DNA of 64,000 bases from Caulobacteraceae bacterium (lineage in GTDB: Bacteria > Pseudomonadota > Alphaproteobacteria > Caulobacterales > Aquidulcibacteraceae), in NCBI GenBank assembly GCA_009773335.1, contig WRPF01000002.1, positions 72,000-135,999 of the forward strand, given 5' to 3'. The translations under genes and the position numbers were made by a program. The notes beneath the pieces are model-generated. The model saw only the letters and a list, made by a program, of their open reading frames with translations, ran no database searches and was not told where the DNA came from. Shown here one piece after another: positions 1 to 64,000 of the stretch; positions within the stretch are counted from its first letter, which is position 1, and the number at the start of each line of letters is the position of its first letter.

Positions 1-588
1 GGAGGGACGCAGGTCTGCGACCATGGATGGCTCCTCGGCCGCTGCGACCAGCGCCGACGGGCGCGCCGTGATCGCTTCGGGCATGGCGGAGGAGTGATGG
101 CTCTTGATCAGCCACTTGCCGCCGACCTTTTCGTAGAGAAAGCTGTAGCGCGCGACGACGAACGTGGGCTGGCCTTCCTTGATGACATCGAACGTGTAGA
201 CGCCCGAGTTCACCGCCGTGTTGGCGTCGAGCACGTCGATGTGCTGCTCGTTGATCACGCCGCGCGGGTGCAGGGCGAGGAAGTGCTCGAAGTAGTCGGC
301 GATTTCCACGCGGTTCGAGCGCACGGCGTTGGATACCGTCGGCAACAGAACGCCGTCCTCGGCATAGAGCAGCGCCATGTCGTGCGGACCGCCGGTGCGC
401 AGCACGTCGTTCCAGTCGTCAAAGAGGGAAGCGATCTCTTTCTTCGTCGGCGGCGTGGCGATCGCCGTTACGACGACTGCGCGGTTCTCCTGCGCCTCGC
501 CATGCGTCTTGGGGGGCTCGCCGCTGCAGGCCGAGAGGCCGCAGACCAGGACGAGAGCTGCGGCCGAAGCGGCGGACCGGAACAGCAT
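1..588 (-). CDS. SgcJ/EcaC-like (NTF2 fold, DUF4440-type) lipoprotein, 3' end outside window
   Basis: The reading frame is open from an ATG at 588 down to base 1 (196 codons), so the C-terminus lies outside the window. The first 21 residues form a lipoprotein signal peptide with a lipobox (LSAC, Cys21). The mature part has the pattern of the small NTF2-fold association domain: FDDWNDVLRTGGP, LYAEDGVLLPT, YFEHFLALHP and GKWLIKSHHS. Such domains usually bind small ligands or act as accessory modules. No enzymatic function is established, and the oxidoreductase name in databases is by similarity only. It is divergent from the helicase at 678 with an 89-bp shared upstream region. The family call is fairly safe; the role is unknown. 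Confidence 0.8.
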   Translation of the reverse strand, partial: MLFRSAASAAALVLVCGLSACSGEPPKTHGEAQENRAVVVTAIATPPTKKEIASLFDDWNDVLRTGGPHDMALLYAEDGVLLPTVSNAVRSNRVEIADYFEHFLALHPRGVINEQHIDVLDANTAVNSGVYTFDVIKEGQPTFVVARYSFLYEKVGGKWLIKSHHSSAMPEAITARPSALVAAAEEPSMVADLRPS

Positions 589-677
589 GGGAAGGCCTTC
601 AAGCTGGAAAGCCCCGCGTTGTGCGGGGCGTGAGGGGGAACCATAGCGCGCGCGCCTCACGATCCGGTTAAGATCGC

Positions 678-3191
678 ATGACGATCATGGTTTCGAATTC
701 GCTAACATCCGATGCGCTCCTGCCGGAGCCGTTCGCTGGCTGGTTCACCGCGCGCGGATGGGCCCCGCGCCCGCACCAGCTCGCGCTGCTCGAACGCGCG
801 CAGGCGGGGCGGTCGTCTCTGCTCATCGCGCCGACGGGGGCAGGCAAGACGCTCGCGGGCTTCCTGCCGAGCCTGATCGATCTGGCGAAGCACTCCGGCG
901 ACCTGAAGCGTCCGCATCGCCTGCACACGCTCTACGTCTCGCCGCTCAAGGCCCTGGCTGTGGACGTCCTGCGCAACCTGCAGACCCCGGCACAGGAAAT
1001 GGGGCTGAGCCTGCGTATCGAATCCCGCACGGGCGACACGCCGCCCGCGCGCCGCCAGCGCCAGCGCGCGCATCCGCCGGACATTCTGCTGACCACGCCC
1101 GAACAGCTCTGCCTGCTCATTGCCTCCGAACATGCGCACGCGTTCTTCGAGGACCTGCAGGCGATCGTCGTCGACGAGATCCATGCGCTCGCGCCCACGA
1201 AGCGCGGCGATCTGCTTGCGCTGGCGATGGCGCGGATCGAACGCTGGGCGCCAGGATACCGGCGCACGGGGCTCTCCGCGACGGTCGCCGATCCGCAGGC
1301 GCTGGCGCGCTGGCTTTCGCCGCACACGGAGATCGTCGCGGGGCCCGTCGGCGCGCGGCCCGTTATCGACGTGCTCGATACCGACGCGCGCATCCCGTGG
1401 TCCGGGCACAGCGGACGCCACGCGATTGACGACGTGTACGCGGCGATCAAGGGCGCGCGCACCGCGCTCGTGTTCGTGAACACACGCGCGCAGGCGGAAC
1501 TCGCCTTTCAGGAACTGTGGCGGGTGAACGCGGAAAATCTGCCGATTGCGCTGCATCACGGCTCGCTCGATGTGGAGCAGCGCCGCAAGGTCGAGGCGGC
1601 GATGACGAAAGGGCAGCTGCGCGCGGTGGTGTGCACCTCGACGCTCGATCTCGGCATCGACTGGGGTGATGTGGATCTCGTGATCCAGATGGGCGCGCCG
1701 AAGGGATGCTCGCGGCTCGTGCAGCGGATCGGGCGCGCCAATCACCGGCTCGACGAGCCATCCCAGGCGCTTCTGGTGCCGACCAATCGCTTTGAAGTCC
1801 TCGAATGCCGCGCGGCGAAGGATGCCGTGAGCGAGGGCGCGCTCGATGGCGACGTCGTGCGTGTCGGCGGTCTCGACTGTCTTGCACAGCACATCATGGG
1901 ATCGGCGTGCGGCGAGCCGTTCATCGCCGATGAGCTCTACGCGGAGGTTGCTGCAACGTCGCCCTATGCAGATCTCCCGCGCGCGCAGTTCGACCGCGTT
2001 CTCGACTTCGTGGCGACCGGCGGCTACGCGCTGCGCGTCTACGACCGCTACCGGCGCATCATCGAGGATCCGAAGACGAAACGCTGGCGCGCGCGCACGA
2101 CGCGAGACGCCCAGCAGCACCGCATGAATGTCGGCGCCATCGTCGAGGCGACGATGCTGACCGTGAAATGGCTTGCGGGGCAGGCTGTGGTGAACCGGCG
2201 CATCGCGCGCGGCGAGAAGGCTAATGCCATGCGCGGCGGACGCGCACTCGGCCAGATCGAGGAATACTTCATCGAGGGCCTGACGCCGGGCGATACGTTC
2301 CTGTTTGCAGGGCAGATCCTGCGTTTCGTCGCGCTGATCGAGACCGACGTGCTCGTCACCCGCGCGACCGGCGAAGACACGCCGAAGATTCCGAGCTACA
2401 ATGGCGGTAAGTTTCCCTTGTCGACATTCCTCGCCGATCGCGTGCGTCGCATCGTCGGCGATCCGAAGGCGTGGTCGAAGTTGCCACTGCAGGTGCGCGA
2501 ATGGATGTGCCTGCAGAAGTTGCGCTCGATCATCCCCACGCCAGATCAGCTTCTGGTCGAGACATTCCCGCGCGCGGGAAAGCACTATCTCGTCTGCTAT
2601 CCGTTCGACGGCCGCCTCGCACACCAGACGCTGGGCATGCTGCTGACGCGCCGCCTCGAAAGGCTCGGCAAGCATCCTCTCGGTTTCGTCGCCAGCGAAT
2701 ACGCGATGAGCGTGTGGGCGCTGGAACCGATGGGCGATCTCGATCTCGGCGCGCTGTTCGCCGAAGACATGCTGGGCGACGATCTCGATGCCTGGCTCGC
2801 CGAGAGCGCGCTGATGAAGCGCACCTTCCGCACCTGCGCGGTGATCGCCGGCATGATCGAACGCAAATCGCCCGGCGCGGAGAAGACCGGCCGGCAGGTC
2901 ACGTTCTCCGCCGATCTCATCTACGACGTTTTGCGCAGCCACGAGCCCGATCACGTCCTGCTGCAGGCTGCGCTCGCCGACGCCAGCACCGGTCTTCTCG
3001 ACGTGGCCCGTCTTGGGGCGCTTCTGCGGCGGGTGAAGAACCGGATCGTCCACAAGGACCTCGACCACATCAGTCCGTTCGCCGTGCCGGTGATGCTCGA
3101 GATCGGCAAGGAACCCGTCTACGGCGCGGCGCAGGATGCGATCCTCGCGGACGCGGAAGCCGATCTGGTCGCCGACGCAATGCGGCATTAG
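678..3191 (+). CDS. Ligase-associated DNA damage response DEXH-box helicase (Lhr-like)
   Basis: This 837-residue superfamily 2 helicase has Walker A APTGAGKT at residues 51-58 and a DEIH Walker B box at 166-169. A second RecA domain with QRIGRAN follows, then the long C-terminal Lhr-type region (winged-helix and DEAD/H-associated domain). Length and C-terminal organisation match the helicase of the bacterial ligase-associated repair set (ATP-dependent DNA ligase, exonuclease, helicase, PdeM), which is thought to act on damaged DNA. The pdeM gene lies downstream at 5296, separated by one unrelated gene. The ligase and exonuclease are not in this window. Start chosen at ATG 678; ATG 687 is an alternative. 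Confidence 0.93.
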   Translation: MTIMVSNSLTSDALLPEPFAGWFTARGWAPRPHQLALLERAQAGRSSLLIAPTGAGKTLAGFLPSLIDLAKHSGDLKRPHRLHTLYVSPLKALAVDVLRNLQTPAQEMGLSLRIESRTGDTPPARRQRQRAHPPDILLTTPEQLCLLIASEHAHAFFEDLQAIVVDEIHALAPTKRGDLLALAMARIERWAPGYRRTGLSATVADPQALARWLSPHTEIVAGPVGARPVIDVLDTDARIPWSGHSGRHAIDDVYAAIKGARTALVFVNTRAQAELAFQELWRVNAENLPIALHHGSLDVEQRRKVEAAMTKGQLRAVVCTSTLDLGIDWGDVDLVIQMGAPKGCSRLVQRIGRANHRLDEPSQALLVPTNRFEVLECRAAKDAVSEGALDGDVVRVGGLDCLAQHIMGSACGEPFIADELYAEVAATSPYADLPRAQFDRVLDFVATGGYALRVYDRYRRIIEDPKTKRWRARTTRDAQQHRMNVGAIVEATMLTVKWLAGQAVVNRRIARGEKANAMRGGRALGQIEEYFIEGLTPGDTFLFAGQILRFVALIETDVLVTRATGEDTPKIPSYNGGKFPLSTFLADRVRRIVGDPKAWSKLPLQVREWMCLQKLRSIIPTPDQLLVETFPRAGKHYLVCYPFDGRLAHQTLGMLLTRRLERLGKHPLGFVASEYAMSVWALEPMGDLDLGALFAEDMLGDDLDAWLAESALMKRTFRTCAVIAGMIERKSPGAEKTGRQVTFSADLIYDVLRSHEPDHVLLQAALADASTGLLDVARLGALLRRVKNRIVHKDLDHISPFAVPVMLEIGKEPVYGAAQDAILADAEADLVADAMRH

Positions 3192-3221
3192 GGTGGTCAA
3201 AACATTCCGGGGAGGAAGACC

Positions 3222-5156
3222 ATGAGAACCATACTGATGGCGGGCGCGGGCGTGGCGCTGCTGGCGACTGGCGCTTCAGCGCAGACCGCGACGCCGTTCA
3301 CCCGTGATGCAAATGCCGCCGTTTCGGCGACGCTGCCGCTGGAAGACCGCGAGGATGAGGGCTTCGCCACGCGCGGTTTCATCGCCACTTGGCCGGATGC
3401 GCAGATCAGGACAGCAGACGGCCGCGTTGCGTGGGATTTCACCTCTTACGCCAGCATCACGGGCGCCGCGCCCGACACCGTGAATCCAAGCCTGTGGCGT
3501 CACGCGCAACTTCTCACGAAGCATGGCCTCTTCAAGGTCTCGGACCGCATCTACCAGGTGCGCGGCTTCGACGTGTCGAGCATGACGATCATCGTCGGCG
3601 ACACGGGGCTCATCCTCATTGATCCGCTGACAACCGCGGAAGTGGCGAAGGCCGCGCTCACGCTCGCGCGCACGGCCGTCGGCGACAAACCTGTGCGGGC
3701 GGTCATCTACACGCACAGTCATGCCGATCACTTCGGCGGCGTGCGCGGCGTGGTGGAGCAGGCGGACGTGGACGCCGGCCGCGTGCAGATCATCGCGCCG
3801 GAAGGTTTCCTCGAACACGCGGTGGGCGAGAACATCATCGCCGGCGCTGCGATGGCGCGCCGCGCGACGTATCAGTTCGGGGCAGGCCTGCCGGGCGGTC
3901 CCACCGGCTCGATGTCCTCGGGCATCGGCCCGGGCGTATCGACAGGAACGGTCACGCTCATCGCCCCGACGCGCACCATCTCCCGCACCGGCGAGGGCAT
4001 GACCATCGACGGCGTGCAGATTGAATTCCAGGTGACGCCGGGCACGGAAGCGCCCGCGGAGATGAACTTCTACTTCCCGCAGTTCCGCGCGCTCTGCCTC
4101 GCGGAAAACGCCAATGTGACGATGCACAATGTGCTGACGCCGCGCGGCGCGCTGGTGCGGGACGCAAAGGCATGGGCGGATTACCTCACGGAATCACAGC
4201 GTCGCTACGGCGATCGCTCGGACGTGATGTTCACCAGCCACGGCTGGCCGCGCTGGGGGGCGGCGCGCGTCAGCGATTTCATCGGCTCACACCGCGACGC
4301 CTACAAGTATCTGCATGACCAGAGCGTGCGGCTGATGAACCAGGGTTACAACGGCGCCGAGATCGCCGAGCGCATCGCGCTGCCGCCGTCGCTGTCGCGG
4401 CGCTGGTTCAATCGCGGCTACTACGGCACGATGAGTCACAATTCCAAGGCCGTCTATCAGCGCTACATGGGCTGGTACGACGGCAATCCCGCGCATCTGC
4501 AGCCGCTGCCGCAGGAAGAGGCCTCGCGCCGTTACGTAGCGGCGATGGGCGGCGCGCGTCGCGTGATCGCGGAGGCCCGCAAGAGCATCGCGAAAGGCGA
4601 GTATCGCTGGGCGGCGGAACTGCTTGATCGCGTGGTGTTCGCCGATCCGTCGAACGCGCAGGCCAAGGCGTTGCTCGCAGAGACCGAAACCCAGCTCGGC
4701 TACCAGGCCGAGAGCGCGATCTGGCGCAACATGTATCTCACTGCGGCGCGTGAACTGCGCGAAGGCGTGACGGCGCGCGGCGCACAGGTCACGAGCCCCG
4801 ACTTCATCCGCAACACGCCGACCTCGATGGTGCTCGACTTGCTCGCCGTGCGGCTCGATCCCGCGAAGGCGGGCGAGGGGCGCGTGACGATTGCGCTCGT
4901 GTTCCCCGAGCGCGGCGAACGCCATCTTGTGAGCGTCGCCAACGGCGTGCTCGTGCACGAGGCCGGGGTCGCCGATGCGGCGCAGGCGACGGTGACCATG
5001 CCCCGGGCGCTGTTCCTGCAGACGCTGCTGGCGCCGCAGGCGGGCGGGCTCGCCGGCAACCCGGCGGTCCGCATCGAGGGCGATACGGCCGCGCTGGGCC
5101 GGTTCATGGGCTTCTTCGATGCGCCGGACCCGAACTTTGCGATCATCACGCCGTGA
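3222..5156 (+). CDS. Secreted alkyl sulfatase-like metallo-beta-lactamase-fold hydrolase
   Basis: This 644-residue protein begins with a signal peptide cleaved after about residue 20 (GASA/QT), so it acts in the periplasm. The metal site is clear: THSHADH at residues 164-170, with a further acidic/His region near AENAN and FTSHGWPRWG. The order is the SdsA1/type-III alkylsulfatase plan: MBL domain, alkylsulfatase dimerisation domain rich in helices, and a C-terminal SCP2-like lipid-binding domain. Family members hydrolyse primary alkyl sulfates such as SDS. The RBS GGGGAGG precedes the ATG. It starts 30 nt after the helicase and sits between two genes of a DNA-repair set, a placement with no obvious functional link. 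Confidence 0.9.
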   Translation: MRTILMAGAGVALLATGASAQTATPFTRDANAAVSATLPLEDREDEGFATRGFIATWPDAQIRTADGRVAWDFTSYASITGAAPDTVNPSLWRHAQLLTKHGLFKVSDRIYQVRGFDVSSMTIIVGDTGLILIDPLTTAEVAKAALTLARTAVGDKPVRAVIYTHSHADHFGGVRGVVEQADVDAGRVQIIAPEGFLEHAVGENIIAGAAMARRATYQFGAGLPGGPTGSMSSGIGPGVSTGTVTLIAPTRTISRTGEGMTIDGVQIEFQVTPGTEAPAEMNFYFPQFRALCLAENANVTMHNVLTPRGALVRDAKAWADYLTESQRRYGDRSDVMFTSHGWPRWGAARVSDFIGSHRDAYKYLHDQSVRLMNQGYNGAEIAERIALPPSLSRRWFNRGYYGTMSHNSKAVYQRYMGWYDGNPAHLQPLPQEEASRRYVAAMGGARRVIAEARKSIAKGEYRWAAELLDRVVFADPSNAQAKALLAETETQLGYQAESAIWRNMYLTAARELREGVTARGAQVTSPDFIRNTPTSMVLDLLAVRLDPAKAGEGRVTIALVFPERGERHLVSVANGVLVHEAGVADAAQATVTMPRALFLQTLLAPQAGGLAGNPAVRIEGDTAALGRFMGFFDAPDPNFAIITP

Positions 5157-5295
5157 CGGCGCCGATCCTGATGGCGGACTCACCGGTTCGCCGCTAAGCG
5201 TCGCGGAAATGACGACGCTAACCGGCCAACGACGCGCGCCCGCGCCGCGCACGCGGCGCCCCGCAAGGGCTGCCTTCCGCACGGAGGGCGCGGGC

Positions 5296-5973
5296 ATGCG
5301 GTTTGATCTCGCGGGTGTCGAAGCCGAGGCGACAGCCGAAGGCGCGCTCTGGCTCGCGGCGCGGCGCACGCTCGTCGTCTCCGACCTGCACCTCGAGAAA
5401 GGCTCGAGCTTCGCCGCGCGCGGACAGTTCCTGCCGCCCTACGACACGCGCGCGACGTTGCAGCGTCTGGCGTTGCTGGCGGGGCGCCTCGCGCCGACGA
5501 CGGTGGTGTCCCTCGGCGACAGTTTCCACGATCGCCACGGCGCAGGCCGCATGGGCGACGATGACGCAGCGGCGCTCCGATCTCTGACTGATTCTGCCGA
5601 CTGGATATGGATCGAGGGCAACCACGATCCCGAGGCGCCCACAAGGCTCGGCGGACGCGCGCTCGATTCACTGGAACTCGACGGGCTCGTGCTGCGCCAC
5701 GAGCCGCGCGAGGGATCGTCGCCCGGTGAAATCGCCGGCCACCTGCACCCGTGCGCGAAGGTCGCCTCGCGCGGCCGCACCGTGCGCGCGCGCTGCTTTG
5801 CGACGGACGGCGTGCGGCTGGTGATGCCCGCGTTCGGCGCTTACGCGGGCGGCCTGAATGTCCGCGATACAGCGTTCGACACCGTTTTTCCCGAAGGATG
5901 CGCTGCTCTCATGCTTGGTCGCACGCGGGTGTTCGCCGCCCCGGTCGCGCGCCAGATTCCCGACGGCGCCTAA
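5296..5973 (+). CDS. pdeM: Ligase-associated DNA damage response endonuclease PdeM (calcineurin-like phosphoesterase)
   Basis: The 225-residue product has the complete metallophosphoesterase motif set: DLH (residues 30-32), GDSFHD (74-79), GNHD (108-111), His135 and GHLHP (148-152). PdeM proteins are the phosphoesterase/endonuclease partner of the ligase-associated DEXH helicase found at 678. The ATG at 5296 is preceded by GGAGG at the right distance (about 5283-5287), and the protein then has the family length. A longer frame upstream would add a proline/arginine-rich extension lacking family features. The last 4 nt overlap the convergent gene that ends at 5970. Confidence 0.92.
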   Translation: MRFDLAGVEAEATAEGALWLAARRTLVVSDLHLEKGSSFAARGQFLPPYDTRATLQRLALLAGRLAPTTVVSLGDSFHDRHGAGRMGDDDAAALRSLTDSADWIWIEGNHDPEAPTRLGGRALDSLELDGLVLRHEPREGSSPGEIAGHLHPCAKVASRGRTVRARCFATDGVRLVMPAFGAYAGGLNVRDTAFDTVFPEGCAALMLGRTRVFAAPVARQIPDGA

Positions 5974-6731
5974 CGCCTGCGGAACGCGAAGGCTGCGGCG
6001 TATCCCGAAGCGAGCGCAAACAGCACCGCGGAAAATCCGTACAGCAGCGGCCAGGTTTGCGCCGCCGTGTAGATTGTCTTCTCGATGCCGATGCGCGTGA
6101 TCACCACCTCGCCGGGCTTGCGCTGCACGAGCCGGCCGTTGCGGAAGAGAAACACGTCCACTTTGTACGCACCAACGGGCGCGTTGGCTGGAATGATGAA
6201 CGGCGCCTTGAACGCGCCGTCGTCCTCAAGGCTCAGTCCGCGCGGACTTTCACGGTAGAGACCTGCTGCTTTTTTCAACCGCACAAGCGCGCGGCGGTAT
6301 GCGGCCGGATCGCTGTCAGGCGGCGTGCCGCCCTCGAGGCGCGCAAGCGCGCCCGGATCGAGGCCGAGATTGGCGATGGTGCTGGCGCTGAGAAACGTGC
6401 CGATGGGGCGCGTGCTGGCGAGCGCGAAGAAGGACGGCGCTTCGCTGAAACGGACCGGATCGGAGTTGATCCAGAGGCCGAGTATGCGGCGCTTGCGGCG
6501 CAGGATCTCGCGCTCGCCGGGCCCGCGCAGCACCACGACCACGTCGCTGCGCGCAGGCCCGCGCTGCCAGTGCACGCCGAACACGGTGAGCTGGGCGCCG
6601 CGATAGTCGGAGGTCACCGCGACTTCTTCTTCCGTGATGCCTGTCGAGAGGCCGGTCGGGCGTTGCGCGTGTGCGACGCCTGCACCGAGAACGCAGAGCA
6701 TCATGGCAAGCAGGAGCGCGCGCAGCGTCAT
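5970..6731 (-). CDS. TIGR02186 family membrane-anchored protein
   Basis: This 253-residue protein has an N-terminal signal peptide (cleavage near VAHA/QR), a long extracytoplasmic domain, and one C-terminal membrane helix (about residues 227-248) ending in FRRR. Composition and the TGLSTGITEEEVAVTSDYRG start match the alphaproteobacterial transmembrane family TIGR02186, almost always found next to a TauE/SafE permease. Here it starts at the same base where the TauE gene stops, so the two are translationally coupled. A role in assembling or assisting the exporter is inferred from this constant linkage; its biochemistry is unknown. Confidence 0.88.
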   Translation of the reverse strand: MTLRALLLAMMLCVLGAGVAHAQRPTGLSTGITEEEVAVTSDYRGAQLTVFGVHWQRGPARSDVVVVLRGPGEREILRRKRRILGLWINSDPVRFSEAPSFFALASTRPIGTFLSASTIANLGLDPGALARLEGGTPPDSDPAAYRRALVRLKKAAGLYRESPRGLSLEDDGAFKAPFIIPANAPVGAYKVDVFLFRNGRLVQRKPGEVVITRIGIEKTIYTAAQTWPLLYGFSAVLFALASGYAAAFAFRRR

Positions 6732-7639
6732 CAGCGGGTCAGCACGAAGAGTTCAGCGGGGTGCGCCACGAGATCCCACAGCAGGCGCAGGGCGGTGGCG
6801 CAGACAAGTCCGCCGAGAATGATCCGCAGCTCCTCCGCCTTGAGCCGGGCGCCGAACCGCGCGCCGAACTGCGCGCCGATCACGCCGCCCAGAATGAGCA
6901 GCGCCGCCAGCACGAGATCCACCGTGTGCGTCTGCGCAGACTGCAGCACGGTGACCAGCGATGTGATGATGATGATGCTGAAGAGAGAGGTTCCGACCAC
7001 GACATTCGTCGGCATGCGCAGCAGATAGATCATCGCCGGCACCGCGATGAAGCCGCCACCCACACCCATGATCGCGGCGAGCACGCCCGTCAGCAGTCCG
7101 ATGCCGAGCGGCGGCAGCACGGAGATGTAGAGGCCGGACTGCGGAAAGCGCACGCGCAGCGGCAAACGGTGCGCCCAGCCGCGCTTGCGACGTCGTCGTG
7201 CGGGGGGGCCGCCGCGCGCGCGCCGACGGAGCGCCCACACGCTCTCCCACAGCATTAGCGCGCCGATTACGCCGAGGAAGAAGACGTAGAAGATGGTGAT
7301 CAGCAAATCGAGCTGGCCCAGCGCCTTCATCGTGGCGAAGACCCAGACGCCGAAAGTCGATCCGACAACGCCGCCGATGCTCAGGAGCAGGCCCATGCGG
7401 ATGTCGAGCCCACGTCGCCGCGCGTGCGCAATGACGCCCGAGAACGAGGACGCGGTGATCTGGCTCGCCTGTGTCGCCACGGCGACAGACGGCGGTATGC
7501 CCATGAAGATCAGCGCCGGCGTCATGATGAAGCCGCCGCCCACGCCCACCATGCCGGACAGGAAGCCGATGCCGCCGCTGATCAATATGATCAGCAACGC
7601 GTTCACCGACATTTCGGCGATCGGCAGATACAGCGACAT
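6731..7639 (-). CDS. Sulfite/organosulfonate exporter TauE/SafE family permease
   Basis: A 302-residue polytopic membrane protein with the two DUF81 repeats, each carrying a glycine-rich motif: GMVGVGGGFIMTPAL near residue 29 and AAIMGVGGGFIAVPA in the second half. A basic cytoplasmic loop (ARRRRKRG) joins the halves. Family members export sulfite or C2 sulfonates, or take part in sulfur-anion traffic; the exact substrate cannot be read from sequence. The downstream TIGR02186 gene is coupled to it. The gene is in the same orientation as the PodJ-like gene but is unlikely to share its function. Confidence 0.92.
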   Translation of the reverse strand: MSLYLPIAEMSVNALLIILISGGIGFLSGMVGVGGGFIMTPALIFMGIPPSVAVATQASQITASSFSGVIAHARRRGLDIRMGLLLSIGGVVGSTFGVWVFATMKALGQLDLLITIFYVFFLGVIGALMLWESVWALRRRARGGPPARRRRKRGWAHRLPLRVRFPQSGLYISVLPPLGIGLLTGVLAAIMGVGGGFIAVPAMIYLLRMPTNVVVGTSLFSIIIITSLVTVLQSAQTHTVDLVLAALLILGGVIGAQFGARFGARLKAEELRIILGGLVCATALRLLWDLVAHPAELFVLTR

Positions 7640-7687
7640 GCGCGCCTTGTACGGATGAGCGCCCCAGCGCCTTGGCCACCCTTATTT

Positions 7688-7706
7688 CAGTCCCTTGCGG
7701 GGACTG
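7688..7706. terminator. Intergenic hairpin between the PodJ-like and TauE genes
   Basis: A perfect 7-bp stem with a 5-nt loop (CAGTCCC-TTGCG-GGGACTG) lies just past the stop codon of the PodJ-like gene. No U tract follows on the minus-strand transcript, so intrinsic termination is uncertain; it may instead be an mRNA 3' stabiliser. Confidence 0.3.
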
Positions 7707-7715
7707 CAATGACGA

Positions 7716-10700
7716 TCAGGAGCGGCGCGGTTGCGGTGCGTTCGCCGTGTCGCTCGACCAGACGCGCTGGCCGAACTCACCGTTGGCGCGGGCGCTGGCC
7801 GGGCGGGCGCGGAAGCCGCCGACACGCGTCCGGATCTGCGCGATCTGCTCGGTTGCGATCTGCGATTCCAGCGTCGCCATCCGGGCGCGGGCGTCATTGT
7901 CGCCGGCCCGTGCCGCGATCGAGAACCAGTAGAGCGCCTCCGATGGGCTCGCAACGGTGCCACGGCCTTGCTGGTAGAGAACGCCGAGGTTGAACTGGCT
8001 GTCGGCGACACCGAGTTCGGCCGCCTGGTGGAACCAGCGGAACGCGGACGCTTCGTCGAGCGGGGCGCCTTCGCCACGGGCGTAGAACACTCCGAGATCG
8101 TGCATCGCCTTGCGGTTGCCGGCTGCTGCGGCCCGTTCGGTCCATTGACGCGCCTGCGCCAGATCGACCGGCACGCCTTCGCCGCGCTCGAAGAGCTTGG
8201 CGAGGCGGTACTGCGCCATGGCGAGACCCTGGTTGGCGGCGCGGCGCAGCAGCGACACGCCTTCCGGCGTCTGGCCGCCCGAAAGGCGCTGCAGGCCCAG
8301 TTCGTATTGCGCGACGGCGTCGCCGCGCAGGGCGGCCTGGTCGAGCGAGATCGCGATCGGTCCGGTGGTGGCGGTCGCCGCGATCTGGCGGGTCTGGGCC
8401 TCAAGCGAAGTCTGGGGCCCCTGAACAGCGCGGGCCGACGAGACTCGGTCCGTCGTCGCCTTGGAGGTGCTGCGGGCTGCAGCGTCGGCTTTCGCCTTGG
8501 CGGCGGCGTCGGCGATCGAGGTGCTGGCGACCCCCGGGTCGACAGCGCCGGTGATATCATCAGGCGCAATGCCGGTCTCCGGCGCTGCGGGATCCAGAGC
8601 GACCGGCGGCGTGGCCGGCAGGGCGGCGGCGGGCGAGGTTTCCGGCTCGGGCGCCGGACGTGTGTCTGTGCGTGCCTCGTCGCCGCGCTTGGTCCAGAAG
8701 TATGCGCCTCCCGCGAGCGCGACGGCGATCGCTCCGGCTGCGCCCCAGACGACCACGCGGTTCGGACCTCGCAAGCCTGCGATGGGTGCGGCGTCTTCCG
8801 ACCCGTTGCGGCTGCGTTTGCCTTGCGCCTGAGAGGTTTGCGCTGCGCGACGGGCGGCGGTCAGGTAGCTTTCCCGCGTCTGTGGTGCGGTCGTCTCGAT
8901 TTCCGGTTCAAAAAGGTCTTCGACCGCCTGAGCCTCGACCGCCTGACTTTCGGCCGGGGATTCAGGCTGTTCCCATGCCAGGGCGGCGTCCTCTTCCGCA
9001 GGCGCTTCGACCGCCACCTGCGGCGTCGGCTCCGGCGTGTGGATTTCCGTCACCGTTTCCTCGAACGAGTCCAGCGCCGACGCTTCGTCTTCGAGACTGG
9101 CGACGCCGAAATCATCGAGTTCGTTGCGCGCGACGCTGGGTGCGTCGGGAATGTGGAAGTCTTCGCTGCGGTTGTCGGCCTCGTTCGCGGCGGTGATGGG
9201 CGTATCGAATACGACTTCCACCGGCGGTTCGGCGGACAATGCATAGACCACCGAAATGTCAGGCGATTTCGGTTCGCCGTACGACGACCGCTTCACGCCC
9301 GGCACGCTGTCTTCCACCGCCTGCAAACGCTGGGCGAGGCTCGACATCGCTTTCTGGACGGGCGAGATCGAGGAGCCCGAGAGTTCCTCGGCTTCCATAA
9401 GGCGCGAGTTGAGGTTCGAGATCGCGTCCGTAAGGCGCGACGATTGACGCTCTTCGCTTTCGACGATGCGCTCGGTGAGCTCGCGCGCCATGGTGTCCTG
9501 GCGCTGGGTGAAGCGCTCGGCCATGCGCGCAACCTGTTCGCCGACGTGCTCGATGGCTTCCGCGCTGCGGCGTTCGACGCCGTCGAACCGCTCGTCGAAG
9601 CGTTCGGCAAGGCGACCCATCTCCGCGCCGAAGCGCTCGGCGCTGGCAAGTTCGCGATGATCGATTTCGGTGAGGCGCTGGTCGAGCGAGAGCGACAGGC
9701 GTTCGACTTCCTCGCGCACGGCGACCGCAGCCGCATCATCGTTGCGGGTTTCCAGCGAACGCAGGCGCCGGTCGACGCTCTCCGACATGCGCCGGATCTC
9801 TATGGAGATCGCTTCGATGGTGTGCGCCTGACGGCGTTCGGCGGCCGCAACGCGGCGGTTTACGTCTGCGAGCGCCGCGTCGAGCTCGGGGCCATTGTCG
9901 GAGCCGACCAGACCCGCCGTGGCGATCTGCGCGGCGATCTCCGAGCGGATCTCGGTCATCGAGTTCGCCATGCCGTCGAGGCGCTGCTCGACCAAGGCGC
10001 GGAACGCATCGGTCTCGACGTGCGCGCCGGGGGCATGCTCAAGGGCGCGGATGGCCTCGTTGGCTGTCGCTTCCGCTGTCGCCAGACGGTCCGCAAGGCG
10101 CGCGATCGTGCCCTCGACGGTCTGTTCGAGCGTTTCAATCCGCGTCGTGAATTCGTCTGACAGGCCGTTGCGGCTGTGCAGCGCCTCGATTTCCTGCGCT
10201 GTCTTCTCGCGGCCGTCGCGCACGGCTGCGGCAAGGCCCGTGATCTTCGCGTCGAGCATGTGCAGTGCGGCGCGGTCCTGACCACGGCCAGGGTCGCGCT
10301 CGATCCGCTCAAGCCGTTCGTCGAGTTGCTGATGGAGCTGGCGCACGGCTTCGCCATCGCCGGAGGCGCCAAACGTGGCGCCAGCCTCGACGAGCTTCAC
10401 ACGCTTCTCGAGATCGAGCTGCGCGGCGCGCACCTGATTGATCGCCGCCGCCGCGCCCATGCGCAGGTTGGCTGCCGCTTCGCGCGTCGCCGCCTCGATC
10501 TGCTCAAGCCGCTGCTCTATGCCCCGTTGACCCTCCGCCACTTCGGCCGTGGCGCGCGCAGCGGAATCGCGCGCGATGGATTCGATGGTTTCAAGACGAT
10601 CCGCGAGCGTTCGCTGCGCGGACTCGATATCCAGGACGGCGCTTGCGGTGCGGGTGTCAGCGCCCGCGGCGGCGACGCGCTCGGCGAGTTCCTCGTGCGC

Positions 10701-11663
10701 GCGGCGCACTTCCTGCAACGCCTCGGCCGTGGCGCGGCGGGCTTCCACCTCGATTTCCTGCAGACGCGCATGCATGACCGCCTGCGCGGCCTGCAGTTCC
10801 CGCATCGCATCCTGCGCTGCGGCCTGTCCGCCAGCTTCTGCGGCGCCCACCCGATCGGCGAGGTCCTGCTGTTCGTCGCGCAGCACGCGGACGGCGTCCA
10901 GCGCTGCGGCGCGCGCTTCCGCTTCAGCGGCCGCCATGCGCTGTGCGAGTGCGGCCTGCGCCGTGCGGATTTCCGCAACCGCGCTTTCCGCAGCTGCACG
11001 GCTGGCCGCTTCAGCCTCGTCCACGCGTCGTTCAAGTTCGATCTGGCTCGCGCGGGCCTCGGAGAGTGCGCTCGCGGCGATGGTTTCGGCGGAGCGGCGC
11101 GCGTTTTCCTCGACGGAGGAGAACCGCCCGTCGATCTCCGACTGGACGGTGGTGAACTCCTCGATCGTTGCGAGCACCTCTGTGGCGGCCTCACGGGCGA
11201 TGGCCTCCACGTGGGCGACGCGCTGGGTGATTTCGTCGCCGGTGCGCCGCAACGCTTCAACCGCTCCAGTGACGGTGACAGCATTCTTGCGCACGTCGGC
11301 TTCGGCGTCTTCCACGCGCGCAGCGAGCCCGAGCACTGAACGATCCAGTCCTGTCACCACCAGGGCCTGGCGGCGCTCGCTGGTTTCGAGGCGCTCGGCG
11401 AGCCGCGTCAGGGCTTCGGCCATCCGGCGGGTTTCCGCGCCGCCATTGAGCGCCCAGTCATCGCCGCCCTCGGGCGAGGGGAGATTGAGTTCTGGCGCGG
11501 CGAACCGACCGGATTCCGCGGCGCTGGCGGCCTCCTCGTGGGCGAGAACGGCCTGGTTCAGCCACTCGCCCAGCGTCAGGCCATGCTTCAGGGCGCCGTC
11601 ATCGGCGGAGTCCGAGGTCTTCGGATCCGGTCCTTTGACGCTCGCTGTCTTCGCCCCACTCAT
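7716..11663 (-). CDS. PodJ-like polar localisation protein: long coiled coil, one TM helix, Sel1 repeats
   Basis: This 1315-residue protein has three parts. The first ~800 residues are almost pure alpha-helical coiled coil, with many repeated units of the type RRxxAAEAEARAAA and VAERLDE. A low-complexity acidic/proline stretch leads to a single membrane helix (VVVWGAAGAIAVALAGGAYFW, about residue 965). The C-terminal ~250 residues contain tandem Sel1/TPR-like repeats such as AQYELGLQRL, AQYRLAKLFERGEGV, AMHDLGVFYARGEG and SQFNLGVLYQQGRG, then a conserved WSS-containing tail. This domain order is that of Caulobacter PodJ and relatives, which organise the cell pole (pili, adhesin, PleC). PodJ identity is inferred from architecture. 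Nothing nearby confirms the role. Confidence 0.8.
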   Translation of the reverse strand: MSGAKTASVKGPDPKTSDSADDGALKHGLTLGEWLNQAVLAHEEAASAAESGRFAAPELNLPSPEGGDDWALNGGAETRRMAEALTRLAERLETSERRQALVVTGLDRSVLGLAARVEDAEADVRKNAVTVTGAVEALRRTGDEITQRVAHVEAIAREAATEVLATIEEFTTVQSEIDGRFSSVEENARRSAETIAASALSEARASQIELERRVDEAEAASRAAAESAVAEIRTAQAALAQRMAAAEAEARAAALDAVRVLRDEQQDLADRVGAAEAGGQAAAQDAMRELQAAQAVMHARLQEIEVEARRATAEALQEVRRAHEELAERVAAAGADTRTASAVLDIESAQRTLADRLETIESIARDSAARATAEVAEGQRGIEQRLEQIEAATREAAANLRMGAAAAINQVRAAQLDLEKRVKLVEAGATFGASGDGEAVRQLHQQLDERLERIERDPGRGQDRAALHMLDAKITGLAAAVRDGREKTAQEIEALHSRNGLSDEFTTRIETLEQTVEGTIARLADRLATAEATANEAIRALEHAPGAHVETDAFRALVEQRLDGMANSMTEIRSEIAAQIATAGLVGSDNGPELDAALADVNRRVAAAERRQAHTIEAISIEIRRMSESVDRRLRSLETRNDDAAAVAVREEVERLSLSLDQRLTEIDHRELASAERFGAEMGRLAERFDERFDGVERRSAEAIEHVGEQVARMAERFTQRQDTMARELTERIVESEERQSSRLTDAISNLNSRLMEAEELSGSSISPVQKAMSSLAQRLQAVEDSVPGVKRSSYGEPKSPDISVVYALSAEPPVEVVFDTPITAANEADNRSEDFHIPDAPSVARNELDDFGVASLEDEASALDSFEETVTEIHTPEPTPQVAVEAPAEEDAALAWEQPESPAESQAVEAQAVEDLFEPEIETTAPQTRESYLTAARRAAQTSQAQGKRSRNGSEDAAPIAGLRGPNRVVVWGAAGAIAVALAGGAYFWTKRGDEARTDTRPAPEPETSPAAALPATPPVALDPAAPETGIAPDDITGAVDPGVASTSIADAAAKAKADAAARSTSKATTDRVSSARAVQGPQTSLEAQTRQIAATATTGPIAISLDQAALRGDAVAQYELGLQRLSGGQTPEGVSLLRRAANQGLAMAQYRLAKLFERGEGVPVDLAQARQWTERAAAAGNRKAMHDLGVFYARGEGAPLDEASAFRWFHQAAELGVADSQFNLGVLYQQGRGTVASPSEALYWFSIAARAGDNDARARMATLESQIATEQIAQIRTRVGGFRARPASARANGEFGQRVWSSDTANAPQPRRS

Positions 11664-11840
11664 GTCTAGCCCTTTCGAACGCTCGGCGACGCCCGCACCG
11701 GGAGTCGCCAGGCAGAATCAGCCCACACGCGTATTGTCGACGAGAACGTCATCGTCGTTAACGGCGTGTAAAAATTACCCACAGGGCAGGCAGCGACGGC
11801 CGGGGATAAACCGTGGATAACGCGAGTCTTGTCTCCGCCC

Positions 11841-11880
11841 TTGACGTCATGACGTTACGGTAACTTGACGTTGACGTCAA
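11841..11880 (+). promoter_or_regulatory. Candidate MerR-family operator/promoter of the acyl-CoA degradation regulator
   Basis: Bases 11865-11880 form TTGACGT-TG-ACGTCAA, a perfect 7-bp inverted repeat with a 2-bp centre. A second TTGACGT half-site begins at 11841 followed by a weaker ACGTTA arm, and GTTAC-G-GTAAC (11854-11864) is another perfect small palindrome. The sites lie 48 nt upstream of the MerR start codon. MerR regulators of acyl-CoA and leucine degradation (LiuR-type) bind similar ACGT-containing palindromes, so autoregulation is likely. Confidence 0.55.
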
Positions 11881-11927
11881 AGGGAGTTAGCGATTCACGA
11901 AACAACAATCGACAAGGGAGTGCGATC

Positions 11928-12377
11928 ATGAAGTCAGAGCGGACCTGGACGATTTCCGAGCTGGCCCGGGAGTTCAAGGTGACCCCGCGGGCGCTCCGCT
12001 TCTATGAAGATCGCGGACTGCTTTCGCCCCGGCGCGACGGCCTGAACCGGGTCTATTCCCTGCGTGATCGCGGCCGGCTCATCCTCATCCTTCGCGGCAA
12101 GCGCGTCGGGTTTCCGCTGACGGAGATCAAGGAAATCCTCGATCTCTATGATCTGAACGACGGCGAGCGGGCGCAGATGCAGACGGCGCTCAAGAAATTC
12201 CGGGCCCGCGCGATCGCGCTCGAGGCGCAGCGCGAAGACCTTGAAGGCGCCATCCAGGCGCTGGCCGATGGCGTCAAGTGGCTCGAAGGCCGTCTTGCGG
12301 AGCCCGCGCCGAAGGAGGGCCTCGCGGCGGCGCGCGCTTTTGAAAAGGAAGCCAAGCGCCGTCTTCAAGAAGCCTGA
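11928..12377 (+). CDS. MerR family transcriptional regulator of acyl-CoA catabolism (LiuR-like)
   Basis: A 149-residue regulator with an N-terminal MerR winged helix (TISELAREFKVTPRALRFYE, then DRGLLSPRRDG and NRVYSLRDRGRL), a dimerisation coiled coil and an alanine/lysine-rich tail. The start at ATG 11928 has AAGGGAG 7 nt upstream. A TTG at 11865 in the same frame lies inside the palindromic operator and is unlikely. The location directly before two acyl-CoA dehydrogenases, a thiolase and a FadJ-type enzyme suggests it senses an acyl-CoA and controls that cluster. The closest functional model is LiuR, but the ligand is not known. Confidence 0.9.
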   Translation: MKSERTWTISELAREFKVTPRALRFYEDRGLLSPRRDGLNRVYSLRDRGRLILILRGKRVGFPLTEIKEILDLYDLNDGERAQMQTALKKFRARAIALEAQREDLEGAIQALADGVKWLEGRLAEPAPKEGLAAARAFEKEAKRRLQEA

Positions 12378-12424
12378 CCATGTGCTAGACGCAACGTCTG
12401 GAGTGATTGGTTGGGAGTCTGGCG

Positions 12425-14215
12425 ATGCCGACGTACAAGGCGCCTCTGCGCGAATTCAAGTTCCTGTTCCGCAATGTCCTGCATATAGAGCGCCACGCAA
12501 ACCTGCCGGGTTTCGCCGACGCGCCGATGGATTTGGTCGAGCAGGTGCTCGAGGAAGGCGCCAAGTTCTGCGAGAACGTGTTGCAGCCGCTCAATGCGGT
12601 TGGCGATCACGAGGGGTGCAAGCGCGCGCCCGATGGCTCGGTCACGACGCCCACGGGCTTCAAGGACGCCTACAAACTTCTCGTTGAGGGCGGGTGGCCT
12701 GCGCTCGGCAGCGATCCAGCCTACGGCGGGCAGGGCCTGCCGCACGTGGTGAGCCTTGCGTGGAACGAGATGGTGTCGAGCGCCAACATGGCCTTCGGCA
12801 TGTATCCGGGCCTGTCGCATGGCGCCTACGAGGCGATCCATCACCACGGCAGTGACGAGCAGCGCCAGGCCTATCTCCCGAAGCTCGTCAGTGGCGAGTG
12901 GACGGGCACTATGAACCTGACGGAACCGCACTGCGGCACCGATCTAGGCCTGCTGCGCACCAAAGCCATTCCGCAGGCTGACGGCAGCCACCGTATCAGC
13001 GGTCAGAAGATATTCATCTCCGCCGGCGAACACGATCTCGCATCCAACATCATCCACCTCGTGCTCGCACGCATCGAAGGCGCGCCTGCGGGCGTGAAGG
13101 GCATCTCGCTCTTCGTTGTGCCGAAGTTCCTGCTCGACGCGAACGGCGAGCCGGGCCAGCGCAACGGCGTCGTGTGCGGCAAGATCGAAGAGAAGATGGG
13201 CATCCACGGCAACGCCACGTGCGTGCTGAACTACGATGACGCCGTGGGCTATCTCGTCGGTCAGGAGAACAAGGGCCTCAACGCCATGTTCACGATGATG
13301 AACGTGGCGCGCCTCGGGGTCGGCATGCAGGGGCTCGCGCAGTCGGAAGCGGCCTACCAGAACGGCGTGATCTACGCGAGGGACCGCCTCCAGGGGCGCA
13401 GCCTCACGGGCCCCAAGAACGCGGCCGGCCCTGCCGATCCGATCATCGTGCATCCTGACGTGCGCCGGATGCTGATGGATGCACGCGCGTTCAACGAGGG
13501 CGCGCGCGCCTTCTGTTTCTGGACCTCGCTCTACGGGGACCTGCTCACCTATTCGCCCGACGAGAAGGTGCGCGAGAAGGCCGGCGACTACATGGCGCTG
13601 ATGACGCCGGTGCTGAAGGGCTACCTCACCGACAAGGGCTACGCGACCGCCACCAACTGCCAGCAGATCTACGGCGGCCACGGCTACATCGAAGAGTGGG
13701 GCATGTCGCAGTTCGTGCGCGACGCCCGCATTGCGCAGATCTACGAAGGCGCCAACGGCATCCAGGCGCTCGATCTTGTCGGTCGCAAGCTCGCGGCCAA
13801 CGGTGGGCGTGCGGTGTTTACGTTTTTCAACGAGATCGACGCGTTCATCGGCGACAACGCCGATGACCCGCAGATGAAACCTTATCTCGACGGTCTCACG
13901 TCGGCGAAGGCGCAGTTACAGGATGGAACCATGTGGCTGATGCAGAACGGCATGTCGAACTTCGACAACGCCGGCGCCGCCAGCCACGACTACCTGCATC
14001 TCTTCGGCATCACGGCGCTGGCCTACATGTGGGCGCTGATGGCGCGCGCGGCGCTCGACGCCAAGAAGGTCAACGGCGCCGATCCGTTCTATGACGTCAA
14101 GCTCGTCACGGGGCGCCATTTCGTCGAGCGGATGCTCCCGGACGCCGCCGCGCACCTGACGAAGCTCAAAAGCGGCTCGGAAACGCTGATGGCGCTGCCG
14201 GCGGACGCGTTCTAG
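12425..14215 (+). CDS. Acyl-CoA dehydrogenase, large C-terminal-domain (DmdC-like) subfamily
   Basis: The 596-residue flavoenzyme oxidises an acyl-CoA to the 2-enoyl-CoA. It has the N-terminal helical domain, the middle beta domain with NLTEPHCGTDLGLL, and a C-terminal flavin domain with YGGHGYIEEWGMSQFVRDAR and IYEGANGIQ. The Glu of IYEG is the expected catalytic base. An extra ~120-residue C-terminal domain follows, typical of the ~590-residue subfamily that includes methylmercaptopropionyl-CoA dehydrogenase. The ATG at 12425 has GGGAG 8 nt upstream; the TTG at 12407 is less likely. It starts 47 nt after the MerR gene and is probably its first target. The substrate is not predictable. Confidence 0.9.
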   Translation: MPTYKAPLREFKFLFRNVLHIERHANLPGFADAPMDLVEQVLEEGAKFCENVLQPLNAVGDHEGCKRAPDGSVTTPTGFKDAYKLLVEGGWPALGSDPAYGGQGLPHVVSLAWNEMVSSANMAFGMYPGLSHGAYEAIHHHGSDEQRQAYLPKLVSGEWTGTMNLTEPHCGTDLGLLRTKAIPQADGSHRISGQKIFISAGEHDLASNIIHLVLARIEGAPAGVKGISLFVVPKFLLDANGEPGQRNGVVCGKIEEKMGIHGNATCVLNYDDAVGYLVGQENKGLNAMFTMMNVARLGVGMQGLAQSEAAYQNGVIYARDRLQGRSLTGPKNAAGPADPIIVHPDVRRMLMDARAFNEGARAFCFWTSLYGDLLTYSPDEKVREKAGDYMALMTPVLKGYLTDKGYATATNCQQIYGGHGYIEEWGMSQFVRDARIAQIYEGANGIQALDLVGRKLAANGGRAVFTFFNEIDAFIGDNADDPQMKPYLDGLTSAKAQLQDGTMWLMQNGMSNFDNAGAASHDYLHLFGITALAYMWALMARAALDAKKVNGADPFYDVKLVTGRHFVERMLPDAAAHLTKLKSGSETLMALPADAF

Positions 14216-14220
14216 CGGAG

Positions 14221-14280
14221 CGCGGGCGACCTCGCCCGCGCAGGATGTTTGAAAACAAGGCGGGGACGAGGTCGTCCCCG
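14221..14280. repeat. Pair of inverted REP-like hairpins
   Basis: Two perfect hairpins with 9-bp stems and 2-nt loops lie between two acyl-CoA dehydrogenase genes: 14221-14240 (CGCGGGCGA-CC-TCGCCCGCG) and 14261-14280 (CGGGGACGA-GG-TCGTCCCCG). Their apical octamers CGACCTCG and CGAGGTCG are reverse complements, so the two copies are in opposite orientation, the arrangement of a BIME-type repeat. Confidence 0.5.
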
Positions 14281-14297
14281 CTCCTGAGGGAAGAGCA

Positions 14298-15461
14298 ATG
14301 CCCGCGATCCAGGTGCCGACCGCCAGCTGGCGCGACGACGAGGAACTCGAGATCTTCGACCGCAGCGTTCGCGAATTCTTCACGCGCGAAGCGACGCCCG
14401 AGAAGATGGCGAAGTGGCGCGAGAGCGGCGTCGTCGATCGTGACATGTGGACGAAGGCCGGTCGGGCCGGACTTCTCTGCGTCTCGGCGCCGGAGGAATT
14501 CGGCGGCGCGGGCGGCGATTTCCGCCATGACGCGGTGATCATGTACGCGATGGGCGAGATGGGCATCGACGGCTTCGGCGCGTCGCTCCACAACGCCATC
14601 GTCGCGCCCTACATCTATCACTACGGCTCGAAGGAACAGAAAGAGAAGTGGTTGCCGCGCATGGCCACCGGCGAACTCGTCGGCGGCATAGCGATGACCG
14701 AGCCGGGCGCGGGCTCCGACCTCCAGGGCGTGAAGACGACCGCGAAGAAGGATGGTAACCACTACGTCATCAACGGCTCGAAGACGTTCATCACCAACGG
14801 CCAGACGGCGAACCTCATCATCGTCGTCGCCAAGACCGATCCCACTCAAGGCGCCAAGGGCACCTCGCTCATCATCGTGGAGACGGACGAGGTCGAAGGT
14901 TTCCGCCGCGGGCGAAATCTCGACAAGGTCGGCCAGGATGCGCAGGACACCTCCGAGCTCTTCTTCGAGGATGTGCGCGTGCCGACGTCGAACCTCCTCG
15001 GGCCCGTTGAAGGCCAGGGCTTCATCCAGCTCATGCAGCAGCTCGCGTCCGAGCGCCTGCAGATCGCCATCCAGGGCGTGGCGATGATGGAGCGCGCGCT
15101 GGCGCTCACGACGCAGTACGTCAAGGACCGCAAGGCGTTCGGAAAATCGCTCATCGAATTCCAGAACACGCAGTTCAAACTCGCCGAGTGCAAGACCAAG
15201 GCGACCATCGCGAAGGTCTTCGTCGATCACTGCACGGAGCGTCTGCTGAAGGGTGAACTCGACGCCGCGACAGCCTCGATGGCGAAGTACTGGGTGAGCG
15301 ACACGCAGTGCGAGATCGTCGACGAGTGCCTGCAGCTGCACGGCGGCTGGGGTTACATGAACGAGATGGACATCGGCCGCATGTATCGCGACGCCCGCGT
15401 GCAGCGCATCTACGGCGGCGCGAACGAAGTCATGAAGGTGCTGATTGCGAGGACGTTGTAG
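14298..15461 (+). CDS. Acyl-CoA dehydrogenase (LCAD/isovaleryl type)
   Basis: A 387-residue FAD enzyme of standard length. Visible motifs are AMTEPGAGSDLQGVKTTA (flavin/substrate loop), YVKDRKAFGKSLIEFQNTQF, LQLHGGWGYMNEMDIGRMYR and IYGGANEVMKVLIAR. The usual IYEG glutamate is replaced by Gly, as in the long-chain and isovaleryl-CoA dehydrogenase group. There the catalytic base is a Glu in the earlier ASERLQIA helix, which is present here. This supports long-chain or branched substrates. It follows the larger acyl-CoA dehydrogenase after an 82-bp gap containing two hairpins, and is expected to feed the thiolase and FadJ proteins downstream. Confidence 0.92.
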   Translation: MPAIQVPTASWRDDEELEIFDRSVREFFTREATPEKMAKWRESGVVDRDMWTKAGRAGLLCVSAPEEFGGAGGDFRHDAVIMYAMGEMGIDGFGASLHNAIVAPYIYHYGSKEQKEKWLPRMATGELVGGIAMTEPGAGSDLQGVKTTAKKDGNHYVINGSKTFITNGQTANLIIVVAKTDPTQGAKGTSLIIVETDEVEGFRRGRNLDKVGQDAQDTSELFFEDVRVPTSNLLGPVEGQGFIQLMQQLASERLQIAIQGVAMMERALALTTQYVKDRKAFGKSLIEFQNTQFKLAECKTKATIAKVFVDHCTERLLKGELDAATASMAKYWVSDTQCEIVDECLQLHGGWGYMNEMDIGRMYRDARVQRIYGGANEVMKVLIARTL

Positions 15462-15480
15462 TCGCCACGGAGGACGAGCG

Positions 15481-15939
15481 ATGGCCGTATTCAAGCGAGT
15501 GGGCGTTGTCGGCCCGGCGACCGTCGGATTGCTGCTCGGCGCGTTCGCGCTCTTCGCGGGCGAAGCTTCCGCCGCGCCGCCGATCGTCTGCGTGCGAAAC
15601 GCCACCGGCATTGAAATCGAAGTGGTCGCTGGCGTGCAGGCTGACAGGCAGGGCAAGCCAGGCGTGTATCTCGGCAAGGCCAGGGCGCGCGGCGGCGCGT
15701 GCCGATACGCCGACATCGATGGCGAGATGAATGTCTCCTTCCGGCGTGCCGTGCGGCGGGAATCGCCCGGCGAGCCATTCACCGAAATACACACCGCCGA
15801 TGGCGGCTGGATCGCGTGCCCAGCGCAGGGCGGCTCCGACGGCTGGTACGTCTTTACTGTGCGCCGCGCACGGTCTGCTCTTATCTGCAAACCTGGCGGT
15901 GACGCGCGCGGTCTCGAAGGTCCGGGAGAATACGAATGA
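15481..15939 (+). CDS. Small exported protein of unknown function
   Basis: A 152-residue product with a clear signal peptide (residues 1-28, cleavage near ASAA/PP). The mature part has four cysteines (IVCVRN, GGACRY, IACPAQ, LICKPG), which may form two disulfides in the periplasm. I do not recognise the family. ATG 15481 has GGAGG upstream. The last four bases overlap the OsmC start (ATGA), so the two are co-translated. Its placement within the acyl-CoA cluster may be incidental. Confidence 0.75.
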   Translation: MAVFKRVGVVGPATVGLLLGAFALFAGEASAAPPIVCVRNATGIEIEVVAGVQADRQGKPGVYLGKARARGGACRYADIDGEMNVSFRRAVRRESPGEPFTEIHTADGGWIACPAQGGSDGWYVFTVRRARSALICKPGGDARGLEGPGEYE

Positions 15940-16400
15940 GCGACTACACCGCCACCGTTACCTGGGCTCGCGACGGCGCCGTCTTCACGGACGGCAAATA
16001 TTCGCGCACGTACCTGATCTCTTTCGACGGCGGCGTATCGATCGCAGGATCCGCATCGCCGCATGTGGTGCGCGCACCACTCAGCAAGGCAGATGCGGCG
16101 GACCCCGAGGAGTTGTTGGTGGCGGCCGTGTCGTCCTGCCACATGCTCTTCTTTCTCGATTTCGCGCGCCGCGGCGGCTTCACCGTCGATCGCTACCAGG
16201 ACGAGGCGGTCGGCGTGATGGAGAAGGATGATCGTGGCCGCACGTCGATCACGAAGGTGACCTTGCGTCCGGCGGTTTCGTGGAGCGGCGAGAAACAGCC
16301 TTCGCCGGAAGATATCGACGATCTCAATCATCGGGCGCACGAAGCCTGCTATATCGCGAATTCCATCCGCGCCGAGGTTCTCGTCGAGGCGCGGACATGA
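15936..16400 (+). CDS. OsmC family peroxiredoxin-like protein
   Basis: A 154-residue OsmC/Ohr-fold protein. The two redox cysteines appear in the expected contexts: AVSSCHMLFFLDFARR and EACYIANSIRAEV. Family members reduce organic or fatty-acid hydroperoxides using lipoylated or other thiol donors. Position inside a beta-oxidation cluster fits protection against lipid peroxides, though that is inference. The start overlaps the previous stop by 4 nt. A second OsmC-like gene begins at the right edge of the window (63887). Confidence 0.88.
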   Translation: MSDYTATVTWARDGAVFTDGKYSRTYLISFDGGVSIAGSASPHVVRAPLSKADAADPEELLVAAVSSCHMLFFLDFARRGGFTVDRYQDEAVGVMEKDDRGRTSITKVTLRPAVSWSGEKQPSPEDIDDLNHRAHEACYIANSIRAEVLVEART

Positions 16401-16542
16401 CGATCAGTTTTACCGCGTTCCGGCCCGCCCGGTCGGAGCGACAGCGGAAGGTAGGTGCGCGCCATTCTTGTCTGAATGGGTCGTCGCGCCAAGGGATGCC
16501 TCCGGTCCCACGCAGGGCGCTTGATATCGTTGGAGTATTTCG

Positions 16543-17754
16543 ATGACCGAAGCCTATATTTTCGACGCCGTCCGCACGCCGCGCGGCAAGGGCAAGTCCA
16601 GCGGCGCGCTGCACGAGGTGACGGCGCTGAGCCTCGCCACGCAGGTGCTGCAGGCGATCCGTGATCGCAATAATCTCGACACCTCGAAGGTCGATGACGT
16701 CGTGTTCGGCTGCGTGTCGCCCGTGGGCGAGCAGGGCGGCGACATCACCCGCATCGCGGTGATCAACGCCGACTATGCCGAGAGCGTCGCGGGCGTGCAG
16801 ATCGACCGCTTCTGCGCGTCGGGACTGGAAGCCTGCAACATGGCGGCGGCGAAAGTGAAGTCCGGCGAGGCCGGCATGGTCATCGGCGGCGGCGTGGAGA
16901 GCATGTCGCGCGTGCCGATGGGCGCGGGCGGTGGTTCGTGGGCGACCGACCCGACGATCGCGATGAAATCCTACTTCACGCCGCAGGGCGTGGGCGCCGA
17001 CCTCATCGCCACCAAGTACGGCTTCAGCCGCGCCGACGTGGACGCCTTCGCCGTGCAGTCGCAGCAGCGCGCGGCGCAGGCGTGGAAGGAAGGCCGTTTC
17101 AAGAAATCCATCGTGCCGGTGAAGGACCAGCTCGGCCTCATGCTGCTCGACCGTGACGAGCACATGCGCCCCGACACCACCATGCAGTCCCTCGGCGCGC
17201 TTGAGCCTTCCTTCATCGTGCAGGGCGAGCAGATGCCGGGCTTCGACGAAGTCATCAAGCAGCGTTATCCTGAAGTGGAGGACGTGATCCACGTTCACCA
17301 TGCGGGCAATTCGTCGGGCATCGTCGACGGCGCGTCCGCAGTGCTGGTCGGCACCAAGGAGATGGGCAAGGCGCTGGGTCTGAAGGCCCGCGCGAAGATT
17401 CTCGGCGGCGCATCTATCGGTTCGGAGCCGGCGATCATGCTGACCGGTCCGGAATTCGTCACCGCGAAGCTTCTGAAGAACCTCGGCATGACGACGAAGG
17501 ACATCGATCTCTGGGAGCTGAACGAGGCGTTCGCTTCGGTCGTGCTGCGCTGGGTGCAGGCGATGGAGCTCGACATGGCGAAGGTCAACGTCAACGGCGG
17601 CGCCATTGCGATGGGCCACCCGCTCGGCGCCACCGGCGGCATGATCCTCGGCACGATGGTCGATGAACTCGAGCGCGCCGACAAGGAACGCGCGCTCATC
17701 ACCCTGTGCGTCGGCGCCGGCATGGGCACCGCGACGGTCATCGAGCGCGTGTAA
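16543..17754 (+). CDS. Acetyl-CoA C-acyltransferase (beta-oxidation thiolase)
   Basis: This 403-residue thiolase cleaves 3-ketoacyl-CoA to acetyl-CoA and a shortened acyl-CoA. The nucleophilic Cys91 lies in DRFCASGLEAC. The second-half motifs HAGNSSGIVDGASAV, NEAFASV, NGGAIAMGHPLGATGG and the C-terminal CVGAGMGTA (activating Cys) are intact. It precedes the FadJ-type gene by 24 nt, the usual two-gene arrangement for the trifunctional oxidation complex. The 142 bp upstream holds no gene and may carry its promoter. Confidence 0.95.
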   Translation: MTEAYIFDAVRTPRGKGKSSGALHEVTALSLATQVLQAIRDRNNLDTSKVDDVVFGCVSPVGEQGGDITRIAVINADYAESVAGVQIDRFCASGLEACNMAAAKVKSGEAGMVIGGGVESMSRVPMGAGGGSWATDPTIAMKSYFTPQGVGADLIATKYGFSRADVDAFAVQSQQRAAQAWKEGRFKKSIVPVKDQLGLMLLDRDEHMRPDTTMQSLGALEPSFIVQGEQMPGFDEVIKQRYPEVEDVIHVHHAGNSSGIVDGASAVLVGTKEMGKALGLKARAKILGGASIGSEPAIMLTGPEFVTAKLLKNLGMTTKDIDLWELNEAFASVVLRWVQAMELDMAKVNVNGGAIAMGHPLGATGGMILGTMVDELERADKERALITLCVGAGMGTATVIERV

Positions 17755-17778
17755 GCTCGAACGCAAGGAAAGAAGACA

Positions 17779-19974
17779 ATGGAAAATTTCAAGGTTGAGG
17801 TCGACGAGGACGGCATCGCTGTCTTCACGTTCGATGTGCCGGGCCGGTCGATGAACACGATCACCGCTGGCGTGATGAAGGAGCTCCCGCAGATCGTGGA
17901 GCAGATCAAGACAGACCCCGCGATCAAGGGCGCGGTGCTGCAGTCGGGCAAGGCCACGGGCTTCTGCGCCGGCGCCGATCTCGGCGAGATGGGCTCGAAC
18001 GCTGCGCAATCGAGCGCGTCCGCTGAAGATCGCTTGCGCGCGGCCTTTGAAGGCTCGCACTCGATGAACCGGGTGCTGCGGTCGCTCGAAACCTGCGGCA
18101 AGCCGGTAGCGTGCGCGCTGGAAGGCCTCGCGCTCGGCGGCGGTCTCGAGATCGCGCTGGCGACGCATTATCGCGTGGCCGCCGACAATCCGAAGAGCCA
18201 GTTCGGCCTGCCGGAATCCAAAGTCGGACTTCTCCCGGGCGCCGGCGGGACGCAGCGCCTGCCGCGTCTGATCGGCGTGCAGAACGCCGCGATGATGATC
18301 CTGCAGGGCGAGCCGAAGAAGCCTGCCGAGGCGAAGGCGCTCGGCATCGTGCACGAACTCGTCGGCCCCGGCGAAACCCTGCGCGCGGCGAAGAAATGGC
18401 TCAAGGGCACGCCCGATGCGGTGCAGCCCTGGGACAAGAAGGGCTTCCGCGTGAAGGACGGCCCGTATGCGCCAGGCGGCGGCATGGCGTTCGTCGGCGG
18501 CAATGCGATGCTGATGAAGCAGAGCTACGGAAATTATCCTGCGCAGAAGCACATCATGAGCTGCCTTTATGAAGGCATCCAGGTGCCGATGGACGCGGCG
18601 CTCCGGATCGAGAGCCGCTACTTCGTCAAGACGCTGCAGACCCCGCAGGCGCGCGCGATGATCCGCTCGCTGTTCCTGTCGATGCAGGAGCTTTCGAAGG
18701 GCGGCAATCGCCCGGAGGGCTTCGCGAAGTACGAGATCAAGAAGGTTGGCGTGCTCGGCGCGGGCTTCATGGGCGCAGGCGTCGCCTACGTGCAGGCGAT
18801 GGCGGGCGTCGAGACCGTGCTCATCGACACCACCATCGAGGCCGCCGAGAAGGGCAAGGACTACGCGAAGAAGCTCCTCGACAAGCGCGTCTCGCGCGGA
18901 CAGATGACGCAGGAGAAGGCCGACGCCACGCTCGCGCTGATCACGCCGTCGACGAACTACGATGATCTCAAGGGCTCGGATCTCGTCATCGAGGCGGTGT
19001 TCGAGAACCGCGAGATCAAGGCGGAAGTGACGAAGAAGGCCGAGGCGCAACTGGCCGACGTCGCGGTGTTCGGGTCGAACACCTCCACGCTGCCAATCAC
19101 CGGTCTTTCGGAAGCAAGCGTGCGACCGAAGAACTTCATCGGCGTCCACTTCTTCTCGCCAGTCGACAAGATGGGCCTCGTCGAACTGATCCTCGGCAAG
19201 GAGACCTCGGAAGAGACGGTCGCCAAGGCGATCGACTATGTGCTGAAGATCAAGAAGACCCCGATTATCGTCAACGACAGCCGCGGCTTCTACACCTCGC
19301 GCATCGTCGGCACCTTCATCGGCGAAGGCCTCGCGATGCTTGCCGAAGGCATCAAACCGGCGATCATCGAGAACATCGGCAAGATGGCGGGCATGCCTGT
19401 CGGGCCGCTGTCGCTCAATGACGAAGTCGCGATCGACCTGTCGTGGAAGATCCGCGAGCAGACGAAGAAGGATCTCGGCGCGGCCTACAAGCCCACCGCC
19501 ATCGATCCGATCATCGAGAAGATGGTCGTCGAGCTGCAGCGCTTCGGGCGCAAGAACGGCAAGGGCTTCTACGACTATCCCGCGCAAGGGAAGAAGAAGC
19601 TCTGGCCGGGCATCACCGATCTCGTGGCCACAAAGATCGCCGAATGTCCGCCGGACCTGAAGGCCGAACTCATCAAGCGCACGCTCTACATCCAGGCGCT
19701 GGAGACGGCGCGCTGCTTCGAGGAAGGCATCCTCACCGCCGCGCGCGACGCCGACATCGGTTCGATCCTCGGCTGGGGCTTTGCGCCCTACACCGGCGGC
19801 ACGGCGAGCCTCATCGACGGCGTGGGCCTGAAGCCCTTCGTCGCCGAGTGCGAGGCGCTGGCCGCCAAGTATGGCGAACGCTTCAAGCCGAACGCGCTCC
19901 TGCGCGAGATGGCCGAGAAGGGCGAGACCTTCTACTCCCGCTTCGGCGGCGAGAAGGCCAAGATGGCGGCGTGA
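17779..19974 (+). CDS. FadJ-type multifunctional enoyl-CoA hydratase / 3-hydroxyacyl-CoA dehydrogenase
   Basis: The 731-residue enzyme fuses an N-terminal crotonase domain with a C-terminal dehydrogenase. The crotonase has oxyanion regions GFCAGADLGEMG and ALGGGLEIALATHYR, plus GLPESKVGLLPGAGGTQRLP. The dehydrogenase has the NAD-binding Rossmann motif GVLGAGFMGAGVAYVQA near residue 325, the catalytic His region GVHFFSPVDKMGLVE and DSRGFYTSRI. It performs the hydration and second oxidation of beta-oxidation and should pair with the thiolase ending at 17754. Length matches the family. A terminator-like hairpin follows at 19999. Confidence 0.95.
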   Translation: MENFKVEVDEDGIAVFTFDVPGRSMNTITAGVMKELPQIVEQIKTDPAIKGAVLQSGKATGFCAGADLGEMGSNAAQSSASAEDRLRAAFEGSHSMNRVLRSLETCGKPVACALEGLALGGGLEIALATHYRVAADNPKSQFGLPESKVGLLPGAGGTQRLPRLIGVQNAAMMILQGEPKKPAEAKALGIVHELVGPGETLRAAKKWLKGTPDAVQPWDKKGFRVKDGPYAPGGGMAFVGGNAMLMKQSYGNYPAQKHIMSCLYEGIQVPMDAALRIESRYFVKTLQTPQARAMIRSLFLSMQELSKGGNRPEGFAKYEIKKVGVLGAGFMGAGVAYVQAMAGVETVLIDTTIEAAEKGKDYAKKLLDKRVSRGQMTQEKADATLALITPSTNYDDLKGSDLVIEAVFENREIKAEVTKKAEAQLADVAVFGSNTSTLPITGLSEASVRPKNFIGVHFFSPVDKMGLVELILGKETSEETVAKAIDYVLKIKKTPIIVNDSRGFYTSRIVGTFIGEGLAMLAEGIKPAIIENIGKMAGMPVGPLSLNDEVAIDLSWKIREQTKKDLGAAYKPTAIDPIIEKMVVELQRFGRKNGKGFYDYPAQGKKKLWPGITDLVATKIAECPPDLKAELIKRTLYIQALETARCFEEGILTAARDADIGSILGWGFAPYTGGTASLIDGVGLKPFVAECEALAAKYGERFKPNALLREMAEKGETFYSRFGGEKAKMAA

Positions 19975-19998
19975 GACACGCATCATCGCAATGACGGG

Positions 19999-20025
19999 AA
20001 GGGCGGCGGCGACGTCGCCCTTTTT
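19999..20025 (+). terminator. Probable Rho-independent terminator after the FadJ-type gene
   Basis: A GC-rich hairpin (AAGGGCG ... CGCCCTT, with GGCGACGTCGCC nested inside) runs directly into TTTTT, 24 nt after the stop codon of the gene ending at 19974. It would end the acyl-CoA operon. Confidence 0.6.
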
Positions 20026-20266
20026 CGTTGCGCCCGAAAACCCCACCAATATTGTTGACTTGTTCACCTCCTTCACGCATAAGCCGGTCCTGCGACCGTT
20101 CGCACATGCAGCAACGCTGCTCTCTCGCGAGCGTGGTCCCCATCGGAACGCAACCATCGACGTCCGGCGCCCTAGCCGCACATCGCCGTCGCCGCGCTCT
20201 GAATTCAGCCCGCCCGGTCTCGGTGTTTGAGCATCCGTCGGCGCGCTTTCTGAAAGCACCCACTCC

Positions 20267-21718
20267 TTGACCAAGTTTACCGACCTCGGCCTCAGCGCGC
20301 CGATTTTGAAGGCGCTCGCCGCCGAAGGATATGAAACGCCCACGCCGATCCAGGCGCAGGCCATCGCCCCCGTGCTCGCCGGCCGCGACGTCGTCGGCCT
20401 CGCCCAGACGGGCACCGGCAAGACCGCAGCCTTCGCGCTCCCCATCATCGATCGCCTCGCGGCGAACCACAAAGGCGCCGGCGCCCGCGCGTGCCGCGTG
20501 CTCGTGCTCGCGCCCACCCGTGAGCTCGCGGCGCAGATCGCCGATAGCTTCCGTGCGTACGGCAAGTTCTCCAACATCGGCTGCGCGGTCGTCTTCGGCG
20601 GCGTGCCGATCGGCCGCCAGATCAAGGCGCTGGAACGCGGCGTCGACGTGCTCGTCGCTACGCCCGGCCGCCTGCTCGATCTCATCGAACAGAAGAAGTG
20701 CCGCCTCGACGCGGTGGAGATCCTCGTCCTCGACGAAGCCGACCACATGCTCGATCTCGGCTTCATCCACGCGCTGAAGCGCATTTCGCAGCTCGTGCCG
20801 GCGAAGCGCCAGACGGTGTTTTTCTCCGCAACCATGCCGCCGCCGATCGCCGAGCTCGCCGCCAAGTTCCTCACCGATCCGGTGCAGGTGGCGGTTGCGC
20901 CTGTCTCTTCGACCGCAGAGCGCGTCGAGCAGGCGGTGATCCACGTGGAATCCTCGCGCAAGCAGGATCTGCTGCACGACATCCTCGGCGACAAGTCGAT
21001 CAGCCGCGCGCTCGTGTTCACGCGCACCAAGCACGGCGCCGATCGCGTCGTGAAGCGCCTCGAAGCGGCGGGCATTCCGGCCGAAGCCATCCACGGCAAC
21101 AAGAGCCAGGGCCAGCGGGAACGTGCGCTCGATACGTTCAAGCGCGGCAAGGCGCGGCTGCTGGTGGCCACCGAGATCGCCGCGCGCGGCATCGACGTGG
21201 ACAACATCACGCACGTGATCAACTTCGATCTTCCGGATGTGCCGGAGCAATACGTCCACCGCATCGGCCGCACCGCGCGTGCGGGCGAGACCGGGGCTGC
21301 GATTTCGTTCTGTGCGCCCGACGAGCGGGACAACCTGCGCGGCATCGAGCGGCTGACGAAGCAGGCGGTGCCGGTGCTGGAACACCAGTACTCCATCGCC
21401 GCGCCGGTTCCGCGCGCGCCGGGCGAACGCGGAAGCGATCCGCGTAGCAACGGGCCCAGAAACTCCCAGGGCAAACCGTCCCGCGATGCGCGCCGCACCA
21501 AGCGTGCGCCGATGCAGAACAGCGATCGTCCTCGCGAAGACAGGCCGCGTGAGGATCGTCCCCGCACCGAGCGTCCCGCAGGCGACCGCAAGCCGGCGCC
21601 GCGTCCCGAACGCGCCGCCAGCGAAGCCCGCAGCGGCGAGGAGCGCCGCGACCGCAAGGGCAACGAAGTCTGGTCCAACGGTCCGCCGCCCCGCAGCGGG
21701 CGTCGCCCGAACCGGTAA
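20267..21718 (+). CDS. DEAD-box ATP-dependent RNA helicase with basic C-terminal tail
   Basis: A 483-residue SF2 RNA helicase with all core motifs: the Q motif region PTPIQAQAI, AQTGTGKT (motif I), PTRELAAQI, DEADHMLDLGF (motif II), FSATMPP (motif III), and HRIGRTARAGETG (motif VI). After about residue 385 the sequence is a charged, Arg/Pro/Asp-rich tail with repeated RPREDRPR-type units, commonly used for RNA binding. The start is a TTG at 20267; no ATG gives the conserved MTKFTDLGLS N-terminus. A 240-bp leader between the upstream terminator and the start might hold a regulated 5' UTR, as in cold-inducible helicases (inference). Confidence 0.93.
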   Translation: MTKFTDLGLSAPILKALAAEGYETPTPIQAQAIAPVLAGRDVVGLAQTGTGKTAAFALPIIDRLAANHKGAGARACRVLVLAPTRELAAQIADSFRAYGKFSNIGCAVVFGGVPIGRQIKALERGVDVLVATPGRLLDLIEQKKCRLDAVEILVLDEADHMLDLGFIHALKRISQLVPAKRQTVFFSATMPPPIAELAAKFLTDPVQVAVAPVSSTAERVEQAVIHVESSRKQDLLHDILGDKSISRALVFTRTKHGADRVVKRLEAAGIPAEAIHGNKSQGQRERALDTFKRGKARLLVATEIAARGIDVDNITHVINFDLPDVPEQYVHRIGRTARAGETGAAISFCAPDERDNLRGIERLTKQAVPVLEHQYSIAAPVPRAPGERGSDPRSNGPRNSQGKPSRDARRTKRAPMQNSDRPREDRPREDRPRTERPAGDRKPAPRPERAASEARSGEERRDRKGNEVWSNGPPPRSGRRPNR

Positions 21719-21725
21719 GAAGCAG

Positions 21726-21758
21726 AGCCGGGTCCTGGAAACAGGGCCCGGCTTTTTC
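21726..21758 (+). terminator. Rho-independent terminator of the DEAD-box helicase gene
   Basis: A 12-bp stem (one T-G wobble) closes a GAAA tetraloop and is followed by TTTTTC, beginning 7 nt after the helicase stop codon. This is a textbook intrinsic terminator. Confidence 0.85.
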
Positions 21759-21784
21759 TTGTGTGAGCGCCGGTGTCTGAGAGT

Positions 21785-21886
21785 AGGACCGCGCGCCTCC
21801 CGGCGCGCATACGAGGGCGCCGCCAGACTCCGTGGAATCTCGCGTGGTTTGAATACTGAGATGCGCACCGGGAGGTGCGCGGTCCT
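21785..21886. repeat. Inverted pair of 24-bp REP-like palindromic units
   Basis: Unit 1 (21785-21808) is AGGACC followed by the hairpin GCGCGCC-TCCC-GGCGCGC. Unit 2 (21863-21886), read on the minus strand, is AGGACC followed by GCGCACC-TCCC-GGTGCGC. The two differ at two positions that pair with each other in the stem, a compensatory change. About 54 bp of unrelated sequence separates them. The layout matches REP/BIME elements mobilised by RAYT-type transposases. Confidence 0.6.
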
Positions 21887-21896
21887 GTTTCAGCAA

Positions 21897-22397
21897 TCAT
21901 GATGTGTCGGCGCCTTCGGGCGCAGGTGCGGCAGTGGTGGAACGGAGCACATCCGCCACCGCCGCAACCATCACGATCGACGTCCGCGTGATGCGGTACG
22001 GCAGCCGCGCCAGCGCGCGTGTGACGATCGCTTCCAGATCAGCAATCACACGCTGCATGTCGCGAAGATTTTTCAGGGCGATACTGCGCGTGAACAGGCG
22101 CAAACGTCTGCCAGTGCGCGTCTGCACCGCAAATCCCGGCGGCGCGGAAGAGTATCCATACCCGGTCGCAGAGCGGCGTCCGGTATGGATACGCAACCTC
22201 AGTCCCATCTTCAGCGCGATGAGTACACGTATGTCCTGCCGCGCCTCGATGATGAGATGCTGGAGTTGAATTCGCCCCGCGCGACTGTCCATCAACGCCA
22301 CGAGCCACATGGCGAGTTCGAGCAGCCAGAGCTTCAGGCTCTGGGCGAAGGCTTCGATGCTCGCTCTATGTGGATGGAGGGGGTTGAGGATCTGCAT
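21897..22397 (-). CDS. Conserved-looking hypothetical protein, 166 aa
   Basis: I do not recognise this protein. The frame begins at ATG 22397 (MQILNPLHPHRASIEAFAQS); a GTG at 22448 in frame is possible. The N-terminal half has one amphipathic or membrane-like helix (LKLWLLELAMWLVALM). The rest is basic and helical (RRLRLFTRSIALKNLRDMQR), ending in an Ala/Val-rich helix with VVAAVADVLRSTT. It could be a small membrane-associated protein. Its stop lies within 15 bp of the REP-like pair. No operon partner is evident. Codon usage looks like neighbouring real genes. Confidence 0.6.
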   Translation of the reverse strand: MQILNPLHPHRASIEAFAQSLKLWLLELAMWLVALMDSRAGRIQLQHLIIEARQDIRVLIALKMGLRLRIHTGRRSATGYGYSSAPPGFAVQTRTGRRLRLFTRSIALKNLRDMQRVIADLEAIVTRALARLPYRITRTSIVMVAAVADVLRSTTAAPAPEGADTS

Positions 22398-22714
22398 GGG
22401 ATACGTCCGGGGCTCCGTCGCCTGTTGAAAACGGAGCGATGATCCCACGGCCCGGAGTCCGGTCGGATAGATTTAATTCATTCCCACACTTTGCGCAGGC
22501 GCAGGCCATGGCGCGCAACACAGGGGTTGGATTCTATCCCCGCAATTCTGTGGTGACGCGCGCAATCTTTCCCCCTTGTCTCTGGGGTTTCGGGCATGTT
22601 GCCGGCGGACGAGGTCCCGCATTTCACCCGCAGTCGCCCTCACCGCTTGCGACGAATTTCACCATCGCGTGCGCCTTCGTTGACATCCATCGACGCCGCG
22701 CCCTACGCGGTTGC

Positions 22715-23107
22715 ATGCCGCCGCCACCAGCCGGACCCGTGTCAAAATTCAAACCGCCGCGCAACGTCGCGCGCGCCGTGGGGCGAGGCTTTCGCGGTCG
22801 CTGCCCGCGTTGCGGACAAGGCAGGCTGCTGTCGGGTTACATCTCGCCCGTTCCGGAGTGCGCCACGTGCGGCGAACGCCTGCTGCCGTACCAGACCGCC
22901 GATTTCGCGCCGTATCTCGTCGTCTTCGCCAATGGCCTGATCTTCACGCCGGTCATCGTCTTCCTGTCGATGTCGCGTTACGCAAGCGTGTGGCTGACCG
23001 CGCTCCTCGTCGCGGCTGCGCTGGCGAACGCGCTGACATTGCTGCCGCGCGCGAAGGGCGCAGCGATCGCGCTGCTCTGGGCGCTCGATATCCGCGCGAA
23101 CCAGTGA
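22715..23107 (+). CDS. DUF983 family zinc-ribbon membrane protein
   Basis: A 130-residue protein with a zinc ribbon near the N-terminus (CPRCGQGRL, then CATCGERL) followed by two hydrophobic segments (FAPYLVVFANGLIFTPVIVF and LTALLVAAALANALTLLP). This is the DUF983 arrangement, often found near cytochrome oxidase assembly or MutT genes; the function is unknown. The start is uncertain: ATG 22715 or GTG 22739 both give family length, and neither has a strong RBS. Frame extensions further upstream lack domain similarity. Confidence 0.8.
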   Translation: MPPPPAGPVSKFKPPRNVARAVGRGFRGRCPRCGQGRLLSGYISPVPECATCGERLLPYQTADFAPYLVVFANGLIFTPVIVFLSMSRYASVWLTALLVAAALANALTLLPRAKGAAIALLWALDIRANQ

Positions 23108-23192
23108 CGGCGCGGCCACGTTCCGATTGAGGCGCCCGCCCGATCTGCGTATGGAAGCGGACCGCCGTCGCCAACCATCTCCGAGGTCTCTC

Positions 23193-23870
23193 TTGCATTA
23201 CGATGACGTCGTCCTGGGCCGTCGCAGCATCCGCGGCTTCAAGCCCGAGCCCGTGCCGAAGGCGGTGCTGAAGGAGATCATCACGCTGGCGATGCGCGCG
23301 CCGTCGTCGCTGAACACGCAGCCATGGAACTTCTACGTGGTGGCGGGAGAACCGCTCGACCGCATCCGCGCCGGCAACACCGAACGCAATCTTGCCGGCG
23401 TGCCGGACTCGCGTGAGTTCCGCAGCCACGGCGCCTATGAAGGCGCGCACCGCGAGCGGCAGGTGGAAATCGCCAAGCAGCTGTTTGCGGCCATGGGCAT
23501 CGCGCGCGAGGACAAGGCGGCGCGCACGGACTGGGTGCTGCGCGGCTTCCGCCAGTTCGACGCGCCCGTGTCCGTGGTCGTCACCTACGACCGCGCGATC
23601 CTGGGCGGCGACATCGCGCCGTTCGACTGCGGCGCCGTTTCCAACGCGCTCGTGAACGCCGCATGGTCGCGCGGGCTCGGCTGCGTGATCAATTCGCAGG
23701 GCATCATGCAGTCGCCCGTCGTGCGCGAGCACGCAGGTATCCCGGACGATCAGGTCATCATGATCTGCATCGCCATGGGCTATCCGGACGATGCGTTCCC
23801 CGCGAACGCGGTCGTGTCGCGGCGCAAGTCCGTGGATGAAGCGGTCGTGTTCGTCGGCTTCGAGGAGTAG
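23193..23870 (+). CDS. Nitroreductase family FMN oxidoreductase
   Basis: The protein has the nitroreductase signature at its N-terminus (VVLGRRSIRGFKPEPVP, then APSSLNTQPWNFYVV) and the later FMN-contact segment GLGCVINSQGIMQ. These enzymes are FMN-dependent dimers that reduce nitro groups, quinones or related electrophiles with NAD(P)H. I chose the TTG at 23193 (225 aa), because GAGG lies 7-8 nt upstream and the length fits the family. An ATG at 23151 in frame would add a 14-residue basic leader. The true substrate is not predictable. Confidence 0.9.
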   Translation: MHYDDVVLGRRSIRGFKPEPVPKAVLKEIITLAMRAPSSLNTQPWNFYVVAGEPLDRIRAGNTERNLAGVPDSREFRSHGAYEGAHRERQVEIAKQLFAAMGIAREDKAARTDWVLRGFRQFDAPVSVVVTYDRAILGGDIAPFDCGAVSNALVNAAWSRGLGCVINSQGIMQSPVVREHAGIPDDQVIMICIAMGYPDDAFPANAVVSRRKSVDEAVVFVGFEE

Positions 23871-23875
23871 GGCGC

Positions 23876-25006
23876 CTACGGCCGGATCAGGTATTTCTCG
23901 CCCGTACGCTTGGCGTTGTAGGCGGCGAGCACGGCGGGATCGAGCGCTTCGGTCAGCGAGATCTGGTGGCTGTAGTGACTCTTGAAGGTCGTGGTGAGTT
24001 CGTCGACCACGCGTTTGCGCATGCGCGCGACGACATCCGGCCCCGCCTTGGCCATGAACGGCGTGAGCAGGAAGCCCGACAGCGACCATGAGAGACCGAA
24101 GCTGCGTGTCAGTGTCGTTGGCGCCAGGTCCAGGCCGCCGTAGATATAGACCTGCTTGAACGTGTCCGAGCCGTAGCGACTGTAGGTCGTCATGCGCTTG
24201 ACGGCGGCCGCTTCCATCGCGCCGAGGATCTGGCTCGCGAGCTTGCCGCCGCCGATGGCGTCGAAGCCGAGCGTGGCGCCGGTTTCCACCAGCGCCGCCG
24301 TCAGGTCGTCGACGAACGACGCCGTCGACGAATTGAGCACGTACTTTGCGCCGATGCCTTTCAGCAGCGCGACCTGCTCTTCGCTGCGCACGATGTTCAC
24401 CAGCGGAATGTCGTCCTTCGCGCAGATTTTCACGAGCATCTGGCCGAGGTTTGACGCGGCGGCCGTGTGCACGAGCCCGGTGTGTCCCTCGCGGCGCATG
24501 ACTTCGGTAAACGCCAGCGACGTGAGCGGATTGACGAAACACGAAGCGCCGTCGGCGGGATCGGTTCCTGCGGGCAATTCCATGCACATCGCGGCGGGCA
24601 GGCAGCGATATTGCGCATACATGGCGCCGCCGAGCAGCGCGACCGTCTTGCCGAGCAGCGCCTGCGCCTCGGGCGAGGCGCCGGCCTTCACCACCGTTCC
24701 GCAGCCCTCATTGCCGATCGGCAGCGCCTCGCCGACGCGACCCGCCATCGCGCGCATGCCGGCAGCCGGAATGCTTGCGGTGATGACGGGCAGGCCGTCG
24801 CGCGTGGACGCCCGCGCGGTGGACGCGTCCGCGGCGCCGACGAGCAGGCCTAGATCGGACGGATTGATCGGTGTCGCCTGCACCTTCACCAGCACCTCGT
24901 GATCGCGCGGCTGCGGCATCGGCTGGCGCGCCAGGGAGATCTCCAGCTCGCCGCTCTCCTTCACGAGCGTGAGCATCACGAGGTTGTCGTTCGGCAGGTC
25001 GGTCAC
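23876..25006 (-). CDS. Zinc-binding-dehydrogenase/quinone-reductase-like MDR oxidoreductase
   Basis: A 376-residue medium-chain dehydrogenase/reductase. The N-terminal GroES-like fold is marked by VLVKVQATPINPSDLGLL and PIGNEGCGTVVKAG. The Rossmann domain shows HTAAASNLGQMLVKIC and LGFDAIGGG. Catalytic-zinc Cys/His ligands are not evident, so it more likely belongs to the zinc-independent quinone/enoyl reductase branch that uses NADPH. Convergent with the nitroreductase (5 nt between stop codons). The gene starts 48 nt from the stop of the hydrolase on the same strand. Confidence 0.88.
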   Translation of the reverse strand: MTDLPNDNLVMLTLVKESGELEISLARQPMPQPRDHEVLVKVQATPINPSDLGLLVGAADASTARASTRDGLPVITASIPAAGMRAMAGRVGEALPIGNEGCGTVVKAGASPEAQALLGKTVALLGGAMYAQYRCLPAAMCMELPAGTDPADGASCFVNPLTSLAFTEVMRREGHTGLVHTAAASNLGQMLVKICAKDDIPLVNIVRSEEQVALLKGIGAKYVLNSSTASFVDDLTAALVETGATLGFDAIGGGKLASQILGAMEAAAVKRMTTYSRYGSDTFKQVYIYGGLDLAPTTLTRSFGLSWSLSGFLLTPFMAKAGPDVVARMRKRVVDELTTTFKSHYSHQISLTEALDPAVLAAYNAKRTGEKYLIRP

Positions 25007-25054
25007 GGCGGCTCTCCCTATCTGTCAATGTATCTCTATGCCGTCCGCCGCAGA

Positions 25055-25951
25055 TCAGCGCAGATTGTCCAGCCAGCTCACGACGGACGCCTGCAGCGCG
25101 ATGCGCTTGTCGGACCAGGAATGGTCAGTCTCCGCGAAGCGCGTCTGCAATTGGGTCGCGCCTGCGCCGCGCAGCGCCGCGATGAAGCTCTCCGAGTCCG
25201 CCTGCACGAAATCGGCGCTATAGAGCACCAGTACGCGGCGATCCTTCAGCACAGGCGCGAGCGCCGGCAGCGACCACTCCGCGTGTGAGCCGAGGAGTTC
25301 GTCGACCATCGTCTCGCCGGTCGCGCCGTTCAGCGTCTCACGGCTTTCGTTCATGAACGCGACGAGTTCCGCGTGGCGTTCCGGCGGCGCGTGGCTTGCT
25401 CGTCCGAGATCTCCCGCGGAAATCATCACGCCGCCGAGCAGGGCCGGATCGGCCGCCAGCGTGTGCGCCGTCACCCACCCACCCATCGAGTGTCCGCCGA
25501 CGGCGATCCGCGCGGGATCGATCGACAGTTTCGCAGCGATGTCCGGACGGCGCAGATGGGCAAGCGTCGCTCTCGCATCGTCCAGCGTATTGGCGAAGCG
25601 GAATGCGCCGGGCGAGCCCCACGAACCGCGATAATTGATGGTCACGACCGTCCAGCCCGCGCGCCGCACCGATTGCGCGAGATCGAGATTCTTCTCGTTG
25701 CCGGGAAGCCCGTGGAACAGCACGAACGCCGGATGCGGCCCCGCGCCCGATGCGACGAGCGCAAGACCGTTGATCTCGAGCCCTGCGGTGGGAATGTGCA
25801 CGACTTCCTGTCGCGCCGGATGCGCACGGTCGGGCGTCGCGTCGGCGATCACCGCGCGGGGGATGCGCTCGGCGTGCGCGGGAGCCTCTGCGCAGAACAA
25901 CAGGGCGCCGAGCATCGGGGCGTACAGCGTGAGAACGAGGGTGCGGATCAT
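25055..25951 (-). CDS. Secreted alpha/beta hydrolase (dienelactone hydrolase/peptidase-like)
   Basis: A 298-residue hydrolase with a signal peptide (cleavage near AHA/ER). The oxyanion region VLFHGLPGNEKN, the nucleophile elbow GGHSMGG and a late acid/His segment (VLYSADF, ETDHSW) give a plausible Ser-Asp-His triad. The NYRGSWGSPGAFRFANT segment is typical of acyl-peptidase-like or DLH-like enzymes. Substrate unknown; ester or peptide hydrolysis in the periplasm is expected. ATG 25951 gives a proper signal peptide. It is separated by one base from the stop of the Lrp gene, suggesting an operon with that regulator. Confidence 0.85.
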   Translation of the reverse strand: MIRTLVLTLYAPMLGALLFCAEAPAHAERIPRAVIADATPDRAHPARQEVVHIPTAGLEINGLALVASGAGPHPAFVLFHGLPGNEKNLDLAQSVRRAGWTVVTINYRGSWGSPGAFRFANTLDDARATLAHLRRPDIAAKLSIDPARIAVGGHSMGGWVTAHTLAADPALLGGVMISAGDLGRASHAPPERHAELVAFMNESRETLNGATGETMVDELLGSHAEWSLPALAPVLKDRRVLVLYSADFVQADSESFIAALRGAGATQLQTRFAETDHSWSDKRIALQASVVSWLDNLR

Positions 25952-25952
25952 G

Positions 25953-26447
25953 TCAGCGCGACTGCACGTATTTCGACACGATTCCAAGCGGGGCGGCCGT
26001 CGTGCGCTTGGCCACGCGGATGACGATGCGCGACTGCACGTCGGACACGAGGCCGAGGGAGAGGATGCGGTCGCGCAGGAAATCGTCGTAGGCGTGCATG
26101 TCGGTGGTGACGACGCGCAGCATGTAGTCGACGGCGCCCGTGACGGTGGCGCAGTCCACCACCTCGGGCCACTTCAGCACGGCGGCCTCGAACTTCTCGA
26201 GGTTCTCGCGCGTCGGCAACTGCAGCTTCACGCTGGCGATCACCTCGAAGTTGAGGCCGAGCTTTTCCCGGTCGAGCAGGGTGACCTGGCCGGTGATGAC
26301 GCCGGCTTTCTTCAGCCGTTCGATCCGCCGCCAGCAGGGGGAGGAGGACAGACCCACCTTGTCGGCGATGTCGGCGATGGACAGGCTCGCGTCCTGCTGG
26401 AGCAGGTCGAGGATGCGGGTGTCGATGGAGTCGAGTTCCTCGGACAA
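25953..26447 (-). CDS. Lrp/AsnC family transcriptional regulator
   Basis: The 164-residue protein has an N-terminal winged helix (DTRILDLLQQDASLSIADIA, then VGLSSSPCWRRIERLKKAGVI) and a C-terminal RAM ligand-binding domain (VTGAVDYMLRVVTTDMHAYD). The start is a TTG at 26447 with AGGGGAGG about 6 nt upstream; an extension to 26516 would lie across this RBS and lacks similarity. Lrp proteins sense amino acids and form octamers on DNA. It directly precedes the secreted hydrolase and may control it. Confidence 0.93.
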   Translation of the reverse strand: MSEELDSIDTRILDLLQQDASLSIADIADKVGLSSSPCWRRIERLKKAGVITGQVTLLDREKLGLNFEVIASVKLQLPTRENLEKFEAAVLKWPEVVDCATVTGAVDYMLRVVTTDMHAYDDFLRDRILSLGLVSDVQSRIVIRVAKRTTAAPLGIVSKYVQSR

Positions 26448-26644
26448 GGTTTCCTCCCCTTGGGGGTAATGGCTGCTTTTGGGGGCTACTTTTGCGCCTT
26501 TTGCGCAAACCGGCAAACAAAATCGCGCCAGATGCGCAACAGCCGTGCTCCTGGGCCGTCCAGCCCGCTCGCCGCTTGCGCGACCGCCCGCGCCGCTCTA
26601 TCTGTCGCGCCCTCGCGCGCCCGCCGAACCGGCCGGCGCGGGAC

Positions 26645-26721
26645 GGTGGCGTAGCTCAGTTGGTTAGAGCGTGGGATTCATAACCCCAAGGTCGGTGGTT
26701 CAATTCCACCCGCCACCACCA
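26645..26721 (+). tRNA. tRNA-Met (anticodon CAT), CCA encoded
   Basis: A 77-nt cloverleaf: acceptor GGTGGCG/CGCCACC, D arm GCTCAGTTGGTTAGAGC, anticodon loop TTCATAA, T arm GGTGG-TTCAATT-CCACC, discriminator A and genomic CCA. The anticodon stem has one A-C mismatch next to the loop. The acceptor 1-72 pair is G-C, which excludes initiator tRNA. CAT could also be tRNA-Ile2 (lysidine-modified), but elongator Met is more likely. A mobile-element remnant begins immediately downstream, so the 3' end may be an attachment site. Confidence 0.95.
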
Positions 26722-27024
26722 TGATTATAAAGGGTTTTTTGAAAGCCCGATTTTCCCGATTTTGACCGTGTGTATCCCCTGTGTACCCGGTGGAGGGCGA
26801 TTCTCGACTATTGGCGGCAAGCCGTGGAGCGCTGGGAGCCCGTGGGAGGCTTAGGCGGTGTGCGTCGAGCACGAGTTTGCCGCCCAGTGCGCACCCATTC
26901 AGCGCCGACAATTTGGGTGTATCGAAAACACGACACCCGCGTCTTGCGTGGTTGGGCCGTTGGACTTCACGCGACCTATGGTGTACCGGTCCAGTCTAGA
27001 CTATATTGGTGGTCGGAGGCTGGA
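26722..27024. other. tRNA-proximal boundary region, no gene; small palindrome before toxin-antitoxin genes
   Basis: These 303 bases carry no supported gene. The first part is AT-richer than the flanks and holds a weak GGGTTTT-TTG-AAAGCCC hairpin. Near the end, AGTCTAGACT (26993-27002) is a perfect 10-bp palindrome 22 nt before the antitoxin start, and is a candidate Phd/VapC autoregulatory operator. No integrase fragment is seen. Confidence 0.4.
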
Positions 27025-27303
27025 ATGACCGACACGTGGACCGTACAAGATGCGAAGGCGCAGCTCTCTGAATTGCTGCGCCGTGCGCGCGCAGGTGAGC
27101 CGCAGCGGATCGGTGTGACGGATGCGTGTGTGGTTATTTCAGAAAGGGAGTGGGCGCTCGCCAATCCAACAGCTCTGGGGGCCTGGCTTGTGGAGAGCGC
27201 GCCGCGTGGAGAACCTCTGGCGCTTCCGTCCCGCACGACACGTCGCGGGGATCCGTTCGCGGAGGATGGTCATGGCGAGCGTCGGGGAAAGGATCAGAAA
27301 TGA
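27025..27303 (+). CDS. Phd/YefM family antitoxin
   Basis: A 92-residue protein whose N-terminus is the Phd/YefM DNA-binding fold (WTVQDAKAQLSELLRRARAG, then EPQRIG and VVISEREWAL). The charged, flexible C-terminus (RGDPFAEDGHGERRGKDQK) is typical of the toxin-binding tail. Its stop overlaps the VapC start by four bases (ATGA), the standard toxin-antitoxin coupling. It should bind the palindrome upstream and repress the pair. Confidence 0.82.
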   Translation: MTDTWTVQDAKAQLSELLRRARAGEPQRIGVTDACVVISEREWALANPTALGAWLVESAPRGEPLALPSRTTRRGDPFAEDGHGERRGKDQK

Positions 27304-27722
27304 GCCGTGTTCTCCTCGACACAAATGTCATCTCCGAATTGGTGCGACAGCGCCCCGAACCGCAGGTCGTTGAATTTGTTCGCGCTCAGACCGACCCTCT
27401 GATTTCGGTGCTGACGCTCCATGAGATCACCTATGGTGCCGAACGCGCGCCTGACCCTGCGCGACAAGCCAGGCTCGTTGCATGGGCTGCCGAAATCAGA
27501 AGCCAGTTCGGCGGTCGCATTGTCGATATTGACGCCGAGGTCGCCGAGACGGCAGGGCGCTTGCGCGCCGCGGCCGACGCGCAAGGTTCCCCTGCAGACA
27601 TTGTCGATGCGCTCATTGCGGCTTGTGCCCTCGCGCGAGGTGCGGCGATCGTAACCCGCAACGTCCGCGACTTCGTTCCATTTGGACTGACTGTCGTAGA
27701 TCCTTGGGCAGCGCCGGGATGA
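27300..27722 (+). CDS. vapC: PIN-domain toxin VapC (FitB-like ribonuclease)
   Basis: A 140-residue PIN nuclease with the expected acidic residues: Asp7 in LLDTNVISEL, Glu in LHEITYGAER, Asp in SPADIVDALIAA and the late Asp in RNVRDF. VapC toxins cleave tRNA or rRNA in an Mg-dependent way when the antitoxin is degraded. The gene is translationally coupled to the antitoxin. Its location next to the tRNA suggests it helps retain the integrated element. Confidence 0.92.
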   Translation: MSRVLLDTNVISELVRQRPEPQVVEFVRAQTDPLISVLTLHEITYGAERAPDPARQARLVAWAAEIRSQFGGRIVDIDAEVAETAGRLRAAADAQGSPADIVDALIAACALARGAAIVTRNVRDFVPFGLTVVDPWAAPG

Positions 27723-27723
27723 T

Positions 27724-27945
27724 CTATACCCGTTCCCGCCCATACTCGCTCGTCGAGCCGCGCGTCCGCTTCACCGCCCACTCGTCGAGCACGCGGTCGA
27801 CGTAGCGCACGAGACGCGGCCCATACTTCACGAAGGGCGGGCCTTCGCCGGTGACGCGCCAGCGGTTCAGGGTGTGCTTGGAAATCTTCAGCCGTACGGC
27901 GGCTTCTTCGACAGTCAGCAGGATATCGCTGTGCATATTCCCCAT
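27724..27945 (-). CDS. AlpA/excisionase-like helix-turn-helix protein (HTH_17)
   Basis: This 73-residue protein contains a MerR-like/AlpA HTH (LTVEEAAVRLKISKHTLNRW) followed by the wing GPPFVKYGPRLVRYVDRVLD. Such small proteins are usual in integrative elements as excisionases or element regulators. It ends one base from the end of vapC, on the opposite strand. ATG 27945 chosen; ATG 27936 is possible. Confidence 0.82.
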   Translation of the reverse strand: MGNMHSDILLTVEEAAVRLKISKHTLNRWRVTGEGPPFVKYGPRLVRYVDRVLDEWAVKRTRGSTSEYGRERV

Positions 27946-28198
27946 CTCCTTTGCGTTCGTCCCAGCCAGGACATGTGAGATGAGAGATGGTTAACGGCAA
28001 AGTCGAAACGGCTTTCTCCCGCTTTGCGAAGTCTTCGAATCCGGAAAAACTTGGCGTCGTCTCAATGCGTTGCATCGCGTTGCGCGGAAACATCCCGCCA
28101 TGACCCACGCGCAACGTCGGCGCCTCGGCGTGTCCCGTATTGTCCCATCGCCATAATCCGCGCGTGAGGCGAGCAGCAGAATCTGCGTTCAGCGATGT

Positions 28199-28570
28199 TC
28201 AGTGGTCGGCGCGGTCCGGATCGATGGTGCGTGATGCGAGCCAGGCGTCGAGCAGGGCGGTGCGATAGCCCACCATGCGGGCGCCGAGCATCGTGTGTGG
28301 CGGCCCCATGCGTGCCCGCCGCCACGCTTTCAGCGTGGAGATGGAGACGCCGAGATAGCTCGCGGCGTCACGGGCGTTGAGGACGGCGGGGCGATCCGCG
28401 AGCGCGGTCTTGCGGGCGATGGCGCTGCGGCGGGGCTTTGCGATCGTCGCTGGCGGCGCAGCGCGCGCGGGCGAGGTCTCGATCTCAAACAGCCCGAGCT
28501 GATTGGGATCGATGCGCGTGCGCCGTGGCGTCTTGCGGTCGCCGGCCTTGCGCTTTCTGGGCCGTTTCAT
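28199..28570 (-). CDS. Second AlpA-like helix-turn-helix protein
   Basis: A 123-residue protein with a basic N-terminal extension (MKRPRKRKAGDRKTPRR) and a C-terminal HTH_17 domain (LNARDAASYLGVSISTLKAW, then RRARMGPPHTMLGARMVGYR). It resembles the protein at 27724 and may be a diverged paralogue or the element's second regulator. It is 62 nt downstream of the relaxase gene on the same strand and may be co-transcribed. The 253 bp on its other side (27946-28198) holds no gene I can support. Confidence 0.76.
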   Translation of the reverse strand: MKRPRKRKAGDRKTPRRTRIDPNQLGLFEIETSPARAAPPATIAKPRRSAIARKTALADRPAVLNARDAASYLGVSISTLKAWRRARMGPPHTMLGARMVGYRTALLDAWLASRTIDPDRADH

Positions 28571-28632
28571 GGGTCCCACCCCCGTCAAACCTCAGGGACA
28601 GGCAAGCAAGCCGCGCGCCATGGGCCTTTGCC

Positions 28633-30414
28633 TTAACGGTCGCGCCCGACGTCACGTCCGAGGCTGCGTACGACCTCAAGGGCAGGTGAGACGCTCCTGG
28701 CGACATAGCGGCCGGCATCCCTGGCGATATCGCGGCCGATCTCGCGCATGTTTCGGAAGGCGACCCGGTCGCCCTCCCGCAGCGCTTCTCCGGGCGCCAC
28801 TGGCGCGAGCGCAAAGCTGCGCCCGCGTTCGAGCACGGCCGTGGGCCCCGCATGAAGCTCGACCACCTCGCGCACCTTCCACGCGTCGTTGGGGGTCAGC
28901 GATGGATCTGCGCGGCTCTTCAGCGTGTCGCGCTCGGTCTCGCGATCGAGCCGGTCCAGCTCAGCCTGTCTCAGGCTGTCGCGGACGCCGTCTCGGAAGT
29001 GAAAGACGCCAGCCCTGTCGCGGTCGCCCAGTCCGCCGCGTTCATGCGCCAGCGCGCGGGCCTTCAGCGCCCGGTCGACGTTCTCGGTTTCGGGCAATTC
29101 GCGCGCGGTGCCGCGCGACAGGCGATCCAGCTCGCGGTCGAGCGCCGTGTCGGCGATGGCGAGCACCTGCTCGCGCACCGGATGGAAGGCGAGACGTTCC
29201 ACACGGGCGCGGCGGCCTTCGGGATGGAGCGCCACCAGCGAGCCTTTTTGCAGGTCGTCTATGGCCTCCATCGAGGTGTTGAGGAGAATGCGGCCCTCAT
29301 AGCCCGCATCGATCACAAGGGCTGCGCGCTCCGGATCCTCGCCGCGCGGCCCCATCTCGCGCACCTCGCCGCGCACCACGCCCATGCGCGGCTCGTAGAG
29401 ACGGGCGCGCACAAGTTCGCGGCGGACGTCGACTGATCGGCGCGCCTGGAGACGATCCGTCCAGCCAGGCTCAAACCGGATCACGTTGCGCTTGGTCTCG
29501 CGGGCGAGACCCTGCTTTTCGAGTTCCCTCGCGCGGGCGCGCAGGGCGTTTGCGAGCGCTGGATCGCGATCTGCGCCAAGCCGTTGCAAACGCACTTCGC
29601 CACGGTCGTCGAGATCGCGTTCGATCATCCGGTCGAGCCGGGTGAGGGAGCGCGCCTCCACCTCACGGGTGCGCGCCAGCCGCTCGTCCTCGATCCCACG
29701 TGGACCCAGCCACTCGGTCGCGACCTCGCGGGCGCTCTCGCGCAGGCCGTGGGAGATGTACGCCCGCGGCAGACGCAGCTCGATCCCGTCACGGCGCATG
29801 CCACGCACGATCACATGGGTATGGGGATTGTCGGTGTTGCAGTGATCGGCGGCGAGCCAGTCCAGCTCGACGCCCAGATCGCGCTCGATCCGGGCCATCA
29901 CGTCCCGGGTGAAACCGTGGGTGTCGTCGAGCCGCGCGCCGCTCTCCGGCGCGAGCACCATGCGGAAGTGGCGGGGATCGTCCTCGGACCATTCGCGCAG
30001 GCGGTCTGTCGCATCCTCGGCGATGTCGTGCTCGCGATCGTAGAAGCGGCCTTTCTCGCCGTCCTCGCCCGCGCCGTCGCGCTCCAGGTAGCGCCCATGC
30101 GCGAGGAGCTTGCCGCCGCCGCCTGACCCACCGCCGCCGCGCGCAGAATGGTTGGCGTAGCCGACCTTGACGATGACGCGCTGGCGACCGTCGGCGCTCA
30201 TGGCGCGCGCTGTTGTGTTCCGCGCACCGCCGCCGATGCGCCGACCCGACAGCATCTTCGTCAGACGCCCGCCGAGAAGTCCGCTCGTCGCGCGTCCGCT
30301 CGCGCCGGAACGAACACCGCGCAACGCGTGCAGCCGCACGACGTCCTCGCGTGGCGCCCCCGTTCTGGCGATCCCCGTGCTCCCGAACAGATCAAACTCG
30401 TCGTCCGACGACAT
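28633..30414 (-). CDS. DUF3363-type relaxase / mobilisation nuclease (VirD2-like)
   Basis: The 593-residue product has a relaxase core: Tyr candidates in VKVGYANHS and AHGRYLERDG, HFRMVLAPESG, and the metal-binding three-His motif DHCNTDNPHTHVIVRG (His191, 198, 200). A long helical, Arg-rich DUF3363 C-terminal region follows. Such relaxases nick the transfer origin of integrative conjugative elements and remain covalently bound to the DNA. Start taken at ATG 30414 (MSSDDEFDLFGSTG), the usual N-terminus; an upstream extension to 30450 lacks similarity. It is divergent from the TraG-like gene, with a 318-bp region between them that may be the oriT. Confidence 0.88.
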   Translation of the reverse strand: MSSDDEFDLFGSTGIARTGAPREDVVRLHALRGVRSGASGRATSGLLGGRLTKMLSGRRIGGGARNTTARAMSADGRQRVIVKVGYANHSARGGGGSGGGGKLLAHGRYLERDGAGEDGEKGRFYDREHDIAEDATDRLREWSEDDPRHFRMVLAPESGARLDDTHGFTRDVMARIERDLGVELDWLAADHCNTDNPHTHVIVRGMRRDGIELRLPRAYISHGLRESAREVATEWLGPRGIEDERLARTREVEARSLTRLDRMIERDLDDRGEVRLQRLGADRDPALANALRARARELEKQGLARETKRNVIRFEPGWTDRLQARRSVDVRRELVRARLYEPRMGVVRGEVREMGPRGEDPERAALVIDAGYEGRILLNTSMEAIDDLQKGSLVALHPEGRRARVERLAFHPVREQVLAIADTALDRELDRLSRGTARELPETENVDRALKARALAHERGGLGDRDRAGVFHFRDGVRDSLRQAELDRLDRETERDTLKSRADPSLTPNDAWKVREVVELHAGPTAVLERGRSFALAPVAPGEALREGDRVAFRNMREIGRDIARDAGRYVARSVSPALEVVRSLGRDVGRDR

Positions 30415-30732
30415 CGCGCGTGCGCTCCCGACGGGTGCGGCGCGGCCCACGAAAGAAGGTGCGCCCGCAACAGTGAAGGTGCGCCGATGCTATGGCGCAC
30501 AACAGAAAACACAAGCGCAAACTTCGTCTTTAACTTGCTTTAACAACTATAATTCAGCATACTCGAAACATACATCAAGCAACAACAAAGCAATACGAAG
30601 CGAGATGACTGTGTACAACCAAATGCGAAAGCGGCGGCACGCGATCCTGCGGGCGGCAGGCGCGAAAAGGTGTGTCACGGGCCGCGCACTGGGCCGCGAA
30701 CGGCGTCGTGACATGGGCCGGGAGCGCTCTCG
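30415..30732. other. Candidate transfer origin / regulatory region between relaxase and TraG-like genes
   Basis: This gap holds no gene. It carries an 11-bp direct repeat GAAGGTGCGCC at 30455-30465 and 30475-30485 (20-bp period). A perfect 7-bp inverted repeat GTGCGCC...GGCGCAC at 30479-30500 overlaps the second copy. Next is a strongly AT-rich stretch (about 30500-30620) in otherwise GC-rich DNA. Repeats next to an AT-rich block beside a relaxase gene are characteristic of oriT regions, but no nic site can be assigned. Confidence 0.4.
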
Positions 30733-32445
30733 GTGATCCGCGCGCTGCACTGCTTCGCAACCTGGGCGCTGATCTTGCTCGGGCTCGTTGTCGGCACATG
30801 CTGTGCTGCGCTGTGGTCGCCGATTGCGGGCATCTTCGGCGCGATCATCGATGTGCTCATCGGCTTGGTGTGCGCGTGGATCGGCTGGCGGATCGCAGGC
30901 GCGCCGACGTTGCATGTGCCGATTGAAGAAGAGCGCGTGCGCTGGGATGCGCTGGGCGACGCAGGGCTATGGCGGGGCGAGGGATGCGCGCTGGGCGCCG
31001 TGCATCGTCATGCGTGGTCGTCGTGGCACGCGCTGCTCGGGAAGCTGCCGAGCACGCTCTTTCACCCGCGCGGCCATCGTCTCATGCTCGGGGCTGCGGC
31101 GGACGATACGTTTTTCGCTGCGGCCTCGGCCTGGCGACACGCGCTGATCTATGTCGACACGCGGGGCACAAGCGAACGTCTCGAGCGCGACGATGTCGTG
31201 CGCTTTGCGCCGGGACGGGTCGACGGCGCGCGCATCAACCCGCTGCTGATGATCCGGCGCGGGCCTCACGCCTGGCGCGACGCCTACATCCTGGCGTCGG
31301 GGCTACTGGGCGCCGGCGCCTCGGGTGACGCCATCGCGACGCTTGCGGCGGTGCTGCTCGATCATCTGCACACCGCCGCGCCGGAGGATCGCACGCTCGG
31401 GGGCCTGCGTCGCCGGCTGCTCGATCGCGAAACCGCGCTGACGGCGCTCGTCTTCGCCGTGCACGAGAAGGGGCGTGATGGCGCCTGGCGGAGCGATCCC
31501 GAGATCGCCCGCTTGATGCGCTTCTGGAGAAGCGACCCGGCGATGGCGCGACTGCATCTGGCGACGGCGGCGCAGGCGCTCGCCGGTTTCCAGGACGGCC
31601 GACTTGCGGAGGCGACGTCGGCGCTTGATCTGCGGCTCTCGGACGTCGCAAACGTTGGCCCCAGAACGATCATCCTGGAAGCGCCGCCGGGCGACGCGGC
31701 GCGCTACGGCCCGTTCTTCGCGGCGCTGCTGGGCCAGCTGATCAGTCAACTCACCGACGCGGTGGAGACCGATGTCTTCGGACGCAGGAAGACGACACGC
31801 GTCCTGCTGGCGATCGACGATCCCGCGCTCATCGGCGCCATCCCGCTGCTGGCGCAGCGGGGCGCCGTCGCGCCGCGCTGCGGGCTTGAGCTGCTGGTGC
31901 GGTCGGAAAGCGCTCAGCGCGCCGTGGCGCTGTTTGGCGAGGGTGGTACGCTTGAGGCCTATGGCGCCATCGCCGCGATCGGTCCTCTCCGTGCTGACAT
32001 CGCCGAGATACTGAGCGCACACGCGGGAACGCGTTCCGTTGTCCGGCTGCGACAGGGGCAGGGCGATTGGTGGAGTCGCCTCCTGCCTGTGGTCGATCTG
32101 GCTGCGCTGCCGCGCCTCCCGGTGGCACGACTGCGGCGCGACGGAGACGGGGAAGTGAACATCGTCATCGCGAAGTTCGGTTTGGTCCGTGGGCGCGCGC
32201 TGCCGGCGCCGACCGGATGTCTGCGTCAGAGTACAGAGGCGCGGACGCCGCCGCCCCACGACTGGACAGGGGCGGCGGCGCCCGCGCCGGTGATCGAGGG
32301 CAAGGCGCTTCCGGTGCGCCCGGCGTCGCTGCCGCTGTTTGAGGGTTCGGAGACCAAGGAACCGCACATCCTCGCCCCACTCGCCGCCGGCGCCGTCGGC
32401 AAGAAGCTGCGCGCCGGCTTCCGGCGCGGCGCCCGACGCACCTGA
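30733..32445 (+). CDS. VirD4/TraG-like coupling protein homologue lacking a recognisable Walker A motif
   Basis: An intact 570-residue frame starting at GTG 30733 (GGGAG upstream). Two N-terminal membrane segments (about residues 8-28 and 31-55) match the VirD4/TraG anchor. The segment VVRFAPGRVDGARINPLLMI (residues 155-174), followed by RRGPHAWRDA, matches the TraG region that normally reads FDP...ARFNPL-E-R-G---VRDAQ. However, where the P-loop should be (about 117-130) the sequence is RLMLGAAADDTFFA, with no GKS/GKT. The Walker B position reads VLLAIDDPALIGAIPLL instead of a DE pair. It is followed by a CopG-like gene, as traG is in Trb-type elements. It is probably a non-ATPase derivative. 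Homology is inferred from pattern and context. Confidence 0.55.
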   Translation: MIRALHCFATWALILLGLVVGTCCAALWSPIAGIFGAIIDVLIGLVCAWIGWRIAGAPTLHVPIEEERVRWDALGDAGLWRGEGCALGAVHRHAWSSWHALLGKLPSTLFHPRGHRLMLGAAADDTFFAAASAWRHALIYVDTRGTSERLERDDVVRFAPGRVDGARINPLLMIRRGPHAWRDAYILASGLLGAGASGDAIATLAAVLLDHLHTAAPEDRTLGGLRRRLLDRETALTALVFAVHEKGRDGAWRSDPEIARLMRFWRSDPAMARLHLATAAQALAGFQDGRLAEATSALDLRLSDVANVGPRTIILEAPPGDAARYGPFFAALLGQLISQLTDAVETDVFGRRKTTRVLLAIDDPALIGAIPLLAQRGAVAPRCGLELLVRSESAQRAVALFGEGGTLEAYGAIAAIGPLRADIAEILSAHAGTRSVVRLRQGQGDWWSRLLPVVDLAALPRLPVARLRRDGDGEVNIVIAKFGLVRGRALPAPTGCLRQSTEARTPPPHDWTGAAAPAPVIEGKALPVRPASLPLFEGSETKEPHILAPLAAGAVGKKLRAGFRRGARRT

Positions 32446-32455
32446 GGAGAGGCCC

Positions 32456-32824
32456 ATGCGCACGCGCCGTCAGGTCACGCTGCACCTCGATCCCCACATT
32501 CTCGCAGCCCTCGACGCCGAGGCCATGCGGCGCGGCCTCAACGTGAGCCGCGCCGCAAACGATCTCCTGCGCCGCGTGCTTCTCGACGGCGACGACGCCG
32601 CCATCGCCGATCAGGTGCGCACGCGTCTCGATCGCCTCGACAAGCGCGACGCCCACCGCGCGCGCGATCTCGCGCTGATCAAGGAGGCGCTGCTGCTCTT
32701 CGTGCGTCTGTGGATCGAATACGCCGGGCCGCTCGAAGAGAGCGACGATCCCGATGCGGAGGCGGACGTCGAGGCGCGGTATCAGGGATTTCTGGAGATG
32801 CTGGCGGGGCAGGTCGGGGGGTGA
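32456..32824 (+). CDS. Ribbon-helix-helix (CopG-like) protein of the conjugation module
   Basis: A 122-residue protein whose N-terminus is a ribbon-helix-helix fold (RRQVTLHLDPHILAALDAEA, then MRRGLNVSRAANDLLRRVL), with a helical C-terminal part rich in Leu and acid residues. The ATG at 32456 has GAGGAGA upstream, 10 nt after the TraG-like stop. In intact Trb-type elements a CopG-family gene lies between traG and trbB. Here nothing resembling trbB follows, which suggests the mating-pore operon was lost. It may repress the module or bind oriT. Confidence 0.75.
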   Translation: MRTRRQVTLHLDPHILAALDAEAMRRGLNVSRAANDLLRRVLLDGDDAAIADQVRTRLDRLDKRDAHRARDLALIKEALLLFVRLWIEYAGPLEESDDPDAEADVEARYQGFLEMLAGQVGG

Positions 32825-33329
32825 TTCTGAACCCGCATGCAGGTTGCGAGATGGCTGTTGTGGGGCAGGAACGCTCGAAGCTGAGTGGCTAGAGTCGGCG
32901 CGACAGCAGGCATTCGGTTGGTAAGTTGCCTACTGGGGTGATTTGGCCCTAAGGCGACGCGCGCGTGGCGCGCCCGAGTGTCTGCTCAATCGCTGAACTC
33001 GGCCGTCGGGCGCTGACGACACCATTTCAGCGCGGGGTGATTCGGCAGGTCAGGGGCGGCGCTTCAGCGCCACCGCCGGGCTTGCTATCGGGAGGCTTGA
33101 GGTTGCTGCTGGCTGCAGTGCCAGGCCTGCTTCGCCAAAGAGCGGGGTGTCGAATTTGGGGGTCACACAAGAGTCAGTCTAAGGTTCGGATCCAGCTGAG
33201 AGAGCTCCGCCGACGGCAAATGAGGAAAACCGGGTTGTGGTGGCGATCCCGCTCGGTATGTTGCTCATGGCATCAGCGTCAGCATCTGCTTTCATGTGAT
33301 GGTAAGAAATCAGGGTTAACCGAGTAGCG
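32825..33329. other. 505-bp region with no supported gene, between transfer remnant and metal cassette
   Basis: I see no coding frame with protein-like composition on either strand. A small palindrome GGCGCT-TC-AGCGCC occurs near 33057. The last ~150 bp are the likely promoter region for the metal-efflux genes. This is where the trb genes of an intact element would start, so it probably contains the deletion or insertion junction. Confidence 0.5.
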
Positions 33330-33758
33330 ATGTTTCGGGTGCGACTCCTCCTGTCAGTCTTGCTCTCGGTCGCACTGGCGCAGTTCTGCGTTGTGTCGAC
33401 CACGCCAGCGCATGCGCATACCGCTGGCGTCGCCCACGTCGTTCGTTCCGTCGCTGTCGGAGGTCACGGACCCGTGATCTCGATCGACAACCATCACCTC
33501 GATGACGATCATCATCGCCAACCTGCGTCCGCCCCCGCGCAGGATTTCAGCGTCCCGCCAGCCGATGGGGACCCGTCGGAATCGCACGGCGACCAGATCA
33601 CCCACGTCCATTCGTACCCGCAGTTTGCGCCCGTCGCGTCGCAGGAGTTCTCGGCGACGGCCAAGTTGATCACCGCAGCCGTGCGTCCGCCGCAGGCAGA
33701 CGCCGCGCTCTCCCGCACCTCTGTACCGCCGCTGAGGCCGCCACGCACATTCCTCTGA
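33330..33758 (+). CDS. CzcI-like His-rich periplasmic protein
   Basis: The 142-residue protein has a signal peptide (cleavage around AHA/HT) and a strongly His/Asp-rich mature region (NHHLDDDHHR, ESHGDQITHVHS). It ends in PPLRPPRTFL, a tail typical of small CzcI proteins encoded first in czcICBA operons. CzcI proteins affect induction or metal binding in the periplasm; binding Zn, Co or Cd is inferred from histidine content. It precedes czcC by 63 nt. ATG 33330 chosen. Confidence 0.62.
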   Translation: MFRVRLLLSVLLSVALAQFCVVSTTPAHAHTAGVAHVVRSVAVGGHGPVISIDNHHLDDDHHRQPASAPAQDFSVPPADGDPSESHGDQITHVHSYPQFAPVASQEFSATAKLITAAVRPPQADAALSRTSVPPLRPPRTFL

Positions 33759-33821
33759 ACCGAACGCCCATGCCGCGCTGATCGCCGGCATGATTTCGTT
33801 TGCGACAGAGGAGGGTATTCC

Positions 33822-35086
33822 TTGTCCTTTTCACGATCGGCGACCCTTGTCGGGTTCGCCTGCTTTGCAGGCATTGTCGCCACGCAGGAAGCGCGTGCGC
33901 AGGCGCCCACTGAGGGGCCGCTAACCCGAGAAGACGCGCTTGTGCGGGCGCTTGGCGATGACCCAAGGCTGCTGGCCGCCGGCGCGTCGGAACGCGCGGC
34001 CGAAGCGGGCGTCGCGCAAGCTGGACGTCGGCCAAACCCGACCGTCGAGGTCCTGTCGGAGAATGTCTCGGGTTCGGGTCCGTACAGTTCTCTCGACCGC
34101 GCCGAGACGACTGTTTCCTTTTCCCAGCCCTTGGAGCTGGGCGGCGACCGGCATGCCCGGCGGACCCTGGCGGAGCGCGATCTCGCCACGGCGCGGCTTT
34201 CCAGCGTTATCCGGCGTCTCGACCTGTTCGAAGAGGTCGAAGTCGCGTTCGTCGAAGCGCAGGCGGCGCAAGCGCGTTGCGTGGTCGCCGAGGAACGGCT
34301 GGGCGTTGCTCGCGGACTTGCCGAGGCCGTGGCGCGACGGGTTGGCGCCGCCCGCGATCCCTTGATGGCCGGCGCACGCGCGCAGACACGTCTGGCCGAA
34401 GCCGAAATCGAGGCAGAAGCGGCGCGGCGGGGCGCCGAGGCCGCCATGGCCCGTCTGGCCAGCTACTGGGGCAGCGGGGCGGAGCGGATCGATCTGGCGT
34501 CGTTCGAACGCATGGCGGACCGTCCGTTGTCGTCTGGCGCCGATGCGCCCGATCTTGCGCTTGCGACTGCGGAGGAAGAACGGGCGAAGGCGCGCATCGA
34601 GATCGAACGCGCCCGTGGCGTGCCCGATCCGAACCTCCAGGCCGGATGGCGGAGGTTCAGCGACACGGATGACACGGCGCTCACCTTCGGCGTTTCGATC
34701 CCGCTGCAACTCTGGGATCGCAATTCCGGCGGCGTGTCGCGTGCGCGTGCGGAACGTGATCGCGCCGGATTTGAAACGCGTGCTCGTGCGCAAGCGCTGG
34801 CCCGTCAGCAGGCGACGCTGGCGACGCAACGGGCAGGCGCCCGCCACGAAGTTGAAGCACTCGACGCGCGGGTCATTCCAAACGCGGAGGAAGCGCTCAG
34901 GCTTGCGCATCAGGGGTACTCCCGTGGCGCGTTCTCCTACCTCGACGTTCTCGAGGCGCAGCGTTCGGTCTCCGATGCGCGACTGCGCCGGATCGCAGCC
35001 CTTCGCACATATCACCTCGCCGAAGCGGCATTGGCGCGCCTGACAGGCGCCCATGCCGATGTGGCCCCAGTTCAGGAACAGCCCCG

Positions 35087-35090
<4 letters not shown>
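33822..35090 (+). CDS. czcC: Outer-membrane efflux channel, TolC family (CzcC)
   Basis: A 422-residue protein with an N-terminal signal peptide (to about ARA/QA) and two helical/strand repeats of the outer membrane factor family: PNPTVEVLSENVSGSG and PDPNLQAGWRRF mark the beta strands, and long Ala/Arg/Glu helices form the periplasmic tunnel. The start is TTG 33822 with GAGGAGGG upstream. Its stop overlaps the czcB start (ATGA). It provides the outer-membrane exit for the CzcCBA pump. Confidence 0.9.
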
Positions 35091-39516
<4,426 letters not shown>

Positions 39517-39556
39517 CGCGTCTCATTGATTTCGACCTCTTCAGGATTTGGTCTCG

Positions 39557-40291
39557 ATGACAAACACAAACCACAAACCCGCGCGACCGCGTTTGATGTC
39601 TGCGACGCCGCTTGCGTTCGGCGTGATGTGTCTTGCCCTCATGGTGGACGCCACGCTTGGCATGGCCCTGGCGCATGGCGTTGCAGAAGGGGACAAGGGC
39701 TTCATCCAGGAAAGCTCCGGCGTCCTCTTCTGGCCGTTTGTCTATCTCGGCGCCAAGCACATGATCACGGGTTACGATCACCTGCTGTTTCTGGCTGGCG
39801 TGATCTTCTTCCTGTACCGACTGAAGGACATCACGATCTACGTCACGATGTTCGCCGTCGGGCATTCGATCACGCTGCTCGCCGGGGTGCTGACCGGCAT
39901 CCAGGTCAACGCCTATCTGATCGACGCGATTATCGGCTTGTCGATCGTCTACAAGGCGTTGGACAATCTCGGCGGGTTCCAGAAGTGGGTCGGCTTCCAG
40001 CCGGATGCGAAGATCGCCACGCTGGTGTTCGGTCTGTTCCACGGCTTCGGTCTCGCCACGAAGTTGCAGGATTTCGAACTGTCCCGCGATGGCCTCGTTC
40101 CCAATCTCATTGCCTTCAACATTGGTGTTGAGATGGGCCAGATACTCGCGCTGTCGGCGATCCTGATCGCGATGGGTTTCTGGCGAAAGACGCCCAGCTT
40201 CCGCATGCACGCCACCGCCGCCAACATCGCCTTGATGATCGCTGGCTTCCTCCTCGCCGGCTACCAGATGTTCGGCTACTTCACCGCTTGA
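39557..40291 (+). CDS. HupE/UreJ family metal permease
   Basis: A 244-residue membrane protein with a family-typical start after a leader: FWPFVYLGAKHMITGYDHLL contains the HxxxxxDH metal motif, and LVFGLFHGFGLATKL and FNIGVEMGQI follow. HupE/UreJ proteins carry Ni or Co across the inner membrane; within czc operons they may be secondary cation carriers. Six or seven hydrophobic helices are visible. ATG 39557 chosen, 40 nt after czcA; a TTG at 39548 is possible. Confidence 0.86.
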   Translation: MTNTNHKPARPRLMSATPLAFGVMCLALMVDATLGMALAHGVAEGDKGFIQESSGVLFWPFVYLGAKHMITGYDHLLFLAGVIFFLYRLKDITIYVTMFAVGHSITLLAGVLTGIQVNAYLIDAIIGLSIVYKALDNLGGFQKWVGFQPDAKIATLVFGLFHGFGLATKLQDFELSRDGLVPNLIAFNIGVEMGQILALSAILIAMGFWRKTPSFRMHATAANIALMIAGFLLAGYQMFGYFTA

Positions 40292-40304
40292 ACGGAGATC
40301 GACC

Positions 40305-40952
40305 ATGGAACACGTACCTGCACCTGACTCACCCGTTCTTGCCACCACCGCGCAGCTCATGCGTTCAGCCCTGGCTGCTGTCGTCGTCGCAGCGGCGCTC
40401 ACCGTCACGGTCGTGATGCCCGCCGAGTATGCCGTCGACCCGACCGGCGTCGGTCGCATGCTGGGCCTCACACAGATGGGCGAGATCAAGATCGCGCTGG
40501 CGTCAGCGAACGCGAACGGACACCCGCCGGAAGAACCCACCGCGTCGGACTCATGGGCGCCTCGCCCGACGCCCTCCGTTGCTGAAGCTGTTCCGGTTGC
40601 GCCGGTTGTCGCGCAAACACCGGCGCCACCCCCAGCCGCACTCTGGAATGAGACCGTCCTGACCCTCGCGCCGGACGAAGCGGCAGAGGTGAAGGTTCAG
40701 ATGGAAGGCGGAAAAACCGTAACCTACGAATGGGCCACCGATGGCGCGGCGGTGAATTTCGATTTGCATGCCGATGCGCCGGGGATTGACTACCATCGCT
40801 ACGAGCGTGGTTCGACCGCGCAGGCGAGTGGGGAACTGAAGGCCGCATTTACGGGAATGCACGGTTGGTTCTGGCGCAATCGGTCGGGCAAGCCCGCCAC
40901 GATCACCCTGCGCGTGCGTGGTGACTATGTGGCTGTGCGTCGGGTGATGTGA
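40305..40952 (+). CDS. Transmembrane anchor protein of metal-efflux cassettes
   Basis: A 215-residue single-pass protein: cytoplasmic N-terminus, one TM helix (SALAAVVVAAALTVTVVMPA), then the conserved segment YAVDPTGVGRMLGLTQMGEI. A proline-rich spacer and a C-terminal beta-rich domain (GGKTVTYEWATDGAAVNFDL, GMHGWFWRNRSGKPATITLR) follow. I recognise this family as the small protein that follows HupE in alphaproteobacterial czc clusters, usually called transmembrane anchor protein. Function unknown. It closes the operon, 13 nt after hupE. Confidence 0.72.
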   Translation: MEHVPAPDSPVLATTAQLMRSALAAVVVAAALTVTVVMPAEYAVDPTGVGRMLGLTQMGEIKIALASANANGHPPEEPTASDSWAPRPTPSVAEAVPVAPVVAQTPAPPPAALWNETVLTLAPDEAAEVKVQMEGGKTVTYEWATDGAAVNFDLHADAPGIDYHRYERGSTAQASGELKAAFTGMHGWFWRNRSGKPATITLRVRGDYVAVRRVM

Positions 40953-41154
40953 GCGCTCAGGAAATTCGGCGCTCAATTTCTTTGTCCGGAATGCATCCCG
41001 AAACAGACGCTCTCTCGTGCCCACCGAAGGGCAGCAATCGGCGGATGCTGTTGCAGGAGTCGGCGAGATTTTCGAGCATACCGCCTGTTGTTGGGCGCAA
41101 GGCGAGGTTGTTGTCCTTCCGGCGAGCAGGCCGCCGTTGGGTGAGCGTCTCCGT

Positions 41155-42063
41155 TCAGGCCGCCGCTATGGTCATCCCGGACGGTGCGGCGAGTTTTGCG
41201 AGCTTCCTCAAATTCTGTGCTGCCGCGGCGAGGGTGAATTCGTCGTGAGCTCCGGATGGTCCGCGCAAGCGGAGCCGGTCGAGTTTCAATATGCGCTTCA
41301 GATGCGCTACCAGCATCTCGACCTTCTTTCGATCGCGGCGTGACTGCTCAAGTTCGGGCGCCGCATTGATAGCTCTGGCGACATCGCGGGCGGCCTCGTG
41401 CACGCTGCGGATGACCTTTCGATGTGGCTGTCCTGGGCAGCAGCGCTGTTTCAGGGCGCATGCGTCACAGTCCCGTTTGTTGGCGCGGTAGAGCCGTTGA
41501 CCGGCTTTGGTGACGCCGGAACGGTACTTCTGAAACCGGCGTTGAAATTGCTTCAGCGTCTTTCCGGCTGGGCACGTGTAAATTCCCGCTTCCGCATCAA
41601 AGGAGAAATCAGAGCGATTGAACGTTCCGTCCGTGCGGTCGCCTTTGTCCCACACCGGCACGTGCGGCTCGATTTTCCTCTCGCCGACCATCCACGCCAA
41701 CATTTCTGCTGTGCCATACGCCGTGTCGCCAATGAGCCGCTTTGGCTTCAGACCAAAGCGGCCCTCAGCGCGTTCGATCATCGTCTTCGTCGCGTTGACC
41801 TCCGCAGTGCGCAAAGCGGGCGCGGCGGCGACATCCATGATCACGGCATGTTTGATGTCGATCAGGTAATCCGTGCACCAGCCGAAGAAGGCCGGTCTGC
41901 CGACAGCCGCGGTCAGGCGTGACGCCGGATCAGACAAGGAAATCTCCTTTGGAGGTGCGGCTTCCCGATCAATGCCTTGAGGTATTCGCGCACCGCGCGG
42001 CTTGGGCCGCTTCCCCCGGCTCCGCCCGTCCAGTCGTGATCGTCGCCGCCATCGTCAACAAGA
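41155..42063 (-). pseudogene. IS1182-family transposase, frameshifted and N-terminally truncated
   Basis: The last ~260 codons are intact and show IS1182 motifs: FGLKPKRLIGDTAYGTAEML (second Asp), SFDAEAGIYTCPAGKTL, a Cys cluster (KRDCDACALKQRCCPGQ) and RRDRKKVEMLVAHLKRILKL (catalytic Glu region). Upstream, homology continues in another frame (SRAVREYLKAL then DREAAPPKE), so one base was lost near 41972. A stop codon and loss of similarity follow near 42060. The N-terminal catalytic half is missing. This remnant marks the right edge of the metal cassette. Confidence 0.8.
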
Positions 42064-42373
42064 CAAAGGAATCAGCATTCGGCTGAAAACGCATCGGGTT
42101 TTACAACAAAATTGGCGAGTTCCGAACCGACAGGTAGAACAGGCTGGAACGGCAGATCTAGAGAGCGTCCCCGACACCCGTCACAGTGTTGCAGGCCGGG
42201 GAGGCTTGGCCCTTAGGGGGGCAGAACATCCGGACATTTGAAGAGTCGTGACTAGCGTCGCGATTCGGATAAAGTGAGCGAGCTGCAGATGAGGACGCGA
42301 AGACGGACTCAGCGGATTCGGAGAATCCGGCGCGAGCACCGCATGCGGATCTAGTCCTAGCAGTATTCGAATT
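42064..42373. other. 310-bp stretch without a supported gene
   Basis: No convincing frame on either strand. It lies between the broken IS1182 transposase and the methyltransferase, so it should contain the unrecognised outer part of that insertion sequence and the methyltransferase promoter. I could not identify terminal inverted repeats. Confidence 0.4.
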
Positions 42374-43189
42374 GTGGTTGATGAATGGAATCCGGCGCAG
42401 ATGGAGCAGTTGAAGTTCGACGAGACGGCCGCAAAGTCGCTTGAGGCGATGTACAGCTCGCCGGACGTGGTTGCGCAGCGCGTGCGCGTCCTCGACCTTC
42501 TGGGTCCTGCGGCGGGCGAACGTGTTCTGGATATCGGCGTGGGACCAGGGTTGCTCGCCTATGACCTTGCGACGCTGGTAGGCGACGCGGGCGAATGCGT
42601 CGGCGTCGATCTGTCGCCGGACATGGTGGCGGCATCCGCGCGGCGTCTGGCCGCGTTTCCCCACGCCAGGGTCGTGGAGTGCGCAGCCACAGCGCTGGCT
42701 CTGCCCGATGCGCACTTCGACGCCGCCGTCTCGACGCAGGTCTATGAGTACGTGGCCGACATGCCCCGCGCGCTCAGCGAACTCCGGCGTGTCCTCAAGC
42801 CCGGCGGGCGCGCGCTGATTCTCGATACCGACTGGCGCAGCATTGTCTGGCATGCGTCTGATCAGGCCCTCATGGAGCGCGTGCTCGTGTGCTGGGACGG
42901 CCATCTGCACGACCCGCACCTCCCGGCGCATCTTGGACCGCTCCTCCGGGCGGCAGGGTTTGTCGTGCGCCGCGTGAAGGTCGTGCCGATGCTCTCACAC
43001 CGCTGGCAGCCGACAAGCTATGCGAGCGGAATCATGCGGGCGATTGAGGCCTATGCCCGCAGGAACGGCGCGCGGGTCGGCCTGACGGACGCCGATATCG
43101 ATGCGTGGCGCGCCGATCAGCAAGCGCTGATCGAGAGTGATGCGTTCTTCTTCAGTCTGAATCGCTTCGTATTTCTAGCGACTTGCTAA
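42374..43189 (+). CDS. Class I SAM-dependent methyltransferase
   Basis: A 271-residue methyltransferase with motif I VLDIGVGPGLLAYDLA, the acidic motif II VGVDLSPDMVA, and post-motifs ECAATALALPDAHFDA, STQVYEYVADMPRALSELRR and LKPGGRALILDTDW. The Methyltransf_11-like core is followed by an ~90-residue helical C-terminal region. Substrate unknown. The start is GTG 42374; ATG 42401 is equally possible since no clear RBS is seen. No operon partner. Confidence 0.88.
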   Translation: MVDEWNPAQMEQLKFDETAAKSLEAMYSSPDVVAQRVRVLDLLGPAAGERVLDIGVGPGLLAYDLATLVGDAGECVGVDLSPDMVAASARRLAAFPHARVVECAATALALPDAHFDAAVSTQVYEYVADMPRALSELRRVLKPGGRALILDTDWRSIVWHASDQALMERVLVCWDGHLHDPHLPAHLGPLLRAAGFVVRRVKVVPMLSHRWQPTSYASGIMRAIEAYARRNGARVGLTDADIDAWRADQQALIESDAFFFSLNRFVFLATC

Positions 43190-43258
43190 GCGAGGGATTC
43201 GCGGCGGAGTATCGTGCGCGCCACTGCGGTGAAACGGGCGCCGCACGTGCTCCCGCGA

Positions 43259-43513
43259 TTACACACTGCGCATCGCGAGTCTGATCAATGCGCCGCAGGA
43301 GACGGCGCACCAGGCCGACTCGAGAACAATGAATGGCCAGTATCCGATGAGCGCCGAGGCGGCCGCCGCCAGACCTGACCCGAGCACGTTCAGCCCAGCA
43401 TACGCCGCGCCGTCACGTTGCAGGCGTCCGGCCAGATTCAGTGCGAACGCGCCAAGCAGGAGTGCGACGCCCGTGGAGCCAATCAAATCCGCCGTCGATA
43501 TCCCGTTCATCAT
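43259..43513 (-). CDS. Small CBU_0592-like membrane protein
   Basis: An 84-residue protein with three hydrophobic segments (DLIGSTGVALLLGAFALNLA, AYAGLNVLGSGLAAAASALI, ESAWCAVSCGALIRLA). The GSTGVALLLGAFALN...G...YAGLNVLGSGLAA pattern is that of the CBU_0592 family of small membrane proteins with unknown function. The start is ATG 43513 (or 43510). A longer frame reaching 43654 only reads the Rieske gene in another frame. It is 20 nt downstream of that gene and may be the last gene of the operon. Confidence 0.72.
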   Translation of the reverse strand: MMNGISTADLIGSTGVALLLGAFALNLAGRLQRDGAAYAGLNVLGSGLAAAASALIGYWPFIVLESAWCAVSCGALIRLAMRSV

Positions 43514-43533
43514 GTCGCAGGACTCGCGCGTTG

Positions 43534-44202
43534 CTATGATTTTTCGTTGTTGGTCCAGCCCCTTGTTCGCCCGCTGAGGCATGCGCCCGTCCGCGCGTCG
43601 AAGCGGTAGCCGTGCCAGGGGCAGGTCATCACGCCGGTCGCGTCGGGTTCGCAATCAAGGGGAAGGCCCTGGTGCGGGCAGACGACCGGCACTTCGCACG
43701 TCGCGCCGTCGGCCAGCGTGACGGTGCGGCGGCGGCGGCGCGCCGATGGCCCGTCACGCAACGCCTGGGCGCGGAATTTCATTTTCGGTTCGTCTTCATC
43801 GAGGATGCGGCCGAACACATCGCGATAGAATGCGCCCGCCGCATCCCGATCGGTTTGCGGCGTGTCCGGCGCGAAGAACCGCATGTGCATGCGACACGAG
43901 TTTGGGCCTGTAGCCTCGATGCGCGCGACCGCGCGTCCGTTCTCGACGCCGTCGCTGAATGTGGCGTTGGCATAGCCCAAGCGGTCAGCGTCGATCGTCA
44001 CGCGCATGCGCAGCGGGGCGCCGTCCGCAAGCACGACATCGGCCTCCCAGCCATTGTTGTCGGCGTGCACGAGAGAGATCGCCGAAAACGTCGAAGCGTG
44101 AACATGGGGGAGGTGCTCCCAGTCCAGTTCGTCTTCGACCGCGAGTGCGGCGCTGGCGCCAAGTTCGCGCACAAGCTCGCCGACTTCGATCAGTCCAGTC
44201 AT
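43534..44202 (-). CDS. Compact Rieske [2Fe-2S] protein with N-terminal START-like domain (permuted oxygenase-like)
   Basis: The 222-residue protein ends in a Rieske site: CPHQ (Cys175, His177) and CPWHGYRFD (Cys194, His197) with 16 residues between. Residues 20-150 resemble the catalytic SRPBCC/START-like domain of Rieske oxygenases (EDELDWEHLPHVHASTFSAI, with His30, 33 and 35 as possible iron ligands). Rieske oxygenases normally carry the Rieske domain first; here the order is reversed and the protein is about half the usual length. An oxygenase or electron-transfer role is inferred. Its start overlaps the MBL gene stop by 4 nt. Confidence 0.78.
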   Translation of the reverse strand: MTGLIEVGELVRELGASAALAVEDELDWEHLPHVHASTFSAISLVHADNNGWEADVVLADGAPLRMRVTIDADRLGYANATFSDGVENGRAVARIEATGPNSCRMHMRFFAPDTPQTDRDAAGAFYRDVFGRILDEDEPKMKFRAQALRDGPSARRRRRTVTLADGATCEVPVVCPHQGLPLDCEPDATGVMTCPWHGYRFDARTGACLSGRTRGWTNNEKS

Positions 44203-44978
44203 GCGGGTCTCCTCCGTTCCAGATAGGTCGTGGCGATTTCGTGTAGTCTCGCGCGGCCAAAACTGGCTTCGTGTCCCGCATGCACGATCGAGACTGGAAG
44301 CCTGCGCAGGCGTTCCATCGTCGCGCAGTACAGTTCCAGATCCGACCCGGGAATTTCGTCGAGAAGCGGACCGTCGTAGATCGCGTCTCCCGCAAACAAT
44401 GTGCCGGTCGCGGCTTCCCAGAGCCCGATGGATCCCGGCGAATGGCCCGGCAGATGCAGGACTTCGAACGAACGGTCGCCAGTGCTGACGATTGCGCCTT
44501 CCTCTAGCAGTCGCCCAACGGTGGCAGGCGCGAGACGGTGCGCGGCGGGATCAAATCTTGCGTGCGGAATGGCCGTCAGGATGCCGCCGGCGATGTCGTA
44601 TCCGAGCGTGGCGATCCAGGCGATCGTCTCGGCGTCCCATGCAGCGATGTCGACAGGGAGATTGTTGGACGCTTCCATCAGTGCGCCGGCTTCGGCTGGA
44701 TGCACGCAGATGTCGCCGAATTCGTGAGCGCCGCCGCAGTGGTCCATGTGCGTGTGAGTCAGCACCGCCACGAGCGCGCGATCGAAGAGATCGCGTGCGG
44801 CGGTGGCAAGGCTGGCGATGCCCATGCCGGTATCGACGACGAGATCGCAGTCGCGCCCGCGGACATGCCAGATGTTGCACCGAAGGAAGGGGTGGACGTG
44901 CGGTTCCCACAGGAGCGTGATCGCATCGTCGACGCGACGGCGCGCGAACCACCGATCAGCGACAGGCAGGGTTGACAC
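44199..44978 (-). CDS. Metallo-beta-lactamase fold hydrolase
   Basis: A 259-residue cytoplasmic hydrolase with HTHMDH at residues 75-80, a third metal His in LHLPGHSPGSIGLWE, the bridging Asp in LFAGDAIYDGPL, and a late His in VHAGHEASF. The set is complete for two metals. MBL proteins of this size hydrolyse lactones, thioesters (glyoxalase II-like) or other esters; none can be chosen here. It is 4 nt from RidA and overlaps the Rieske gene, so it is part of one operon. Confidence 0.88.
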   Translation of the reverse strand: MSTLPVADRWFARRRVDDAITLLWEPHVHPFLRCNIWHVRGRDCDLVVDTGMGIASLATAARDLFDRALVAVLTHTHMDHCGGAHEFGDICVHPAEAGALMEASNNLPVDIAAWDAETIAWIATLGYDIAGGILTAIPHARFDPAAHRLAPATVGRLLEEGAIVSTGDRSFEVLHLPGHSPGSIGLWEAATGTLFAGDAIYDGPLLDEIPGSDLELYCATMERLRRLPVSIVHAGHEASFGRARLHEIATTYLERRRPA

Positions 44979-44982
44979 GGGT

Positions 44983-45369
44983 CTAGCCTTGGCCGCCGGG
45001 CGGAACGCGGGCGATGACTCTGATCTCGGCGCGAGCGCCGGAGCGGATCAGCTCGCTGACGCCGATCCAGGTCGATGCGGGGTAGGGCGCCGACAGGAAC
45101 TCATCCTTCGCTTTCGCCATTTCCGCCGCGTTCGCGCGCAATCCGATCATGTAGATCGTCAGTTCGACGATGTCTGCGTAACCAAGTCCAGCTTCCCCCA
45201 AGATACGCCCGATATTGATCCACGCGTCGCGGAATTCGTCGGCGACGGAGGCGCCTTTTCCTATGACGCCGGACAGAAAGACGAGGTCGTCGTGACGCAC
45301 GGCAGGCGCGTAGCGCCACGCTTCATATGTCTTGCGGTCTGCGTCGGGGACAATCACGTCAATGGGCAT
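44983..45369 (-). CDS. RidA/YjgF/Rid family enamine-imine deaminase
   Basis: A 128-residue Rid protein with the fold pattern HDDLVFLSGVIGKGASVADE, LGEAGLGYADIVELTIYMIG and PASTWIGVSELIRSGARAEI. The C-terminal IRVIARVP holds the usual position of the substrate-binding Arg. RidA hydrolyses reactive enamines and imines released by PLP enzymes, which fits its position next to the aminotransferase. ATG 45369 lies 11 nt inside the end of that gene, so expression is coupled. Confidence 0.9.
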   Translation of the reverse strand: MPIDVIVPDADRKTYEAWRYAPAVRHDDLVFLSGVIGKGASVADEFRDAWINIGRILGEAGLGYADIVELTIYMIGLRANAAEMAKAKDEFLSAPYPASTWIGVSELIRSGARAEIRVIARVPPGGQG

Positions 45370-46738
45370 TGGCGCTCCTTTCAGGAATGGCGCTGACGGA
45401 AGCAAAGTCAAAGCGGTCGAGCGCTGCGTTCGCCGCGGCGATGACGAAGTCGATCTCTTCGTCGCCATGGGCGAACGACAGGAAGAAGTCGTTGGATCCG
45501 GGAATGGTCAGGACGCCATCGGTCAGCAGGGCGCAATGGAAGAGACTGAGCACGCGATTGTCGATCGAGAGACAATGCTTGAGAGTCTTTGGCCCGTCAG
45601 TGAGAAACAGGCGCACCATCGGCCCCAGCGCGTTGTAGTGACAGGCGATTCCACGGCTGGCGAATGCGTTCTGCAGGCCTTGACCGAGGCGATCGGCGCG
45701 AGCGGCGAGCGCGCGGTAGGCGCCGTCGGCGTCCCACGCCGCATAGAGTTCGAGCGCCGCGATCGCGGCCGCGACGCTGTTGCGGACGTCGTTTCCCGTA
45801 CCGCTCTGGAACGCGAACGGGCCTTGCGTCCTGCGCGATGGATCGGCGACGGCCATGACGTCGGCGCGTCCCGCAACGGCGCCGATCTTCTCGCCTGCGC
45901 CGAACGCCTTGGCGTAGACGGCGAGATCAGGCGTGACGCCGAAGTAGGTCTGGGCGCCGCCCGCAGCCAGGCGGAAACCGCTGATCACTTCATCGAAGAC
46001 GAGGAGTGCGCCGGCCTCGCGCGTCATTTTCTGGATGCGCCGGTAGGTCTCTGCGTCGCCGGCCCACAGTCCGCAATGATGCATCGACGGATCCACCAGA
46101 ACCGCCGCGATATCGCCGCGTTCGAGGATGATTCCCAGCTGATCGAAGTTCCCGAACTCGGCGAGGCGCGTTCCCGCGACAGCTGAATCTGTGACGCCGG
46201 CGCCAAGGCTGCGCGCGCGTGCATCGAGCCCGACGAGCATGTCGTCGCCTTGTCCGTGATAGGTCCCGTGGAATTTCACGACCACGGCCCGCCCGGTGAA
46301 GGCTCGCGCGAAGCGCAGCGCGGACATGACCGCTTCGGTGCCGCTGTTGAGCAGGCGCACGCGCTCCGCCGCCGGCGCGATCGCCTGCAGCCGTTCCGCG
46401 AGTTCCGTCGAGAGGCGATCATTGAGCACCAGTGAACCGTGCGCATGCGTCCCGGCGATCGCCGACATGATGGCGGGATGGCGATGCCCTGGCAGCAGAC
46501 ACGCGCCGCAGAGGAAGTGATCGACGTAGCGGTTGCCGTCTATGTCCGACGCCCACGCACCCTGACCCTCGGCGAAATAGAGCGGGTAGGGGTGGAAATA
46601 GCGCACCGTTCCGGACACACCCCCGACGAGTGAACGCGCCGCGCGATCGTGCCAGGCGCGTGAAGCGGCCGTGCGCGCGCGGTAGGCATTGAAAATCGCA
46701 GCCTCGAGCGCGCGAATTCTGCTTTCGGGTTCAGTCAT
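45359..46738 (-). CDS. Class-III PLP aminotransferase (glutamate-1-semialdehyde aminomutase-like)
   Basis: The 459-residue enzyme has the class-III plan: VDHFLCGACLLPGHRHPAIM, RLLNSGTEAVMSALRFARAF, KFHGTYHGQGDDM, LLVFDEVISGFRLAAGGAQT, YFGVTPDLAVYAKAFGAGEK with the PLP-lysine in AKAFG, and FQSGTGNDVRNSVAAAIAAL. It is closest in layout to GSA-aminomutase-like proteins, but the operon has no haem genes, so a catabolic transamination is more likely. It is flanked by TetR (8-nt overlap) and RidA. The amine donor is unknown. Confidence 0.92.
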   Translation of the reverse strand: MTEPESRIRALEAAIFNAYRARTAASRAWHDRAARSLVGGVSGTVRYFHPYPLYFAEGQGAWASDIDGNRYVDHFLCGACLLPGHRHPAIMSAIAGTHAHGSLVLNDRLSTELAERLQAIAPAAERVRLLNSGTEAVMSALRFARAFTGRAVVVKFHGTYHGQGDDMLVGLDARARSLGAGVTDSAVAGTRLAEFGNFDQLGIILERGDIAAVLVDPSMHHCGLWAGDAETYRRIQKMTREAGALLVFDEVISGFRLAAGGAQTYFGVTPDLAVYAKAFGAGEKIGAVAGRADVMAVADPSRRTQGPFAFQSGTGNDVRNSVAAAIAALELYAAWDADGAYRALAARADRLGQGLQNAFASRGIACHYNALGPMVRLFLTDGPKTLKHCLSIDNRVLSLFHCALLTDGVLTIPGSNDFFLSFAHGDEEIDFVIAAANAALDRFDFASVSAIPERSANAH

Positions 46739-47354
46739 TGCGCACCCTCTGCGGCTTTGCTTCGGCGCATCTCATCAGGCAACCGATCGCTTCATCGAGA
46801 CGGGCACGAAGACGTCGCGGCGATAGGGCATCGGGATCGAACAAGCCCTGTACGCCAAGCCCTTCCGCGAGGCTCACGAGGGTTACGCTCAGCGCGTCCG
46901 GATCCTGTCCGCGAAATTCGCCGCCGCCTTGAACCTCCCTGATCGCGTCCGCGACGCCGTTCCGCCAAGCGCGGTAGTATGAGGCGAGTTCTGCCGCGAA
47001 CTGCGGATCGCTCATGCCCTCCGACGAGAAGTGGTAGAAGATCCGGCAAAGGGCGCGGCGTTCTTCGTCGAGCGGCATGCCCGCTTCGAGAAGGCCGATG
47101 AGGCGCGCTTGCCCGGACTTGCGCTTTCCGATCGCGCGCATCCTTCCGGCGACATCCTCGGAGGCTTCGCGCAACGCACCGGCGAGCAGGCCATGCTTGT
47201 CGCCGAAGTAGTGGCTGATCACGCCGGTAGACCAACCGGCCTCACCCGCGACGGATCGAATGTCGGTGCCGCGAATGCCGTCGCGTGCGATGATTCGGAG
47301 CACCGCCGATGCGATGTCTTTTCGCCGCTCGTCATGGTCCACGATTTTCGGCAT
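46731..47354 (-). CDS. TetR family regulator, BetI-like
   Basis: A 207-residue repressor with an N-terminal HTH (VLRIIARDGIRGTDIRSVAG, then WSTGVISHYFGDKHGLL) and a BetI-type C-terminal domain (LSVTLVSLAEGLGVQGLFDP). It lies inside the operon between aldehyde dehydrogenase and aminotransferase (gap 4 nt, overlap 8 nt), so it should be a local autoregulator released by a pathway metabolite. Confidence 0.9.
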   Translation of the reverse strand: MPKIVDHDERRKDIASAVLRIIARDGIRGTDIRSVAGEAGWSTGVISHYFGDKHGLLAGALREASEDVAGRMRAIGKRKSGQARLIGLLEAGMPLDEERRALCRIFYHFSSEGMSDPQFAAELASYYRAWRNGVADAIREVQGGGEFRGQDPDALSVTLVSLAEGLGVQGLFDPDALSPRRLRARLDEAIGCLMRCAEAKPQRVRND

Positions 47355-47358
47355 CTGT

Positions 47359-48786
47359 TCAGGTCTCCGGCGTTTCGACGTACATGCCGTCCGCGGCGTA
47401 CTGCGTCAGCGCGGACAGCGGGGGCGTCAGAACCTGATGCACGATGGAATCCGCGGCGCCCCAGAACACCGACTTCGCATGGGTGTACCCGAGCACGCCG
47501 TCGCGTGCGGAGTGACACCCGTGGCCGCTCGCGCCGAACCCGCCGAACGGCAGGGCCGCATGTCCGCCCTGGAGCCCGAAATTGTTCACGGCGGACCCGC
47601 CGCTGCGCACATGTTCGACGAACCTCCGCGCGGCTGCGTCATCATGGGTTGCGATGTAACTCGCAAGCGGCGAAGGGCCTGCGTTGATGCGCGCGATCGC
47701 TTCGACGAGCGAGACATACGTGACGACCGGGATGATCGGCCCGAAAATCTCTTCCCGCATGCAGGACATGTCGTCGGTCGGTTGCACGACCAATGTGGGT
47801 GGAATCTGCCGCAGCGCCGCGTCAGGCAGGTCGTCGTTCAGGCCGACGATGCGGGCGCCGCGGTCGCGCGCTTCCTGAACATAGCCCGTCAGGCGCGCGA
47901 AGTGCGCAGCGTTGATGATCCCGGTCGCGTCCGGGTGTCCGACATACCGGGCATAGGCCTCTCGCCAGACCTGTTGCGCCATGGCGATCCATGATTCGAG
48001 GGAGTCGACCGGGACCATCACGTAATCGGGCGAGGTGCAGACCTGGCCCGACTTCAGGGTGCGGAATGCAAGAAAGAGCCGGACAAGGTCCGGCGTGACT
48101 CCGTCGCCGGTGAACAGGGCGGGGTTCTTGCCGCCGAGTTCGAGTGTGACGGGCACGAGGTTGCGAGCCGCCGCCGCCGCCACGAGGCGCCCGACCCGCG
48201 GACTTCCCGTGAACGTGAGATGGTCCCACGGCAGTTCGGAGAATGCGCGTGCGAATTCGGCGTCGCCCTGAACGACGACGAGTTCCTCAGGCGCGAAGAA
48301 CTCGGCGACGGCCGCTTCGACGGCTTCCGCCGTTGCAGGCGAGAGCTCCGACGGCTTGACGACCACACGGTTACCTGCCGCCATCATGTCCGCACACATG
48401 ACGAGCGAGGATTCTACCGGAAAGTTCCAGGGCGCGATGTTCCCCATCACGCCCTTCGGGACATGCAACACCTCGCCGCGCGACGCGCCGTGCTCAGGGC
48501 CGAGATCGACGGAGCGTGGCCCGATCCAGTCAACGAGATGGCGTTCGATGTGTGTGACGCGCTGGATGACCGGCCCGATCTCCATCAGGTCCGTCAGGCG
48601 CGTGTCGTGGGCGCCGAAGTCCGACCGCAGCGCGTCGTGAAGCGCTGCGCGCCGCGCCATCACCATCGTGCGGAGCCTGGAGAGGCGATCGAGCCGGGTC
48701 GCCATGTCGGGCGTCGGGTCGCGCGCGTGCGCGGCTCGCTGCGCATCAAACAGGGACCGCAGTCGGCGCAGACGGTCATCGGCCAT
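47359..48786 (-). CDS. Aldehyde dehydrogenase (coniferyl-aldehyde dehydrogenase type)
   Basis: A 475-residue NAD(P)-dependent ALDH. Motifs: GVMGNIAPWNFPVESSLVMC (cofactor loop), TFTGSPRVGRLVAAAAARNL, VTLELGGKNPALF with the general-base Glu, SGQVCTSPDYVMVP with the catalytic Cys, and EEIFGPIIPVVTY. The short length and lack of an N-terminal extension fit the coniferyl/class-3-like group that oxidises aromatic or medium-chain aldehydes. The start is ATG 48786; the longer frame upstream has no similarity. It is the first gene of the TetR-aminotransferase-RidA-MBL-Rieske operon. Confidence 0.92.
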   Translation of the reverse strand: MADDRLRRLRSLFDAQRAAHARDPTPDMATRLDRLSRLRTMVMARRAALHDALRSDFGAHDTRLTDLMEIGPVIQRVTHIERHLVDWIGPRSVDLGPEHGASRGEVLHVPKGVMGNIAPWNFPVESSLVMCADMMAAGNRVVVKPSELSPATAEAVEAAVAEFFAPEELVVVQGDAEFARAFSELPWDHLTFTGSPRVGRLVAAAAARNLVPVTLELGGKNPALFTGDGVTPDLVRLFLAFRTLKSGQVCTSPDYVMVPVDSLESWIAMAQQVWREAYARYVGHPDATGIINAAHFARLTGYVQEARDRGARIVGLNDDLPDAALRQIPPTLVVQPTDDMSCMREEIFGPIIPVVTYVSLVEAIARINAGPSPLASYIATHDDAAARRFVEHVRSGGSAVNNFGLQGGHAALPFGGFGASGHGCHSARDGVLGYTHAKSVFWGAADSIVHQVLTPPLSALTQYAADGMYVETPET

Positions 48787-48980
48787 GACGCGCTCCAAGT
48801 ATATCGAACGAGCGTAATAAAACAGATCGGGAGAGGAAACGCAAATCCACTTCCACCGTAGGAGGGGCTGGGGGGACCTGCCCGGATTCGTCGGCAGGTT
48901 CTCGCCCGCCGCCGAACCGCCGTCGGGCCGGAAATTCAGTGACCGCCTGCGACGTCCGGGCCGGGCCGGACTCGACGCTG

Positions 48981-49460
48981 TCAGCCGGCGGGCTGCTCCA
49001 GAAGGCTGCGGAGCATCCAGGCGGTCTTCTCCGAAACCTGCATGCGCTGTGTGAGCAGATCGCACGATGGCTGGTCATCGGCGGACGTTGCAAGAGAGAA
49101 GACGCTGCGCGCGGTGCGCGTCACGGCTTCGTGGCCTTTCACGAGATTGGCGATCATCTCCTGAGCTCCCGGAACGCCGGCTTCCTCCTTGATGCTCGAC
49201 AGCTTGGAGTACGCGGCATAGCTGCCTGGCGCGAAATGCCCGAGGGCGCGAATACGCTCGGCGATTTCGTCGACGGCAAGACCCAGTTCCGTGTACTGCG
49301 TCATGAACATCGCGTGCAGGCCCTGAAACATGGGGCCTGTGACGTTCCAGTGGTAGGAATGGGTCTTGAGATAGAGCGTGTAGGTGTCCGCCAGGAGCCG
49401 CGAGAGGCCGTCCGCGATCTCTTTGCGTTGTGCAGGTGGAATGCCGATGTCCATTTCCAT
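48981..49460 (-). CDS. dps: Dps family DNA-binding ferritin-like protein
   Basis: A 159-residue mini-ferritin with the ferroxidase residues in [20 protein letters not shown], and [20 protein letters not shown]. It forms dodecamers that oxidise Fe(II) with H2O2, limiting Fenton damage. It is on the same strand as the peroxiredoxin gene (105-nt gap with hairpin), giving a small oxidative-stress group. The 194 bp on its 3' side hold no gene and include the ALDH promoter region. Confidence 0.95.
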
Positions 49461-49523
49461 GTGCGTTGCTCCTTGGTTCAGTCGTATCGTACTGCGCGTT
49501 CCCCTGCCGTTCGGACAATGGAC

Positions 49524-49554
49524 GGCGGGGCCTGCTGGTTCGCTTGGCCCCGCC
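49524..49554 (-). terminator. Hairpin downstream of the peroxiredoxin gene
   Basis: A perfect 9-bp stem (GGCGGGGCC...GGCCCCGCC) with a 13-nt loop starts 11 nt after the peroxiredoxin stop. No T run follows on the minus strand, so it may be a partial terminator or an mRNA-stabilising structure between peroxiredoxin and dps. Confidence 0.4.
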
Positions 49555-49565
49555 GCCCGTTGCTG

Positions 49566-50210
49566 CTAGCCGGCAAGTTGACGCTTTGAGAAGTACCAGT
49601 CGGTGTAGTCGTAACCGGCGTCGGCGCGCGCGTCTGCGTCGGCCGAGGTTTTCGGCGGGGGCACGATGACCGGCTCGCCGGGATTCCAGTTTTCCGGCGT
49701 TGCGACGCCATTCTTGTCCGAGGTTTGCAGAGCTTGCAGCAGGCGGAAGATTTCATCGACGCTGCGCCCGTTGCTCATCGGATAATAGACCATCGCGCGG
49801 ATCTTGCTGTCGGGATCGATGAGGAAGGTGGCGCGCACGGCCGAGGTGTCGCCGGCGCCCGGATGGATCATGCCGTAGGCCTTGGCCACGTCCATCTTCA
49901 AATCTTCGATGATCGGGAAGGGGATTTCGACGCCGAACTTCTCCTTGATGTTACGGGTCCAGGCGAGGTGCGCGAACACAGAATCGATCGAAAGCCCGAG
50001 CAGCTCGCAATTCAGCGCTTGGAAGCGATCGGCGGCTTTGGCGAAGCCGATGAACTCGGTGGTGCACACGGGCGTGAAATCGGCGGGGTGGGAAAACAGG
50101 ATCAACCACTTGCCCTTATAGTCGGCGAGTTTGCGCTGGCCGTGGGTGGTGACGACGTTGAAATCGGGGGCCATTTCGTTGATGCGGGGAAAAGAGGTTT
50201 GTTCGGTCAT
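49566..50210 (-). CDS. Peroxiredoxin, Prx6/1-Cys-type
   Basis: The 214-residue thiol peroxidase has the active-site sequence PADFTPVCTTEF. It has a long C-terminal arm typical of Prx6 (MVYYPMSNGRSVDEIFRLLQ, ENWNPGEPVIVPPP, YTDWYFSKRQL). No resolving Cys is visible in the C-terminal arm, consistent with a 1-Cys enzyme. It reduces H2O2 and organic peroxides. An AT-rich repeated motif lies at its promoter (50225-50265). Confidence 0.94.
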   Translation of the reverse strand: MTEQTSFPRINEMAPDFNVVTTHGQRKLADYKGKWLILFSHPADFTPVCTTEFIGFAKAADRFQALNCELLGLSIDSVFAHLAWTRNIKEKFGVEIPFPIIEDLKMDVAKAYGMIHPGAGDTSAVRATFLIDPDSKIRAMVYYPMSNGRSVDEIFRLLQALQTSDKNGVATPENWNPGEPVIVPPPKTSADADARADAGYDYTDWYFSKRQLAG

Positions 50211-50224
50211 TGGAAGAACTCCTT

Positions 50225-50265
50225 TTGGTTAATATCAGTATATGCGAATATGCCAATATAAAGCC
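50225..50265 (-). promoter_or_regulatory. AT-rich repeat at the peroxiredoxin promoter
   Basis: Read on the minus strand, this region is TATATTGGCATATTCGCATA followed by TACTGATATTAACC. It contains ATAT-N4-ATAT and a CATATT/CATATA direct repeat, just before AAAAGGAG and the ATG. In GC-rich DNA this resembles ArsR-type (BigR/SqrR-like) operator regions. Only the AT-rich repeats are seen; the regulator is a guess. Confidence 0.3.
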
Positions 50266-50319
50266 AATAGATTCTGCTAGGCCGGAAGATAGAGAGCGCC
50301 TATGGCGCCCGGGCGTTCT

Positions 50320-50838
50320 TCACCGATAGACGCTGATGTAGCGCTGCTCGAACATCGCCTTGAGCGTGTGCAGCGGCCCAAGCGGCGGCAGCGTGAAACT
50401 GCGCTGCTGGTCGCGGAACACCAGTATGCCGGCGTCGAGCGTGTCGACGATGCAGATCAATTCTGGCTTGAAGCGGTGCGTGGGCGCGCGCCCTTCCAGT
50501 TCGGCGGCGACATTGGCCACCGCGGCGAGCGCTTGCAGATCGGCCTGGTGCGCCTGCTTGGGCATCCAGTCGGGGCCGGGGAAGCTGCCCCCGTCGCCCA
50601 CGACATAAGTGCGCTCGAAGCCGATCACGCGGCAAATTTCATCGCTGGCGATGAAGCCGCCGGCCGATTTGGGCAGAGCGGTCGCCTCGATCCAGGCCGG
50701 CCCCGTGAGCCCCGGCGTGAACAAGATGAGGTCGGCGGCGAATTCGCCGCCTTCGGTAACCACCCGGTCGGCGTCGAAGCGGACGATCTTGCGTCCGAGA
50801 TGGGTTTCGATGCCGCGCGCCTTCATCCGCGCCAAGAG
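50320..50838 (-). pseudogene. C-terminal fragment of a sulfide:quinone reductase/NDH-2-like FAD oxidoreductase
   Basis: The 170 codons encode only the second half of an FAD oxidoreductase: RMKARGIETHLGRKIVRFDA, EFAADLILFTPGLTG, ERTYVVGDGGSFPG (second nucleotide-binding/GD motif), and PELICIVDTLDAGILVFRD. The N-terminal FAD Rossmann domain is absent. Similarity stops at about 50838, exactly where the ABC-permease fragment begins on the other strand. Thus a rearrangement removed the 5' end. The SQR-like identity is tentative; the DTLDAG and PELICIV segments fit that group. Confidence 0.75.
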
Positions 50839-50839
50839 T

Positions 50840-51280
50840 GATTGGCTCTATTTCAACGTCTACACCAGCGCCGAGGAGATCGACCTCATGGTCAAGGGAC
50901 GGCTGCAAAGAATGAGCGCCATCCTTGGACTGTTTCGGGCGCTGCTGATCGCGGTGTCGATCATCATCATCGCGCTCTTGATCTATGTGCTCACGATGGA
51001 AAAGATCAAATCGATCGCCACATTGAAGCTGATGGGGGCGTCCAATTGGGTGATCGTTCGCTTGATTTTGGAGCAATCGCTGGTGATCACGGTGGCCGCC
51101 TTCGTGTTCGCCTATGGCTTGGTGGCGCTCACCTATGATCGCTTCCCGCGCACCTTGGTGTTGATACCCGAGGAGACGATCATCACCTTCGCGGTCATTT
51201 TCGCTGGCGGGCTGGTGGCGAGCCTGCTTGGCATCGTGCAGGCGTTGCGCACGCCGCCCTCGCTCGCGCTCGGAGGGTGA
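50840..51280 (+). pseudogene. C-terminal fragment of FtsX/MacB-like (DevC-type) ABC permease
   Basis: About 146 codons from GAT TGG onwards encode the last membrane half of a permease: SAILGLFRALLIAVSIIIIA, MEKIKSIATLKLMGASNWVI, then two more TM segments (LILEQSLVITVAAFVFAYGL and TIITFAVIFAGGLVASLLGI). The frame extends upstream only as antisense to the oxidoreductase fragment. The N-terminal TM helix and the large periplasmic domain are missing. The intact ATPase gene follows, so the transporter lost most of its permease. Confidence 0.76.
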
Positions 51281-51281
51281 G

Positions 51282-52004
51282 ATGACAGCGCTCAGCGTGC
51301 GGGGGCTTAGCAAGGTGTTCGGCAGCGGCGACCTGGCCGTCACCGCACTCGACGACGTCGAACTCGACGTGCGGGCGGGCGAATTGGTGGCGCTCATTGG
51401 TCCGAGCGGCTCGGGCAAGACGACCTTGCTCTTGTGCGTCAGTTTGATCATTCCGCCCTCCGCTGGGGTGATCAAGATCAATGACAAGGATATCTATCGC
51501 GATGGGCAGGTGCGCGTCGATGCGCGCCGCTTTCGCCGCGAGATGATCGGGTTTGTGTTCCAGGCGCACAATCTGATCCCGTTCCTGTCGGCGCTCGACA
51601 ACGTTGCCTTGGCCATGCAGCTGAACGGCGTGAGCAATGCCGATGCGCGCCGCCGTGCGCGCGATCTGCTTGACTATCTGGAGATATCCCACCGCGCGGA
51701 CTATCTGCCGGCCAATTTGTCAGGCGGCGAACAACAACGCGTGGCTATCGGGCGCGCTCTCGCCAACGAGCCGCCTCTGATTTTCGCCGACGAACCCACA
51801 GCATCCCTCGACACCGGCCGCGGCATGAAGGTCATGGAATTGCTTAAACGCGTAGCCCGGGAGAAGAACTCTGCCATCATCGCGGTGACGCACGACGTGC
51901 GCATGATCGCCGGCTTCGACACGATCTATCGCATGGAAGACGGACGCATGGCGCAGATCGATGCGAACTCCATCGAATCTCATTCCGCGCCGCCAGCGCC
52001 CTGA
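51282..52004 (+). CDS. ABC transporter ATP-binding protein (LolD/MacB/DevA-like)
   Basis: A 240-residue ATPase with Walker A GPSGSGKTTLL, Q-loop FVFQAHNLIPFLS, ABC signature LSGGEQQRVAIGRALA, Walker B PLIFADEPTASLD and His-loop VTHDVR. All functional residues are intact. It is two bases downstream of the truncated permease and of the same family (MacB-like), so it may be an orphan ATPase or be recruited by another permease. ATG 51282 preceded by GGAGGG. Confidence 0.92.
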   Translation: MTALSVRGLSKVFGSGDLAVTALDDVELDVRAGELVALIGPSGSGKTTLLLCVSLIIPPSAGVIKINDKDIYRDGQVRVDARRFRREMIGFVFQAHNLIPFLSALDNVALAMQLNGVSNADARRRARDLLDYLEISHRADYLPANLSGGEQQRVAIGRALANEPPLIFADEPTASLDTGRGMKVMELLKRVAREKNSAIIAVTHDVRMIAGFDTIYRMEDGRMAQIDANSIESHSAPPAP

Positions 52005-52218
52005 TCTGACCTCAGCTGCTCGGTGCGGGGGGCGGCGCCTCCAGCGCGCGGGCGATCGAGGCGATCGGCTGGTCATGGTCAGCGCCGTTCGCGCGATACC
52101 TACGCGTGCGGCCCCGAACGACCCCAAAAGGGGTATCGCTCATTCGCGGCGATCAGGAATGTAACCGAGACTTCGGGCGCGTCGTAACGTTGATCGAGGC
52201 GAATAAGGGGAGAACCGA

Positions 52219-52830
52219 GTGGCGAACGGCAGACAGGGTTCTCGCGCCGGTGCGTCGCTGTTCGCCGCTTGCCTCGCGATTGCGCTGGCGATAGCGACGC
52301 CGACGGCGAGCGCGCAGAACTGGAGCTATTTCATTTCGCCTCCAGCTTCCCTTGAGGTCATCGAAAGCGATCTTGCGCGCCAATACCCAGATGTCGCCAA
52401 CTTGACGCCGGCTTCGCTCTCTGGCGAGCTCGGCGAAGGCGGCGCAGAGGTGTTGCTCTTGGATGTGCGCGAACCCGGCGAATTCGCCGTCAGCCGCCTT
52501 GCGGGGGCGATCCAGATCGAGCCGAGCGCGAGGGCAAGCGAGGTCACGGGCATTGTCGGCGACCGCGCACGCGGACGAATTGTCGTGCTCTATTGCTCTG
52601 TGGGGCAGCGCAGCTCCGCCATGGCGCGGCGCGCGCAAACTGCGTTGCGTCAGGCCGGCGCAGTTGAGGTGGTCAATCTGCAAGGCGGCGTTTTTGCCTG
52701 GCGCAACGCGGGTTTGCCCATCGTCGACGCCAAAGGAGCGACGCCGTTTGTACACCCTTACAACCGCACCTGGTCTCGTTACCTGCGGCGACAAGAATTT
52801 GTCGCCTACACGCCTCGCCGATCGTCATGA
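52219..52830 (+). CDS. Exported rhodanese-like sulfurtransferase
   Basis: A 203-residue protein with a signal peptide (cleavage near ASA/QN) and a single rhodanese domain: LLLDVREPGEFAVSRLAGAI and active-site loop YCSVGQRSS with the catalytic Cys, then VVNLQGGVFAWRNAG. It would transfer sulfane sulfur in the periplasm. The start is GTG 52219 with AGGGGAGA upstream. The stop overlaps the desaturase gene (4 nt), forming an operon with desaturase, YgaP-like and substrate-binding genes. Confidence 0.88.
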   Translation: MANGRQGSRAGASLFAACLAIALAIATPTASAQNWSYFISPPASLEVIESDLARQYPDVANLTPASLSGELGEGGAEVLLLDVREPGEFAVSRLAGAIQIEPSARASEVTGIVGDRARGRIVVLYCSVGQRSSAMARRAQTALRQAGAVEVVNLQGGVFAWRNAGLPIVDAKGATPFVHPYNRTWSRYLRRQEFVAYTPRRSS

Positions 52831-53645
52831 ACGCGGTGCTCGCCAATGAAACCTTGATCCGAGCTTCGGCGTTCGCAGGCGTGTTCTTGCTCCTGATTGC
52901 CGCCGAGACACTCTGGCCCCGTCGCCGGCTGGTCATGGCCCGCGCCGTCCGTTGGCCGACCAATCTTGCAATCATCGCTTTAGGCAATCTGTCCGTGCGG
53001 ATCCTTGCAATGGCGCCCGCGCCGCTCACCGCGGCAGCGATGGCGGTCGCGGCCGAGCGCCATGGCGTGGGCATGCTGCAGCTTACGCCCGCGCCCATTT
53101 GGGCGAAAATCCTTGTCGGCGTGCTCCTGCTCGATCTGGCGATCTGGGCCCAGCACGTGGCGTTTCATCGCCTGGCTTGGCTCTGGCGGCTGCATGCCGT
53201 GCATCATGCCGATCGCGATATCGACGTCACCACCGCACTGCGGTTTCATCCGCTCGAAATCGTGCTGTCGATGCTCTACAAGTCGGTTGTCGTTGCGATC
53301 TTCGGCACCCCGTTGCTGTCGGTGATCGTGTTCGAGATCGGCTTGAATGCCTGCGCCATGTTCAACCATGCCAACGTCCACCTGCCGCGCAACGTGGATC
53401 GGATAGTGCGGCTTGTTTTCGTCACGCCCGACCTGCACCGCGTTCACCACTCGGTGCACGCCGACGAACATAATTCCAATTTCGGCTTTTGCCTGTCGGT
53501 TTGGGACCGGCTCTTCGGCACCTTCCGCGAACAACCTCGCGACGGCCACCAAGGCATGTCGATTGGGCTCAATCCATACCAAAACGCCACGCCCGGCCGC
53601 TTGTCATGGGCGTTGGCGCTGCCTTGGCGGAGCGACAGGACTTAG
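52827..53645 (+). CDS. Fatty acid hydroxylase/sterol desaturase superfamily membrane protein
   Basis: The 272-residue protein has four or five hydrophobic segments and the di-iron histidine boxes of the family: HVAFHR, HAVHHAD, FNHANVHL, and HRVHHSVHADEHNSNFG. These enzymes hydroxylate or desaturate lipids using two irons. Four-nucleotide overlap with the rhodanese gene indicates cotranslation. Substrate unknown. Confidence 0.88.
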   Translation: MNAVLANETLIRASAFAGVFLLLIAAETLWPRRRLVMARAVRWPTNLAIIALGNLSVRILAMAPAPLTAAAMAVAAERHGVGMLQLTPAPIWAKILVGVLLLDLAIWAQHVAFHRLAWLWRLHAVHHADRDIDVTTALRFHPLEIVLSMLYKSVVVAIFGTPLLSVIVFEIGLNACAMFNHANVHLPRNVDRIVRLVFVTPDLHRVHHSVHADEHNSNFGFCLSVWDRLFGTFREQPRDGHQGMSIGLNPYQNATPGRLSWALALPWRSDRT

Positions 53646-53703
53646 ACACCGCCGCAACGCCGTACATCCTTCATCTGAAAGCGGCTGAATAAGGAGAAGA
53701 CGA

Positions 53704-53895
53704 ATGCCTATCAATGAAGCCGCCTGGGACCGCATCCTGCGCGTGACCGTCGGCTCGGCGATCATTTCGCTCGTGTTCATAGGGCCCAAGACTCCATGGG
53801 CCTGGTTCGGTATCGTGCCCCTGATAACAGGTTTGGTCGGGTTCTGTCCTGCTTATGCATTGCTCGGCGTCAGAACCTGCAAAACGCGGCGATAG
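53704..53895 (+). CDS. YgaP-type DUF2892 small membrane protein
   Basis: This 63-residue protein matches the DUF2892/YgaP membrane family: WDRILRVTVGSAIISLVFIG and FGIVPLITGLVGFCPAYALL, then CKTRR. The two hydrophobic segments form a hairpin and the two cysteines (GFCPAY, RTCKT) are conserved. In YgaP this domain is fused to rhodanese; here the rhodanese is a separate gene two positions upstream. GGAGAAG precedes the ATG. Confidence 0.86.
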   Translation: MPINEAAWDRILRVTVGSAIISLVFIGPKTPWAWFGIVPLITGLVGFCPAYALLGVRTCKTRR

Positions 53896-53904
53896 GAGAA
53901 ACAC

Positions 53905-54981
53905 GTGGCACACACACTGAACCGGCGAGCCGTTGCTGGCGCCGGCTTGTTCGGTCTTGCCGCGTGCGCGCGCATAGAGCCAGCACACGCCGCGCCTGCT
54001 GACGCCATTGGCGTCGCCTCGGCCCCCAATCCCCATGTGTTTCCGTTACTGTTGGCCATCGCCCGCGATCCCCAATTGCCGGTGAGGCTTATTCCAATCG
54101 CGGAATCCCGGAACGCGGACGCGCTGCTCCAGAGCGGCGAGGCTGCAGCGATGCTAGCCATGAGCTATGTCGCCGCTAAGAAACGTATGACCGGCGCGGT
54201 CCCCGATCTTGCGCTCCATAGCCTCCATTTCTGGCGCGGCTTCTTTCAGGTGGCTGGCGAGAGCGTCCGCTCGTTTGCCGATCTCCGCGGCCAGCGCGTG
54301 ATCGTGAGCGGACCGGTCGGCAACGGCCGCGGCGGCGGCGGCGACATCATTTTCCAGGCGGCCGTGCGTCGCGCCGGTCTCGATCCCGCGACCGACCTTA
54401 GTGTCGAGTACATGCCCGTCAGCGAAGGGGGCGCCCAGGTTGCCGCAGGCACGGCGGCGGCCATTACCATTCCAAGCCCGGGCAGCACCGGGCTTGTCGC
54501 CCGCGCGGAGATGGCGCGGCGCCCGCTCATGGCGGCGATGGCGCGCATGCGAGGCGTCGAAGTCGGTCCATCGGTTCCACTTGCGGCGCACATAGACATG
54601 CAGCGCATCTTCACCGGGTTTGATACCTTCCCTGATGGCCAATTGCCCCTTGGGGGCTTTGCCGTCACTCAACGCGCCTACGCCAATGCTGAGATCCGCG
54701 CCAAGTTCGAACGCGTCGTCAACGCCTACAAGGATGCCGCCGCCTTGCTTATGCGGGAACCAGACGCCCATGCGGATCAAGTATCGTCCTTGTTTGCGCA
54801 CTATTATGCCGCGCTTGGCGCGGGCGGGCCCCCAGGCATGCTTCTGTCGCGTTCGATCGAAAACGGTGATCTTGTCTATCGCGGCGACATTGAAGTCGCA
54901 GCGGTGCGCGGCGACTTGGGGGCTTGGCTCGCCGAGCTCAACGGCCAAGCTCCCGACCATGCCTTCTTTGCGCCCGGCTAG
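53905..54981 (+). CDS. NitT/TauT-like ABC substrate-binding protein (lipo- or Tat-like leader)
   Basis: A 358-residue periplasmic binding protein. The leader RRAVAGAGLFGLAACARIEP combines an RR start with a possible lipobox (LAAC). The body has the type II SBP layout: SYVAAKKRMTGAVPDLALHS, ESVRSFADLRGQRVIVSGPV, and GGAQVAAGTAAAITIPSPGS. The SRSIENGDLVYRGDIEV segment near the end reappears as a remnant at 57791. No permease or ATPase of the same type is adjacent. The ligand is perhaps a sulfur or nitrogen compound, inferred from the rhodanese neighbours. Confidence 0.76.
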   Translation: MAHTLNRRAVAGAGLFGLAACARIEPAHAAPADAIGVASAPNPHVFPLLLAIARDPQLPVRLIPIAESRNADALLQSGEAAAMLAMSYVAAKKRMTGAVPDLALHSLHFWRGFFQVAGESVRSFADLRGQRVIVSGPVGNGRGGGGDIIFQAAVRRAGLDPATDLSVEYMPVSEGGAQVAAGTAAAITIPSPGSTGLVARAEMARRPLMAAMARMRGVEVGPSVPLAAHIDMQRIFTGFDTFPDGQLPLGGFAVTQRAYANAEIRAKFERVVNAYKDAAALLMREPDAHADQVSSLFAHYYAALGAGGPPGMLLSRSIENGDLVYRGDIEVAAVRGDLGAWLAELNGQAPDHAFFAPG

Positions 54982-55176
54982 TTTTGCGGCGTGCCGCGCG
55001 GGATGAAGAGCGTCCCTTGCAGGAAGTAGCCGACGTGGTTGACACGCACAGAGTCATGTTCGGAGATGTCGTGAGGGGACTCACGTGCTTGGCCCTTCAC
55101 GGAGAGGGGGGTATCCACGGCGGGTGTGTGAAGAATGCGGTAGCGTCCGGCGACCGTTTGGATAGGAGCACGGAAG

Positions 55177-55494
55177 TTGGTTAGGATCAGCATTCTTTAT
55201 CCGGCGCGGGCAGGGGCGCGCTTTGATGTGGATTACTATATCAACCGCCATGTGCCGCTGGCGCTCGAATATCTCGGCGACGCCATAGAGGGCTTTTCGG
55301 TCGATCTTGGCTCGCAACGTCCGCACTGGCCGGAGCCGGCATTCCTTGCCATGGCGCATTATCTCTGTGAGAGCTTGGAGGCGTTTGAGGTGGCCTATCG
55401 TCCTCACGCTCAGGCGTTGCAGGGCGACGTTACAAACTATACCGATATCGAACCCAGATACCAAATCAGTGATGTGGCGTTTCAAACGTCATGA
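55177..55494 (+). CDS. EthD family protein
   Basis: A 105-residue dimeric alpha/beta-barrel protein of the EthD group: VRISILYPARAGARFDVDYY, INRHVPLALEYLGDAI and YTDIEPRYQISDV. EthD proteins assist degradation of ethers or act in small-molecule pathways; the biochemistry is unclear. The start is TTG 55177 with AGGAG 10 nt upstream. It is the last gene before the IS630 left end at 55510. Confidence 0.72.
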   Translation: MVRISILYPARAGARFDVDYYINRHVPLALEYLGDAIEGFSVDLGSQRPHWPEPAFLAMAHYLCESLEAFEVAYRPHAQALQGDVTNYTDIEPRYQISDVAFQTS

Positions 55495-55524
55495 TTGGGG
55501 CGTCCGTACTAGAGCAGATTCCGA

Positions 55525-55861
55525 TCATGTTGAAGCGTATCCTGCGGCCTTGAAGTAGTTGCGGCATTCGTCGGCGGCGAATTCTGGAAGCACCTCGCCG
55601 ATGACGGTCCATAGCTCATCGACAGTCCTGGCGGCGGCCTTGCGCAGGATCGCCTTCAGTTTGGCGAAGGCGTTCTCGATCGGATTGAGGTCAGGCGAGT
55701 ACGGCGGCAGGTAGCGCAGTTCGCCGCCGCGCGCCTCGATGAGCGCGCGGATCGCCGGGTTCTTGTGGGCTGGCAGGTTGTCCATGACGACGATGTCGCC
55801 GGGCGAGAGGGTCGGGGCCAGCACCTGTCCGACGTAGGCGGCAAACGCCGGCCCGTTCATC
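55525..55861 (-). pseudogene. IS630 transposase, C-terminal part
   Basis: It starts at [20 protein letters not shown], next to the IS66 end, and contains [13 protein letters not shown] (second catalytic Asp) and [20 protein letters not shown] (catalytic Glu), then runs to the normal C-terminus FKAAGYAST. The first catalytic Asp region is missing. It was separated from its N-terminal part by the IS66 insertion and a deletion. Confidence 0.82.
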
Positions 55862-55953
55862 GTAAGCGGTGCGGAGACCCCGCCGTTTTCTGATATTCCC
55901 GTTCTCGCCGCTTGTAGCGAAGATCCCAGCTCTGCAGAGCGGGGGCGGATCGA

Positions 55954-56400
55954 TTGCAACAAAAGCTGCAAAGTTTGTTGGCGCAGGACGGCGGAAGCGT
56001 TCGCCGGCTAGAAGTACTTGAGGGGCCGACCGGGCGGCGCGGATGGCCTGACCCGGTCAAGGCGCAGATCGTGGCCGAGAGCTTCGCGCCCGGCGCTCGG
56101 GTGAGCGCGGTTGCGGCGCGGCACAGGGTGTTGCCGCAGCAGTTGACCACCTGGCGGCGTGCCGCGCGCGAGGGGCGGCTGGCGCTGCCCGCAGACGCCG
56201 GTGAGATGTTTGCCCCGTTGGTGATCGACCCGCCGGCCTCTTCGATCGATGCTACGGCGGTCTCGATGGTGTCGCCGACTTCGGCGCCGGGAGACATGCG
56301 CTGGATCGAGATCTTGGCCGGCGATGTCATCGTGAGGTTACCCGAGGACGCCTCGCCCGCGCGCATCGGCGATATCGCTGCGCGGCTGAGAGCGTCATGA
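55954..56400 (+). CDS. IS66 TnpA-like protein
   Basis: A 148-residue product with the IS66 TnpA/IS3 orfA HTH ([39 protein letters not shown]). The C-terminal part is [20 protein letters not shown]. It starts at TTG 55954; an ATG further in is possible. Overlaps tnpB by 4 nt. It belongs to a defective insertion sequence. Confidence 0.8.
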
Positions 56401-56750
56401 TCATCCCTGCGCAGCACATCCAGATTGTGGTGGCGGTGAAGCCTGTCGATTTCCGAAAGGGGCATGACGGACTTGCGGCGATCGCCCAGAGCGCATTGGG
56501 GCTTGATCCGCATTCGGGCGTGGTCGTGGTATTTCGTTCACGCAAGGCCGACCGGATCAAGATTCTCTTGTGGGATGGGACCGGGCTGGTGATGTCATAC
56601 AAGCGACTGGAGTCCGGCGCCTTCGCCTGGCCGCCATTGCGGGACGGATCGATGCATCTGACGCCGGCGCAATTTGAGGCGCTGTTTGCCGGACTCGACT
56701 GGCGGCGCGTGCGCGCGCCGGTGGTGCACGCGCCGTCCGCGGCGGAGTGA
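56397..56750 (+). CDS. tnpB: IS66 accessory protein TnpB
   Basis: A 117-residue protein with the typical IS66 TnpB sequence: VAVKPVDFRKGHDGLAAIAQ, VVVVFRSRKADRIKILLWDG, and SYKRLESGAFAWPPL. Full length for the family. It is needed for IS66 transposition, but no functional TnpC is present. Confidence 0.92.
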   Translation: MIIPAQHIQIVVAVKPVDFRKGHDGLAAIAQSALGLDPHSGVVVVFRSRKADRIKILLWDGTGLVMSYKRLESGAFAWPPLRDGSMHLTPAQFEALFAGLDWRRVRAPVVHAPSAAE

Positions 56751-56816
56751 CTCACACGGGGCTAGCCGGTATTTTCGCGCTGTGGATTTGTCCCGGGTCA
56801 CGTTATAATTCTCGTC

Positions 56817-57350
56817 GTGTCCGACCCGGTCGCCTCCTTCGATATTTCCACACTTCCCGAGCCGGCGCGCGCGACGTTTCTTGCGCAGCGTTCGGCGCTT
56901 GAAGCCTTGCGCGAAGACATTTCGCGCATCGCGGAAGACAACGCCGAGCTGACCGCCGACAACGCGCGCCTGGCGCATCTGGTCAAGGAATTCCGCCAGG
57001 CGCTTCATGGGAAGAAGTCGGAAAAACTCGCCCCTGAACAGCGCGATTTGCTGTTTGAAGATCTGGAAGTCGCGATTGCCGACGCCGAGGCGCGCAAGGA
57101 GGCCCGCGAAAGGAGATCCAACACTGGCGATCGCGCAAAGGCCAATCGCAATATCGGCCGTCTTCCGCAGCATCTGCCACGCATCGAAAACGTGATCGAA
57201 CCTGCAGACGTCACGTGCCCGTGTGGCTGTGGACCGATGACGCGCATCGGTGAAGATCGCACTGAACGCCTCGACATCATACCTGCCCAATTCCGGGTGA
57301 TCGCGACGGTGCGACCGATCCTGCTCGGCTGCGTGCGCCGTTTTTTTTGA
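56817..57350 (+). pseudogene. IS66 transposase TnpC, N-terminal fragment
   Basis: The GTG at 56817 starts an IS66 TnpC: a coiled-coil region (LREDISRIAEDNAELTADNA), the KKSEKLAPEQRDLLFEDLEV segment, and the zinc-finger CPCGCGPMTRIGEDRTERLD. After FRVIATVRP the frame runs into the inverted IS630 sequence and stops at 57350. The DDE catalytic domain (about 300 residues) is missing. Confidence 0.82.
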
Positions 57351-57690
57351 AGGTCATGGCGTGGCGGTCGAGAAACCGCCAGATCGTGCTCGGCGCAAAC
57401 GAAACGCCGTAGACCTCGCGCAGCAGCGCCGCGATCTCGACGAGGGTGATGTCCTTGTCGGCGTCCACCGCCGCATGAATCGCCTTGCCGAACCCCTCGA
57501 TGGCCCGCGAACGCCGGTCTCCGCCCTGGCGCGCCGCTGAACTCACGCCGCTCTCGCGCCAGCTGCGGACCCAGCGCACCGCACTCGCCGCGCTCACGCC
57601 AAACCGCTCCGCCGCTGCATGGCGCGACATGCCGCTCTCGACCGCTGCGATCACACGCTCACGCAAATCCTTCGACAGAGATTTCGCCAT
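57319..57690 (-). pseudogene. IS630 transposase, N-terminal part
   Basis: ATG 57690 starts AKSLSKDLRERVIAAVESGM, with two HTH domains (SRHAAAERFGVSAASAVRWV, and LVEIAALLREVYGVSFAPST), to RHAMTFKK. At the run of eight A residues (minus strand, 57341-57348) the frame reads KKNGARS, while family-like KKTAHAAEQDR needs the +1 frame. This is either a programmed slip site or a frameshift. Sequence then joins the IS66 fragment. Confidence 0.84.
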
Positions 57691-57790
57691 TCCTGCTGGC
57701 CTCCGCCCAGCAGGAAGCGTGAATCAGCATTCGAGTCCAAAGGGAATCCCCGCGATTCAATCTGTTCGGATTTTGCTCTAGCAGCCGCAG

Positions 57791-57835
57791 AGCTTGCTCG
57801 CGCGCTCGATCGGGCAGGGCGACCTCGTCTATCGT
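57791..57835 (+). pseudogene. Remnant of a substrate-binding-protein C-terminus
   Basis: Fifteen codons read SLLARSIGQGDLVYR, 11 of 15 identical to MLLSRSIENGDLVYR in the substrate-binding protein at 53905. The remnant lies immediately past the right end of the IS630 element, with no start and a different continuation (RMENSRA). It is most likely a leftover of a duplicate gene cut by insertion or deletion. Confidence 0.42.
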
Positions 57836-57860
57836 AGGATGGAGAACAGTAGAGCTAAAC

Positions 57861-58289
57861 TTAGGTACGCTCGCGCACGCCGACACCCCGGCCATAGACC
57901 ATCTCGCCGCCGCACCAGGCGCCCACGAGCATTATGACAAAAGCGCCGGTGCCGGCGCCGATCGCCCACCAGGGCGCAGGCGCAACGGCGCTGTAGCTCT
58001 CGTTGATGCGGCCGATCAGGCCAACGGTTGAAAGCAGCCACGCCGCGCTCATCAGGCCTGAATGAACGAGCGCAAGCTTGGCGGCGTTCGCTTGCGCGCG
58101 CGACAACTCCATGGCTCCGACAGTGGCGGCGAGCGCGCCGGCGGCGACGCCGATCGCGGCGATGAACGCCGCCGACTGCCAGAAGAAGGTTCCGCCGAGC
58201 GAGATGGCGAGAACATCGCAAAGCGGCGTCATCATCCAGCACGCGATCGGCGCATGCACGAGCATCGGATGCAAGGGATGGCTCGACAT
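57861..58289 (-). CDS. DUF2231 family membrane protein
   Basis: A 142-residue protein with four hydrophobic segments and the family start HPLHPMLVHAPIACWMMTPL, then ALVHSGLMSAAWLLSTVGLI and CGGEMVYGRGVGV. Conserved histidines in the membrane might bind haem. Function unknown. It is 4 nt from the next minus-strand gene (58294) and so is in an operon with it. Confidence 0.85.
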   Translation of the reverse strand: MSSHPLHPMLVHAPIACWMMTPLCDVLAISLGGTFFWQSAAFIAAIGVAAGALAATVGAMELSRAQANAAKLALVHSGLMSAAWLLSTVGLIGRINESYSAVAPAPWWAIGAGTGAFVIMLVGAWCGGEMVYGRGVGVRERT

Positions 58290-58293
58290 GAGG

Positions 58294-58647
58294 TCAGATC
58301 ACGCCGAAAACGCTGCCAGCGAGGCTGAGAAAGCCCGCCACCGCCGCCAGCGCATGCACGCCCGCGAGCGCGCGCGGCGGTGCCTGTTTACGAATATGGA
58401 AGCTCACCAGCACGAAACCGCCGAGCGCGGCGATGACGAGGAGCGCGGCTGCGATCATCACCGCCGGGGGTTGCGGCGCGCCCGCCAGGAACGCCGTGTA
58501 GAGCAGGAGCGCTAGGCCAGTGGCGGCGAACAGGCCATGCAGGATGGCCGCTGGCCAAGGCGGCAGCGCGCCCTTGAACACACGCACCAGCATGTAGACG
58601 CCCAGCAAGGCGGAGCAGGCAAAAAGAGCAATCGCGGGGATCAACAT
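58294..58647 (-). CDS. Small four-helix membrane protein, unknown
   Basis: A 117-residue protein almost wholly hydrophobic: AIALFACSALLGVYMLVRVF, AILHGLFAATGLALLLYTAF, VMIAAALLVIAALGGFVLVS and HALAAVAGFLSLAGSVFGVI. Histidines sit in or next to three helices (LHGLF, SFHIRK, GVHAL). No named family is recognised. It is the first gene of a pair with DUF2231 and is preceded by two candidate ECF promoters (58684-58714 and 58809-58839). ATG 58647 chosen; the longer frame upstream would cross these promoters. Confidence 0.76.
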   Translation of the reverse strand: MLIPAIALFACSALLGVYMLVRVFKGALPPWPAAILHGLFAATGLALLLYTAFLAGAPQPPAVMIAAALLVIAALGGFVLVSFHIRKQAPPRALAGVHALAAVAGFLSLAGSVFGVI

Positions 58648-58683
58648 GGGATCAAGCCTCCAATGCCGCGTTGAGCGGCGTGT

Positions 58684-58714
58684 ATTGGATGCGGCGGGCC
58701 TATCAAAGGTTCCC
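58684..58714 (-). promoter_or_regulatory. Candidate ECF-sigma promoter P1 of the 58647 operon
   Basis: On the minus strand GGGAACC (58708-58714) is followed 18 nt later by TCCAAT (58684-58689), 36 nt before ATG 58647. The same pair of boxes appears before the sigma factor and folE. Confidence 0.5.
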
Positions 58715-58808
58715 GCGGACGTGCTCTTCGGTTTGATCGTTGACGGCGAACACAAGCTACCCCCCGACATCATGTTCCAGCGCCCCATCGGTGCGGTCAT
58801 GCATCGAG

Positions 58809-58839
58809 AATTGGGTGCGTCGGAGCGCCGAGAGGTTCC
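58809..58839 (-). promoter_or_regulatory. Candidate ECF-sigma promoter P2 of the 58647 operon
   Basis: GGGAACC (58833-58839, minus strand) is followed 18 nt later by CCCAAT (58809-58814). One mismatch in the downstream box compared with the other copies. It lies about 160 nt before the gene start. Confidence 0.4.
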
Positions 58840-58889
58840 CAAGGATTAGCAAGCTTGTGCGAATGCGGCCTGCGCGCAGCTGCGTTGAC

Positions 58890-59600
58890 TCAATCGAGCG
58901 GCGGCTGAGGAGCAAGCGCCAGTCGGGCTAACACGTTTTCCTTGATGCGCTCGCAGCGCTGCCCGAGGAACGGAAAGGCGTCGGCCATGGTCGAAGCGAG
59001 CGTTTCGTTGAGTGCGGCGCGCAGCATGCGCCGCGCGCGGTGCAGGCGCGTTTTCACGGTTTCCTCGCGCAGATCGAGGCTTTGCGCGGTTTCGGCGACG
59101 CTGCACTCCTCGATGTCGCGCAGCACGAAGACGGTGCGGAACGTCTCGGGCAGATCGTCGATGGCGGTCTCAATGAGGCGGCGTACCTGCATGCGCGCGG
59201 CGTCTTCTTCAGGGCTCATAGCGGGGCCAGCATTGGGAAACATGATCACATGCGCTCCACTGCCTTGGGCAGCTTCCACCTGTTCCATGCCGACCACGTT
59301 GCGGCGCTTGCGCAGGCGGCCATTGGCTTCGTTGATAGTGATGCGGGTGAGCCAGGTGAAGATGCTTGCATCGCCTCGGAACGCGTCGAGGTTGGCGAAA
59401 GCCCGCACATAGGCCTCTTGCACCACGTCTTCCGCTTCGGCGTCATCCTTCATGATGCTGCGTGCGACCCGGAAAAGCCGCTGGCTGCCGCGTCGCATGA
59501 TGGCGCCGAAGGCCTCTCGATCGCCCGCCCGCGCCTTTTGCACGAGCTCGGTCTCCTCTTGCGCGCCATAATCCGTGCGAACGACATTCTGCGCCGCCAT
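58890..59600 (-). CDS. RNA polymerase ECF sigma factor
   Basis: The 236-residue protein has region 2 (LFRVARSIMKDDAEAEDVVQ, then EAYVRAFANLDAFRGDASIF and TWLTRITINEANGRLRKRR) and region 4 (LPETFRTVFVLRDIEECSVA, ETAQSLDLREETVKTRLHRA). A C-terminal tail FLGQRCERIKENVLARL carries a lone Cys. It initiates transcription at a limited promoter set. No anti-sigma gene is adjacent. ATG 59600 has GGAGAG upstream. A candidate promoter of the type GGGAACC-N17-TCCAAT ends 29 nt before its start, suggesting autoregulation. Confidence 0.93.
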   Translation of the reverse strand: MAAQNVVRTDYGAQEETELVQKARAGDREAFGAIMRRGSQRLFRVARSIMKDDAEAEDVVQEAYVRAFANLDAFRGDASIFTWLTRITINEANGRLRKRRNVVGMEQVEAAQGSGAHVIMFPNAGPAMSPEEDAARMQVRRLIETAIDDLPETFRTVFVLRDIEECSVAETAQSLDLREETVKTRLHRARRMLRAALNETLASTMADAFPFLGQRCERIKENVLARLALAPQPPLD

Positions 59601-59628
59601 GAGTCTCTCCGTGGTCCAGCCCAAACCG

Positions 59629-59658
59629 ATTGGACGCCCGGGCGTGGGAAAGGTTCCC
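59629..59658 (-). promoter_or_regulatory. Candidate ECF promoter of the sigma-factor gene
   Basis: On the minus strand GGGAACC (59652-59658), 17-nt spacer, TCCAAT (59629-59634), 28 nt before ATG 59600. The immediate flanks GCGGGAACCTTT are the same as in the 58708 copy. Confidence 0.55.
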
Positions 59659-59663
59659 GCACT

Positions 59664-60308
59664 TCACTCCGGACGCCGCTGCAGCAGACCAAGGACATCC
59701 TGGCGCAGGCCGCCCTCCTGGTAAACGCCCCTAAAAGCGCGCGTCACCAGCAGCGATCCGTGCTTGCGCACGCCGCGCGAGGACATGCATTCGTGGCGGG
59801 CCTCAACCACCACAGCCACGCCGAGCGGCTGCAAGGCTTGGTCCAATGCGTCTGCGATCTCTGCGGTCAGTCGTTCCTGGATTTGCAGGCGGCGCGAATA
59901 GAGGTCCACCAGCCTGGCCAGTTTGGAAATGCCCACGACACGTCGCGAAGGCAAATAGGCGATGTGCGCCACGCCGCGGATTGGCGCCATGTGATGTTCG
60001 CAGGTCGATTCGAGCGGAATGTCGCGCAGCACGACCACGTCCTGATAGCCGCCGACCTCGCCGAACGTCCGTTCCAGAATGGCCGCCGGTTCTTGCGCAT
60101 AGCCGCAGAACCATTCCTCGTAGGCGCGCGCCACGCGCGCCGGCGTCTGCGTCAACCCTTCGCGCGCGGGATCGTCGCCGGCCCAGGCGATCAGCGTGCG
60201 CACGGCCTCCTCCGCTTGCGCGCGCGAGGGGCGGGTAAGCGCCGGCCGGGGCTCGGACGCGGTCTGATATGAGCCGTCAAGAATGTCAGCGCCTGATTCC
60301 TGAAGCAT
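59664..60308 (-). CDS. folE: GTP cyclohydrolase I FolE
   Basis: A 214-residue enzyme making 7,8-dihydroneopterin triphosphate from GTP. The zinc/active-site motifs are intact: STCEHHMAPIRGVAHIAYLP, VGISKLARLVDLYSRRLQIQ, RLTAEIADAL and ARHECMSSRGV. ATG 60308 gives the usual length with a short N-terminal extension. It is preceded by a candidate ECF promoter (60339-60368) and lies just upstream of the sigma-factor gene on the same strand, so induction of the pterin pathway by this sigma factor is plausible. Confidence 0.95.
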   Translation of the reverse strand: MLQESGADILDGSYQTASEPRPALTRPSRAQAEEAVRTLIAWAGDDPAREGLTQTPARVARAYEEWFCGYAQEPAAILERTFGEVGGYQDVVVLRDIPLESTCEHHMAPIRGVAHIAYLPSRRVVGISKLARLVDLYSRRLQIQERLTAEIADALDQALQPLGVAVVVEARHECMSSRGVRKHGSLLVTRAFRGVYQEGGLRQDVLGLLQRRPE

Positions 60309-60338
60309 GATGTCAACTCCGCTGCTCCTCGTTGGCTC

Positions 60339-60368
60339 ATTAGAGCCGCGGCGCCTGATTTGGTTCCC
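60339..60368 (-). promoter_or_regulatory. Candidate ECF promoter of folE
   Basis: GGGAACC (60362-60368, minus strand), 17-nt spacer, TCTAAT (60339-60344), about 30 nt before ATG 60308. The -35-like box carries the same GC prefix (GCGGGAACC) as at the sigma gene. Confidence 0.5.
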
Positions 60369-60709
60369 GCTGTCAATTCGCGGAACCCCATGGCCCCCCA
60401 CCCTTCGCGAGACATGGCGGCTGGGCCGGGGTTGAGCCAAATCCGCCACTGCAAAGAATCTGCCCGAAGATCGTTCAACTACCTTGATTGTCTAAGCGAA
60501 AGTCGAGCGTCCGCCGCCTCGGCGAGCGCTAGCCTTCGCGGGCGCAGCATCGACAACGGTCGCTCTCCATGCGCACTGTCGGCGTGCGGATTCCGATGAT
60601 GGCGTCCGTGATCGAGCCGACCACCATTGACATTCAGCGAAGCGAATGCCCGTACTCAGCGCGTTCCTGCGCGCACGAAACAGGCTCGGACTCTTCAGGG
60701 GACGGCACA
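60369..60709. other. 341-bp region between folE promoter and cupin gene, no gene
   Basis: No credible coding frame. A GGAACC at 60377 faces the folE promoter box, forming GGTTCC...GGAACC, but no TCCAAT-like box follows on the plus strand. The region likely carries the promoter of the cupin lipoprotein gene. Confidence 0.4.
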
Positions 60710-61210
60710 ATGAGAACGACGTCGAGTATGGCTAGACTGGCGCCGGCGCTGGCGATGTTTGTGCTTGCCGGATGCACGGAGAGCGCTGACCAGTCGGCTT
60801 CACCTGAGGCGAGCGCGCCGCCCCAGGCTGAAGCGCCCCTGACGCGTTTGGTTCAGGACCCTGAACTCCAGTGGGGCGCCTGCCCGGACATTTTCCCAGC
60901 TGGCTGCGAAATCACAGTCCTGCACGGTGATTCCGCACGCCCGAATGCCGATGTTTTTCTGCGCGTCCCAGGCGGGTACCAACTTCCGCCGCATTCACAC
61001 ACATCGGTCGAACGCATGATCTTGGTAGTCGGCGAGCTCAACGTTCAGTACCAAGGCGCGCCCGCGACCTTGTTGACAGCTGGCGAGTATGCATATGGCC
61101 CTGCGGGTTTGCCGCATGTTGCCAATTGCGCGAGCACTGAGGCGTGCACGCTATTTATCGCCTTCGAGGGGCCGGTTGATGCGTTGCCTTTCGAAGGCTC
61201 AATCGAATAG
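60710..61210 (+). CDS. Cupin-domain lipoprotein
   Basis: A 166-residue exported protein with lipobox (VLAGCTES, Cys22) and a single cupin: PPHSHTSVERMILVVGELNV holds the metal-type motif 1 (HxH...E), and GPAGLPHVANC holds the motif 2 histidine. Binding a metal and acting as a small-molecule binding or dioxygenase-like protein in the periplasm is possible. The start is ATG 60710 after a GGGGAC stretch; the longer frame to 60569 lacks a signal peptide. Confidence 0.8.
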   Translation: MRTTSSMARLAPALAMFVLAGCTESADQSASPEASAPPQAEAPLTRLVQDPELQWGACPDIFPAGCEITVLHGDSARPNADVFLRVPGGYQLPPHSHTSVERMILVVGELNVQYQGAPATLLTAGEYAYGPAGLPHVANCASTEACTLFIAFEGPVDALPFEGSIE

Positions 61211-61609
61211 CGCGTTTTCAGCGGTCAGGCGCAGGCTTCAAACCCCCGCAAGGCGCTTTCGGTTCGCATCGACGACGTGTTCCTCCTCCCATCTGCGTGC
61301 GCGACGCTCTTTGCCCGTCGTGCATCGTGTCTTCAACGGACACCCGCTGCACTTTGCTGTCCAATAGACGTGGGGATTGAGACCATTTTCGAAACTCGAG
61401 AGGAGCTACTCGTCTGCAGGACAGCGATGGGCGTTCCCGTCGGGCCGGAAGACGAAGGCATCCTTGCCAATGCGGCCAATGCGTGTCGCCATGCTGGAAT
61501 TGGCCATAGATCAGGTTCGCGCGCTTGTGTTCGAAGCCGAGCGAAGTGAAGAAAAGGCGATTGAGAAGGCCGCTGCGGGCGCGCGACACCGGCTGTGGCA
61601 TGAAGGTGA
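61211..61609. other. 399-bp stretch with no intact gene, upstream of a cytochrome remnant
   Basis: Frames on both strands lack protein-like composition. The stretch ends at a stop codon (61607-61609) directly before the b-type cytochrome fragment, so it may contain the unrecognisable, decayed N-terminal half of that gene or inserted DNA. Confidence 0.4.
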
Positions 61610-62071
61610 TGCACGCTTGGCCACAATCCTCTCGGCGCAGTGGCGGTGTTCGCGCTGTTGGTGTCCCTCAGCGTTGTTGTCGTCACCGGATTGCTGAGCG
61701 CGGGCGAGGAGGGACCGTCCGGGCCGCTCGCGGCTGTGTTCGGCATGGATCTCGCCGAGGCGCACGAATTGTCGTTTCGGGTTTTGCAAGGGCTTGTTGT
61801 GCTGCACCTGATCGGCGTTGCGGTGACGAGTTTGGCAAGCCGGGACAATCTGGTGCTCGCCATGATCACTGGCGGCAAGCGGCGTCCGAAAAACGACCCT
61901 GCAATTGATGCACAACCAGCCAGCGGCGCTGCACTCTTGGCGGCGGTCTTGCTTTCGGGCGCCGCAGCCTTGGCGTTGATGACGATGCCGCATCCTATCG
62001 GCGGCGATAGTGGCGGCGAAAGCACTCAGATCGAACGCGGCGAAATCGATCAAGACGATGAGCGCGACTGA
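61610..62071 (+). pseudogene. C-terminal part of a cytochrome b561-like membrane protein
   Basis: The frame from 61610 reads LGHNPLGAVAVFALLVSLSV, then GLLSAGEEGPSG, HELSFRVLQGLVVLHLIGVA (TM with His) and a third hydrophobic segment ALLAAVLLSGAAALALM. This matches the second half of the cytochrome b/b561 family that serves Ni-Fe hydrogenases or periplasmic oxidoreductases. The first helices with the first haem histidines are missing and a stop lies immediately upstream. A GTG at 61640 may allow a shortened product. Confidence 0.6.
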
Positions 62072-62126
62072 GCAACACAAACGGGCCATGGGCTGCCGGG
62101 AGCCGTCATCAATGAGGAGATTGCTT

Positions 62127-62608
62127 ATGGTACGGAAACTTGTCACAGCGGTCTCCGCGCTGTTCCTCACGGCCTGCACGAGCGGGCACGCGGGGCACGG
62201 CGCACACAATGAGCGCGTGCGCCAAATCGCCGTCGCCGGCGCTCAAGTAATGCCGTTCGATCTTGAACGCAGCCCCGCACATTCGCCGATACTGCCTATG
62301 GCGGCGAACAGAGCGTGGTGTCCGACGGCGGAGATGGCGCTCAGATCGTCCTTATCAGGCGCCACCTTTCAGACGAGGCCGCGCGTTTTGCGCGCGGCGA
62401 ATTTGGCAGTCCCGAGCGCATCCACGGCCATGAAATGCCGGGTCTTGGCGTATTGCGTGCGAATTACAGCGCCTTGCAGGTCGCCTATGCCGAACTCCCG
62501 AACGGCGGCGCGATTTCGTACCGCGCCCGCGACGCCGAAATGATCGACGCGATCCACGCGTGGTTCGCCGCCCAGCGGTCCGATCATGGCGCTCACGCAG
62601 CTCATTGA
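62127..62608 (+). pseudogene. Small lipoprotein interrupted by a frameshift
   Basis: ATG 62127 (GAGGAG upstream) starts a lipoprotein (LFLTACTSG) with a His-rich segment (GHAGHGAHNE), then AGAQVMPFDLERS. Homology-like coding then moves to another frame: FADTAYGGEQSVVSDGGDGA, EFGSPERIHGHEMPGLGVLR and the SDHGAHAAH end. The shift lies between 62271 and 62282, in a run AGCCCCGC. It resembles small proteins found in metal/copper islands with MPFDL and IHG-MPGL motifs. Damage or a sequencing error cannot be told apart. Confidence 0.6.
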
Positions 62609-62644
62609 GTTGCGCTTGTCGCTCAGTCATGGCGACATACTGGG

Positions 62645-63349
62645 ATGACGCGCGAGACCAGCCTCGCCACGAGCTATGAACACTGGCGCACAAGCGAGCT
62701 TGGTCAGATCACCGACACGCTTGAACACCGGCTTTTGATCGAATTGGCGCGCGTCATGCCCGGTCAGCATTTGCTCGATGTCGGCTGCGGGGACGGCGCG
62801 TTAGCAATCCGGTTCGCGCGGCTCGGCGCCGCAATCACGGGGGTGGACGCTGATCCGGCCATGGTCGCGGTGGCGCGAGCGCGCGCCGCCGCGGAAAATG
62901 CGTCGGCGCAATTCTCGGTAGCGGACGCCGAACGGCTCCCTTTCGCGGATGGCCAGTTTGACGTGGTTGTCGCGTCGGCGTTGCTTTGCCTCGTCCGCGA
63001 TCGCGCGGCTGCCATCGCCGAGATGGCGCGGGTGCTTAAGCCGGGCGGGCGTCTTATCGTGGGCGAATTGGGCGCCTGGAGCCTTTGGAGTGCGTTGCGG
63101 CGGGTTCGTGGCTGGTTCGGCGCAACGCCCTGGCGGGGTGCGCATTTCCACACGCCCAGCGACCTGATGCGATTGCTGCGCGAGGCCGGACTTTCGCCGG
63201 TTGCGGTAAGAGGCAGTATCTTTTATCCGCCCCTGGCGTTGGCCGCCCGGCTGCTTGCGCCTTTCGACGCCTGGATCGGCCGACGTTTCACGCTCGGCGC
63301 GGCCTTCCTCGTCGCCAGCGCGCGCAAGCCGCTCTTGCGGATTGATTAG
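62645..63349 (+). CDS. SAM-dependent methyltransferase (Methyltransf_11)
   Basis: A 234-residue protein with motif I LLDVGCGDGALAIRFARLGA, acidic residue in ITGVDADPAMVAVARARAA, VADAERLPFADGQFDVVVAS and the post-motif LKPGGRLIVGELG. A C-terminal helical/hydrophobic tail (PPLALAARLLAPFDAWIG) suggests membrane association or a lipophilic substrate. It is independent of the methyltransferase at 42374. ATG 62645; 36 nt after the frameshifted lipoprotein. Confidence 0.88.
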   Translation: MTRETSLATSYEHWRTSELGQITDTLEHRLLIELARVMPGQHLLDVGCGDGALAIRFARLGAAITGVDADPAMVAVARARAAAENASAQFSVADAERLPFADGQFDVVVASALLCLVRDRAAAIAEMARVLKPGGRLIVGELGAWSLWSALRRVRGWFGATPWRGAHFHTPSDLMRLLREAGLSPVAVRGSIFYPPLALAARLLAPFDAWIGRRFTLGAAFLVASARKPLLRID

Positions 63350-63476
63350 CCGCAATTGCTTCTTGGGGCAGAGGCATCAAAGTAACCTCCATGAAAGCGC
63401 TTGATGTGAGGCATGGGATGTCCATTGGATTGGCGGCGCCGCGGGGGTCCATGTTGCGTGCAGCTTGGTGGTTTCG

Positions 63477-63890
63477 ATGAACGGCAAATTCAATATCGCG
63501 GTCGGACTGTGGTTTCTAGCGGGTTTCATGGTCTACGGCTTCGTACTCATCTACCTCCGCGACTTCGCGCCCGGGAGGGAGCAATGGGTGGCCGACTACG
63601 CAATCGGCAAACATTTTGAATCTCGTTTGGCGCATGTGCATGGTAATCTTTTCGCGCTGCTGAACGTGCTCATCGGCTATCTGCTGGTGCGCCTGCCGGT
63701 CGCAGGTGCGCAGGGGCGGTGGATCGCGGCGCTTGCGCTTGCCGGCATGCTGATGCCGTTGGGTATCCTCTCCGAGGTTTGGTTCGGCGTGCCGCCCATT
63801 CTAGTTATCGTCGGCGGCGTCGCCATGATCGGCTCGATGATTTGGCTTGGTCTAGCGGTGTGGCGCCTGAAATTGGCCGAGCGGCCGTGA
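63477..63890 (+). CDS. Four-helix membrane protein, unknown
   Basis: A 137-residue protein with four hydrophobic helices: FNIAVGLWFLAGFMVYGFVL, AHVHGNLFALLNVLIGYLLV, WIAALALAGMLMPLGILSEV and PPILVIVGGVAMIGSMIWLG. A His pair in the second helix (HVHGN) could bind haem or metal. The family is not recognised. ATG 63477 chosen; the start at 63465 is possible. It overlaps the OsmC-like gene start by 4 nt. Confidence 0.65.
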   Translation: MNGKFNIAVGLWFLAGFMVYGFVLIYLRDFAPGREQWVADYAIGKHFESRLAHVHGNLFALLNVLIGYLLVRLPVAGAQGRWIAALALAGMLMPLGILSEVWFGVPPILVIVGGVAMIGSMIWLGLAVWRLKLAERP

Positions 63891-64000
63891 CGGCGCGCAC
63901 GCACGTGCAAGGGCGTATCGTCTTCGTATCCGAGAACGGCAAAGGTTCCTTCGGACAGGATGTGCGCGTGGGCGCCCATCTCTTGATCGCCGACGAACCT
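63887..64000 (+). CDS. Start of an OsmC-family gene (cut by window end)
   Basis: GTG 63887 overlaps the previous stop (GTGA). The 38 visible codons read ARTHVQGRIVFVSENGKGSF, then GQDVRVGAHLLIADEP, which matches the N-terminus of OsmC-like proteins (GxxxQ-V-G-H-L-ADEP). The redox cysteines would lie outside the window. It is a different subgroup from the OsmC at 15936. Confidence 0.66.
   Translation, partial: MTARTHVQGRIVFVSENGKGSFGQDVRVGAHLLIADEP

Follow-up and report, generated by a model that had tools for sequence, protein, structure and literature searches.

The window analysed here, a stretch of DNA of 64,000 nucleotides, harbors a gene for a TraG/VirD4 paralogue without an ATP site, which we name TraGpsi. 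The protein belongs to a family that forms a branch separate from the ordinary TraGs, has lost the ATP site and is conserved; these three points are firm. The best reading is that TraGpsi is kept as a structural part of the mobilization module of integrative mobilizable elements of the Hyphomonadaceae, the host family.

An intact frame of 570 codons for a VirD4/TraG homologue was already seen in a sequence-only reading of this DNA, and both parts of that claim were confirmed. The frame has zero internal stops, its codon usage resembles that of coding DNA (GC of 0.55 at codon position 2 and 0.81 at position 3), and the segment ARINPLLMIRRGPHAWRDA, quoted in that reading as characteristic of TraG coupling ATPases, is present. 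The NCBIfam IncP TraG model matches residues 151–369 of the window protein with E 2.6e-11 and 42.5 bits, the cut-off of the model being 674. The TraGpsi family profile aligned by hhalign with nine ordinary TraGs at a probability of 100 and E 3.5e-42 over 525 columns. On this evidence the window gene is a real and intact, full-length homologue of the TraG/VirD4 coupling proteins. The VirD4-type two-helix anchor held in part: two N-terminal helices are predicted in the window copy, but 23 alignment columns of the periplasmic part between them, present in the six relatives of that alignment, are missing.

Pfam has no family for the 570-residue protein and matched none of 15 TraGpsi members at E 0.01, so genes of this kind are easily missed in annotation. 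A search of the PDB with the window protein as a single sequence gave zero matches, and a profile search gave two weak unrelated matches and no coupling protein. PADLOC matched none of 15 members, and a known defence role of TraGpsi therefore gets no support. The features of the region are collected in Table 1.

Table 1. Features of the TraGpsi module and its surroundings, in window positions.
Feature	Position	Strand	Remarks
tRNA-Met	26645..26721	+	adjoins module
Phd/YefM-like antitoxin	27025..27303	+	under Pfam's curated cut-off
PIN-domain toxin (VapC-like)	27300..27722	+	
HTH_17 (excisionase-like) protein	27724..27945	-	similar genes in several related loci
HTH_17-like protein	28199..28588	-	just under Pfam cut-off; similar genes adjoin the relaxase in several related loci
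DUF3363/RlxS-like relaxase	28633..30450	-	605 codons; tyrosine (AHGRYLERD) and HxH (NPHTHVIVRG) motifs
Conserved non-coding block	30528..30560	+	candidate oriT nic region and/or TraGpsi promoter (inferred)
TraGpsi, TraG/VirD4 paralogue without ATP site	30733..32445	+	GTG start, 570 aa
Walker A equivalent	31087..31119	+	LGAAADDTFFA (ordinary TraG IGASRSGKGRG)
Walker B equivalent	31804..31845	+	LLAIDDPALIGAIP (ordinary TraG LILVLDEFPMLGRMP)
RHH (CopG-like) gene	32456..32824	+	122 codons; likeliest start ATG 32456; RHH_1 below cut-off

The loss of Walker A, which had been called from the missing GxxxxGKS/T, is real, but that pattern is the wrong criterion for the TraG family. The P-loop GK is found in 0/18 TraGpsi members versus 29/29 ordinary TraGs compared. 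All 29 ordinary TraGs carry (A/G)(S/T)R(S/A/T)GK(G/T), for instance ASRSGKGRG; in three TraGs from named plasmids the stretch reads PTRSGKGVG. Because GxxxxGKS/T also misses every one of these 29 relatives, it is a non-discriminating test. The 29 sequences are the family-profile finds at E 1e-5 in the loci examined, 25 from the host family and 4 from another family of the same order; three PF02534 loci of the window's own genome (L001, L006 and L007) lie outside these finds and were left out of the comparison.

In the joint alignment the P-loop of TraGpsi is two residues shorter, with the S and G columns gapped in 17/17 members. The lysine column holds H in 11, F in 3, I in 1, N in 1 and a gap in 1, and never K. 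The arginine column two positions past it is D in all 17. The P-loop site is likewise altered in the 18th member (L048), which is truncated by a contig end. In three members (L043, L046 and L048) a GK dipeptide occurs a few residues N-terminal to the site, each time out of register with the P-loop.

The earlier statement that Walker B lacks the DE pair is correct as well: the LDEF of ordinary TraGs is mostly (I/V)EA in the TraGpsi family and IDDP, with D-D in place of D-E, in the window copy. In the KGEL segment K and E are lost, K being mostly replaced by R, and the loop of about 13 residues after K is gone. Among ordinary TraGs 159 columns are at least 90% conserved, of which TraGpsi keeps 36 and does not keep 123, a column being counted as kept when present in at least 70% of the members. 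Among the kept columns are T, A, G, Y, P and W in the transmembrane/periplasmic part and, beyond the second strand, N-P-L, G and D. The alignments thus show the loss of ATP-site residues throughout the family, and TraGpsi is presumably devoid of ATPase activity. A conserved nucleotide-binding domain is given as the defining motif of type IV coupling proteins (PMC7431656); TraGpsi, by its sequence, has no such domain with Walker A and B.

The family was searched for in 398 genomes of the order and then in 60 genomes of the host family. Eighteen TraGpsi loci were found in 12 of these 60 genomes, scoring 417–865 bits. The next-best matches reach at most 181 bits, and those inspected are ordinary TraGs. 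In a sample of the class (385 genomes) and in one of the phylum (398 genomes) the window's own genome gave the sole family-level match, the best other match being 128 and 120 bits, respectively; since scoring was limited to the top 3 candidates of each genome, a low-ranked copy may be overlooked in these two samples. Genome contigs searched with the single window protein gave no match, and viral contigs gave no TraGpsi match. In the plasmid collection 100 and 26 records had distant matches, mostly annotated as TraG or T4CP, with none at 80% cover. Among the open-access papers that the literature searches covered, no title or start of an abstract describes a coupling protein without an ATP site.

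A tree of 17 TraGpsi and 27 ordinary TraGs splits the two groups by one branch with support of 100/100. This split, taken from an unrooted tree, fits a single loss of the ATP site. The longest end branch in the family (1.62) belongs to the window copy, which has no close relative. The grouping of the window copy with the two copies of one genome (G038) may be due to long-branch attraction, according to the warning of the tool. The truncated L048 was left out of the joint alignment and the tree, ordinary rows of 560 residues or fewer were excluded from the tree, and L047 and L051 entered both the tree and the P-loop alignment without their N-terminal read-through. A further alignment (A1) comprises 15 of the 18 members; L051 has one unread residue.

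The frame is open in 18/18 TraGpsi copies, with L048 running off its contig. The dN/dS ratio, computed by the method of Nei and Gojobori within five TraGpsi clades, is 0.18–0.36 in 22 of 23 pairs, the window copy standing outside these clades for want of a close relative. The pair dropped from the range, L054/L055, shows 0.00 changes both ways at two decimals and a ratio of 1.47. The corresponding values are 0.07–0.33 for the relaxase (21 pairs) and 0.07–0.20 for the RHH gene (18 pairs with a value). TraGpsi is therefore under purifying selection, mostly weaker than that on its neighbours. The suggestion that selection maintains a non-ATPase role is thereby borne out for the clades of the family, in which the ratios lie well below 1.

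Conservation of the transmembrane/periplasmic part is 0.42 in TraGpsi and 0.41 in ordinary TraGs, and that of the basic tail is similar as well (0.35 and 0.38). The two ATPase halves fall to 0.57 versus 0.78 and 0.43 versus 0.72, the helical insert to 0.50 versus 0.70 and the C-terminal part to 0.33 versus 0.61. These values exclude F_L055, F_L047, F_L049 and F_L008, ordinary rows of 560 residues or fewer, and the very divergent ordinary rows L041 and L032.

The fold was predicted by AlphaFold from seven sequences, and the model of the window TraGpsi is of low confidence (pLDDT 52, pTM 0.48). Foldseek places TrwB on top with E 1.2e-7. VIA gives TrwB a Z score of 17.4, with an rmsd of 4.9 over 325 residues; VirB4 follows at 16.6, tied with TrwB by the rule of the tool, and DndH comes next at 15.6. 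Because VirB4 ties with TrwB and DndH is close behind, the fold alone cannot single out coupling proteins. A model made of L072 is poorer still (pLDDT 50, pTM 0.36), and TrwB is its only Foldseek match below 0.001. The predicted fold would accordingly be described as RecA-like and TrwB-like, of the HerA/FtsK class, with the assignment to TraG coming from the sequence comparison.

The relaxase lies divergent to TraGpsi in 17 of 18 loci. In 17 of 18, too, an RHH gene stands directly downstream of TraGpsi; the exception in each case is a contig end, so that both arrangements hold in 17/17 checkable loci. The partnership with a divergent DUF3363 relaxase and an RHH gene, proposed from the window alone, is thus a property of the homologues that share the P-loop loss. 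The window relaxase matches DUF3363 with E 1.5e-11 and the RlxS model with E 1.7e-60, the latter below the cut-off of the model. Its tyrosine and HxH motifs are kept in 17/17 module relaxases. The stop codon of TraGpsi overlaps the start of the RHH gene as ATGA in 15 of 17 loci and as GTGA in one, and there is no overlap in the window. The product of the RHH gene is a probable relaxosome accessory protein.

Two module relaxases are irregular. At L053 the relaxase gene (8239–10175) is broken into two reading frames, next to open frames for TraGpsi and the RHH protein. The relaxase of L052 is truncated by a contig end. Relaxases 45–53% identical to that of the module by blastp also occur at L107, L109 and L110, with no TraG-like gene in the stretch examined (the L107 contig ends 2.5 kb upstream), which speaks against a strict dependence on TraGpsi. 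Contig ends truncate two further loci, L106 and L108.

The intergenic region between relaxase and TraGpsi is 282 bases long in the window and contains the conserved block of Table 1. A 12-mer in this block recurs in 17/17 aligned loci, as CTTTATCTTGCT in 16 of them and as CTTTAACTTGCT, with one change, at 30528–30539 of the window; in most loci CTTTATCTTGCT is followed by TTNTGNGA. A 32-base pattern of the block, built from these same loci, has 14 exact matches in the 12 module genomes, all at modules, and the reversed control has 0. Four loci have no match to the pattern, namely the window, both G038 copies and the truncated G271:C317. As to its role, the block may serve as an oriT, as a promoter of TraGpsi or as both. 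We take it to resemble the nic core of IncP. Inverted repeats in the intergenic region amount to a short palindrome at the start of TraGpsi, so the oriT assignment stands on the conserved block and its presumed likeness to the IncP nic core. A second candidate nic site, ATCCTGC at 30644, was rejected: its sole recurrence among the 17 regions is as ATCCTGT, within the coding part of TraGpsi of L043.

In three pairs of a compact clade the homology extends over 3.8–4.4 kb and the flanks are otherwise unrelated; for one pair a contig end truncates the comparison on one side. L054 and L055, in contrast, share nearly 10 kb. A tyrosine integrase or a remnant of one lies near the modules L053/L074, L054/L115, L055/L116 and L124, with weak cases at L044 and L120. 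Within the 64-kb window no integrase was found. The tRNA-Met beside the window module is a possible integration site, and no direct repeat of its end occurs in the window and about 10 kb on either side. The window element is presumed to be mobile.

Several further observations concern these surroundings. The compact modules stop sharply about 190–210 bp past the relaxase (L045 at 10590, L046 at 4277, L048 at 3672, L050 at 9895 and L057 at 4390), and their ends are preceded by ...GTGGGGCA or a variant. AGCGGAC(N)(T/C)TC, a possible target or end motif, lies 20–50 bp beyond the end in four of the five, with a near match in the fifth; its background is 12 matches in 957 kb of all loci, which partly overlap. 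At L074 (4694–7899) an integrase, MqsA, MqsR and two HTH_17 genes stand beside the module, forming an element more complete than the one in the window. In the window, genes for outer-membrane efflux, HlyD-type, RND and HupE/UreJ-like proteins lie 3' of the module (33822–40291) and are possibly cargo. A transposase (41155–41937) comes after these transporter genes.

PF02534 coupling-protein matches occur in 12/12 module genomes, G038 having only one, of the shorter kind, and PF03135 (TrbE/VirB4) matches occur in 11/12. TrbE is also found in 37 of 48 genomes without a module, a difference that is not significant (Fisher p 0.43); its presence therefore fits the use of a helper without testing it. 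On the contig of the window (C265) a search for these two families gave no match with either. PF03135 was absent from the module contigs, several of which are short, except in the single-contig genome G187, where it lies more than 600 kb away. Both TraGpsi copies of G038 (L047 and L049) are without transmembrane helices and this genome has no PF03135 match, so membrane docking is not general.

The reading that we prefer, to which we give about even odds, is that TraGpsi is an ATPase-dead coupling paralogue that docks its own relaxosome on a resident Trb system, with the energy supplied by the resident. The relaxase and the RHH protein would assemble a relaxosome at the intergenic candidate oriT. 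TraGpsi would bind this relaxosome through the helical insert and the basic C-terminal tail; the C-terminal tail of TrwB is described as recruiting the relaxosome (PMC12857230). Most members would sit in the inner membrane through the TraG-like two-helix anchor and would present the substrate to the resident Trb mating channel, alone or mixed with resident TraG, while resident TraG and VirB4/TrbE would be the source of energy. We infer the oriT, the relaxosome binding, the docking and the mixed assembly. The conservation of the transmembrane/periplasmic part and the linkage to relaxase and RHH gene favour such a role of adaptor or receptor, and there is a precedent in MobB of CloDF13, a coupling protein that a mobilizable plasmid owns and that has an extra role in relaxation (PMC7431656). 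Against it, the helical insert, which is the proposed binder of the relaxosome, shows about the same degree of relaxation as the ATPase halves. TraGpsi is unlikely to be the sole receptor without a helper coupling protein, because classic coupling proteins mutated in the Walker A lysine are reported to lose transfer (PMC7431656). The wider proposal, that in a lineage of mobilizable elements a coupling ATPase became a pure receptor which recruits its own relaxosome and joins the assembly or channel of a helper TraG, we hold at somewhat short of even.

The same mutants make a dominant-negative decoy a serious rival, since they are inactive and a foreign chimeric coupling protein is reported to be dominant negative, lowering resident transfer by about one order of magnitude (PMC7431656). 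Such a TraGpsi would join or compete with resident TraG at the channel, lower the transfer of rivals and play no role in the transfer of its own module. The TraG-like anchor and fold combined with the missing ATP site agree with this, and Osa and PifC are described as targeting rival coupling proteins (PMC5696584). Known fertility-inhibition genes, however, are characterized there as rapidly moving accessory genes, at variance with the fixed linkage of relaxase, TraGpsi and RHH gene and with the overlapping stop and start codons of the latter two. An anchorless form in G038, a genome without a PF03135 match, also speaks against a decoy, and we regard it as unlikely. Adaptor and decoy had both been put forward in the sequence-only reading; neither of the outcomes that it named as refuting, a fold that is not RecA-like or homologues in random decay, was seen in the low-confidence model and in the clades analysed.

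We put at the same low level the possibility that TraGpsi is a relaxosome accessory factor only, which would hold or regulate the relaxase at oriT, maybe at the membrane, without contact to the channel. The constant relaxase and RHH partners agree with this role, as do the anchorless members of G038 and the aid that MobB of CloDF13 is said to give to relaxation (PMC7431656). The transmembrane/periplasmic part is nevertheless conserved in the anchored members, and its TraG-like T, A, G, Y, P and W are kept in 76–94% of 17 members. That TraGpsi is a decaying pseudogene or a relic coupling protein is very improbable: the window copy has the longest end branch, no periplasmic loop and no close relative, but all 18 frames are open, dN/dS is low in nearly all pairs and the loss is common to the whole branch.

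Two roles are ascribed to coupling proteins, recognition of the DNA substrate and the powering of its transfer, and they are difficult to disentangle. If TraGpsi acts as a docking paralogue, substrate recognition would be separated from energy supply in conjugation. A conserved TraGpsi with its own relaxase offers a means of studying recognition without the motor. It also hints at an additional route by which mobilizable elements may take advantage of conjugation systems.

The module shares features with two kinds of mobilizable element. Like CloDF13, it combines a relaxase with a coupling-protein homologue on a mobilizable element and would borrow the pore of another system; unlike TraGpsi, MobB of CloDF13 is a working coupling protein in the account of PMC7431656. 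Like the integrative and mobilizable elements treated in PMC5704250, it has its own relaxase, integrases or their remnants near several modules, and no VirB4/TrbE match near. The strategies given for those elements include a relaxase with a coupling protein, a relaxase with or without an accessory factor, and a relaxase with an accessory factor and some pore proteins (PMC5704250); none of these three involves a coupling protein without an ATP site.

The closest likeness of the protein is to the TraG of Trb (IncP-type) systems, with which TraGpsi shares the N-terminal anchor, the helical insert in a RecA-like core and the C-terminal part. It differs from Trb TraG in the missing Walker A, the altered Walker B and the loss of the KGEL residues and loop described above. 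An ordinary TraG followed by an RHH gene occurs in the window's own genome (L112) and on one named plasmid, as it does with TraGpsi. Four named plasmids with a related relaxase were inspected, of 12 among the matches listed and of 304 matching. In two of the four the relaxase and traG stand side by side on one strand; in one of these an annotated CopG gene is next, and in the other an unnamed gene, trbB, trbC/virB2, virB3 and trbE follow. The remaining two have traG farther away or outside the inspected stretch. Because relaxase and traG are co-directional in two of four plasmids, the divergent relaxase looks like a trait specific to the module, which also differs from Trb elements in having no VirB4/TrbE match nearby. 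The module looks like a relaxase-traG-copG block in which the relaxase was inverted and the trb genes and the ATP site were lost.
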